Of a stretch of DNA of 35,941 bases, positions 1 to 35,941 are shown piece by piece. Under the pieces are notes generated by a model. It was given only the letters and a program-made list of their open reading frames with translations, had not been told where the DNA came from and did not search any database. The stretch is from an uncultured Methanosarcinales archaeon (GTDB lineage Archaea; Halobacteriota; Methanosarcinia; Methanotrichales; Methanotrichaceae), in NCBI GenBank assembly GCA_903871465.1, contig CAIQHB010000012.1, forward strand, positions 1 to 35,941, given 5' to 3'. Positions within the stretch are counted from its first letter, which is position 1. The number at the start of each line of letters is the position of its first letter. Made by a program: the position numbers and the translations under genes.

Positions 1-1
1 A

Positions 2-148
2 AGAATCGACAATATTGAAACGGTTAAGAAAGAAGTAGCGGCATGGCAGGAGTTTAGAACTAATAAAAATGTAAAGGTAAATTGGCGATTCACTACCACA
101 GATGCCAGAGTTAAGCTCTCCCGTCTTTATCCGACATTACAGAGTTGA
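2..148 (+). mobile_element. IS630-family transposase, C-terminal fragment (cut by window edge)
   Basis: An open frame enters from the left edge and ends at TGA 146-148, giving 48 residues. It contains VKKEVAAWQEFRTNKN and then VNWRFTTTDARVKL, ending RLYPTLQS. The block (I/V)NWRFTT-DAR-KL-RLYP is the characteristic C-terminus of IS630/Tc1-like DDE transposases. The catalytic DDE residues would lie left of the window. The element's right end must fall within a few bases to tens of bases after the stop, because a lysozyme gene on the opposite strand resumes by about position 159. IS630 elements insert at TA, and the TA at 157-158 is a candidate junction (inferred). Whether the rest of the element is intact cannot be seen. 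Confidence 0.8.
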
Positions 149-351
149 CGAGACACTAGGTGTCCAATTCCAATAGTGCAATGGCCAGCAGGGTCATTAT
201 ATAAACTATAACGGACCCCTTCATGTTCGGCGATAAAATTAAGCCCGTCTTCGCTTATAGAATAACCTCCTTGTGCAGATGCGGTCGTTGATATAGCTAT
301 TAAAGCTACTAGTAATGGCATCAAAATTTCGAGATAATGATTTTTGATCAT
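127..351 (-). pseudogene. Secreted T4-type (GH24) lysozyme, truncated by an IS element
   Basis: The 74-aa frame starts with a signal peptide (hydrophobic about residues 9-22, ending near TASAQ). It continues with the N-terminal third of a T4-lysozyme fold: ISEDGLNFIAEHEG, YNDPAGHCTIGIGHLV. The Glu-Asp-Thr set of T4-like lysozymes is present (E44, D53, T59). Homologues run about 150 residues, but homology stops after GHLV (residue 66) and the frame ends at residue 74. The adjoining DNA encodes the tail of an IS630 transposase on the other strand, so the gene was most likely cut by that insertion. An exported muralytic enzyme is odd in an archaeon lacking murein; it may have been acquired to attack bacteria or from a virus (inference). 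Confidence 0.7.
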
Positions 352-442
352 GTCGTTCCTCCTTTGTCTTACTCTGGGGTTAGGATCTCAGACGAAAAAC
401 ATTTTGGTGGCTAATAGAATAATCGACTCTATCATGACGAAC

Positions 443-459
443 TGCATGTTATACATACT
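443..459. repeat. 17-bp direct repeat, copy 1
   Basis: TGCATGTTATACATACT occurs here and again, identically, at 699-715. The core ATGT-TAT-ACAT is an inverted repeat, so each copy is a partial dyad. This could be a regulator site or a residue of an old mobile element; nothing else identifies it. Confidence 0.6.
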
Positions 460-698
460 TGGATTTACAGCCTTCCAATTCGAAATCGGAGCCCTAATTA
501 ATTTTATAAATATGCTTCGCCCTCGTAATGTCGGGGATGTTGCGCGGCGGATTCTACATCGCGTTCTCTGTTTATCTGATACGGATTAATCGATAACGGG
601 CAATTGTCAAAAATACATTCCATAAAGTGTAGAATGGTCAGATAGACAAGAGTGATTTGGATCTTGTCTGGAAAAGGATGGAGAAGAGATGAAATCTT

Positions 699-715
699 TG
701 CATGTTATACATACT
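699..715. repeat. 17-bp direct repeat, copy 2
   Basis: Exact second copy of the sequence at 443-459, 256 bp away. It lies downstream of the candidate structured RNA on the minus strand. Confidence 0.6.
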
Positions 716-790
716 CCAGAAGTTAATCTGGCCGGTATACCGCGGTTTAGCCCTGACTAACAAAATAGTTACCATGAAAACGCCCTGAAT

Positions 791-974
791 AAAAAAAGTC
801 AGCGGCTTTAACCGCTTTCCAAGCATCCGTTTTTCCTCACCTGGTATAGGAACATAGCTAACCGGCACAGAGCCGCAACCCGAAAGAGCCTCCATCCCAA
901 GTCCCCGGGCGGCCTCCTCTCCGACCCTCACCCAGGGCACGGTAGAAAGCCAAGACCCTCGCCTCCTGGGCATC
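791..974 (-). ncRNA. Candidate structured non-coding RNA, unassigned
   Basis: A GC-rich block sits inside AT-rich intergenic DNA. On the minus strand it is preceded by a TATA-like element (TTTATATAAT, 1005-996), which predicts transcription from about 974. It ends in a hairpin (AGCGG/CCGCT, 801-816) followed by seven T (797-791). Inside are further pairings, such as CCCAGG with CCTGGG and CGGC-TCTGT-GCCG. I compared it by eye with RNase P RNA (an ACAGAA-like element and a GAGGAAA-like element are present but in the wrong order), SRP RNA helix 8 and tRNA, and none fits. A 127-codon frame (638-1021 minus) spans the block but has no family look. The RNA assignment is inferred from composition, promoter and terminator. 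Confidence 0.35.
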
Positions 975-1169
975 CTTGGGCCACGGATTCTGCTAATTAT
1001 ATAAAAATAGGTCACCTCCAAACACCGCAGGCAGTGCGCTCCTCCTGGCTCCTTACATCCTTGCCTATGTGGTAGTTGCTGACGCTGTCCCGGCAGAGCC
1101 CATATTTATACCGGTAATAAGCTCCAAGTTGCAAGCTGCAGGGTAATTATCCTAAAATAAATAAAAAAA

Positions 1170-2756
1170 TTATTTCAACCCTTTGAAACATTCCTCCAGA
1201 TGCTTTTCATCCATTTTCTTAGTCCTCAGGCTAACGGCCACGGTTACCAGGATTGCCACAGGCAGGGCTATTATTATGGGATCCACCACCGGCCAGGGCA
1301 TCTGGGTGATCAGGAAGTCTCTACCAATGAGCATCTTACAGATCCCCAATGGTACTGCCTCCGCTTTGTGGATGAACAGATACAGGAAGACGGTCATGAA
1401 CGTGCCGGTTATAAGGCCTGCTATGGCTCCAGCCCGCGTCGCTCCGCGCCAGTAGAGGGCGGAGGTGTACATGGGAAGGAAAGCGGCGGCACATAGTCCG
1501 AAGAAAATTGCCGTGCCGCGGGCGATTATGTTCTCAGGAAGGACATAACCGAGGACGACGGCTATTATGATCGCCACTACTATTCCCAGTCTCGTGATCA
1601 GGATGGAGCTGCCGCCCTTTTTCCGGGTTAGCGTCTCGTAGATATCTCTGCCTATGGCGCTTCCCTGGGTATGGAACTGGGAACTGGAGGTCGACATAGC
1701 TGCTGCCAGAAGCGTGAGCATGAAGAGGTAGACGAACCACTCCGGCAAGGCGGCGTTGATATAAATGGGAATTATGCTGTCTGCATTGCCCTTGGCTACA
1801 TTTATGGATATATTGTTCTGGGTCTGGAAGAAGAATACATTGGAGAGAGCCCCCACAACGAATGCGACTCCCGTCATGGCCAGAATGAAAATGCCTCCAA
1901 TCAAGACGCCCCTATTGAGCTCACGGTTGGACTTGACTGTCATGAATCGCACCACAAGCTGAGGCATGGCCAGAACTCCTATTCCCACGCCCATAACGAT
2001 GGTGGATATCAGAGTCCACCACCAGGTGCTGCCGAGAGCGGGCATTGATGTCCAGCCGGTATGCCCCTGGGCGGCGAGCTTTGCCGGAACCAGATATGCC
2101 ATGTTGGTGAGGGCCTGGTGAGCAGCCGTTATGCCTCCCAGACGGGAATAGGTCATAACCAGGAGAAAGGCCATGCCCACAAACATGATGGTTCCCTGCA
2201 AGGCATCGGTGTACATAACTCCGCGCAGACCTCCCCATATCACATAGATGGCGATGATGAGTGAATAGATAAGCAGCGCCATATGATAGTCTATTGAGAG
2301 AGTTGTCTCCATGAAACGCGCTGCCCCTATTAGGACCACCGAGGCGTAGAGCGGCATGCCAAAGAAGATCACAAGGCCGCTGAAATACTGGATAAATTTG
2401 CTGTCAAACCGTTTTCCCAGAAGCTCTGGGAAGGTCATGGCATTGAGGCTGTGGCCCATTTTACGGGTGCGCTTGCCGTAAACTATGAAGGCCAGAAAGA
2501 TCCCAACGAAGATATTGAGCAGCGTCAGCCACAGGAGGCCCATGCCGAAGAGGCCGGCCGTGCCACCGAAGCCAACTATGGCCGAGGTGCTGATGAATGT
2601 GGCGCCATAGCTCATAGCCATGATGTAGGGATGAGTCTTCCTGCCCGCTACCAGGTAGCCCTCCGAGTCCTTGGTGGATTTCCATCCTCTGTACCCAAGA
2701 TAAAGCGTGGCCAGCAGGTAGATCAATACGATTACATAGAGAAGAAGCAGATTCAT
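1170..2756 (-). CDS. Sodium:solute symporter (SSS family), possible acetate/monocarboxylate uptake
   Basis: The 528-aa polytopic protein has about 13 hydrophobic segments and the SSS layout. Its N-terminus (YLATLYLGYRGWKSTKDSEG) is followed by YLVAGRKTHPYIMAMSYGAT, a central GGLRGVMYTDALQG motif and the LAAAMSTSSSQ stretch typical of the family. It would import a small solute, probably an organic acid, driven by sodium. In acetate-dependent methanogens members of this family are considered acetate carriers; the substrate here is inferred from context only. The ATG lies 5 nt after the stop of a 66-aa membrane gene, so the two are one transcription unit. The short cytoplasmic tail is Lys/Glu-rich. 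A T-rich stretch follows the stop. Confidence 0.85.
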   Translation of the reverse strand: MNLLLLYVIVLIYLLATLYLGYRGWKSTKDSEGYLVAGRKTHPYIMAMSYGATFISTSAIVGFGGTAGLFGMGLLWLTLLNIFVGIFLAFIVYGKRTRKMGHSLNAMTFPELLGKRFDSKFIQYFSGLVIFFGMPLYASVVLIGAARFMETTLSIDYHMALLIYSLIIAIYVIWGGLRGVMYTDALQGTIMFVGMAFLLVMTYSRLGGITAAHQALTNMAYLVPAKLAAQGHTGWTSMPALGSTWWWTLISTIVMGVGIGVLAMPQLVVRFMTVKSNRELNRGVLIGGIFILAMTGVAFVVGALSNVFFFQTQNNISINVAKGNADSIIPIYINAALPEWFVYLFMLTLLAAAMSTSSSQFHTQGSAIGRDIYETLTRKKGGSSILITRLGIVVAIIIAVVLGYVLPENIIARGTAIFFGLCAAAFLPMYTSALYWRGATRAGAIAGLITGTFMTVFLYLFIHKAEAVPLGICKMLIGRDFLITQMPWPVVDPIIIALPVAILVTVAVSLRTKKMDEKHLEECFKGLK

Positions 2757-2761
2757 CTAAA

Positions 2762-2962
2762 TCACAACCCCAGCTCTTTTTCCCGCATCGCTTCCTCGCC
2801 GGCTTCCCAATCGGCTTCCTCTTTGATTTCCAGAGATTCCTGCTCTCCGCCTCGATTCCAGTTGACAACGCCGTAAATCACGCACAAGAGCGCGCTAAAA
2901 ATGCAAAGAAGATAAACGCTCAAGATCCATGGATCATCAATGCCGAGCATGCTTAACACCAT
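2762..2962 (-). CDS. Symporter small accessory membrane protein
   Basis: The 66-aa protein has one membrane span (about residues 13-32, ILSVYLLCIFSALLCVIYGV) preceded by a short loop with DDPW. A strongly acidic, charged tail follows (EIKEEADWEAGEEAMREKE). Small one-span proteins of this type sit directly upstream of SSS symporters in methanogens and are thought to be obligate or stabilising partners. The gene precedes the symporter by 5 nt on the same strand. The first ATG follows GAGGG closely; the in-frame ATG at residue 5 is an alternative start. Confidence 0.75.
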   Translation of the reverse strand: MVLSMLGIDDPWILSVYLLCIFSALLCVIYGVVNWNRGGEQESLEIKEEADWEAGEEAMREKELGL

Positions 2963-3335
2963 CCCTCTTGCTGCCTCACTATCGCAGCCCTAACAACACA
3001 ACATCTGCAACTCAAAGAATGTCGTGGTATATGGTAGCATGGAGCATTATTGCAAGCTATAAGGGTGTCGGTCAGGATTATATGTTATAATCTTTCGCCA
3101 AGAGGCTACACGGTCAATTGGTTATTCTATAATATTATCCGGCTCGATTTAGTCCTTTTTGATGACGATCCCTTTATTAAATGACTATGAGGATGCACCG
3201 AATTCCAAATAATTAAAAGTTCTATTTTGAGCGATATGGCCCACCCCAACCCGCATGACAGGTAATCGTTTTTCGGCCCACACCAGGGGCAGATAGGAAA
3301 AAAGATGGAGAAAACTATAATTCCCGGGGGCAGAA
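2963..3335. other. Divergent intergenic region
   Basis: This region separates the minus-strand symporter pair from the plus-strand anion permease and should hold both promoters. A TATA-like ACTATAATT lies at 3314-3322, just before the permease. The open frames on the minus strand look like chance. No RNA gene is recognised. Confidence 0.5.
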
Positions 3336-4634
3336 ATGGCGGTTGCTGTTTTGGAAGAGAGAGCCAAGATAATTGTAACATTGGAAATTTCTGGATCTGG
3401 AATGCTCGAAACTTATATTCCCGTCATAGCTCTGGCTGCTGTTCTGATCCTTATTACCGTAAGGCAGTTGGGGGGATTCAAACTTCAGATCTGGCAGATC
3501 ATGCTGCTGGGCGCTCTGGTGGTTCTCGCATTTGGCCACACAACGCTTTTGGATGCAGCTTGTGCCATAAATCCGGACGTGATGATATTCCTGGGCGGGA
3601 TGTTCGTGATAGGAGAAGCCATGTCGGAGAGCGGCTATCTCGTTCACTTCTTCAACAAGTTGTTTTGCCGGGCAAAGAATCTGGACCAGCTCCTGCTCCT
3701 TATTCTCTTTGCCATGGGCTTTCTTTCCGCCCTGCTCATGAATGATACTCTGGCCATAATCGGCACGCCATTCATGCTCTACCTGGCAAGAACGCTTAAG
3801 ATATCCCCTAAACTGCTCCTCCTGACTCTGGCCTTTGCCGTGACCACCGGCAGCGCATTGAGCCCTATCGGCAATCCGCAAAATCTCCTCATTGCCATCA
3901 ATGGGAACCTGGCCAATCCCTTTCTGGTCTTCCTCCGATACCTGTTTCTTCCTACCGTCGTCAACCTTCTGCTAGCTTATCTTCTGCTCCGGCTCTTTTA
4001 CCGGAATCAGTTCCAGCATCGGCCCTTGCAGATCTGCCGGGAGCAGATCCGTGACCCGAAGCTTGCGCATTTCGCCAGGATCTCAGCGATTTTGCTGATT
4101 TTATTGATATCGGCAAAGATCCTGGCGGTCACCTTAGGCATTGGCGAGGGTTTCCGGTTGACTTACATCGCCGTTCTCTCCGCCCTGCCCATCATCCTAT
4201 TCAGCAGGCAAAGATTTTATATTCTGAAAAATATTGACTGGAGCACTCTCGTCTTCTTTGCCGCCATGTTCGTTTTGATGGACAGCGTCTGGAGGTCGGG
4301 TGCCGTTCAGACACTCCTCTCTGGAAATTCTGCCAACTTCACATCTATCCCTTCGATCCTGGCTCTGAGCGTCCTCTTCAGCCAGATCATATCCAATGTG
4401 CCATTCGTCGCCCTCTTCCAGCCACTCCTGCTGAATCCCTCGACAAAGGATCTCATGGCTCTGGCAGCGGGAAGCACCATCGCCGGGAACCTCTTCATCT
4501 TGGGAGCCGCGAGCAACGTGATAATAATTCAAAATGCGGAGAAGAGCGGCGAGACCCTGACATTCCTTGATTTCGCGCGGGTGGGCATGCCCTTGACTTT
4601 GCTGAATGTGCTGGTCTACTGGATATTTCTTTGA
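3336..4634 (+). CDS. ArsB/SLC13-type anion permease
   Basis: This is a polytopic membrane protein of up to 432 aa with the ion-transporter superfamily signatures in both halves. NDTLAIIGTPFM and SALSPIGNPQNLL lie in the first half; SQIISNVPFVALFQPLL and AGNLFILGAASNV lie in the second. The paired re-entrant hairpins after a GNPxN-like and a SNVP motif match CitMHS/ArsB/SLC13 carriers of anions (dicarboxylate, sulfate, arsenite and similar); the substrate cannot be told. The first membrane span starts near residue 25, and a TATA-like element at 3314-3322 would place the transcript start at about 3342. The ATG at 3402 (residue 23) may therefore be the real start. It stands alone, without an ArsA or regulator gene. 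Confidence 0.8.
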   Translation: MAVAVLEERAKIIVTLEISGSGMLETYIPVIALAAVLILITVRQLGGFKLQIWQIMLLGALVVLAFGHTTLLDAACAINPDVMIFLGGMFVIGEAMSESGYLVHFFNKLFCRAKNLDQLLLLILFAMGFLSALLMNDTLAIIGTPFMLYLARTLKISPKLLLLTLAFAVTTGSALSPIGNPQNLLIAINGNLANPFLVFLRYLFLPTVVNLLLAYLLLRLFYRNQFQHRPLQICREQIRDPKLAHFARISAILLILLISAKILAVTLGIGEGFRLTYIAVLSALPIILFSRQRFYILKNIDWSTLVFFAAMFVLMDSVWRSGAVQTLLSGNSANFTSIPSILALSVLFSQIISNVPFVALFQPLLLNPSTKDLMALAAGSTIAGNLFILGAASNVIIIQNAEKSGETLTFLDFARVGMPLTLLNVLVYWIFL

Positions 4635-4888
4635 GGAAAAAACGCAAAAAAGAGCTCTTCGCTTACTTTGGGAACTTTGCGTCTCTACGGTTAATATTCG
4701 CAGCTGAATAATCAAACCCAGGGGTCACGGAAGAAACCGCAGAGTCGCAGAGCGCACGGAGGACGGACGAACGGAGAACTACAATCATGAAAGCAATTTC
4801 CTAAACCTTTTAGGTTGATGGAATGCAGATAATACGGGGAGAGTCAAAAAAGCGCGAAATTAAATAGAGATGGCGACGATGACGATAT
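4635..4888. other. Intergenic region with a small hairpin
   Basis: It carries a purine-rich run with repeated GCAGAG/ACGGA words and a small perfect hairpin AACCT-TTT-AGGTT (about 4804-4816) some 70 nt before the methyltransferase start. The hairpin could be a terminator or operator. No gene is seen. Confidence 0.35.
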
Positions 4889-5602
4889 GTGATAAGCGAG
4901 AACGAAACCGTCTCCTGCTACGACACGCATGCCGAGGCGTATGATCTCTATCAGTCCCAAGTTGTGCCAGGCTACCTGGAGATGATCGACCTCGTGGCAG
5001 AGGCGGCTCATAGATACCTGCCGCGAGAGCCTTGGATCATAGATCTTGGCTGCGGAACCGGCAATGCCTCTATGGCCATCCTCAAGAAAATTCCGGCCAA
5101 GGTTTTTCTTATAGATGGCTCGAAAAGAATGGTGCGCACGGCCGTTGAGAAGATCTCCTGCGCATATCCCGGCGCAATAATTGGCTCCAGGGTAGCGGAC
5201 CTCTCCGGAGATGATTGGGATGAGGGATTGGGCGATGGAGCATACGATGCCATTGTATCCACGCTGGTCCTGGAGCACCTGTCCTTTGATCGCTACAAGG
5301 TAGCCATAGAAAAATGCGTACGCAGGCTTGTGAAAGGCGGCTGGCTCCTGGCAGCGGAGGGCTACGCCGAAGATGGAAGCGATATGCAAGAATGGTTCTT
5401 CCAGGAGATGGAGGCCCGGCGCCTGACTGTTGATCCGGCCTTATCCGACTTCGTGGCCGGGCTGAGAAATGATTTGGAGACTCACTACTACACCAGCAAA
5501 GTTGAGAAAGCCGGGTGGTGGAGGGAAGCAGGATTCTCAGAGGTCAATGTTCTATGGCAGTACCTTTGCATTGCGCTCATGGCAGGAAGAAAGCCCTCTT
5601 GA
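4889..5602 (+). CDS. Class I SAM-dependent methyltransferase
   Basis: The 237-aa Rossmann-fold methyltransferase has motif I at IIDLGCGTGNASMAIL (about residues 49-64). The acidic end of strand 2 follows (VFLIDGSKRMV), then the motif after strand 4 (YDAIVSTLVLEHLS) and LVKGGWLLAAEGYAEDG. The start is GTG; an in-frame stop lies only three codons upstream, so the N-terminus is well bounded. The N-terminal YDTHAEAYDLYQ segment is typical of small-molecule type 11/12 methyltransferases. The substrate is unknown. The polyamine fusion gene begins 79 nt downstream on the same strand, but no functional link is evident. Confidence 0.8.
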   Translation: MISENETVSCYDTHAEAYDLYQSQVVPGYLEMIDLVAEAAHRYLPREPWIIDLGCGTGNASMAILKKIPAKVFLIDGSKRMVRTAVEKISCAYPGAIIGSRVADLSGDDWDEGLGDGAYDAIVSTLVLEHLSFDRYKVAIEKCVRRLVKGGWLLAAEGYAEDGSDMQEWFFQEMEARRLTVDPALSDFVAGLRNDLETHYYTSKVEKAGWWREAGFSEVNVLWQYLCIALMAGRKPS

Positions 5603-5681
5603 GAGCGATCTCCAGAAGTCCAAAGAAAATCCGCAAGCTAGTTAACCCAAGTCTTCTTTCTATTATGGGGGATGCAAAGAA

Positions 5682-7649
5682 ATGGCCGCAGACAGGATTG
5701 CAACTAAAGTCACCATAGGACTGATTCAAACCTCGGTATCAGAGGATCGCGATTATAACCTGAAGAAAACCATTGAACGGGTAAAAGAGGCGGCGAGCAA
5801 AGGCGCGAAGATCGTCTGCCTGCAGGAGCTCTACCGGACGCGCTACTTTCCCCAGTGGGATCAAAGGGACGTCTCTCTTTTGGCAGAGACAATTCCAGGC
5901 GAGTCCACAGACGCCTTTTCCCGACTGGCCAGAACGCTCGAGATTGTGATAATAGTACCCGTTTTCGAAAAGGATGGCGTCGACTTCTACAACTCCGCTG
6001 CCGTGATCGATAGCGATGGCAGCATTCTCGAGACCTATCGCAAGATTCACATTCCCCACGATCCGCTCTTTTTCGAGAAGAGCTACTTCTCCCCGGGCGA
6101 AGAGATCCGGGTTTATGATACGCGCTATGCGAAATTTGCCGTCCTCATCTGCTATGACCAGTGGTTCCCGGAGGCTGCGCGAGCGGTTGCCCTGGCAGGA
6201 GCCCAGGTTATCTTCTATCCCACTGCCATCGGCTGGATTCAGGGTGTGGAAGACCCGGCAGATGGAGACTGGCATGATGCCTGGGAGACGGTGCAGCGGG
6301 GCCACGCCATTGCCAACAGCGTCTGCATTGCCGCCGCCAACCGGGTGGGCTGGGAGGAGGATCTCAAATTCTGGGGAAGCTCTTTTGTCTGCGACTCTTT
6401 TGGCAAGATTGTGGCCAGGGCCGGCAATAGCGCGGAAGAGGTTCTGATAGCGGAGCTGGATCTCGCCAAAAACGAACTGGTGCGAGAGGGCTGGGGCTTT
6501 TTCAGAAACAGGCGGCCCGACGTTTACTGGCCCCTGATCGAGATGGTAAGAGTTAACAACTCGGAAAGAAAGGGCGAAAAGGAGGCGATTGGATTCCGTC
6601 TGGAGGATACGCCTCGTCAATTGGGCTACCACATGCCTGCCGAATGGGAAGAGCACGATGCCATCTGGCTCGCCTGGCCCTATGATCAGGATACATTCCC
6701 TGATATCGGTATGGTGGAGGATGCATATGTTGCCATCATCAAAGCCATCCACAAGAGCGAGACAGTTAATCTGCTGGTCAAAGACGAGATGATGCAGGAC
6801 GCAGTCGTGGACCTGCTCCGGACGGAAAAGATCGATCTAGGCAGAGTCAGATTCCACCAGATAGACTATTGCGACGTCTGGTTCAGGGACTATGGTCCCA
6901 CCTTTGTCGTAAACCGGGAAAAGGAGAACGAGAAGAAGAGGCTTGCCATGGTCGCCTGGACCTTCAACGCCTGGGGCGAGAAGTACCCGGGATTAATGAA
7001 CGATACCAGGATTCCCTCCCTCATCAACGACGACCTCAAGATGGAATGCTTCAAGCCCGGCATTGTCCTGGAGGGCGGCTCCATCGACGTCAACGGCTGC
7101 GGGACGGTTCTGACCACAGAGCAGTGTCTGCTTAACCGGAATCGAAACCCCGGCTTGAACAAAGAAGAGATCGAGACCTATCTGAGGGAGTACCTGGGCG
7201 TCTCTAAAGTCATCTGGCTGAAGGAGGGAATCGCCGGAGACGACACAGACGGCCACGTGGACGACATCGCCCGTTTCGTGAATCCGACAACGGTGCTCTG
7301 CGCCTACGAGGAAGACCGCGAGGATGAGAACTATGCGGTGCTCAGGGAGAACTATGAGCAGCTCTGCCGGGAGTCGGACCAGGATGGAAATCCGTTGCTG
7401 GTTATCAAACTGCCCATGCCCGGCCTCGTGGGAGCGGAGCCCCGGCTGCCTGCCAGCTACGCCAACTTCTACATCGGAAATGATGTGGTCATGGTGCCGG
7501 TCTTTGGACACGAGAACGATAAAGCGGCGCTGAAGATAATCCAGGAGGCCTTCCCAGAGAGGAAGGTCGTGGGCATCAACTGCAGGGAAGTGGTAGAGGG
7601 CCTGGGGACGATCCACTGCATCAGCCAGCAGCAGCCCGGCGTAAAATAG
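5682..7649 (+). CDS. aguBA: Fused N-carbamoylputrescine amidase - agmatine deiminase
   Basis: The 655-aa protein joins two consecutive polyamine enzymes. Residues about 8-285 form a nitrilase-type hydrolase with the Glu-Lys-Cys triad: E49 (CLQEL), K121 (YRKIHIP) and C157 (LICYDQWFPE). Residues about 303-655 form an agmatine deiminase of the guanidine-modifying fold, with WFRDYGP (D403), LEGGS (E464), TDGHVDD (H525) and the nucleophile C646 in TIHCISQQQP. The C-terminal half turns agmatine into N-carbamoylputrescine plus ammonia; the N-terminal half hydrolyses that to putrescine, CO2 and ammonia. The fusion order is therefore reversed relative to the pathway. All catalytic residues appear intact. 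A linker rich in charged residues lies around 290-302. Putrescine supply for polyamines is the likely role. Confidence 0.9.
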   Translation: MAADRIATKVTIGLIQTSVSEDRDYNLKKTIERVKEAASKGAKIVCLQELYRTRYFPQWDQRDVSLLAETIPGESTDAFSRLARTLEIVIIVPVFEKDGVDFYNSAAVIDSDGSILETYRKIHIPHDPLFFEKSYFSPGEEIRVYDTRYAKFAVLICYDQWFPEAARAVALAGAQVIFYPTAIGWIQGVEDPADGDWHDAWETVQRGHAIANSVCIAAANRVGWEEDLKFWGSSFVCDSFGKIVARAGNSAEEVLIAELDLAKNELVREGWGFFRNRRPDVYWPLIEMVRVNNSERKGEKEAIGFRLEDTPRQLGYHMPAEWEEHDAIWLAWPYDQDTFPDIGMVEDAYVAIIKAIHKSETVNLLVKDEMMQDAVVDLLRTEKIDLGRVRFHQIDYCDVWFRDYGPTFVVNREKENEKKRLAMVAWTFNAWGEKYPGLMNDTRIPSLINDDLKMECFKPGIVLEGGSIDVNGCGTVLTTEQCLLNRNRNPGLNKEEIETYLREYLGVSKVIWLKEGIAGDDTDGHVDDIARFVNPTTVLCAYEEDREDENYAVLRENYEQLCRESDQDGNPLLVIKLPMPGLVGAEPRLPASYANFYIGNDVVMVPVFGHENDKAALKIIQEAFPERKVVGINCREVVEGLGTIHCISQQQPGVK

Positions 7650-7689
7650 GGCCGAGATCGCTTGTGGATCCAAGGCTCAATGTGTCCTC

Positions 7690-7726
7690 GAAAAAGATAC
7701 AAAGAAAGAGGGCCATAAATGCCCTC
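7690..7726 (-). terminator. Terminator after ilvE (shared by convergent genes)
   Basis: On the minus strand, stem GAGGGC/GCCCTC (7726-7708, 7-nt loop) is followed by a T-rich run (7707-7690) just past the ilvE stop. It lies between two convergent genes and may serve both. Confidence 0.55.
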
Positions 7727-7740
7727 CCGTTCGTTGCCCT

Positions 7741-8613
7741 CTATTTGAATATCGGAGTGCCGGTGGTCAATGTCATCTCTTTGAAGGCCGCCATAAGTTT
7801 CTTTGTTATGGCCCCCGGCTTACCGTCGCCAATGATCCTGCCATCGGCTTTGGTGACGGGCGCAACCTCGGCTGCTGTGCCTGTAACGAAAACCTCATCT
7901 GCTGTGTAAAGGTCAAACAGGCCCAGGTCTCTTTCCAGAATCTCATACCCCTGAACTCCAGCCAGCTCCATGACAGCCTCCCTGGTTATGCCCTTGAGAT
8001 TGTTTATCGTATGGGGTGTGTAGATCTTTTTATCTTTTATGATAAATATATTGTCGCCGCTTCCTTCGGATAGCCTTCCCTGAGCATCAAGGATGATGGC
8101 CTCATTGCCTCCCTTGATATTGGCCTCTATCTTGGCCATTATATTATTCAGATAGTTAAGGCTCTTGATGTTCGGCGGCAGGGCATCGGGAGAGTTACGG
8201 CGGACGGCGACGCTGACGGCAGTCAGGCCAACCTCGTAGAGACTTCCATACATCGCGCCCCACTCGATTGCAATGACGATGACCGTGGCCAGATTGCACT
8301 TGTTGGGGTCAAGGCCCAGGTCTCCCATTCCTCGCGTGACTATCGGCCGGATATAGGCATCGCGCAGATTATTCCGGCGCAGCGTCTCAAGAATAGCCTC
8401 GCACATCTCACTCTGGCTCATGGGAATGCAGAGCATGATGGCTTGAGCTGAGTCGAAAAGCCTTTTGACGTGATCCTCCAGCCGGAAGACACGTCCTCCA
8501 TAGGCCCTTATACCCTCGAAGACCCCGTCACCATACAGAAAACCGTGATCGAAGACCGAGACTGCGGCCTTCTCGGCCGGAACAAACTCCCCGTTAAGAT
8601 AAATAAGACTCAT
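7741..8613 (-). CDS. ilvE: Branched-chain amino acid aminotransferase
   Basis: The 290-aa fold-type IV PLP enzyme begins [36 protein letters not shown], the classic N-terminal motif, occupies residues 21-40. The PLP lysine is in [10 protein letters not shown] (K150). [10 protein letters not shown] (E183) and the C-terminal [12 protein letters not shown] loop are present. It catalyses the last step of Val/Leu/Ile synthesis with 2-oxoglutarate as acceptor. D-amino-acid or aminodeoxychorismate-lyase relatives share the fold, but FEGIRAY and the length favour IlvE. It is divergent from ribH, with 143 nt between the two starts. Confidence 0.88.
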
Positions 8614-8756
8614 ATGGCATCCTGACCTTCGACAATCGCCAAGGATAAATGCATTTTGATCGCTTGAAAAAAAGAGATTTCTTCTCTATTGGGAATCGAT
8701 GGGTTTATTAAAGAAGGAAGGAAGCTTGTTGCCTACTCTTACGGGGTTTGGAGCTT

Positions 8757-9167
8757 ATGGCAAAACTTGCTTTCGTTGTCTCGGAGTTCAATAGGGACAT
8801 CACTTATCAAATGGAGCTATTGGGCAGAGAGCATGCCCAGTTCCTGGGTGCAGAGGTCAAAGCGGTCATTTATGTTCCTGGTGTATATGACATGCCCATT
8901 GTTGTGAGAAAGCTACTTCGTCGCGAGGATATCGATGCAGTCGTGACAATTGGCTGTGTAATTCAGGGAGAGACTGCCCATGATGAAGTTGTAGTCACGC
9001 ATGCGGCTCGAAAGCTGATGGATCTATCCTTGGAGTTCGATAAGCCTGTCACTCTCGGAATCACCGGTCCCAAGATGTCCCGGGCTGACGCGCAAAAGCG
9101 CGTGGATTACGCCAAACGTGCTGTAGAGGCGGCGGTCAAGCTATTACAAAGGCTCAGTGGTGATTAG
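8757..9167 (+). CDS. ribH: 6,7-dimethyl-8-ribityllumazine synthase
   Basis: The 136-aa protein has the lumazine-synthase signatures: SEFNRDIT at the N-terminus, VYDMP in place of the bacterial P-G-(S/A)-(F/Y)-E-x-P substrate loop, [13 protein letters not shown] with the catalytic His, and VTLGITGP. It joins 5-amino-6-ribitylaminouracil with 3,4-dihydroxybutanone phosphate, the penultimate step to riboflavin, and indirectly serves FMN/FAD (F420 branches from the same pyrimidine intermediate). I chose the ATG at 8757, preceded by GGAG at 8750-8753; a TTG three codons upstream is in frame. The next gene starts 3 nt after the stop, so the two are co-transcribed. Confidence 0.88.
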
Positions 9168-9170
9168 ATT

Positions 9171-10307
9171 ATGGTTTCCGAGCGGATGGCCTCCATCCAT
9201 GAATCAAAGACCTTGAAAATTGCGGCCATGGCCAAGAAGCTCACCAAAGATGGCCTTGATATCATCGACATGAGTGTGGGAGAACCGGATTTTGACACAC
9301 CAAAGCACATCGTCGAAGCCGGCTGCAACTCCCTCAAGATGGGTGAGACGCACTATACTCCCACGGCTGGCATTCCAGAACTGCGACGGGCTATATCTGA
9401 GAAGCTTAGCCGAGAAAATTCGCTTCATGCCACAGCTGATGATGTCATTGTGACACCCGGTGCAAAGATGGCAGTCTTTGCAGCTATCCAGGCGCTCTTG
9501 CAAGAAGGAGACGAGTGCGTCTTGATCGGTCCATCCTGGGTGAGCTATGAGCCTTGCGTGGCCTTCTCAGGAGCCTCTGTCACCTGGGGGAATGTGGACG
9601 AGAATTTCATGCCGATCGACCTTGCTGCAAACATAAATCCTAAAACCCGTGTAATTCTTGTCAATTCGCCATCTAATCCCACTGGTGCCGTTCTCGATCA
9701 ATCCGTTCTGATGGAGATTCGTGATCTGGCAGAAGACCATGATCTTTTCGTAATTTCCGATGAGATCTATGAGAAGATAATTTACGATCATACGCATCTA
9801 AGCATCGGTTCTCTGCCGGGGATGGAGGATCGAACGGTAACCATCAATGGCTTTTCCAAGGCCTACGCCATGACGGGCTGGCGTCTGGGATACCTTACAG
9901 GTCCCAGGGAGACCATGAAGTGGGTCAACAGACTTCTATCTCACTCCGTCTCCCAGGCCACCACTTTTGTGCAGCGCGCCGGAGTTGCAGCTATTCAAGG
10001 ACCCCAGGATGAGGTCTTTTCCATGGTAGCGGAGTTTCGAGCACGCCGGGATCTGCTGGTCGCAGGCCTGAAGAGTCTAGGGATACCATGCAGCATTCCC
10101 GGTGGCGCCTTCTACGTGTTCCCTGATGTGTCAGAGTTTGGCGGCGGCGACGTCTTCACCGAGAAGCTCTTAAAAGATGCCCTGATCGCTGCCACACCAG
10201 GATCTGCTTTTGGACCGGGTGGCATGGATTACGTTCGGCTCTCTTATGCCACATCCCAAAGCCGGATCAAACAGGCGGTAGAAAGAATAGAAAAAATTCT
10301 GAAGTGA
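9171..10307 (+). CDS. Class I/II aminotransferase, aspartate type
   Basis: The 378-aa fold-type I PLP enzyme contains SVGEPDFDTP near the N-terminus, HYTPTAGIPELR, NSPSNPTGAV (about 165-174) and SDEIYEKI. The PLP-binding lysine is K230 in NGFSKAYAMTGWRLGY. The C-terminal region has the substrate arginine context YVRLSYATS. This pattern matches the subgroup Ib aspartate/prephenate or broad-specificity aminotransferases of archaea. The exact amino acid cannot be assigned. It starts 3 nt after ribH and is probably translated from the same mRNA. Confidence 0.85.
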   Translation: MVSERMASIHESKTLKIAAMAKKLTKDGLDIIDMSVGEPDFDTPKHIVEAGCNSLKMGETHYTPTAGIPELRRAISEKLSRENSLHATADDVIVTPGAKMAVFAAIQALLQEGDECVLIGPSWVSYEPCVAFSGASVTWGNVDENFMPIDLAANINPKTRVILVNSPSNPTGAVLDQSVLMEIRDLAEDHDLFVISDEIYEKIIYDHTHLSIGSLPGMEDRTVTINGFSKAYAMTGWRLGYLTGPRETMKWVNRLLSHSVSQATTFVQRAGVAAIQGPQDEVFSMVAEFRARRDLLVAGLKSLGIPCSIPGGAFYVFPDVSEFGGGDVFTEKLLKDALIAATPGSAFGPGGMDYVRLSYATSQSRIKQAVERIEKILK

Positions 10308-10335
10308 GGATTTGAACTTTTTTTAATTTCCTTGC

Positions 10336-10803
10336 TTATTTTTTTAATATTTTTAAGTCACTCTTGCCTGGCACAATTAGAACCGGGACCTTGGAATGAC
10401 GTACCACCTTTTCCGCCACGCTACCCAGCATTATTTTTTCGAGCCCTGTCCGGCCGATGCTTCCCATCACCAGTAGATCCGTTCCTGATTCTCTGGATCG
10501 CCTGAGGATCTCTTCGCCGGGGTTTCCTTCGGCAACGATCTTCTCAAAGGGCACACCTGCATCGGAGGCCATCTCCCCAATTTCTGATGTGGCTTCTTCC
10601 CCTTCCTTGAACATAAGCCCCATTAACTTCTCACTAAATCCTGGCAAGGTCGTATAGCCTGGAAGTTGAGCCAGCCTGTAAATGTCCACTACATAGATCG
10701 CTGTAACTCCGCCTGCAGCGAGCCTGGCCAGGCCGATGGCCAATTTTGCAGTGCGCATGCTCGTCTCGGATCCATCCGTCGCGATCATTATCTTCTTGAA
10801 CAC
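10336..10803 (-). CDS. Universal stress protein, UspA family
   Basis: The 155-aa single Usp domain starts MFKKIMIATDGSETS. It carries the ATP-binding pattern G-2x-G-9x-G(S/T) as MGSIGRTGLEKIMLGSVAEK, followed by VPVLIVP. Proteins of this type bind ATP and modulate stress survival or partner transporters. The start is GTG with GAGGT upstream. It is convergent with the aminotransferase; both ends lie in a T/A-rich 28-nt gap. It lies downstream of, and on the same strand as, the cation efflux gene, 51 nt away, so they could share a transcript. Confidence 0.88.
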   Translation of the reverse strand: MFKKIMIATDGSETSMRTAKLAIGLARLAAGGVTAIYVVDIYRLAQLPGYTTLPGFSEKLMGLMFKEGEEATSEIGEMASDAGVPFEKIVAEGNPGEEILRRSRESGTDLLVMGSIGRTGLEKIMLGSVAEKVVRHSKVPVLIVPGKSDLKILKK

Positions 10804-10854
10804 GATTATAACCTCATCGAGTATTAAGCCTAAACAGATACTGGACCCACAGGT

Positions 10855-11874
10855 TTAAGACTCTTTTGTTACAGTGAAGGCATCCGTTCCATTCGCCATT
10901 AACGCATTCCTATTGTTCTCGGAGAGCAAACAGCCGCAGGATCCTTCACTAGCTATGCTGCAATTGCAGGGCTCGATATGGATAGTGACCATAGTTCCCG
11001 GATAATGCTGTTTGATCGAGCAGGTTATCATATCTGCAATGCGGTGCGACTCGTCAACGGACATTGTTGCGTCCACTCTGATATGAAACTCCACGAAGCG
11101 ACTTGCTCCCGCTTTTCGCGTGCGCAGCCTATGAATTCCTCGGATGGTGGGAGCAAAGGCGATTATGTGTTTGCGTACTTCTTCCACTTCGTTGCTGGGA
11201 AGACCCACATCGATCAGATCGCGTGCAGACTCAATGGTCAAGTGATACGCAGCTTTGATGATTAACACCGCAACTACTATTGCGGCTACTGGATCTACCC
11301 ATCGCAGGTTTACACCTGGAACTATTAATCCTCCGACAACGATAATAATGAGGCCGGCCATCACACCCAATGAAGTGTAAACATCTGTTCGCAGATGCCA
11401 GGCATCTGCTTTAAGTGCTACGGAATCCGTTTCCTGGCCTACCTTGAAGAGCCTCTTTGAGACGAAGAGGTTCGCCATCACAGAAAGAAGCATGACTGCC
11501 GCGCCCCACCCTGCTTCATCCAATGGCTCGGGGTTTCTTAACTTTTTAATTGCTTCGTAGAGGATCCAGCATGCAGCAATGAAGATGAGCAATGCCTCTA
11601 CTGTTCCCGAGAGGTTCTCAACTTTGCCATGCCCGAAGGGGTGATCCTCATCGGCGGGCTTTGCTGCCGTCCTGACGGCAAAGAGAGCGATAACGGCTGC
11701 AAGCAAATCCACACCAGAGTGGATAGCCTCGGAGATGACAGAGACCGATCCGATCGTTAATCCGACGATGAGCTTGAGAAGAACCAAGCTTGAGTTAGAA
11801 ATCACAGAAAGAAGAGCTACATTCGTCTTTCGTTTGTTCCGAACTTCGGGACTATCTTCCATAATAGTTTCCAT
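10855..11874 (-). CDS. Cation diffusion facilitator (CDF) metal efflux protein
   Basis: This is a CDF transporter of about 339 aa. Its first membrane span leads to the signature SVSVISEAIHSGVDLLAAV, followed by DEDHPFGHGKVENLSG (metal-site Asp/His) and six predicted spans. ARDLIDVGLPSNEVEEV opens the cytoplasmic metallochaperone-like domain, and HIEPCNCS lies near the C-terminus. It probably exports Zn, Fe, Co or Mn by proton antiport. An upstream ATG at 11934 is in frame, but a TATA box and a palindromic operator lie between it and residue 21. The true start is therefore most likely ATG 11874 or 11862. Four Cys in the last 60 residues (CNC, CGC) suggest extra metal binding. Confidence 0.85.
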   Translation of the reverse strand: METIMEDSPEVRNKRKTNVALLSVISNSSLVLLKLIVGLTIGSVSVISEAIHSGVDLLAAVIALFAVRTAAKPADEDHPFGHGKVENLSGTVEALLIFIAACWILYEAIKKLRNPEPLDEAGWGAAVMLLSVMANLFVSKRLFKVGQETDSVALKADAWHLRTDVYTSLGVMAGLIIIVVGGLIVPGVNLRWVDPVAAIVVAVLIIKAAYHLTIESARDLIDVGLPSNEVEEVRKHIIAFAPTIRGIHRLRTRKAGASRFVEFHIRVDATMSVDESHRIADMITCSIKQHYPGTMVTIHIEPCNCSIASEGSCGCLLSENNRNALMANGTDAFTVTKES

Positions 11875-11880
11875 AAATTT

Positions 11881-11897
11881 TGACTGACTGTCAGTCA
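11881..11897. promoter_or_regulatory. Perfect 17-bp palindrome, candidate operator
   Basis: TGACTGAC-T-GTCAGTCA is a perfect inverted repeat with a one-base centre. It overlaps the predicted transcript start of the CDF gene, immediately after the TATA box, which is the ideal position for a repressor. The tandem TGAC half-sites resemble TetR/AcrR-type operators (from general knowledge). The regulator is not encoded in this window. Confidence 0.6.
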
Positions 11898-11905
11898 TCA
11901 TATTG

Positions 11906-11914
11906 GTATATAAA
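11906..11914 (-). promoter_or_regulatory. TATA box of the CDF gene
   Basis: TTTTATATA on the minus strand, about 25 nt before the expected transcript start near 11885. Its position inside the longest open frame argues for the shorter protein start. Confidence 0.55.
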
Positions 11915-11980
11915 ACTATCTCGGGTAGCGACATCCGGTAGCATATTTCCGAAATCTGAGAACTGAAAGGCCTCGCCCAT

Positions 11981-12394
11981 TCAGTCTCGTCTCTTGATCA
12001 GGCAGACTGCCGCAAATATGGCTAACACAGCCAGAGCTGCTGGGAATCCTGGTTGCTGTTTGAGCTTCTGGTTCAGCTGGTTCTTCAATTCCTCTTTTGC
12101 CCTTTGTTCCAGCTCTGCCGGACTGATATTTAGATTCTGGTTGAGCTTTTGGCCAAGCTCTTTCTTTGCCTTTTCGGTGAGATTTTCAGCGGTTTTATTG
12201 AAGTCCTGAGCGATATGCTCCTGTGTCAGATTTCCTTCCGCTATGTGTTGAGCCGCCTTCTGCTGAAGCTGTTCTCCAGCAGCCGTCACCTGGCTCTGGA
12301 GAGATCCGGCAAAAGACTCAACCGGGTTCTGGGCAGATGCCACAAAAACCAGGGCTAGGAGAGCTGCAATTAAAACCACATACGATATCTTCAT
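11981..12394 (-). CDS. Secreted PGF-CTERM protein
   Basis: The 137-aa protein has a signal peptide (MKISYVVLIAALLALVFVAS, cleaved near SAQ). A Gln/Lys/Glu-rich helical middle follows (about 30-112) with sequons NLT, NKT and NLT. The tail is a PGF-CTERM signal: QQPGF (residues 113-117), a hydrophobic span, then CLIKRRD. Such tails are recognised by archaeosortase A and replaced by a lipid anchor, so this should be a small surface-anchored, probably glycosylated protein. The start at 12394 is set by AGGTGA eight bases upstream; an earlier ATG at 12433 is in frame but would hide the signal peptide. Function is unknown; the helical body could be coiled coil. Confidence 0.75.
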   Translation of the reverse strand: MKISYVVLIAALLALVFVASAQNPVESFAGSLQSQVTAAGEQLQQKAAQHIAEGNLTQEHIAQDFNKTAENLTEKAKKELGQKLNQNLNISPAELEQRAKEELKNQLNQKLKQQPGFPAALAVLAIFAAVCLIKRRD

Positions 12395-12433
12395 GTTACT
12401 TATCACCTGAGTCCGATTTTTCGAGTCTTCCAA

Positions 12434-13071
12434 GTAACCACTGTTAGCTTAAAAGGTTAACGCTTCCTTGCGGCTTAGTTCCGAAACTTTGTTAGTAACC
12501 AATCGGTGTTATAATGAATGTATAAGATTCTAGGGCATAGTAATGAGGAAAGATGGTCTGTACCGAGACGACACTAACTCAGGCCTGACCCTCAGAGCGG
12601 TTTTTCTGTTGGCCAACTATGGCATGTTTGACTCTAAATTGTAATTTATTTAAATGGATACCCTGCAACTTATAGCGGTCACTAGCGACCCAAAGGACAT
12701 GGACTATTTTCTACCATTGTTCGGATCGATGATGGCACTAACTTTTTTTCTAGGCCCGAATCCTCCAGAGCTAAAGATAGCTAAAGATAAGTGCATGTAA
12801 CCTGTACGAATCCCATCAACTTTTTCATCCGCTCTCTATGAGCCTAGAATCGCTCTGGCAAACAACCTCTTCCAGTATGTATCCACATCTGAACCTTGGA
12901 AACGTCGTAACATTTATTATAGTATTTGTTTTCATGTGAGTGAATATCACTTTCTTGCATAGGACAGGGATTGTATCGATCCTCAGAGGAGTTGGATTTT
13001 CCGATCGGATGGCAAAGCTATTAATTCTTCGTAGTTTCACACCTAACTGCTAAAGCAGGAGATATTTACGT
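12434..13071. other. Gene-poor interval before the DUF2723 gene
   Basis: It holds a 10-bp perfect palindrome TCAGGCCTGA, followed within 20 bases by GGTTTTT (terminator-like on plus). A 48-codon frame lies at 12654-12800 (begins MDTLQLIAV, ends KDKCM) with no visible ribosome binding site. The word TGGCATGTTTGAC also recurs on the far side of the DUF2723 gene near 15341. I would not call a gene here. Confidence 0.4.
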
Positions 13072-15072
13072 ATGGTGGTGCTATATAATCTCAAAGATAG
13101 AATTATAGAACTATCTAGGCAGTCCCCTATAATGCTGGACCTAATTGTAAGCCTTCTTCTCTTTCTCTCTACATTCATTGTATACTTGAAGCACCTAGCA
13201 CCATCCATATTCACAGGAGATTCAGCGGATGCTACCATTGCATCTTATGTGCTTGGCATACCTCACCCACCTGGTTTCCCCGTATACACATGGTTTGGAC
13301 ATATTTTCACATTTATTCCAGTTGGTGATATTGCATATAGAGTCAACTTCATGTCGGCTTTCTTTGGAGCTTTGGTGATACCTATCGTTTATATGATAAT
13401 TCGATCATTAGCACCTCAATCCCAAGGCAGCTTTGTAGATGCTATTGCGTCTCGCAGCGGCTCTATTATCGGATCTATGTCTTTTGCATTTTCCATATAC
13501 TATTGGGCACAAGCCGAGATTGCCGAGATATATACACTCAACTCATTCTTCATTGCATCGATGATTCTTTTGGCTTTAATTTGGGCAGAAAAAAGAGATT
13601 TAAGGCTTCTTTATTTGCTCTCGTTGCTCTTTAGCCTGAGCTTGGGTATTAATGCGGCGAATATTCTATTTGCCCCCTCCTTTCTAGTTTTCTTGTTGCT
13701 AGTCGATCGAGATGCACTGCTAAATAAAAGAACATTGTTTTCTATGATCATCATCTTCTCTACAATTGGAGCACTTCAATTAATTTATTTATTCGTCAGA
13801 GCCTGGCAAGGACCAGCATATGCCTATGCTGACATCCGAAGCCTCAACAATTTTCTTTATTTCATAACGGCGAGCGAGTATTCCAGCATTCCCTTTTCTG
13901 TTCCCCTATCTTCAGGAATAAGCATGTATGTGGACTTTCTAGCGAAGAGCTTCTCTTTGACTGGGATGGCAACTGGGATAATAGGGATCGCTCTATCATT
14001 GAGGAGAGATATACTGAAGTCTGCTTTCTTGGCTTCGATGTTCGTCATAAACATTTTGTTCTTCGTGCAATTTAATTCATTTGATATATATGATAAGCTC
14101 ATTCCATCCTTCATGATATTCTCTATTTTCATAGGTCTAGGCATATGGGAGATCTTAGATTTAATCAAGACCTCCTCACAGAAAGTGCCTGCGTTGGAAT
14201 CTTGGAAAAGAGGATATTTTTTAAAAATCTCTTTAATTGCGCTGGTCCTGATCATAGCCGCAAATGTGCCCATAAGCTCATACACTTTATATTCCCAAGA
14301 AGTTGATCGATCTGCAAGCATAGATCTTTCTTATTTCCTCGCACAAGTTCTAAATGATGTCCCTGCGAATTCGAGTATTCTCGATGTATGGCATACTTGT
14401 GTGCCTCTTAGGTACTTCCAGATAGTATACCATATGAATCCCACTGTGGAGATTCTAGGAGTAGATCCCGTAGATTGGCCAAGTCGCATACAGGAACGAA
14501 TAAACAGAAGAGGAGTCTTCATATTGAGAGCAGATTTAGTTGATGAAACTCTATTTAACAGATATAGTGTGATTCCTGTTCTAAATATGCCTAATGTGGA
14601 GGTTCTCTATAAAATTAATCCGGAATATTCATCCTTTTCGGTAAGCAGCCCAGTGATTCAACATCCTGTAAACGAATTGCTCAGTGGAAAGATAAAGCTA
14701 TTGGGATATGATCTCAACCAGACAGAAGAAATAGGTGGCTTTTCAATAACATACTACTGGCAGAGCTTGGAAAACGTCTCAAAGGACTACATCTGTGCTC
14801 TAGATCTAATTGATCCACGCGGAAATGTGGCATTAGAAGATATTCACATTCCTATCTATGACATTTACCCCACCTCTCGATGGGCGAAAAACGAAGTGTT
14901 CGCTGAGAGATACAATATATCTCTTCCACCCACCATTGAACAGGGGACCTATCAAATGTTTATTACAGGTACCTGGAATAAGGACGAGTCAGCCGCCTAT
15001 GATAAAATTCTTCTGGGAAACATCGATGTCGGTAGGATTGATCCAAAGGGTGCTCTAGTTAATTATGATTGA
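13072..15072 (+). CDS. DUF2723 (TMEM260/GT117-like) membrane glycosyltransferase
   Basis: The 666-aa protein has the DUF2723 N-terminal signature: TGDSADATIASYVLGIPHPP, then GFPVYTWFGHIFTFIPVGDI and AYRVNFMSA (residues about 46-95). About ten to eleven further hydrophobic segments run to residue about 415. A soluble C-terminal part (about 420-666), probably beta-rich, contains sequons such as NVS and NIS. The family is related to protein O-mannosyltransferases (TMEM260, CAZy GT117) and should transfer a lipid-linked sugar to exported proteins; the acceptor here is unknown. The conserved Asp of GDS is the likely catalytic residue. AGGAGA lies about 11 nt before the ATG. Base composition is clearly more AT-rich than the neighbours, suggesting transfer. 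It stands alone, with long gaps on both sides. Confidence 0.78.
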   Translation: MVVLYNLKDRIIELSRQSPIMLDLIVSLLLFLSTFIVYLKHLAPSIFTGDSADATIASYVLGIPHPPGFPVYTWFGHIFTFIPVGDIAYRVNFMSAFFGALVIPIVYMIIRSLAPQSQGSFVDAIASRSGSIIGSMSFAFSIYYWAQAEIAEIYTLNSFFIASMILLALIWAEKRDLRLLYLLSLLFSLSLGINAANILFAPSFLVFLLLVDRDALLNKRTLFSMIIIFSTIGALQLIYLFVRAWQGPAYAYADIRSLNNFLYFITASEYSSIPFSVPLSSGISMYVDFLAKSFSLTGMATGIIGIALSLRRDILKSAFLASMFVINILFFVQFNSFDIYDKLIPSFMIFSIFIGLGIWEILDLIKTSSQKVPALESWKRGYFLKISLIALVLIIAANVPISSYTLYSQEVDRSASIDLSYFLAQVLNDVPANSSILDVWHTCVPLRYFQIVYHMNPTVEILGVDPVDWPSRIQERINRRGVFILRADLVDETLFNRYSVIPVLNMPNVEVLYKINPEYSSFSVSSPVIQHPVNELLSGKIKLLGYDLNQTEEIGGFSITYYWQSLENVSKDYICALDLIDPRGNVALEDIHIPIYDIYPTSRWAKNEVFAERYNISLPPTIEQGTYQMFITGTWNKDESAAYDKILLGNIDVGRIDPKGALVNYD

Positions 15073-15626
15073 TGCCTGATCAAAACGAGCAGGTGAAAAA
15101 GAAGCCATCAAGAGAAATGGTATGCAATCCAGGCGGCTCGCCCGATGCACCTGGCCTCCTGGTCAGGCTGGTGGGGGCTGGAGTTCCAGGCGGCGGATCA
15201 CGGGCTGTCACTGTGAGAGGGATGGGGCATCTCATTTAGCTTCCTCTGCAGACGCCATTGTCCACTAGCTTTTCGGGCTGACGGAATAGGGGATCTGGAT
15301 TGTGGAGGGAACATAGCCAAATTCTCCTGGTTTCCATCTGGCATGTTTGACATCAAATTATCATGATCTGCCTGACATCTTGTTTCAAGATCTTCTGCCC
15401 CGAATTGATTGACGATCGGCCATGATTCCTAATATATTAGTCTTTTCGTTTGGTTTATTTATATATTATTATTTGACCGGTCTGCGAATTGAACCCTACG
15501 GTCTTGTGCTTGTTGAGCAGGATTGGATCCGATCCCCGGCATGATCCAGACTTCCTTTTGCTCCCTTGCGGCGGCATCCGGCATCGCTATCCCTGAATGC
15601 TTTTTCATGCAACCGAACATAGACTT
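15073..15626. other. Intergenic region with a GC-rich hairpin block
   Basis: No gene is recognised. Positions about 15120-15240 form a GC-rich island in an otherwise AT-rich stretch. It has a 7-bp hairpin (CCTGGCC-TCCT-GGTCAGG, 15150-15167, one G-T pair) and two copies of TCCAGGCGGC. A 40- to 50-codon frame crosses it on each strand, but neither is recognisable. It may be a gene remnant or a structured RNA. Confidence 0.3.
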
Positions 15627-15632
15627 ATATAG
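15625..15632 (+). promoter_or_regulatory. TATA box of the 51-codon gene
   Basis: TTATATAG predicts a transcript start near 15655 and a leader of about 70 nt before the ATG at 15727. Confidence 0.4.
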
Positions 15633-15726
15633 ATTCGTCTCCCTTCAAGACTTGATTGTTTTCTAATAGCCCCACTCACAGGAATTCACCAATATGGTGA
15701 AGAGATCGTAATTCAGGTGAAATGAC

Positions 15727-15882
15727 ATGGATCAACCAAGCATGGATCAACCCAAGAAAAGCAAGAACGAATTAGGGAATAGGTCGGGCCGAATAGTCGT
15801 CGAGCAAGAGGACAAGGCGAGAGAAGCCCGCAGGTGGCAGCGCAAACGGGAGACGATCAAACGATACGCTGGGGCGAAGTGA
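15727..15882 (+). CDS. Small highly charged protein, 51 aa, unknown
   Basis: The short frame begins MDQPSMDQPKKSKNELG and ends RYAGAK. AGGTGA is correctly placed about 7 nt before the ATG, and a TATA box stands upstream. The protein is very rich in Arg, Lys, Glu and Gln, has no hydrophobic segment, and would be basic overall. It could bind nucleic acid, but there is no motif to show this. The duplicated MDQPxMDQP at the N-terminus gives a second possible start at 15742. I do not recognise a family. Confidence 0.5.
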   Translation: MDQPSMDQPKKSKNELGNRSGRIVVEQEDKAREARRWQRKRETIKRYAGAK

Positions 15883-16163
15883 AGTTTGGCGCCATTTAGT
15901 GCAGAATTCATGGGTCCGCTCCATCAGGCTTTTTCTTGGTGACAGAATTCACGCCCCCGGCAACGGCTTGGGGCCGCGTCGCCATCTGCGGTTTGACATG
16001 TTTTCAGATTCTTGCCGATCACGAATCTTCTTTGGAAGCGGCCCAAACCCGAAGTTGTCACAATCGTCTATATCTATTTACGAATGTAAGTGAAGGTGGC
16101 GATCCGGGGAAATATGCTGTCTTCTTCTCTTTTGCACTCGGATCTCCTCCCTCCTCCTGTATC
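15883..16163. other. Intergenic tail of the radA operon
   Basis: No gene or clear terminator is seen between the small gene and radA. The frames crossing it look like chance. Confidence 0.35.
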
Positions 16164-16186
16164 AGATTCTTTCTCACGGGCCCTGA

Positions 16187-17164
16187 TCAGTCTTTCAAAC
16201 CTTCCATAGTCACAGAGAAGACCGCCTCGCCATCGGGCAGGTTCGGTGAATCCACCAGGCGAGCAATGCGTTTCTCGCCCTTGGATTTGCGCAGGTACAA
16301 CCGGAAGGTGGACGTATGGCCCAGCACGTGTCCGCCTACGGGTTTAGTCGGATCGCCGAAGAAAGTGTCCGGCTTGGACATGACCTGATTGGTTACCAAT
16401 ATCAGAGCATTATTCAGGTCTCCAAAACGCATCAGATCATGCAGGTGCTTGTTCAGCTTCTGCTGGCGGTCGGCCAGAGTACCTCGTCCCACGTACTCAG
16501 CCCGGAAGTGAGCCGTCACTGAGTCTACGATCAGCAGGCGAACCGGTTTCTCAGAATCTTTGATCTTCTCTGCCAGGTCCATGGCGCTATCTGCCAGAAG
16601 GATCTGGTGATTGGAGTTGAAAGCCCTGGCCACGTTGATATTCTTAAGAAAATCCTCCGTTTCCCAAACACGGCCATCAGGCGCAGGTGGTAAGCCTTTG
16701 ACCATCTGGGCGATGCGCTCCGGCCGGAAGGTGTTCTCGGTATCGATGATTATGGCCGAGCCGTTCAGGCCGCCCATTTCGGTTGGCAGTTGAACATTGA
16801 TGGCCAATTGGTGAGCGATCTGGGTCTTGCCGCAGCCAAACTCTCCATAGAGCTCCACTATAGACTGGGTCTCCATTCCGCCGCCTAATAGCTCGTTGAA
16901 GCTCTTGCAGCTTGTGGTGACCTTTCCCACAAGCTTGCGGCGCTCCAAGATTCTGTCTCCCGTCTCAAAGCCGCCCACATCCGCCGCTTCCCGCGCCCCG
17001 GCGATGATCTTGGCAGCGGTGGCCTCGCCCACTTCTGCCGCGGCCACCAGTTCTCCCGGAGATGCAACGGCAATGGCTTCAACCGAGTTGAAACCTGCCT
17101 CGCGCAGCTTTTCGGCAGTGGCCGGACCCACGCCCGGTAGATCTTCCAGTAATTTTGGTGCCAT
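16187..17164 (-). CDS. radA: DNA repair and recombination protein RadA
   Basis: The archaeal RecA/Rad51 recombinase is 325 aa from the chosen start. An N-terminal helix-hairpin-helix domain ([16 protein letters not shown]) binds DNA. The ATPase core follows with Walker A GEFGCGKT (residues 107-114), Walker B LLIVDS (about 209-214) and the loop region [10 protein letters not shown]. It forms filaments on single-stranded DNA and drives homologous pairing. I chose the ATG at 17164 because family members begin just before the HhH; GAGGA lies upstream. An in-frame ATG at 17194 would add ten residues. It is the last gene of the metG-atwA-rpa-radA run, 46 nt after rpa, whose product coats the DNA on which RadA must load. 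Confidence 0.95.
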
Positions 17165-17210
17165 CTTCCTAGTTCCTCTGTTTGGTGTTGGCATACCTTA
17201 CTTAACTTCC

Positions 17211-18326
17211 TTACTCAGGCGGGGCGAAAGTAATCCTGGTGCGCCATCCGCAGGAGATTTCCAATCCTTCATTCCAGCCGTTCTTAACCTGGGCATCAAT
17301 CAGCTCTGCCTTATAGCCCAGATCCAGGCCCTGCAATTGATCTACGTGATCACCCCAGAGGGCTACCTTTACTCTGCCGGATTTGTCAGAGATGTAGATA
17401 CTGGCGACCCTCCCAGGCCTACCATCATCCCTCTGAAACTCCCGCGTCTCTCCCAGACCCGTCACAAAGCCCGAGACGCTGCAGATCATCCCGGGCAACA
17501 AGTCGGCTATGGGGGTAATCTTTTCTGAGAAGTCTACCTGTTGGCTGCTCTTTCGGACGATTGTTTCGCTGCCTGTCTGGATCTCCAGAGATCCGTACCT
17601 TTCCCGCGAGGAGCCGTTTATGACCTCTATCGTCTCTCCTTTGGCGAGCGGCATTCGGGCCATATCATCCCAGAGGGTGAGCCTGATCTTGCCCGTCTCA
17701 TCCCCCAGCAGCACCCCTCGAACCTGGCCTTTGCCACCATCTTTGCGCTCGAACTCCCTGATCTCGCCGGGATCCGCGACCACGGCCAGCAAGTTGACAT
17801 CGCCCATATCTCTTTTGATCTCTGCGATTTTATAGGGAGCGACTCTTGGCTGGATGTCCTGGTCCACCAGATCGATGCCGCCGCTTCGGCCCAGACTCAC
17901 CTCAGTTCCGGCGTAGCCCTCTTTTGCCTCCCCCCTCACTTTGAGGCACAGATCTACTGTCAGATCACCTGATTTGATCGGCTCCGTTCTCTCATCCCAG
18001 AGAACCAGTCGCACCGCTCCTGTCTCGTCGGCCAGGGTTATATTAGCGACCCGCCCCAATGATCCGTCGGAACGCTGAAACTCGCGAATCTCGGAGACAT
18101 TGATCACTCGCCCAGTAAATGCGACATTTCCCATCTCCGGCCGGATGCTTCCGATCTTGGTCAACACCTCGGTGGTACCAAAATCTCTGGCCACAAGCAT
18201 AGCTGCGGTCCTCGGGTCACACAGGCCTGCCATGAGTGCAACCTTCTCTGCCACTCTGGCTTCGAAATCTTCAGGAGTTAGCTGATCGGCTACCTGACGG
18301 TAAATCTCCTCTAGTTCCGCATCCAT
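17211..18326 (-). CDS. rpa: Single-stranded DNA-binding protein RPA, three OB folds
   Basis: The 371-aa protein has an N-terminal helical part (about 1-60) and three tandem OB folds, about 65-155, 170-265 and 275-365. Each contains the same core, for example REFQRSDGSLGRVANI then ETGAVRLVLWD. The matching segments in repeats 2 and 3 are REFERKDGGKGQV and REFQRDDGRPGRV. No zinc-finger Cys cluster is seen, so it is the short, finger-less archaeal RPA type. It protects ssDNA in replication and repair and cooperates with RadA. It starts 6 nt after the atwA stop and precedes radA on the same strand. Confidence 0.88.
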   Translation of the reverse strand: MDAELEEIYRQVADQLTPEDFEARVAEKVALMAGLCDPRTAAMLVARDFGTTEVLTKIGSIRPEMGNVAFTGRVINVSEIREFQRSDGSLGRVANITLADETGAVRLVLWDERTEPIKSGDLTVDLCLKVRGEAKEGYAGTEVSLGRSGGIDLVDQDIQPRVAPYKIAEIKRDMGDVNLLAVVADPGEIREFERKDGGKGQVRGVLLGDETGKIRLTLWDDMARMPLAKGETIEVINGSSRERYGSLEIQTGSETIVRKSSQQVDFSEKITPIADLLPGMICSVSGFVTGLGETREFQRDDGRPGRVASIYISDKSGRVKVALWGDHVDQLQGLDLGYKAELIDAQVKNGWNEGLEISCGWRTRITFAPPE

Positions 18327-18332
18327 CGACGG

Positions 18333-20066
18333 TCATCCGTGAATAGCATAGCGTTCTTCCAGGTACTTCAGATAGGGGGCATGGCAGCTGGCAAGGAAGG
18401 CGTTGCAAACCTCGGCCGGATTTCCGTCCGCCACCAGGGCACCATTTTCAATGAGCATGGCCCTGTGAGAGACCTCCTTGACGAAATCAACGTGGTGGCT
18501 CACCAGAATAATGGTGGTGCCAAATTTCGCATTGATCTTCTTAATGGAATTAGAGACCTCCCGCAGCGTTATGGGATCGATATCTCCGAAGGGCTCATCC
18601 AGGATCAGTATCTTCGGCCTGGCTGCCAGGAGTATGGCTATAGATGCCCTCACCAGCTCGCCGCCTGAGAGTTGTTCCGGCAGCTTCCACATCGCTTCCC
18701 TGTCCAGGGACATCAGATCAAAGATGGGCTCGGCAAACTTGCTGGCCTCAGTCATCGGGAAGCGGGGGAACAGGTCTTTGAATATATCCCTTGTCAGTCC
18801 CAGAGCCTCAAAGGCAGCTTTGGCATCTTCTTCGGACATATCCGTCATGGCGTAAATGACATCCAGCACCTTATCGCTTATGCCGAGCTCCTCTGCCACA
18901 GCCCGGGCATGGTCGATCACATCATTGCCTTTGATGCCCATCTGATAGGCGATCTGATCGATGATGGTTTCGCTGGCATATAGGGCGAACTCCTGATACA
19001 TGATGCCTAAAGTTCGGCGCACATTCATTCTGTCTGGCGAGTAGGTCATCATGTCTACCCAATTATCATTGTATCGATAATAGACAGACCCTTCATCCGG
19101 CAGCTTTACACCCTGCATGATCTTGAGGAGAGTGGTCTTTCCCCCACCGCTGTTGCCTATGATGGATGTGATCTCTCCCTCGTTTATATCGAAGCTGAGG
19201 TTCTCCATTTTCAGCACATCTAGAACCTCTCCTGTGCAGATCTGGCAACCTCTCTTAAATATGCCTCTCACTTTTATCAAAGGCTTTGCATCGGGTCTTG
19301 GTGCCAGAGGCTCCATCTTTCCAATCCCTGCCATGAATTTGTCTAAGACATCTCTGGGCTTCCCTTCCGCGACAATCTCCCCTTTCTCCAGCCAGATCAA
19401 TCTATCCGCCAGATATTCATGAATTTCCGGCAGATGAGAGACCACTATTATAGTTAGACCAAGCTCTTTATTCACATTCTTGATGGCATCCAGCACCTCT
19501 TGCTTGGTGGCCGGACAGGCCATGGTGGCCGGCTCGTCCAGGAGAAGGATCTTGGGCTTCTTGGACAGCTGCCTGGCTATGAGAAGCCTCTGCTTCTCCC
19601 CGCCGCTGAGGATAGTGGCCAGGTGATTGGCCTTCTTCTCCAGGCCCACCAGGCGGAGGTAATAAAGGGCCTCTTTATACATCTCATCGTAGTATTCATT
19701 CTCGGGTATGGGCAGAACCTCAAAGCCCGTCTTGCGGGAGTGAATCCGGCGCACCACATTTTTGAGGGCAGATTCCGTCCAGAGGGCGAAATCCCTTTGC
19801 AGATGTATGGCGGTGGCTGCCATCTGCGCTCTTACCACTTCGCCACTGGAATCGGGCGTAATGGTGGCGCCGTCAATGATGATTTTGCCAGAATCGAAGC
19901 TCTCCATACCTCTCAGGATCTTCATCAGGGTGCTCTTGCCTCCCCCACTCTTACCCACTACTCCCAAAATCTCACCCGGCCGGGTGTTGAAGCTGACATT
20001 ATTAAGAGCTACAATATCCCTGTCCTTCAACCTGTAAGTCTTGGACAGATTCTCAATCTGGAGCAA
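18333..20066 (-). CDS. atwA: Methyl-coenzyme M reductase activation component A2 (twin ABC ATPase)
   Basis: This 577-aa soluble protein has two ABC nucleotide-binding domains and no membrane span. Domain 1 has Walker A GKSGGGKST (39-46), signature LSGGEKQR (153-160) and ILLLDEP. Domain 2 has GNSGGGKTT (304-312), LSGGELVR and ILILDEP. A CQIC pair (274-277) sits in the link, as in component A2 of methanogens. A2 is the ATP-dependent factor that helps reduce the Ni of F430 to activate methyl-CoM reductase. The start is TTG, with a strong GGAGGT whose first bases overlap the metG stop codon (gap 12 nt). This gene is the strongest evidence that the host is a methanogen. Confidence 0.9.
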   Translation of the reverse strand: MLQIENLSKTYRLKDRDIVALNNVSFNTRPGEILGVVGKSGGGKSTLMKILRGMESFDSGKIIIDGATITPDSSGEVVRAQMAATAIHLQRDFALWTESALKNVVRRIHSRKTGFEVLPIPENEYYDEMYKEALYYLRLVGLEKKANHLATILSGGEKQRLLIARQLSKKPKILLLDEPATMACPATKQEVLDAIKNVNKELGLTIIVVSHLPEIHEYLADRLIWLEKGEIVAEGKPRDVLDKFMAGIGKMEPLAPRPDAKPLIKVRGIFKRGCQICTGEVLDVLKMENLSFDINEGEITSIIGNSGGGKTTLLKIMQGVKLPDEGSVYYRYNDNWVDMMTYSPDRMNVRRTLGIMYQEFALYASETIIDQIAYQMGIKGNDVIDHARAVAEELGISDKVLDVIYAMTDMSEEDAKAAFEALGLTRDIFKDLFPRFPMTEASKFAEPIFDLMSLDREAMWKLPEQLSGGELVRASIAILLAARPKILILDEPFGDIDPITLREVSNSIKKINAKFGTTIILVSHHVDFVKEVSHRAMLIENGALVADGNPAEVCNAFLASCHAPYLKYLEERYAIHG

Positions 20067-20078
20067 AATTATAACCTC

Positions 20079-22091
20079 CTATCTTACCTTAGTTCCTGTT
20101 TCAACTTGGTCTCTTGGCCGCAGCAACACGGCCTTGCCGCTGGCGTCTGCTGCCAAGAGCATAGCTTGCGACTCGATGCCGAAGAGCTTGGCGGGCTTAA
20201 GATTTGCCAGGACGACTACCTGGGTGCCCACCAGATCCTCCGGAGAGTAAGCCTCTGCGATGCCGGCCACAACCTGGCGGGTCTCGCCGCCGATATCTAC
20301 CTCGAGCTTGAGAAGCTTATTCGAGCCTTTTATAGGGCCTGCTTTCTTTATCTCTCCGATGCATAGATCCAGAGACTGGAAATCCTCAAAAGAGATCTCT
20401 CCCTTCTTCTTGGCGGTCTTTCCCTTTTCTTTGGATTCGCTTTGCTCTATCCTCTCTTTGAAGATTCTATCCAGCTCTTTGACGAATGGCTCTTCCATGC
20501 GAGAGAAGAGAATCTCTGGGACCCCTAGCTTCTGGCCTGCTGCCAGGGGTGCCAGTGCTTCCTGGAAGGGCATTTCGCAGGCACTGCCAACCAGACCGAG
20601 CTGCTTCCAGGCAGCTTCCATTTTGGCGGGCATGACCGGTTCCATAAAAATAACCAGCGCTTTGGCGATCTGCAGACAGCTTCTCAGGACTGTTCCGGCC
20701 GATGCTTTGTCGTTTTTAATCAGCTTCCAGGGCTCGTGATTCTGGAAGTATATGTTGCCATAGTCCGCCAGCGTCATAACGCTGTCTGTGGCCTTCTTGA
20801 ACTCGTACTCCTCCAGGCCGGATATAACTTCCGCCATGGTTTGACTGATCCTGGCCATGACCTCTGCATCGATCACGCCATCCGGAACCTCTCCCTCAAA
20901 GTTCTTCACGCTGAAGGTCAGGGCGCGGTTAAGGAAGTTGCCAAAAGCTCCTACCAGCTCGGTATTAACTTTATCGGCAAATATCTTCCAGGCAAAGTTG
21001 ACCTCTTTGTTGTGGGCGGTGTAGCTGGCCAGATAGTAGCGCAGTAGATCGGGATGTAGGCCCTTATCCAGGTAATCGTCCTTCACCCAGATAACATTGC
21101 CCCTGGATTTGGAGAATTTCTTGTCGTCGATCTTGAGCATGCCGCTGGCGACGACAGCAGACGGCAGGGTGTATCCGGCTCCTTTGAGCATGGCTGGCCA
21201 GAATATGCAGTGATGGTAGACTATGTCTCCCCCGATGAAGTGGATGATCCTGGCCCCATCCTTCCAGTAATCCTTCCAGTCCTGGCCGTTTCTGGCACAC
21301 CACTCCTCAGTGAAGGCGATGTAGCCTATGGGCGCATCCACCCAGACGTAAACCACGAGGTCGCTATGGCCCGGGAACTTAATGCCCCAGGCCATGTTGC
21401 GGGTTATGCACCAATCTTTTAGCTCCGCTCTGACCCACTCCATAGCGTAATTTCGGGCGGACGCAGTTCCTCCCAGGGTTTCCAGATACTTTAGCAAAAA
21501 TCCTTTGAACTCTGAGAGCTTGAAGAAATAGTGAATCTGTTTGCGGTACTCGGCTTTGCTGCCGCAGACCTTGCAGATGGCGTTCTTAATCTCACCTGGC
21601 TCCAGATGGCGGCCGCAGCCCATATCGCACTCATCGCCGCGAGCGGTTTTTCCGCAATAAGGGCATTCCCCTTCCACATATCTGTCCGGCAAATATCGTT
21701 CGCACTTCGGACAGTAGGCCAGCTCTATCTCCTTAGGATAGACATAGCCGCCGTCCATGAGTTCCTTCACCACCTCTTGCGTGCGATTATGGCAGGCCTG
21801 GTCGTCCGTATCTCCAAAGAAATCAAAATTGACGCCCATTCCTTTAAAGACTTCATCAAAGTGCTGGTGGTACTTGGTCGCCAACGTTTTCGGAGCCATT
21901 CCTTGGGCTTCGGCGTTGACCACGATGGGAGTCCCGTGGGAGTCCGAACCGCATATGAACAGCACAACTTTTCCCATTTTTTTTAATCCTCGAACGAAGA
22001 TGTCCGCAGGTACATAAGTTCTTAAATGGCCCAGGTGACATGGCCCGTTGGCATAAGGCAGGCCGCAGGTTACAAGGATTGGCGATGACAA
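20079..22091 (-). CDS. metG: Methionyl-tRNA synthetase with C-terminal tRNA-binding domain
   Basis: This class I synthetase is about 670 aa. It carries [20 protein letters not shown] (HIGH-type motif), a zinc knuckle region with four CxxC pairs (CPKC, CPYC, CDMGC, CKVC), and [20 protein letters not shown] is the KMSKS equivalent, and an alpha-helical anticodon domain follows. A charged linker (about residues 540-565) leads to a C-terminal EMAP/OB domain beginning [15 protein letters not shown]. The start is uncertain. TTG 22091 gives [10 protein letters not shown] with GGTG 8 nt upstream and matches the family. GTG 22100 and ATG 22187 are in frame, the latter adding 32 unfamiliar residues. 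It heads the operon. Its 5' end is duplicated at about 22690-22977. Confidence 0.93.
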
Positions 22092-22227
22092 TGAGAACAC
22101 CGCATCTCGATATGGAGCAACAAGGAGATATAGGTTTCCCAGGCAGACGGAGTCGCCCGGATTCCATCCCATTTCGGTTATAAGCACGAAGGGTCATGGG
22201 ATCCAACCAGAGAATCTTGGATAAAAT

Positions 22228-22237
22228 GTATATAACC
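22228..22237. promoter_or_regulatory. Shared TATA region between metG and the secreted gene
   Basis: TGTATATAAC is nearly symmetric and could serve both directions. It lies about 80 nt before the secreted-gene ATG at 22310 and about 140 nt before the metG TTG at 22091. The same box recurs in the duplicated unit at 23114-23123. Confidence 0.45.
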
Positions 22238-22309
22238 GGATGGCAAATGCAAACAATAATATCAAATTGGCCACCTTATAAGAGACAATAGATACAATGG
22301 GGGTATCAG

Positions 22310-22684
22310 ATGAGATTAATTATTCTAGCCCTTTTACTGGCTCTAGCCTTCGGCACGGCGCAGGCCTCTCCGCTGCAAGGCAGCGACGGAACCGCAAAAG
22401 TCACGCTCTTTGGGTCGATCAGGACGCCCCTGGAGGAAAGTGCCTCCCAGGAGATCCTGAAGGTCGATATCGGGCTCATGGGCACTGAGAACGCCACGTA
22501 TAAGCTGATGGATGCAAACAACAGCGTTTATGAACCCGGCCTTTATAAGATCCTCTCTTCAGGAAGGCAGCTTGTCTACTTCCTAATTCCTAAAGACGAC
22601 CTCTTCAAGCTCATCACGGCAACGCCACAAGGCGGAAAGTCCATCAACATCAACTGGTGGGCACGGCCCAAGGCGAGCAACTAG
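22310..22684 (+). pseudogene. Truncated secreted-protein copy (124 aa), product of tandem duplication
   Basis: Residues 1-122 match, almost residue for residue, the first part of the intact gene at 23196. Shared features are the signal peptide MRLIILALLLALAFGTAQA, LQGSDGTAKVTLFGSIRTPL, VDIGLMGTENATY and SGRQLVYFLIPKDDLFKLI. It stops at ARPKASN where the duplication junction falls; the intact gene goes on ARPKVSNENLI. Its promoter and GGGGGT ribosome binding site are intact, so a short secreted protein may still be made. It carries one sequon (NAT) and lacks the second Ig-like half and the glycosylated tail. Remnant or new small protein: undecided. Confidence 0.7.
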
Positions 22685-22689
22685 AATTG

Positions 22690-22977
22690 ATCGTCCGCAT
22701 CTCCCAAAAAAAAAAAAACGAAATTGATGCCCCATCCTTGCAGACATCATCAAAGTGCCGGTGGTACTTGGCAGCCAACGCTCTTGGAGCCATTCCTTAA
22801 GCTTCGGCGTTAACCATAACGGGAGTCCTATGGGCGCCCGAAGCCGCAGACGGATAGAACCTTTTGGCCCATATCTTTTAATCCCCGAACGAAGATGTGC
22901 GCAGGCACATAAATTCTCAAATGGCCAAGGCGACATGGCCCGTTGGCATAGGGCAGGCCGCAGGTACAAGGATTGGC
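22690..22977 (-). pseudogene. Degenerate 5' fragment of metG
   Basis: The DNA is closely similar to metG 21801-22091. The phrase ATCAAAGTGC-GGTGGTACTTGG and CATTCCTTxxGCTTCGGCGTT recur. The reading frame is broken by indels, including a run of 13 A at 22706-22718 and loss of about seven bases near the start codon. Only about 95 codons are represented, covering the HIGH region but not the zinc or KMSKS parts. It cannot be functional as a synthetase. It arose with the tandem duplication. Confidence 0.75.
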
Positions 22978-23576
22978 AATGAGAACACCGCCTCTCGATA
23001 TGAAGTAAGGGGAGAAATTGGTTTCCCAGACCGAAGGGGTCGGATGGGGGCCATCCTATTTCGGTTAAAGGCCCGAAAGGCCAATAGTCCCCACCATAAA
23101 ATCTTGGATAAAATGTATATAACCGAATGGCAAATGCAAGCATTAATATCAAATTGGCCAACTTACAGAGACAATAGATACAACGGGGGTATCAGATGAG
23201 ATTAATTATTCTAGCCCTTTTACTGGCTCTAGCTTTCGGCACGGCTCAGGCCATTCCGCTGCAAGGCAGCGATGGAACCGCAACAGTCAAGCTCTTTGGG
23301 TCGATCAGGACCCCACTTAATGACACTTTGGAGATTCTTAAGGTCGACATCGGGCTCATGGGCACTGAAAACGCCACTTATGAGCTCATGGATAAAAACG
23401 ACGCCCTTTATGAACCGGGCCTTTATAAGACTCTCTCTTCTGGAAGGCAGCTTGTCTACTTCCTGATTCCTAAAGACGACCTATTCAAGCTCATCACGGC
23501 GACACCACTGGGCGGAAAGCCCATAAACATCAACTGGTGGGCAAGGCCAAAAGTGAGCAACGAGAATCTGATAATA
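22691..23576. repeat. Tandem duplication, unit B
   Basis: Second copy of the unit at 21801-22690. It retains the metG 5' segment in degraded form, the divergent promoter (TATA 23114-23123) and the 5' third of the intact secreted-protein gene. Substitutions and small indels are spread through the non-coding and metG parts, while the secreted-gene part is better conserved. Confidence 0.85.
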
Positions 23577-24404
23577 CGGTACTATGGAATTACAGACTGG
23601 CTGACCAATCAAAATGAGGAGGGCATAATCGTTCAGAGCATAGTCGTTCAGGTCACCGCCCAAAACAATGGAACCAAAGATCTGCTATTCAGCCCGGAGA
23701 ACTTCACCCTCCTAGATCAGTGGGGCTGGCCCTACAATCCCACGGCGGGATTCGATTCAGAGATCATTGGGCCCCAAAAAACTAGTCCTCTAGTATTGCT
23801 GGGCTTTACCAACATATCTCTCTTCAGCAAACCGGCTGCTCTGGTCTACGACTACAATACCGCTCACCCGGTCGTCACAGACTTTGAAAAAGACTTTGTG
23901 CCGCTAACCGATTCCGTAGTCTATGGCGTAAATGCCACAAAGAGTGCCGCCAAAGTACAGTCTGCACCGCCTGCCCAGGCATCGACCGTCGTCACGACGA
24001 CCAAGCCGGCTGCAAATCAGACTAATCAGACAGCTTCGGCTCCGGCTAACAACTCCACCGGCATTAAGCTCACTTCTCTCAAAGATAAGATCGCCGCCGT
24101 CCATTCGAGGCTCGGGACCGCGGGAAGCTCGAACTCCAGCGGCCAGAAATCAAAAGTAAGCGAAAGCATCAACTCCAGCCTTAATGCCGCGCGAGAGAGG
24201 CTTGCTGCCACGAAAGCTAACCTCACTAAGAAGACGCAGAATAACACATCAAATAGCACATCAAAGTCGAATGCTACATTGAACGCTACATTGAACAACA
24301 CACTTAATAGCAAATTGAATAGCACCCTGAACAACACACTGAATAAAACCCCAAATGGCACCACAAGCAGCATGTCGAATAGCATGTCGAGCATTTCTGC
24401 CTGA
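23196..24404 (+). CDS. Secreted Ig-like (DUF4352-like) protein with sequon-dense tail
   Basis: The 402-aa exported protein has a signal peptide (1-19) and a first beta domain (about 20-125). A second domain (about 135-240) has the DUF4352/TRF2-like look: VQVTAQNNGTKDLLFSPENF then TLLDQWGW. A Ser/Ala/Thr-rich stalk follows, including a helical piece (LTSLKDKIAAVHSRLG). The last 60 residues are built from N-x-T/S units; I count about eleven sequons in the final segment from KANLT onward. No transmembrane anchor or sorting signal is seen. It is probably a heavily N-glycosylated surface or sheath-associated protein; function is unknown. The start has GGGGGT 6 nt upstream. A hairpin terminator follows at 24421. 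A shorter 5' copy lies upstream and a paralogue downstream. Confidence 0.72.
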   Translation: MRLIILALLLALAFGTAQAIPLQGSDGTATVKLFGSIRTPLNDTLEILKVDIGLMGTENATYELMDKNDALYEPGLYKTLSSGRQLVYFLIPKDDLFKLITATPLGGKPININWWARPKVSNENLIIRYYGITDWLTNQNEEGIIVQSIVVQVTAQNNGTKDLLFSPENFTLLDQWGWPYNPTAGFDSEIIGPQKTSPLVLLGFTNISLFSKPAALVYDYNTAHPVVTDFEKDFVPLTDSVVYGVNATKSAAKVQSAPPAQASTVVTTTKPAANQTNQTASAPANNSTGIKLTSLKDKIAAVHSRLGTAGSSNSSGQKSKVSESINSSLNAARERLAATKANLTKKTQNNTSNSTSKSNATLNATLNNTLNSKLNSTLNNTLNKTPNGTTSSMSNSMSSISA

Positions 24405-24420
24405 CAATAACCCGTCGCAT

Positions 24421-24458
24421 TGCCCATGGGCCGAGATGCCCTGGGCACTTTTCTTTTT
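24421..24458 (+). terminator. Hairpin terminator after the secreted-protein gene
   Basis: TGCCCA/TGGGCA plus GGGC/GCCC stems with one bulge (24421-24447) are followed by TTTTCTTTTT, 16 nt after the stop codon. Confidence 0.7.
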
Positions 24459-24511
24459 AAAAAATCCGGCGACCCAAAAGATTATATCATTACATCAGAG
24501 TTATGTTATAG

Positions 24512-25444
24512 ATGAAATGGCTATTTCTAGCTTTGTTCATAGGTCTAATCCCGGGAATTGCCCAAGGTTATCCCCTGCATGCAAGCAATGGAGTCGTGAA
24601 TTGCACTATCTTTGGCACCTTCCTGGATGCCTGGTCATCGGGAAACGCAAATTCCGACTCTTACGTTGTACTCAATGTGGACCTGAGCGTGACATGGATA
24701 AACGCCAGCGATAAGGCCCCCATTCTTGCCGTCTACAGTCTTATGGACGGCAATGATCGGGTTTTCAAGATGGTCCCCGGGTATGCAAGAGAGCTCCAAC
24801 CAGACCGCTGGCTGATAGGTTTCGTGGTTCCCAGAGAGACGATTGCCAGGAACTTGATCGTGGACTTTTCCCAGGAAAACGTCAGCGGCGAACAGTTCTC
24901 GATTTACTTCCCAAGGCTCGTCAACTCCAGCAACGGAAATGTGTTACTCCTCTACTATGGCGTATTGCGATCCTGGACAGATTCCGACAAAAAGAGCGTT
25001 GTATTGGACATAGCCGTCACCAACAACGGAACAAACAAATTGCCGGTGGACGCTCAGAACTTCACCTTGATGGATCAGTGGGGCTGGAAGTACAGTGGTA
25101 GAGAGTATGATCTGCCTGGCAATAAGGGCATCTCCAAAGCGGTGCTGGAGCAGAATGCGACTATAAGATCGGGCTTGATCTTCAGCTCCATTTCGCCCTT
25201 AAGCCGGCCGGTTGAGCTGGACTATAAGTATTCTAATGGTAGCTCCCTCGCCCTGGATATAGATCCGGAGTCGGGCCTGTGCTCCGGCAAAGCATCGACT
25301 AATTGCAGCGAATGTAATAGTGCCAAGGAGCAAGCTGCTGCGGCCAACCTGGCCGGTTCCATTAAGGCCAGCAAAGGCCAGGCAGACAAGCCGGGCGCGA
25401 ACGCCGTCGGCAGCAGCGCTCATAAGGGACGGGATGAGCTATAG
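24512..25444 (+). CDS. Secreted paralogue of the Ig-like protein, with C-terminal Cys cluster
   Basis: The 310-aa protein has the same plan as the protein at 23196. It has a signal peptide (MKWLFLALFIGLIPGIAQG) and PLHASNGVVNCTIFGTFLDA opposite PLQGSDGTATVKLFGSIRTP. Further matches are YSLMDGNDRVF, LLLYYGVLRSWTDS and TNNGTNKLPVDAQNFTLMDQ. The C-terminus differs: it has a Cys cluster C-x7-C-x2-C (LCSGKASTNCSECNSA, about residues 259-274) and a Lys/Ala/Gly-rich end, with fewer sequons. The molybdoenzyme gene starts 12 nt after its stop, so the two are almost surely co-expressed. The role may be an extracellular partner or substrate of that enzyme (inference). No anchor is visible. Confidence 0.7.
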   Translation: MKWLFLALFIGLIPGIAQGYPLHASNGVVNCTIFGTFLDAWSSGNANSDSYVVLNVDLSVTWINASDKAPILAVYSLMDGNDRVFKMVPGYARELQPDRWLIGFVVPRETIARNLIVDFSQENVSGEQFSIYFPRLVNSSNGNVLLLYYGVLRSWTDSDKKSVVLDIAVTNNGTNKLPVDAQNFTLMDQWGWKYSGREYDLPGNKGISKAVLEQNATIRSGLIFSSISPLSRPVELDYKYSNGSSLALDIDPESGLCSGKASTNCSECNSAKEQAAAANLAGSIKASKGQADKPGANAVGSSAHKGRDEL

Positions 25445-25455
25445 AGTGAGAAGAA

Positions 25456-26469
25456 ATGGTCTTTGCACCAATACATTACATTCCCTCTGTCTTCTCAGCT
25501 CTCCTGATCATTTTTCTCGCTGGGAGGGTTCGCGCACATAAGAGCATCGCCCTGATTATGGCCTCATTTGCGGCTTTAGGCCTGGTGGGCTATCTCTCCC
25601 GGGGCGAATTTCGCTTTTATCCCCTGGACATGCACGTTCTGCACTCATGGCTCGGCATGATCGCGCTCATGCTTACCCTGACCGTCTTTCTGGATGGAAT
25701 GTTGTTTCACAAATTTCATGGCCGGTCTCACTGTAGAGTGGGATATATAGCCGCATTTTTTGCCATCCTCGCGCTCTCGAGCGGCCTATATCTGCTCTTT
25801 GGATTGGCGGATTTGCAGCAAGAGACACCTTTATCGAATGAGACCTCTAGGCCTGCATCAGAGCATTCGGAGCCCTTTCTCCAGCAGAATGCATCCCATA
25901 TCCTGCAGGAGGTGGAAACCCAGCGGTATCAGGGAAAAAATCTGATGCCCTTGAGCCAGCAGGGGAATAACGCCATCCAGGGAACGCAAGTTATCAACAA
26001 AGATACTTACCGGCTGGTTGTCACGGGTCTAGTCGAGAAGAATCTGAACATGAGTTACGAGGAGCTTCTGGCGCTACCGGCATACGCGGAGGAGGCTTAC
26101 ATGCCCTGCGTGGAAGGATGGGGATTCGATGCCAAGTGGACCGGATTTCGGGTCGTCGATCTATTGAACCTTTCCGGTTTGAAGCCAGGTGCAAGCTATG
26201 TGGTATTCTACTCCAGTGACGGCTACTCCACGGGCCTTCCTCTCGATTATCTGAGCGCAAACAAGATACTTTTGGCGTACGGCATTAATGATGTCACTCT
26301 GCCTCATGAGCGGGGTTTTCCCTTCCAACTGGTCGCCAAGAGCCGGTACGGTTACAAGTGGAGCAAATGGATAACCAGGATCGAGGTCGTGGATAAGGAA
26401 GTGAGAGGCTACTGGGAATCGAGAGGCTACAGCAATAGCGCCAAGGTGGGTGAGATTCCATTTGGGTAA
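25456..26469 (+). CDS. Membrane-anchored molybdopterin-dependent oxidoreductase (sulfite-oxidase fold)
   Basis: The 337-aa protein has four N-terminal membrane spans (about 8-25, 30-48, 60-80, 95-117). A hydrophilic linker (120-180) leads to a sulfite-oxidase-type molybdopterin domain (about 183-315). The Mo-ligand Cys is C218 in MPCVEGWGFDAKWTG; other family motifs are YSSDGYSTGLPLDYL, LPHERGFPFQLV and YGYKWSKWI. Histidines H60 and H63 at the start of span 3, with H85 and H88 after it, could bind heme b, making this a cytochrome/molybdoenzyme fusion. The catalytic domain should face outside. The reaction is unknown: sulfite, sulfoxide (MsrP-like) or another oxyanion chemistry are options. 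It is coupled to the secreted Cys-containing gene upstream by a 12-nt gap. Confidence 0.75.
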   Translation: MVFAPIHYIPSVFSALLIIFLAGRVRAHKSIALIMASFAALGLVGYLSRGEFRFYPLDMHVLHSWLGMIALMLTLTVFLDGMLFHKFHGRSHCRVGYIAAFFAILALSSGLYLLFGLADLQQETPLSNETSRPASEHSEPFLQQNASHILQEVETQRYQGKNLMPLSQQGNNAIQGTQVINKDTYRLVVTGLVEKNLNMSYEELLALPAYAEEAYMPCVEGWGFDAKWTGFRVVDLLNLSGLKPGASYVVFYSSDGYSTGLPLDYLSANKILLAYGINDVTLPHERGFPFQLVAKSRYGYKWSKWITRIEVVDKEVRGYWESRGYSNSAKVGEIPFG

Positions 26470-26687
26470 ACACTTAGTTTTTATCTTTATATTTTGATTT
26501 ATAATCACTTTAATTGGATTTAGCTTAACCTCTGGAGACGGTTTTCTTTTTGTCTCAGATCGCATCGAGATATCCATAAGGACGAATAACGACAAACGTC
26601 GAGAAAAGTCCTTATATTGGTTCGCCAGAAGCACCCGGGTGGATATCGCAAAAGGAAAACATCACAGACGAATCGCAGAGTGATAAG

Positions 26688-29600
26688 ATGCAAAAGGCAA
26701 TCTTGATTTTGATCTTGACGGCGGCTCTTCTATGTATGAGCGCTGCCAGCGGGGCTGACTTTGGAAAAGAGCGCCCCATTGCCATCGTGACGGGCTCAGA
26801 GCAGGAGCAGCCCGCCATAGACGGGCATATTGTAGCCTGGGCGGATAACAGAAGCGGAAACTACGACATCTTCATGTATGACCTGGAGACCGGCCTGGAG
26901 AAATGGGTGTGCATCAATCCGTTCTTCCAGATCAATCCTGCCGTATCAGGCGAGCGCATCGTCTGGCAAGATATGCGATCAGGAAATGCTGATGTTTACA
27001 TGTATGATGTCGTCAACCGGACGGAGTCTGCTGTCACAACCAACCCCGGAAACCAGACCCAACCCGATATCAACGGCAATCGTGTGGTCTGGTCGGATGA
27101 TCGCGAAGGCATCTATAAGGTTCATCTCTACGATCTGATCTCCAAGAAGGAGCAGACCCTTCCTTCAGGCAAGGGAGAGCAGATCGAGCCCAAGATCAAC
27201 GGGGACAAAGTGGTCTGGATGGACAAGCGCTCTGGAGACTTTGACGTCTACATGTACGATATAACTGGTGGCAAAGGGTCGGCAGTCGCCACTGGCCCGG
27301 GAGATCAGTCGTTTCCTTCGATCAGTGGCAATATTGTAGCGTGGTCTGATAATCGCACCGGAGAGTCCGACATTGCCTACATGGACCTCGCAACTCAGAA
27401 GACCACGACCCACACCAAGCCCGGCAAGCAGACGGACCCGAAGGTTTATGGCGAATTCATTGCCTATCTGAACAACGGCACGGATATAAATCTCTACGAC
27501 ATCAAGACTGGCACTGATTCTACCCTGGCACCGGGATACATCAAGATGGAACCTGCTATCAGCGATCGGGGCGTCGTCTGGACGGATTACAGGGAAGGTC
27601 CAAGGGATCCGGATATTCAGATGTACGACTTTAAAATGCTGGCTGATGTTTCCATAACCAATGGATCTTTCAACCACACCAATCCCTCTATCGAAGGGGA
27701 CAACATCGTCTGGACGGATAACAGGAATGGACACTACAACGTTTATCTGTACAACAGCGCTACCAATAAAGAACGGAACATAACCAGTGACGGTTTTGAC
27801 CACAGCAGCCCAGATATCAGCGGCAACAATGTGATCTGGACTGATAAGAGCCTGGGCAACCTCGATATCTTCCTGTATGACCTTTTGACGGGCAAGATCC
27901 GGCAAATAACATCCGGAACAATCGATCATTATTATGGAATGATTGACGGCAATATCATCATCTGGATTGACAAACGGTCTGGAGACGAACAGGTCTACCA
28001 ATACGACATCGCTACAGGGAAGGAGAGGGCGATCACCAGTCAGAAGTCCTTCAAGCTCTCACCCGTAATAAACGGCGACAATGTCGTCTGGATCGATGAT
28101 CGGAACAAAGGAAGCTGGGATGTCTACCAATACAATCTGACCACAGGCGTTGAGACCCCCATCTGCACCAACTCGGCCCGGCAAGCCCAGCCCTGGATTT
28201 ATGGAAATACCATAGTCTGGGCCGACGGACGAAACAAGAACTGGGACATATATACCTACGATCTTACAACCAAAATCGAGAGAGCGCTGGTAACCAACTC
28301 CGCCAACCAGGGCTACCCCATGGTATATGGAAATTTTGTGGCCTGGCTGGATGTGAGAGGAGGGGATTCGGACATTTACCTCTACGATCTTGAGAAGGGT
28401 AAAGAAGTGCCGGTGGCCACGCTGCCCATGCAGCAGACACCCAACGATGGAAAAGGGGACCCTTATAAGGTGAAACCAAACCATTCCTCCAAGATCATAA
28501 GCGGTAACAAGATCGTCTGGATGGACAATAACAATGGCTATTCGCAGATCAAGATGAGATATATCAACTCCGATCCGCTGCTGCTCCTGAACACAGACTT
28601 TCCCAGCACCAACGGCAGCCTGCTGGTATGGAGCGACAACCGGGGAGGCAACTGGAACATCTACGGCTTCGACTTCTTCACGAGATCTGAGAGGCCCATC
28701 TCCCGAAGGGATTACGACCAGCTATATCCCAAGGCTTCTGGCGATAAAGTGGTCTGGGCGGACTACAGAAATGGGGATGCCGACATCTATCTGAAAAACC
28801 TGACAACAGGCGTAGAATCTGCCCTTGTAACGGGCAAAGGCGATCAGGTCTGGCCGTCCATATCCGGCAATAGAGTTGTCTGGCAGGACAACTCCAGCGG
28901 CAACTGGGACATTTACATGCAAGATCTTGCTACGGGTAAGACGACGCCCATTTACAAAGGCCCCGGCCAGCAGATGTATCCCATCATCAGCGGCGATTTG
29001 GTGGTCTGGCAGGACAACCGGAACGGCAACTGGGACGCTTATGTCAAGGATCTGGCGTCCGGAAGCGAGACCAAGCTAACTGGTGATGGAGACCAGGTCT
29101 ATCCCGACGTCTCCGGAAACACTATCGCCTGGGAGGACGGCAAAACCAAAGACATCTCCTATTACATCTGGGATAAGAAGTGGGGCAAGACCTATCCCCG
29201 GCCAGGAGAGCAGACGAACCCCGTGGTTTCGGGCAAGTACATAGCCTATGTGGACGGAGTGGGTACTAACACATCCATCCGCAAGCTGGATACCAGCAAC
29301 TGGAAGGACGATCTTGTCCAGACGGGACCGGGACAGGTCAAGCCCAGCATGGACGAGAAACTGGTCTGGCTCAACTCACCGGCCGGCAGGCCAAGATCAG
29401 TGCCTGTGACGGCAGGCCAAACCAGCGTTATCTGCAAAGCACCCGGCGACCAGAGCCATCCCGTTGTGGGTGGAAACGATCAGGTAGGATACTACGTCGC
29501 CTGGATGGATAACCGCACCGGAAACCCGGATATCTATGTCTATAGCCTGGCTCAGGAGATCGAACTTCCGATAGCGGCAAGCCCGTATGAGGACATGAAT

Positions 29601-30329
29601 CCGGATATCTCAGGAAGCATCCTCGGGTGGGTTGCCCGTAATCCCGAGAACCAATATCATATCCCGAATTACTGGTCGATCAGGACTTTTGATATGTCCA
29701 TCGATAACTCCACGGAGCTTGTCTACGGTCTGGAGAATGCTACACCGGTTTCACTTAGCGCCAACTACCTGGCCTATTTGAGAAAGAATTACTTTGGCTG
29801 GATGGTCTATGTGAGGCCGATCTACCAGAAAGAGGTCAACGCGGAATATCCGCCCAATGGCATCAATCCGCGGGCCGGAGGAGATTATGTCGTCTACCAG
29901 GATAACAAGAAAGGGAACTGGGATATCTGGTTGTGGAAGCAGGGCCAGAGTCCCGTGGCTCTGGTAAGCGACGCGAACGATCAGATCAATCCGGCGACAG
30001 ACGGACAAACGGTGGTCTGGCAGGACAACAGGAACGGCAATTGGGATATCTATGCCTACGACCTGAAAACCAGCAAGGAGATACAGATAACCAAGGATAA
30101 AGCGGATCATACCAATCCGGACGTGGAGAACGGAGTCGTTGTCTGGCAGGACAAGAGAAACGGCAACTGGGACATTTATGCCTACGATATGAACGTCAAG
30201 AAAGAGAAAGTTATATGCATGGGTCCCGGAGCTCAGACCGAGCCGCGCATAAAAACTGGCAGGATCGTCTGGACCGATGACCGGAGCGGAAACAAAGACA
30301 TCTACCTCTATGAAAACTACATGGCATAA
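26688..30329 (+). CDS. Large exported TolB-like beta-propeller repeat protein
   Basis: The 1213-aa protein has a signal peptide (MQKAILILILTAALLCMSAA) and then repeats end to end. Each repeat has a core of (V/I)(V/I)W-x-D-x-R-x-G-x-x-DIY-x-YDL, preceded by NP-x-(I/V)-G. I count 28 copies with a period of roughly 42-43 residues; the last ends YENYMA. Copies 18 and 26-27 are the most alike (VVWQDNRNGNWD, VVWQDKRNGNWD) while 19-24 are the most worn. Twenty-eight blades would suit four seven-bladed propellers (inference). No anchor or sorting motif is seen, so it may be held by the S-layer or a partner. Such proteins in methanogens are surface proteins of unknown ligand. Confidence 0.82.
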   Translation: MQKAILILILTAALLCMSAASGADFGKERPIAIVTGSEQEQPAIDGHIVAWADNRSGNYDIFMYDLETGLEKWVCINPFFQINPAVSGERIVWQDMRSGNADVYMYDVVNRTESAVTTNPGNQTQPDINGNRVVWSDDREGIYKVHLYDLISKKEQTLPSGKGEQIEPKINGDKVVWMDKRSGDFDVYMYDITGGKGSAVATGPGDQSFPSISGNIVAWSDNRTGESDIAYMDLATQKTTTHTKPGKQTDPKVYGEFIAYLNNGTDINLYDIKTGTDSTLAPGYIKMEPAISDRGVVWTDYREGPRDPDIQMYDFKMLADVSITNGSFNHTNPSIEGDNIVWTDNRNGHYNVYLYNSATNKERNITSDGFDHSSPDISGNNVIWTDKSLGNLDIFLYDLLTGKIRQITSGTIDHYYGMIDGNIIIWIDKRSGDEQVYQYDIATGKERAITSQKSFKLSPVINGDNVVWIDDRNKGSWDVYQYNLTTGVETPICTNSARQAQPWIYGNTIVWADGRNKNWDIYTYDLTTKIERALVTNSANQGYPMVYGNFVAWLDVRGGDSDIYLYDLEKGKEVPVATLPMQQTPNDGKGDPYKVKPNHSSKIISGNKIVWMDNNNGYSQIKMRYINSDPLLLLNTDFPSTNGSLLVWSDNRGGNWNIYGFDFFTRSERPISRRDYDQLYPKASGDKVVWADYRNGDADIYLKNLTTGVESALVTGKGDQVWPSISGNRVVWQDNSSGNWDIYMQDLATGKTTPIYKGPGQQMYPIISGDLVVWQDNRNGNWDAYVKDLASGSETKLTGDGDQVYPDVSGNTIAWEDGKTKDISYYIWDKKWGKTYPRPGEQTNPVVSGKYIAYVDGVGTNTSIRKLDTSNWKDDLVQTGPGQVKPSMDEKLVWLNSPAGRPRSVPVTAGQTSVICKAPGDQSHPVVGGNDQVGYYVAWMDNRTGNPDIYVYSLAQEIELPIAASPYEDMNPDISGSILGWVARNPENQYHIPNYWSIRTFDMSIDNSTELVYGLENATPVSLSANYLAYLRKNYFGWMVYVRPIYQKEVNAEYPPNGINPRAGGDYVVYQDNKKGNWDIWLWKQGQSPVALVSDANDQINPATDGQTVVWQDNRNGNWDIYAYDLKTSKEIQITKDKADHTNPDVENGVVVWQDKRNGNWDIYAYDMNVKKEKVICMGPGAQTEPRIKTGRIVWTDDRSGNKDIYLYENYMA

Positions 30330-30359
30330 GGCGTAGCATAAGGCGTAACATAAGGCGTA
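30324..30359 (+). repeat. Three tandem 12-bp units at the stop codon
   Basis: GCATAAGGCGTA occurs three times in a row (the third begins ACATAA). Because the unit is a multiple of three, each copy carries an in-frame TAA. The first TAA is the stop of the propeller gene, so the stop has been triplicated. Confidence 0.8.
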
Positions 30360-30396
30360 AAGGGGGCCGTCTTCGGCCACCCCGTCCTTTTTCTAA
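30360..30396 (+). terminator. Hairpin terminator after the propeller gene
   Basis: GGGGGCCG-TCTT-CGGCCACCCC is a strong stem with one bulge, followed by GTCCTTTTTC. It lies directly after the triplicated stop. Confidence 0.7.
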
Positions 30397-30437
30397 TCCG
30401 AAATCCTGGATCGAGACCGCAGTCTATCGGGGCAAAG

Positions 30438-30446
30438 TTTATTTAT
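30438..30446 (+). promoter_or_regulatory. TATA box of the pdxS operon
   Basis: TTTATTTAT about 50 nt before the pdxS start predicts a transcript start near 30468 and a short leader containing GGGGC. Confidence 0.45.
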
Positions 30447-30492
30447 GTTCTCAATGCGTTAGCTTGGCACTTAAGAACGTCTGGGGCAATTC

Positions 30493-31386
30493 ATGGAGCT
30501 GGAAAATCTTCGATTTGGTACGGAACTGCTCAAACGCGGTTTCGCAAAGATGCAGAAAGGCGGCGTCATAATGGACGTCACCACCCCGAAACAAGCCGTA
30601 ATAGCTGAAGAAGCGGGTGCTGTGGCCGTAATGGCTCTGCATGCCGTGCCTGCGGACATCAGGAAGATGGGTGGCGTGGCCAGGATGGCAGACCCTCTGG
30701 TCATAGAGGCGATCATCGAGGCTGTGACCATCCCCGTTATGGCCAAGGCCAGGATCGGCCACTTCGTGGAAGCCCAGATTCTGGAAGCATTGGGAGTGGA
30801 TATGGTGGACGAGTCTGAGGTGCTTACTCCGGCGGACGAATTCCACATTGAAAAGACTAAATTCACCATTCCTTTCGTCTGCGGCGCTCGAAACCTGGGT
30901 GAAGCCTGCAGGCGCATCAAGGAAGGAGCGGCCATGATCCGGACCAAGGGTGAAGCAGGGACAGGAGACGTGAGCCAGGCAGTGCTGCATATGAGGATGA
31001 TCCTGGGTCAGATCAGGAGCCTGAAGGGCATGGACGATCTGCAACTCATGAAGGTGGCACGCGAAATCGAAGCCGATCTGGATCTGGTCCGGGAGTGTGC
31101 CAGCATGCAGCGCCTGCCCGTGGTGAACTTTGCGGCCGGAGGAATCGCCACGCCCGCAGATGCGGCTCTGATGATGCAGCTAGGTGCGGATGGAGTCTTC
31201 GTGGGGTCGGGCATATTCAAGTCCGAGAACCCGGAGGCAATGGCACATGCCATTGTTGAAGCCGTGCATCATTATGACGATCCGGCGATCCTGGCTGATG
31301 TATCCAAGGGTCTGGGAGCGGCCATGAAAGGGCTGGATGCGGCAACGATTCCTGAAGCGGAAATCCTGCAGACGAGAGGCTGGTAG
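30493..31386 (+). CDS. pdxS: Pyridoxal 5'-phosphate synthase, synthase subunit
   Basis: The 297-aa TIM-barrel protein closely matches PdxS/Pdx1: [15 protein letters not shown] (D28), [25 protein letters not shown] and [14 protein letters not shown]. The imine-forming lysines are K85 and K152 ([11 protein letters not shown]); [20 protein letters not shown] forms the phosphate site. It makes PLP from ribose 5-phosphate, glyceraldehyde 3-phosphate and ammonia supplied by PdxT. Subunits form dodecamers. The pdxT start codon follows its stop with no gap. Confidence 0.96.
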
Positions 31387-31977
31387 GTGCAAAGAATCGG
31401 TGTCCTGGCTCTGCAGGGCGACGTCTCTGAGCATATCGCGGCTCTTGAGAGGGCCATGCGGGGCCAGGGCGAGGTTGTGGAGATCAGGAAGCCGGGCCAG
31501 ATGGAGCAATGCCAGGGCCTGGTGCTGCCGGGTGGAGAGAGCACTGCCATCTTTCGTCAGCTGGAGCGGTCAGGTCTGACAGAGGAGCTGAAAGCCGCTG
31601 CCATCTCCGGCAAGCCGATACTAGCCACCTGTGCCGGGTTGGTGCTGGTCTCCAAAGAGATAGACGGGATTGAAGGCGATTCAAGGGTCAAGCCACTCGG
31701 TTTAATGGACATCAAGATCAGCCGAAATGCCTTCGGGCCTCAGAGGGAGTCCTTTGAGGCGGACCTGGAGATTGTCGGCATGGAGCGACCTTACCGGGCG
31801 GTCTTCATCCGTGCTCCTGCCATATCCGAGGTGGGCAGTGGGGTGCAGGTGCTGGCGAAAGTTGGGGACGCCGTGGTCGCCGCCCGGCAGAAGAATCTGC
31901 TGGCTCTTGCTTTTCACCCCGAGCTCACGGATGACTCACGAGTTCACCAAATATTCTTGAAGATGCTGGAGGATTGA
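31387..31977 (+). CDS. pdxT: Pyridoxal 5'-phosphate synthase, glutaminase subunit
   Basis: The 196-aa class I glutamine amidotransferase contains GVLALQGDVSEH, VLPGGESTA (oxyanion strand) and the nucleophile C82 in ILATCAGLVLV. The His-Glu pair is in LALAFHPELTDDSRVH. It hydrolyses glutamine and channels ammonia to PdxS. It starts with GTG directly after the pdxS stop, and the next gene's ATG begins 1 nt after its own stop, so all three are translationally coupled. Confidence 0.95.
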   Translation: MQRIGVLALQGDVSEHIAALERAMRGQGEVVEIRKPGQMEQCQGLVLPGGESTAIFRQLERSGLTEELKAAAISGKPILATCAGLVLVSKEIDGIEGDSRVKPLGLMDIKISRNAFGPQRESFEADLEIVGMERPYRAVFIRAPAISEVGSGVQVLAKVGDAVVAARQKNLLALAFHPELTDDSRVHQIFLKMLED

Positions 31978-31978
31978 G

Positions 31979-32332
31979 ATGTTTTCGGAAAAAGATCTGG
32001 TGGCCAGAAGCACTGAGGATATGGCCCAAGAGGTTGAGGAGCTCTTGAAGGACTCAAAGCGCCTGCGAGAGGAGTACGAGGCATCAACAAAGAAAGAGGC
32101 GGAGATGCGCCGGGAGTCTGTGGACACGAGGCCTTCCGACGCCGAGCGGGCAGAGAGCTTCTGGCAAGAGGCAGAAAAGCTCCGGGAAGAGGCAAAGGAG
32201 ATGATGCAGCTCTCCATGGAAAAAAAGCTGCGCGCGGCCGAGGTCCAGCACCGCATCGATATTCATGACCAGATCGAGTCCTTGGATAATAGTGATGAGA
32301 TCTGGAGCAAAGCCGTGAAGGCGAGTCGTTGA
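31979..32332 (+). CDS. Coiled-coil protein of unknown function coupled to pdxST
   Basis: The 117-aa protein is highly charged, almost entirely helical and probably coiled coil: MAQEVEELLKDSKRLREEYE, ESFWQEAEKLREEAKEMMQ and KKLRAAEVQHRIDIHDQIES. No signal peptide, membrane span, Cys or enzymatic motif is present. The ATG follows the pdxT TGA after a single base, so it is read from the same mRNA. The position suggests an accessory to PLP synthase or simply a hitch-hiker; the sequence does not decide. I do not recognise the family. Confidence 0.75.
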   Translation: MFSEKDLVARSTEDMAQEVEELLKDSKRLREEYEASTKKEAEMRRESVDTRPSDAERAESFWQEAEKLREEAKEMMQLSMEKKLRAAEVQHRIDIHDQIESLDNSDEIWSKAVKASR

Positions 32333-32780
32333 TTCGTGTGTCACAGCCAACGGCATAGAATCTCAGCATGAAGTAGAGGGTCTGCAGTAAAAAGAATCCG
32401 GAAAAGTTTCCCTTGAAGATCATCTTATGGGCTTCAATAGCCTTTGAGATTCGATGCCGAGAAACCACGCCACTGGAAACACGATCAATATCTTCATAGC
32501 GAATATGGAGAAGTAAGCGCTTCAAGAAGCAAGAGCCAAGTACACAAATCAATTTGGCCAATTCTATGAGTGTGAAATAGTTATTAGTAGATCGAAACTA
32601 GTGCAAAGGACTCCGCTTTCATCCTGTTGCAACGGCGTCGCAACTCCCGTTAGCTCCGCGAGTTAACGAGACCACCGTGAACGATGGGGACTTCTTGCTT
32701 CGTCCTTCGCAATCCTACAAGTTAAAATATTTTTACTATTAATAACGATAAATCATAAATACAACTTGGATCTTTCGAAT
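32333..32780. other. Gene-poor interval with coding-like remnant and hairpins
   Basis: On the minus strand from about 32600 to 32345 an open frame reads protein-like (for example KRLLLHIRYEDIDRVSSGVV then SRHRISKAIEAHKM). It has no ATG or ribosome binding site and runs into the antisense of the coiled-coil gene, so it may be a gene remnant. Positions about 32630-32700 hold three small stems: GTTGC/GCAAC, a 9-bp stem with loop CGC (32649-32669, one G-T pair), and CCACCG/CGATGG. Clustered stems of this kind occur at ends of IS200/IS605-like elements, but no transposase is visible. The last part is AT-rich promoter DNA. Confidence 0.3.
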
Positions 32781-32801
32781 ATGCATTTAAAGGAGGAATT
32801 T

Positions 32802-32846
32802 ATGCAGATTTGGTGCCATTTGAATCACCAAGACTGCCAATATTGA
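32802..32846 (+). CDS. 14-codon leader-like ORF before the Cys-rich gene
   Basis: AAGGAGGAATTT gives the strongest Shine-Dalgarno site in the region, 6 nt before an ATG. The frame [14 protein letters not shown] then stops. It lies 38 nt before the start of the Cys-rich secreted gene. With two Cys and two His in 14 residues it could be a metal- or translation-sensing leader peptide, or just a worn gene start. An in-frame ATG at 32781 would extend it by seven codons. Confidence 0.35.
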
Positions 32847-32883
32847 AGCGGGGAAGATAGATCAAATTTGGGTGGCGAATAGT

Positions 32884-35610
32884 ATGTGTAAAAAACGGAT
32901 CGAAAGTGGTTTTATATTAGCTGCACTATTGATATCGTTGATTTCGATATCATCCGCAGCAGCACCGCGTGCATTGCCTGATATTTATACAGGGCAATGT
33001 GGAGTGCAATTGTCTATTGCAGCTCCGGGACTTCTAAAGAACGATATAACATCGTCGGGTCAGCTGCAGGTACTTGAGCCTGAAACGATCTCGATCGATC
33101 CAAAATACGGGACTCTGAATGTAAATGAAAACGGGTCATTTGTCTACAATGCTGCACGAAATATTGCAACAGGCACCTACGTTACATTCTATTATAGGGT
33201 GACTGATGGAACAACCGTGAGCAGTCAGGCATTGGATAAGATTCAGGTAGCCTGCTCTTGCCACGGTGTAGCACCAGATGTCAATGTATGTACAGGCACC
33301 GAGATTACACCGGCGTTCCTGATTTCAAAGGGTGCTGGGTGCGTGGGATGCCGCGATGCGACACCCAAGTTCGACCTCAGCAAGATACCTGCCCAGCCGA
33401 TAGCAGGGCAAACCTATGCATATACGGTAACCTGTCCGAGCTGCGTCTCGGTTACGGGTCACGTGCACTTCAATGCACCCTGCAAGATATCGTTAGTAGC
33501 CTTCCCCGTCCCTACCGATAACTGTCCGGGTCACGTGCTGCCGACGGCCGCGCAGATCATAGAATTGGGCCATGTAAGCTGCGGGGGATGCGATGCGACT
33601 CCAGTGATATCCAGGATACACTGGATTGAGCCTACTCCTGAAGCTGGGAATGAATGGGTTGGGGAGTATACAGTAACCTGCACCCCAGGAAAAGGTTGTG
33701 GAGCAACAGAAGAAAAAGGCCAATTCACCAGCACACAATGCGAGGATCTATGCAAAGGAGTAACCTGCACGGCATCTGATGCGTGCCATGTAGCCGGAAC
33801 ATGTGATTCCTCGACCGGAAAGTGCTCAAGTCCAGCAGCACCGGACGGAACTGCATGTACCGATGGCAATGCCTGTACTCAGACCGATGCCTGCATGGCA
33901 GGAGTTTGTACAGGAACAAACCCCGTAACATGTGAAGCATCTGATGCGTGCCATGACGCGGGAACATGCGATTCCTCGACCGGAGAGTGCTCAAATCCTG
34001 CAAAAGCTGATGGAACCACATGCGACGAAGGCGCATGCTTTGATGGGGTTTGCTATGAAGAATACGGCTCCTGCCTCTCGTCACGTGGGACTGCAACAAC
34101 AAGGATATGCTGCAGTTCGGCTTCAGATTTCCCTAATACCTGTGTAATAGGCGCTTGTGGATGCCATGGCGGCAAGGAAACTGTAGTCTGTAACTGCCCC
34201 GAAGGAATGTGTTTCGACGGTACGAATTGTGTATCGCGCACAGCCGACTCTGATAACGATGGGGTCCCAGACCTCATAGATAACTGTCGAGCCATCAGTA
34301 ACCCCGGCCAGGTTGATGCCGATGGCGATGGTGTAGGCGATGTCTGCGATGATTGTGTTGCATCGTCTGAGGTCTGTGATGGTCTCGACAACGATTGCAA
34401 TGGTCAGATTGATGATGGCTTTTCAATGACAGGCTTGGACGGAAACGTATTTGATCGCGTTGGTCAGGCTTGCGGTTCAGGATTCTGTGCTAACGGCGTA
34501 ACCTCGTGCAGCCAGGACCGGACAGGGATTATATGCCCGACTGAGAGAATAGCAAGCCCCGAAACCTGTGACGAGATGGATAACGATTGCGATGGCCAGG
34601 TCGATGAAGTCTGCTGCAATGGAGTGATTTACGATCCCGATAATTATGTCTGCTGCGCCCCAGGGAATGCGGGCACTGGAGGAGCTTACAACCCCTTGAC
34701 CCAAGTCTGCTGCGACGGAGAGATTGAAACGGGCAGCACATGCAGCACGTGTCCACCTGAAAGAGTATGTGGGGAATCAGGCAACGTCTGCTGTTCAGCG
34801 GATACGCATTGTAAAGGAGGGGACTCAGCGTCGTGGAGCTGCGTTCCAGACTCATGTGACGATCAAAATCCTTGCACCGCTGACTCGTTGAACACAGATG
34901 GATACCCATGGTTCTGCAGGAATGATGCCAGCTCAATGAATGGCGCATCTTGTACGGATGACGGCGACACATGCTGCGGCGGAGATTGTGTAGATACGCA
35001 AAGCGACCCGGAAAATTGCGGAGGCTGTGGCACTACAGGATGCATAGGATGCTGCGACGGATATTGCGTATCTAATCCGTTTGATCGTGACAACTGCGGT
35101 GGTTGTGGTGTAGCATGCACAGATAACCAAAAATGCGATCCAGCAAAAGGTTGCGTAAGCTGCCCGGCTGGGACACCAACGGTATGCGGTGAATCATTAG
35201 GTCAAATATGTACGAATACAGCTACAGATCCCAACAACTGCGGAGGTTGTGGCATAGAATGCGATGTTGCTGTGGGAGAAACTTGCGACGATGGACAATG
35301 CCAAATGGGGACCTGTGGAAATGGCGAGAAAGATGGCGACGAGTCAGATATAGACTGCGGTGGTAGCTGCCCCCATAAATGTGGCCTCAGTCAATTCTGT
35401 GCTGACAAGTCTTTCAACCCAGTTAATGCGAACTGCGATTCGGGCTTATGCATAAATTATTTGGGTTGCACCCAGAGCTGTACCGCAGGTACATGTCCCG
35501 ATGGCTATGTTTGCATTAATGATTACTGCGCCAAATCATGTACTGGCGATCCAGATTGTCCTGGCTACACAGCACAGTGCAACATGGCTGGTTGGTGCGT
35601 GTACACTTAG
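32884..35610 (+). CDS. Large secreted cysteine-rich mosaic protein
   Basis: The 908-aa exported protein starts at ATG 32884, preceded by GGTGG (32871-32875). The GTG inside that site (32872) is in frame but is better read as the ribosome binding site. A signal peptide runs to about residue 27 ([17 protein letters not shown]). Next come a cadherin/Big_9-like beta domain (about 30-120, [17 protein letters not shown]), Cys-rich repeats ([20 protein letters not shown], then [20 protein letters not shown]), and a thrombospondin-3-like calcium segment ([28 protein letters not shown]). Two MopE-like metal motifs follow ([28 protein letters not shown]), then NCGGCG repeats (three copies) and further Cys-rich ends. 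No membrane anchor is present. It is probably a calcium- and disulfide-stabilised adhesin; the ligand is unknown. Confidence 0.75.
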
Positions 35611-35616
35611 ATGATT

Positions 35617-35659
35617 GATCTTGCTTTTCTTTTTTCCAGGATTACCTGAAGGCAAGATC
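35617..35659 (+). terminator. Inverted repeat after the Cys-rich gene, probable terminator
   Basis: The 8-bp arms GATCTTGC (35617-35624) and GCAAGATC (35652-35659) enclose a T-rich stretch and an inner CAGG-ATTA-CCTG hairpin, starting 7 nt after the stop. It could be a terminator or an mRNA 3'-end stabiliser. Confidence 0.5.
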
Positions 35660-35781
35660 TTGAATTTGGGAAGTTAATTCTATTTTTTTTTAAATATAGG
35701 AATTATTAGAGGAATCGAGAAATATCTCAGTTGAAGATCTTCCGGGGTTCTGTTAGCCTTCGAGCCTGACCTCCCCAGAGT

Positions 35782-35941
35782 TTAGGCACACATATGAAGA
35801 GCATCCAGGATTTCGCGTTGCCTCTTGGTAATTTCAGTTACAACCTTCTCCCCATCCGGCAAGACCATAATCTTGATCTTTTCGAGCTCTGTTAGCAATC
35901 CTTCCACAGAGTATCTTTTATTCAATTCGGCATCGATCATC
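35782..35941 (-). mobile_element. Transposase C-terminal fragment, probably IS1634/IS4-like (cut by window edge)
   Basis: An open frame enters from the right edge and ends at TAA 35784-35782, giving 52 residues: YSVEGLLTELEKIKIMVLPD, GEKVVTEITKRQREILDAL, HMCA. The ending LT-K-QREIL-AL is typical of IS1634-group transposases, which use a DDE active site located further upstream (outside the window). The IS boundary would lie between 35660 and 35781 but no clear terminal inverted repeat can be checked. Family assignment is by eye. Confidence 0.55.

What the first reader, a model, noticed from the sequence alone, without database searches (positions are those of the whole stretch)
11862..11914. 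Perfect 17-bp palindrome over the start site of a CDF metal exporter
TGACTGAC-T-GTCAGTCA lies directly after a TATA box and before the likely start codon, exactly where a metal-responsive repressor would block transcription. It also shows that the longest open frame is over-extended.
Basis: partly seen in the sequence, partly recalled or inferred. Interest (0 to 1): 0.55.

Follow-up and report, generated by a model that had tools for sequence, protein, structure and literature searches.

The report
Conserved TetR operator at metal-exporter promoter
A perfect DNA palindrome sits on the promoter of a metal-exporter gene in a methane-producing archaeon; it is a real, conserved docking site for a TetR-type repressor, but this genome lacks the repressor that reads it in related species, so a surviving cousin of that repressor may have taken the site over, or the site is a leftover.

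Summary
The palindrome (11881-11897, TGACTGAC-T-GTCAGTCA) is real and unique in its 3.13-Mb Methanothrix-type genome. Palindromy alone proves little; conservation does. The same 16 arm bases with a variable centre stand at the orthologous CDF promoter in 11 other species of the genus, at a contig edge beside it in a 12th, and with one mismatch in a 13th, while flanking DNA has diverged. In relatives a TetR-family gene ("TetR-B") lies in the same operon (operator-CDF-USP-tetR); three species encode a related "TetR-C" elsewhere or upstream. So "operator of a repressor" is well supported, the regulator family is now named, and the start codon is most likely 11862. Metal response is untested. The twist: this genome has no TetR-B or TetR-C. 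Its only TetR is a paralogue ("TetR-A") of an ABC-exporter operon. A motif built from TetR-A operators of other species scores the window palindrome (22.4) at least as high as TetR-A's two own operators here (20.3, 22.0). I favour capture of the orphaned operator by TetR-A (about 0.55, given that it is an operator) over a relic. An ordinary kind of switch in an interesting evolutionary state.

The parts
11881..11897 (.). 17-bp palindromic operator TGACTGAC-N-GTCAGTCA
   Evidence: Present and unique in the genome; exact in 13 of 60 genomes, all in the genus; arms conserved with variable centre
11907..11914 (-). TATA box (TTTATATA) of the CDF promoter
   Evidence: Sequence; ATATA at the same offset in 11 of 14 palindrome-anchored promoters
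10855..11862 (-). CDF metal exporter gene with the most likely start codon at 11862-11860 (longest frame to 11934 is over-extended)
   Evidence: Pfam Cation_efflux and ZT_dimer, TIGR01297, N-terminal similarity and upstream stops in relatives
11872..11874 (-). Alternative ATG start codon, also downstream of the palindrome
   Evidence: Sequence; not conserved in relatives
10336..10803 (-). Universal stress protein gene, second gene of the presumed operon
   Evidence: Pfam Usp; follows CDF directly also in relatives with the operator and tetR-B

Best explanation
The palindrome is the operator of a TetR-family repressor. A dimer bound there covers the transcription start just downstream of the TATA box, blocks the CDF-USP operon, and lets go when it binds an inducer, probably the exported metal. 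Shown: operator conservation, place next to the TATA box, and in relatives pairing with an operon-encoded TetR of one recognition-helix type. Inferred: repression, inducer, transcript start. In this genome the cognate TetR-B/C is missing; the most likely present reader is the one TetR left, TetR-A (G000:C9:2051-2701), which sits behind two TGACT-N7-AGTCA sites of its own. If so, an ABC exporter and the CDF exporter now share one repressor. I put the operator part alone at about 0.9; the figure below is for the whole statement.
For: Conservation: exact pattern in 13 of 60 genomes (13 of 26 in the genus, own included; 0 of 34 outside), one further genome with one mismatch; mean majority frequency 0.996 in the arms, 0.50 at the centre, 0.49 in the flanks over 14 promoters. 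Operon linkage operator-CDF-USP-tetR contiguous in 7 genomes, 5 with intact tetR. B/C-type tetR, intact or broken, in 12 of 14 genus genomes with the site and in 0 of 12 without it (Fisher about 1e-5, not corrected for ancestry). Own genome: a single TetR; 2 of its 4 TGACT-N7-AGTCA sites lie in that tetR's promoter and a third is the window palindrome. TetR-A matrix from 10 other genomes: window site 22.4, TetR-A's own sites here 20.3 and 22.0, next best place in the window 10.9. In its CDF subclade, G026 without TetR match and G004 with only a 27% match have a half-decayed site and no recognisable site.
Against: TetR-A has another recognition helix (SQGA against AQGT) and none of its operators seen is a symmetric TGACTGA/TGACTGA site. 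The matrix was trained on sites pre-selected for the shared core. G019 keeps a perfect site with a wrecked TetR-B and no TetR-A found; G022 has TetR-A but no site at its CDF gene. No binding, expression or metal data.
Confidence: 0.5

Rival explanations
1. Relic operator: the cognate TetR-B/C was lost recently in this lineage, nothing binds the palindrome now, and the CDF operon runs without this control.
For: TetR-B is broken in G019 and G020 while the site stays perfect, and G019 has no TetR-A, so sites do outlive their regulator. Helix and half-site preference of TetR-A differ.
Against: No remnant of tetR-B is left here: 28 bases separate the aminotransferase and USP genes, so the loss is not obviously fresh; none of the other 7 CDF rows of the subclade has a TetR-B/C in its genome, which suggests an older loss, yet all 16 arm bases are intact; the site scores as a TetR-A site.
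Confidence: 0.25
2. The cognate TetR-B or TetR-C exists in this organism but lies in an assembly gap, and the operator works exactly as in the relatives.
For: The genome is in 81 contigs; TetR-C acts from elsewhere in G006 and G009.
Against: Completeness 99.61%; two independent searches found only TetR-A; the place next to USP, where tetR-B sits in relatives, is assembled and holds another gene; the gene that accompanies tetR-C has only a 34% match here.
Confidence: 0.06
3. A regulator of another family (for example a metal-sensing one) reads the palindrome, and the TetR gene in the operon of relatives is coincidental.
For: The regulator has not been identified by experiment; other regulator families were not searched in the own genome.
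Against: tetR-B/C genes co-occur with the site, and tetR genes of two other genera carry similar sites in front of them.
Confidence: 0.07
4. Chance palindrome without function.
For: The window holds a longer perfect palindrome inside a gene.
Against: Arms conserved over 14 promoters with variable centre and diverged flanks.
Confidence: 0.01

Closest known systems
SczA-czcD of streptococci (TetR-family zinc regulator of a CDF exporter; passages of PMC8265624)
   Same: A TetR-family regulator assigned to a CDF metal exporter gene.
   Different: SczA is described as a zinc-dependent activator encoded divergently from czcD; here the site covers the presumed transcription start, which points to repression, and tetR-B is the last gene of the operon. 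No sequence comparison with SczA was made.
FadR of Sulfolobus acidocaldarius (archaeal TetR repressor; passages of PMC6449355)
   Same: Archaeal TetR with semi-palindromic sites; [quoted passage not shown]
   Different: It controls fatty-acid genes and is taken to respond to acyl-CoA; here the cargo is a metal exporter.
TetR-A with ABC exporter operon of the same genus
   Same: Paralogous TetR with the same TGACT-N7-AGTCA core in front of its own gene.
   Different: Helix SQGA(F/Y), half-site mostly TGACTTA, and an ABC ATPase with a DrrA-like C-terminus as neighbour.

Membership tests
TetR-family operator with self-linked regulator | Inverted repeat in the promoter, conserved across species | tested here: met
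TetR-family operator with self-linked regulator | TetR gene controlled by, or next to, the site in relatives | tested here: met
   7 genomes with contiguous operator-CDF-USP-tetR, 5 of them intact; PF00440 match of TetR-B
TetR-family operator with self-linked regulator | Cognate TetR present in the same genome as the window | tested here: not met
   Only TetR-A found
TetR-family operator with self-linked regulator | Direct protein-DNA binding | not testable with these tools
   Needs gel shift or footprinting
SczA-type metal-sensing TetR | Response to a metal ion | not testable with these tools
   Needs titration or expression data
SczA-type metal-sensing TetR | Conserved metal-ligand residues | tested here: inconclusive
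   H110, D/E112, H118, H167 in 12 of 12 B/C-type proteins that cover the region; D/E112 together with H167 in 0 of 10 TetR-A that cover both. Model mean pLDDT 71.8, no coordinates
CDF family, Zn or Fe/Zn groups | Cation_efflux domain and HxxxD in TM5 (DxxxD in the Mn group; PMC1868760 passages) | tested here: met
   for the domain; HLRTD read in the translation; TM assignment by eye

The most novel reading that the evidence does not exclude
Regulatory capture: after losing the dedicated TetR of the CDF operon, this lineage kept the operator because the paralogous ABC-exporter TetR now reads it, joining a metal and a drug-type efflux response under one repressor; the genus offers a natural series of intact, broken, missing and replaced regulators over one operator.
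Probability: 0.45. Interest if true: 0.6.

Novelty: new member of a known kind. Interest (0 to 1): 0.42.

Why it matters
It names the likely regulator family and operator of a metal-export operon in Methanothrix, for which my searches listed no report. It also gives a testable case of an operator that outlives its repressor: does a paralogue adopt the site, or does the site decay?

Tried and rejected
Other sites in the genome: L003 (C16) and L004 (C75), each with 3 mismatches, were looked at as sequence and, for L004, as ORFs; I saw no link to metal or TetR genes and set them aside. The fourth TGACT-N7-AGTCA site (C80:104045) scores 11.3 with the TetR-A matrix and was set aside as likely chance: about 3 such sites are expected in 3.13 Mb (my arithmetic).

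Other loci encoding CDF relatives, mostly bacterial (L049-L115, of the 80 loci; L063 and L078 among them are Methanothrix), show no close TetR beside them: weak hits of E 3.5e-5 to 7.5e-5 in 8 loci. The TetR-CDF linkage was seen only within the archaeal family.

RadA was tried as a species tree: the place of the own genome stayed unresolved. The structure model of TetR-B was moderate and its PDB search gave generic TetR matches at 9.6-13.5 A rmsd among the 50 listed, so it was not used. The paper search for the half-site letters was swamped by unrelated papers; the search for lost-regulator cases gave nothing usable.

Dropped or unseen rows: G008 has no CDF match; G005 is 56% complete and has the site but no TetR found; in G015 the site lies at a contig edge beside the PGF-like gene; the second CDF copy of G002 (L044) starts at a contig edge, so its promoter is unseen. 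The script missed some loci because of its search word; they were checked.

Full report
What is there. On the minus strand the CDF promoter reads TTTATATA (11914-11907), nine bases, TGACTGACAGTCAGTCA (11897-11881), then ATG at 11874 and ATG at 11862. The protein is a CDF exporter with HxxxD in TM2 and TM5, read by eye in the translation. By the rule of Montanini 2007 (PMC1868760, passages seen) the TM5 motif excludes the Mn group and leaves Zn or Fe/Zn. The gene is followed by a universal stress protein (USP) gene and a convergent aminotransferase gene. The longest frame (start 11934) runs through TATA box and palindrome. In most relatives with the site the same frame meets a stop at the palindrome, and similarity begins at the ATG at 11862, so that is the likely start. 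Archaeal transcription starts about 26 bases after the centre of the TATA box (recalled), which would place the start inside the palindrome; it was not mapped.

Is it more than chance? The genome holds no second copy with fewer than 3 mismatches. A perfect palindrome as such is unremarkable: a 19-bp one lies inside the CDF gene. The proof is conservation. In 60 genomes (own included) the exact pattern occurs in 13, once each, all in the genus: 13 of 26 there and 0 of 34 outside. In 12 of these 13, own included, it stands at the CDF promoter; in G015 it is at a contig edge, beside the gene that precedes CDF in several other species. G009 has one mismatch at its CDF gene. Anchored without gaps, 14 promoters give 0.996 mean majority frequency in the arms, 0.50 at the centre (all four bases occur) and 0.49 in the flanks; an ATATA stands at the same offset in 11 of 14, and G009, G018 and G019 lack it there. 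Four-fold degenerate sites of the CDF gene are 32-49% identical between the own genome and eight relatives, so the arms are not simply too young to have changed. The genus is Methanothrix by the titles of matching contigs.

Who reads it? In seven genomes the order operator-CDF-USP-tetR is contiguous: G001, G010, G017, G021 and G024 with intact tetR-B, G019 with a wrecked one, G020 with a frameshifted one. In G007 and G018 contig breaks separate the pieces. In G006, G009 and G015 a related tetR-C lies elsewhere or upstream, next to a sugar-isomerase-like gene (that name is my reading), with TGACTGATCGTCAGTCG in front of it in G006. In two other genera tetR genes carry TGACTGACCGCCAGTCA (G030, CDF directly behind) and TGACTGCGCATCAGTCA (G032). 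B/C-type genes, intact or broken, occur in 12 of the 14 genus genomes with the site and in 0 of the 12 without it; of these 12, 11 had a CDF gene to inspect (G008 had none). Fisher's test gives about 1e-5, uncorrected for shared ancestry. The two exceptions are G005 (56% complete) and the own genome.

Two TetR kinds. Ten TetR-A and twelve B/C-type proteins fall on two sides of one branch (support 100/99). TetR-A has the recognition helix SQGA(F/Y) in 11 of 11 rows; B/C types have AQGT(L/F) in 13 of 14 rows and AHGTF in one, fragments included. TetR-A sits with an ABC ATPase gene and its half-sites are mostly TGACTTA; B/C sites are TGACTGAC-type. Helix and site thus change together, but as one split. 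B/C types also share H110, D/E112, H118 and H167 (12 of 12 that cover the region); D/E112 together with H167 occurs in 0 of 10 TetR-A that cover both. This is a lead to a metal site, no more: the model was moderate and gave no coordinates.

The orphan. The own genome (99.61% complete, 81 contigs) has one TetR by Pfam model and by TetR-B search: TetR-A on contig C9. Its promoter carries two adjacent TGACT-N7-AGTCA sites after a TATA-like stretch. Four such sites exist in the genome: these two, the window palindrome, and one on C80. A half-site matrix from 15 TetR-A sites of 10 other genomes scores TetR-A's own two sites 20.3 and 22.0, the window palindrome 22.4, and the next best place in the window 10.9. 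So TetR-A could read the window site. Against this, no TetR-A operator seen is a symmetric TGACTGA/TGACTGA site, and the matrix was trained on sites pre-selected for the core.

Relic or capture? In the CDF tree the own genome groups (96/88) with G026, G004, G011, the second copy of G002, G013, G025 and G016; none of these genomes has a TetR-B/C. G026, with no TetR match, has a half-decayed site (TGACTGACAACGAGTCA); G004, with only a 27% match, has nothing recognisable there. That the own genome, which still has TetR-A, alone keeps a perfect site in this subclade fits capture. But G019 keeps a perfect site with a wrecked TetR-B and no TetR-A found, and G022 has TetR-A without the site. Given that it is an operator, I put capture at about 0.55; the relic is the main rival, and a gene in a gap or another regulator family make up the rest.

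Known relatives. SczA of streptococci is a TetR-family zinc regulator of the CDF gene czcD, described as an activator (passages of PMC8265624). [quoted passage not shown] The layout here fits the second; the cargo resembles the first. Searches listed no paper on this operon in Methanothrix; of those I saw only listings and abstract starts, apart from passages of PMC6449355 and PMC1868760. The kind of switch is ordinary. What is unusual is the series of intact, broken, lost and possibly replaced regulators over one conserved operator.

Noticed in passing
window 11391-11409: A perfect 19-bp palindrome (GCAGATGCCAGGCATCTGC) inside the CDF coding region, longer than the one given.
   Followed up: no
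window 11981-12397 (-): Small secreted protein with a weak PGF-CTERM match below the cut-off, found next to the CDF gene in many relatives.
   Followed up: partly
L047 5469-5700 and L040 5490-6043: tetR-B is wrecked in one relative and frameshifted in another while the operator stays perfect: repeated loss of the regulator in the genus.
   Followed up: partly
L049-L058, L095: CDF genes 50-64% identical to the window's in bacteria of several phyla, possibly transferred between domains; no close TetR beside them.
   Followed up: partly
L159 1501-1517 (G000:C80:104045): A fourth TGACT-N7-AGTCA site near the start of an ORF that looks phosphatase-like to me; weak TetR-A score.
   Followed up: partly

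Follow-up and report, generated by a model that had tools for sequence, protein, structure and literature searches.

The window, that is, the whole stretch of 35,941 nt that was analysed, comes from the 3.13-Mb genome (99.6% complete) of an uncultured Methanosarcinales archaeon of the family Methanotrichaceae, in all likelihood related to Methanothrix. It contains a gene for a secreted protein and, behind it, a gene for a membrane protein with a sulfite-oxidase-fold (SUOX-fold) domain, here called the enzyme. The two-gene arrangement described in an earlier note on this DNA was confirmed, since the open reading frames 24512-25444 and 25456-26469 lie on the same strand with a gap of 11 nt, and judging from this layout they are likely co-transcribed. 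The features considered below are as follows.

23196..24404, forward strand: paralogue 1 of the secreted protein, 402 aa, the conserved upstream neighbour (sequence comparison, neighbourhoods).
24512..25444, forward strand: secreted protein, 310 aa, with a signal peptide and beta-rich domains like those of DUF4352/YjhA/YcdA.
25274..25441, forward strand: C-terminal tail of the secreted protein, predicted to be disordered; it holds the Cys cluster and the LAGSIKA...KGRDEL motif (low pLDDT, alignment).
25445..25455, forward strand: intergenic gap, 11 nt, with a possible ribosome-binding GTGAG (read from the sequence).
25456..26469, forward strand: enzyme gene, 337 aa (PF00174, alignments A1 and A2, AlphaFold2 model, Foldseek).
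25468..25797, forward strand: four predicted transmembrane (TM) helices, enzyme residues 5-114 (DSSP of the model, conservation, loop charges, weak Pfam Cytochrom_B561 match).
25474-25476, forward strand: H7, predicted outer face, outer end of TM1; invariant in 10/10 fused relatives.
25537-25539, forward strand: H28, predicted inner face, inner end of TM2; present in 9/10 fused relatives.
25633-25635, forward strand: H60, predicted outer face, outer end of TM3; invariant in 10/10 fused relatives.
25729-25731, forward strand: H92, predicted inner face, inner end of TM4; invariant in 10/10 fused relatives.
25906..26451, forward strand: SUOX-fold domain, enzyme residues 151-332 (A2 column counts, MsrP alignment).
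26107-26109, forward strand: C218, the putative Mo ligand, aligned with MsrP C146; invariant in 45/45 relatives (A2).
26326-26328, forward strand: Q291, aligned with MsrP R238; Q in 40/45 relatives.

Across relatives, the constant part of the locus consists of metG, paralogue 1 and paralogue 2, and the content downstream varies. In the window, 21949-22687 and 22844-23567 form a tandem duplication (spacing about 885 nt, blocks 81-93% identical) that spans the 5' portion of metG together with the N-terminal region of paralogue 1 and has left a truncated copy at 22310-22684. Directly downstream of the enzyme gene, 26688-30329 encodes a secreted 1213-aa protein with PD40/beta-propeller-like repeats, and 32872-35610 encodes a Cys-rich secreted 912-aa protein with cadherin-like and STIG1-like matches.

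The secreted protein is indeed a paralogue of the product of 23196-24404, as had been claimed (30% identity, E 3e-23). Its folded part resembles DUF4352/YjhA/YcdA secreted beta proteins in the model and by Foldseek; it stays below the Pfam cut-off for DUF4352 (PF11611; E 0.003, 18.3 bits against 25.9) and differs from these proteins by an additional disordered tail that bears the cysteines. No match to a heme or metal family was found. The Cys cluster (C257, C265 and C268) lies in this tail, of which residues 255-310 are predicted to be disordered, with pLDDT 31-38 for most of them. Orthologues were found in 31 of 50 Methanotrichaceae genomes, those of genus g9 (31-36% identical) being less surely assigned. 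The cluster had been called unique; this holds for the exact C-x7-C-x2-C, which among the aligned orthologues occurs in the window's protein only, but not for the CxxC, which is kept in 21 of the 30 genomes compared. The first Cys is shared only with G022, there as C-x8-C-x2-C, and the G037 orthologue has none of the cluster. In genus g1, the C-terminus carries a conserved LAGSIKATKARLAKVKK motif and a KGRDEL-like terminal end, and the window's copy has diverged in its middle part.

The earlier note had read the secreted Cys protein and the enzyme as one extracytoplasmic redox module, the former serving as electron carrier, substrate-binding subunit or repair client. The enzyme gene adjoins the secreted-protein gene in five genomes of three genera (G000, G028 on C51, G031, G001 and G005), and the proposed conservation of the pair thus stood up in 5 of the 8 assessable enzyme-bearing genomes and failed in the 3 in which the genes are apart (G002, G008 and G015). 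Where they are adjacent, the genes share a strand, with a gap of 11-14 nt in genus g1 and about 70-97 nt in g2 and g6; the adjacency persists across genera with saturated synonymous sites, and the CxxC is kept by six of the seven genomes holding both genes, all of which would suit a module. The recurrence of adjacency is more than chance, though not the rule. However, of the 31 genomes that encode the secreted protein, only 7 also carry an enzyme gene that shows no visible damage (the G022 copy is cut by a contig end), and the other 24, including genomes estimated to be 99% complete, lack an undamaged one, which makes the two genes separable. Decayed remnants of the enzyme gene lie at this locus in G028 (C69), G032 and G019 (next to paralogue 1), and in the first two the secreted protein is kept beside the remnant. 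Elsewhere, the enzyme gene follows a NosD-like gene (G008 and G015, both lacking the secreted protein; the G008 gene is frameshifted, or bears a sequencing error) or is unlinked to the secreted-protein gene (G002). Moreover, the CxxC sits in a disordered tail, is lost in several genomes and shows no significant link to the enzyme, occurring in 6 of the 7 genomes that have the enzyme and in 15 of the 23 that lack it (Fisher p = 0.39, a rough guide as the genomes are related; the table counts the CxxC of the truncated G028 protein). Considering the neighbourhoods in the 50 genomes and the comparison of CxxC with enzyme presence, we rejected coupling as the main explanation; a joint module appears quite unlikely, and the secreted protein is probably a neighbour that the enzyme does not require.

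The C-terminal part of the enzyme matched PF00174 with E 3.1e-35 (121.7 bits against the Pfam cut-off of 24), and the AlphaFold2 model had a pLDDT of 82, mostly above 90 in the Mo domain. The best Foldseek match of the model was Escherichia coli MsrP/YedY (1.8 Å over 175 columns), and the fold match of the SUOX-fold domain reached E 8.5e-15. C218, E220, W222, K301, K304 and W305 were invariant in all 45 aligned relatives, C218 and K304 corresponding to MsrP C146 and K251, and C218 lies within the CVE(A/G)W motif of MsrP. The claim of a SUOX-fold domain with a Mo-ligand Cys is upheld. C218 and most of the Mo domain were also invariant in the seven Methanotrichaceae homologues, and dN/dS between genera was about 0.11-0.25 with saturated dS, which we counted in favour of an enzyme. 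On the other side, the pocket differs from that of MsrP at two residues: R238 of MsrP is replaced by Q291, and N233 by R286 (in 43 of 45 relatives). In MsrP, these positions are annotated as contacting the cofactor. A second PF00174 protein of the source genome (C39) has kept Arg at the R238 position and has no visible signal peptide. In G001 (C173, locus L095), a second copy of the Mo domain is broken by five in-frame TGA codons.

Two other identities share this fold. A sulfite dehydrogenase, which would deliver electrons into the membrane, belongs to the same superfamily, and SorA, SoxC and SorT all gave matches with the NCBIfam models, but far under the cut-offs (65/600, 64/420 and 15/570 bits, respectively), on which ground this identity was rejected. 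Moreover, MsrP was the best structural match and the dimerization domain found at the C-terminus of sulfite oxidases is missing from the enzyme, so that such an activity is distinctly improbable. Alternatively, the exported domain could hold some pterin that is not Moco, or no pterin at all, and the membrane part could serve signalling or sensing. PruR, likewise a small secreted SUOX-fold protein (PMC13259868), does match the model (Foldseek E 2.4e-7), and the replacement of R238 and N233 and the failure to find a Tat route for a folded Moco domain (see below) would fit such a role. However, MsrP fits the model far better, and PruR has Trp in place of the Mo-ligand Cys (PMC13259868), whereas the Cys of the enzyme, within CVEGW, is invariant among the relatives. 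The sequence conservation thus weakens the case for a PruR-like role, the heme-gene neighbourhoods described below indicate redox chemistry, and we regard this role as unlikely.

In front of this domain, the model contains four helices (5-21, 28-48, 59-83 and 89-114 by DSSP), in agreement with the four-span membrane part that had been described, residues 1-10 and 50-60 (TM1 and the TM2-TM3 loop) being modelled with low confidence. The 10 fused sequences that were compared comprise the seven Methanotrichaceae homologues and three from other archaeal metagenome-assembled genomes (MAGs). H7, H28, H60 and H92 are all invariant among the former, and H63 is kept in 9 of the 10. Paired His residues on alternate helices are the pattern of b561-type cytochromes. 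As had been supposed, the membrane His appear suitably placed for heme: conserved residues are predicted near both faces in the model and the alignment. The core helices and the weak Pfam match (PF03188; seen in 8 of the 10 fused sequences, at best with E 7.8e-4) also recall eukaryotic cytochrome b561; in contrast to it, the window's domain falls below the cut-off (18.2 bits, E 0.0031, against 23 bits), its match to 4o6y was not significant (E 3.2), and it is fused to a SUOX-fold domain. We found no named family for the membrane part alone, and among 200 genomes of the class it is confined to Methanotrichaceae except for one borderline match. Relatives of this membrane part that stand alone, 118 aa long and lacking a Mo domain, occur in two genera (L093:5364-5717, forward; L094:5569-5922, reverse), near genes for a P-type ATPase and a secreted rhodanese; they have Phe at the H60 position and keep H63.

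Loops 1-2 and 3-4 contain three and two Lys/Arg, respectively, and no acidic residue (K+R against D+E), which predicts that both termini, and with them the Mo domain, are outside the cell. An inverted topology, with the Mo domain in the cytoplasm, would make export unnecessary. It would agree with the synthesis and insertion of Moco in the cytoplasm (PMC10609526), with the absence of TatC from our searches and with the second PF00174 protein (C39), which shows no signal peptide. Nevertheless, the loop charges point the other way and in most of the near relatives the protein starts with a Sec or lipoprotein signal, and we consider inversion very unlikely.

These nearest relatives are found in Methanosarcinaceae, Methanoperedens, Chloroflexota, Actinomycetota and Desulfarculaceae, and mostly consist of the same domain alone (about 180 aa), preceded by a signal of the Sec or lipoprotein type, the signals being classed by eye. 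In the first four groups, they are unnamed secreted short SUOX-fold lipoproteins, 40-61% identical, which share with the enzyme CVEGW, GYKWxKW, mostly Q at the MsrP R238 position and Sec-type signals. Unlike it, they have a lipid anchor and no four-helix fusion, and where a heme partner was seen, a small b561-like gene of its own encodes it. In three Dehalococcoidia, such a gene is directly upstream and, by the ORF calls, ends at most 13 nt before the homologue or overlaps it, as if the pair were a split version of the fusion. The Methanosarcina homologue has cobA, hemD and ahbC upstream, those of Methanolobus and Methanomethylovorans have genes matching ccmA, ccmB and ccmC downstream, and msrA is near at two (L103 and L153) of about 57 loci, which could be due to chance. 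Taken together, the heme, cytochrome and msrA neighbourhoods connect the SUOX-fold domain with heme and redox functions. The fused forms fall into one clade (support 82/98), consistent with a single fusion event; a fusion on a Rhodococcus plasmid and a pair of genes in Variovorax were set aside as different architectures. At one locus (L091, G022:C272, 1655-3638), genes for a thioredoxin-like protein and a redoxin-DsbD fusion are convergent with the enzyme gene.

According to published descriptions, periplasmic Mo enzymes of prokaryotes receive their cofactor in the cytoplasm and are then exported in the folded state by Tat (PMC10609526). TatC was found neither in G000 nor in any of the 50 Methanotrichaceae genomes, some of them estimated to be 99% complete, whereas 11 of 14 control genomes, Methanosarcina acetivorans among them, gave a match in that search. 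No twin-arginine pair before TM4 is conserved in the 10 fused sequences, in which the motif at TM4 reads HCR, HCN, HCG or HCW, and RR is near the signal of a few near relatives only. Tat targeting was therefore rejected, and the enzyme appears to be inserted and exported via Sec. MoaE is present, so molybdopterin synthesis is probably possible.

The comparison with known systems can now be made. Like the methionine sulfoxide reductase MsrP/MsrQ (YedY/YedZ), the enzyme combines a SUOX fold with the CVE(A/G)W Cys, a predicted position outside the membrane and a putative membrane heme b partner. It differs in being one chain with a short four-helix part of weak Cytochrom_B561 similarity, in lacking a Tat signal, in the replacement of R238 and N233, and in its score below the NCBIfam MsrP cut-off (NF003767; 74.9 against 207 bits). 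The heme-Moco fusion Sco3746 has five helices with a conserved twin-arginine before the last and needs both Sec and Tat (Tooke et al. 2017, PMC5449189). Proteins of its type have an outside C-terminal Moco domain and, in their N-terminal helices, His residues that serve two b hemes (PMC5449189), an arrangement that the enzyme is predicted to share; three of the His are conserved and one is less so. Compared by the published description, the enzyme has four helices and no conserved RR, TatC was not found in the 50 genomes of its host family, and its topology is predicted from charges. We found no name for this membrane-SUOX fusion in a literature search. The best reading is that the kind itself is already known, and that a one-chain MsrPQ-like form in a lineage where Tat was not found is new here.

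We thus consider the 25456-26469 protein to be, somewhat more probably than otherwise, a single-chain MsrPQ-like heme/Mo redox enzyme. This reading is based on the computed fold (the close match to MsrP), the invariant C218 set, the b561-like His pairs, the predicted outside Mo domain, the Sec and lipoprotein signals of relatives, the heme-gene neighbourhoods, MoaE and the single fused clade. What follows is an inferred scheme, which covers the topology, the cofactors (heme and Moco), the donor and direction of the electrons, and the substrate. Sec would insert and export the protein; up to two b hemes would be bound between His of alternate helices (H7-H60 outside, H28-H92 inside); electrons, probably from the methanophenazine pool, would cross the membrane through them to a molybdopterin-type centre on C218 in the outside domain. 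The chemistry would most probably be a reduction by two electrons, with an S-oxide or some comparable small oxidized compound as the substrate. No electron-donor gene is linked at the window's locus. Such a compact one-chain design would connect an active site outside the cell with the electron pool in the membrane of acetate-using methanogens.

The failure to find a Tat route, together with the Sec-type signals, implies that the subfamily is loaded outside, that it has another ligand, or that the predicted topology is wrong. We tentatively suggest, as a possibility that we rate below even, that in this apparently Tat-less lineage a SUOX-fold subfamily is exported unfolded by Sec and receives its molybdopterin cofactor outside the cytoplasm. 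If true, this would require the export of Moco across a prokaryotic membrane; the maturation of mitochondrial sulfite oxidase, for comparison, relies on Moco in the intermembrane space (PMC10574614). Since this conserved subfamily keeps the Mo-ligand Cys, mostly has signals of the Sec type and lives here in hosts in which no TatC was found, it is a direct test of the Tat rule: if the domain holds Moco, there is a cofactor route not yet known, and if not, the invariant Cys serves another pterin or purpose. Outside these hosts, tatA and tatC precede the Desulfarculaceae homologue, and at the two loci L151 and L167, from Desulfarculaceae and from a MAG of Proteobacteria, the short SUOX-fold protein encoded behind tatA and tatC has its own signal, which as read contains no RR.
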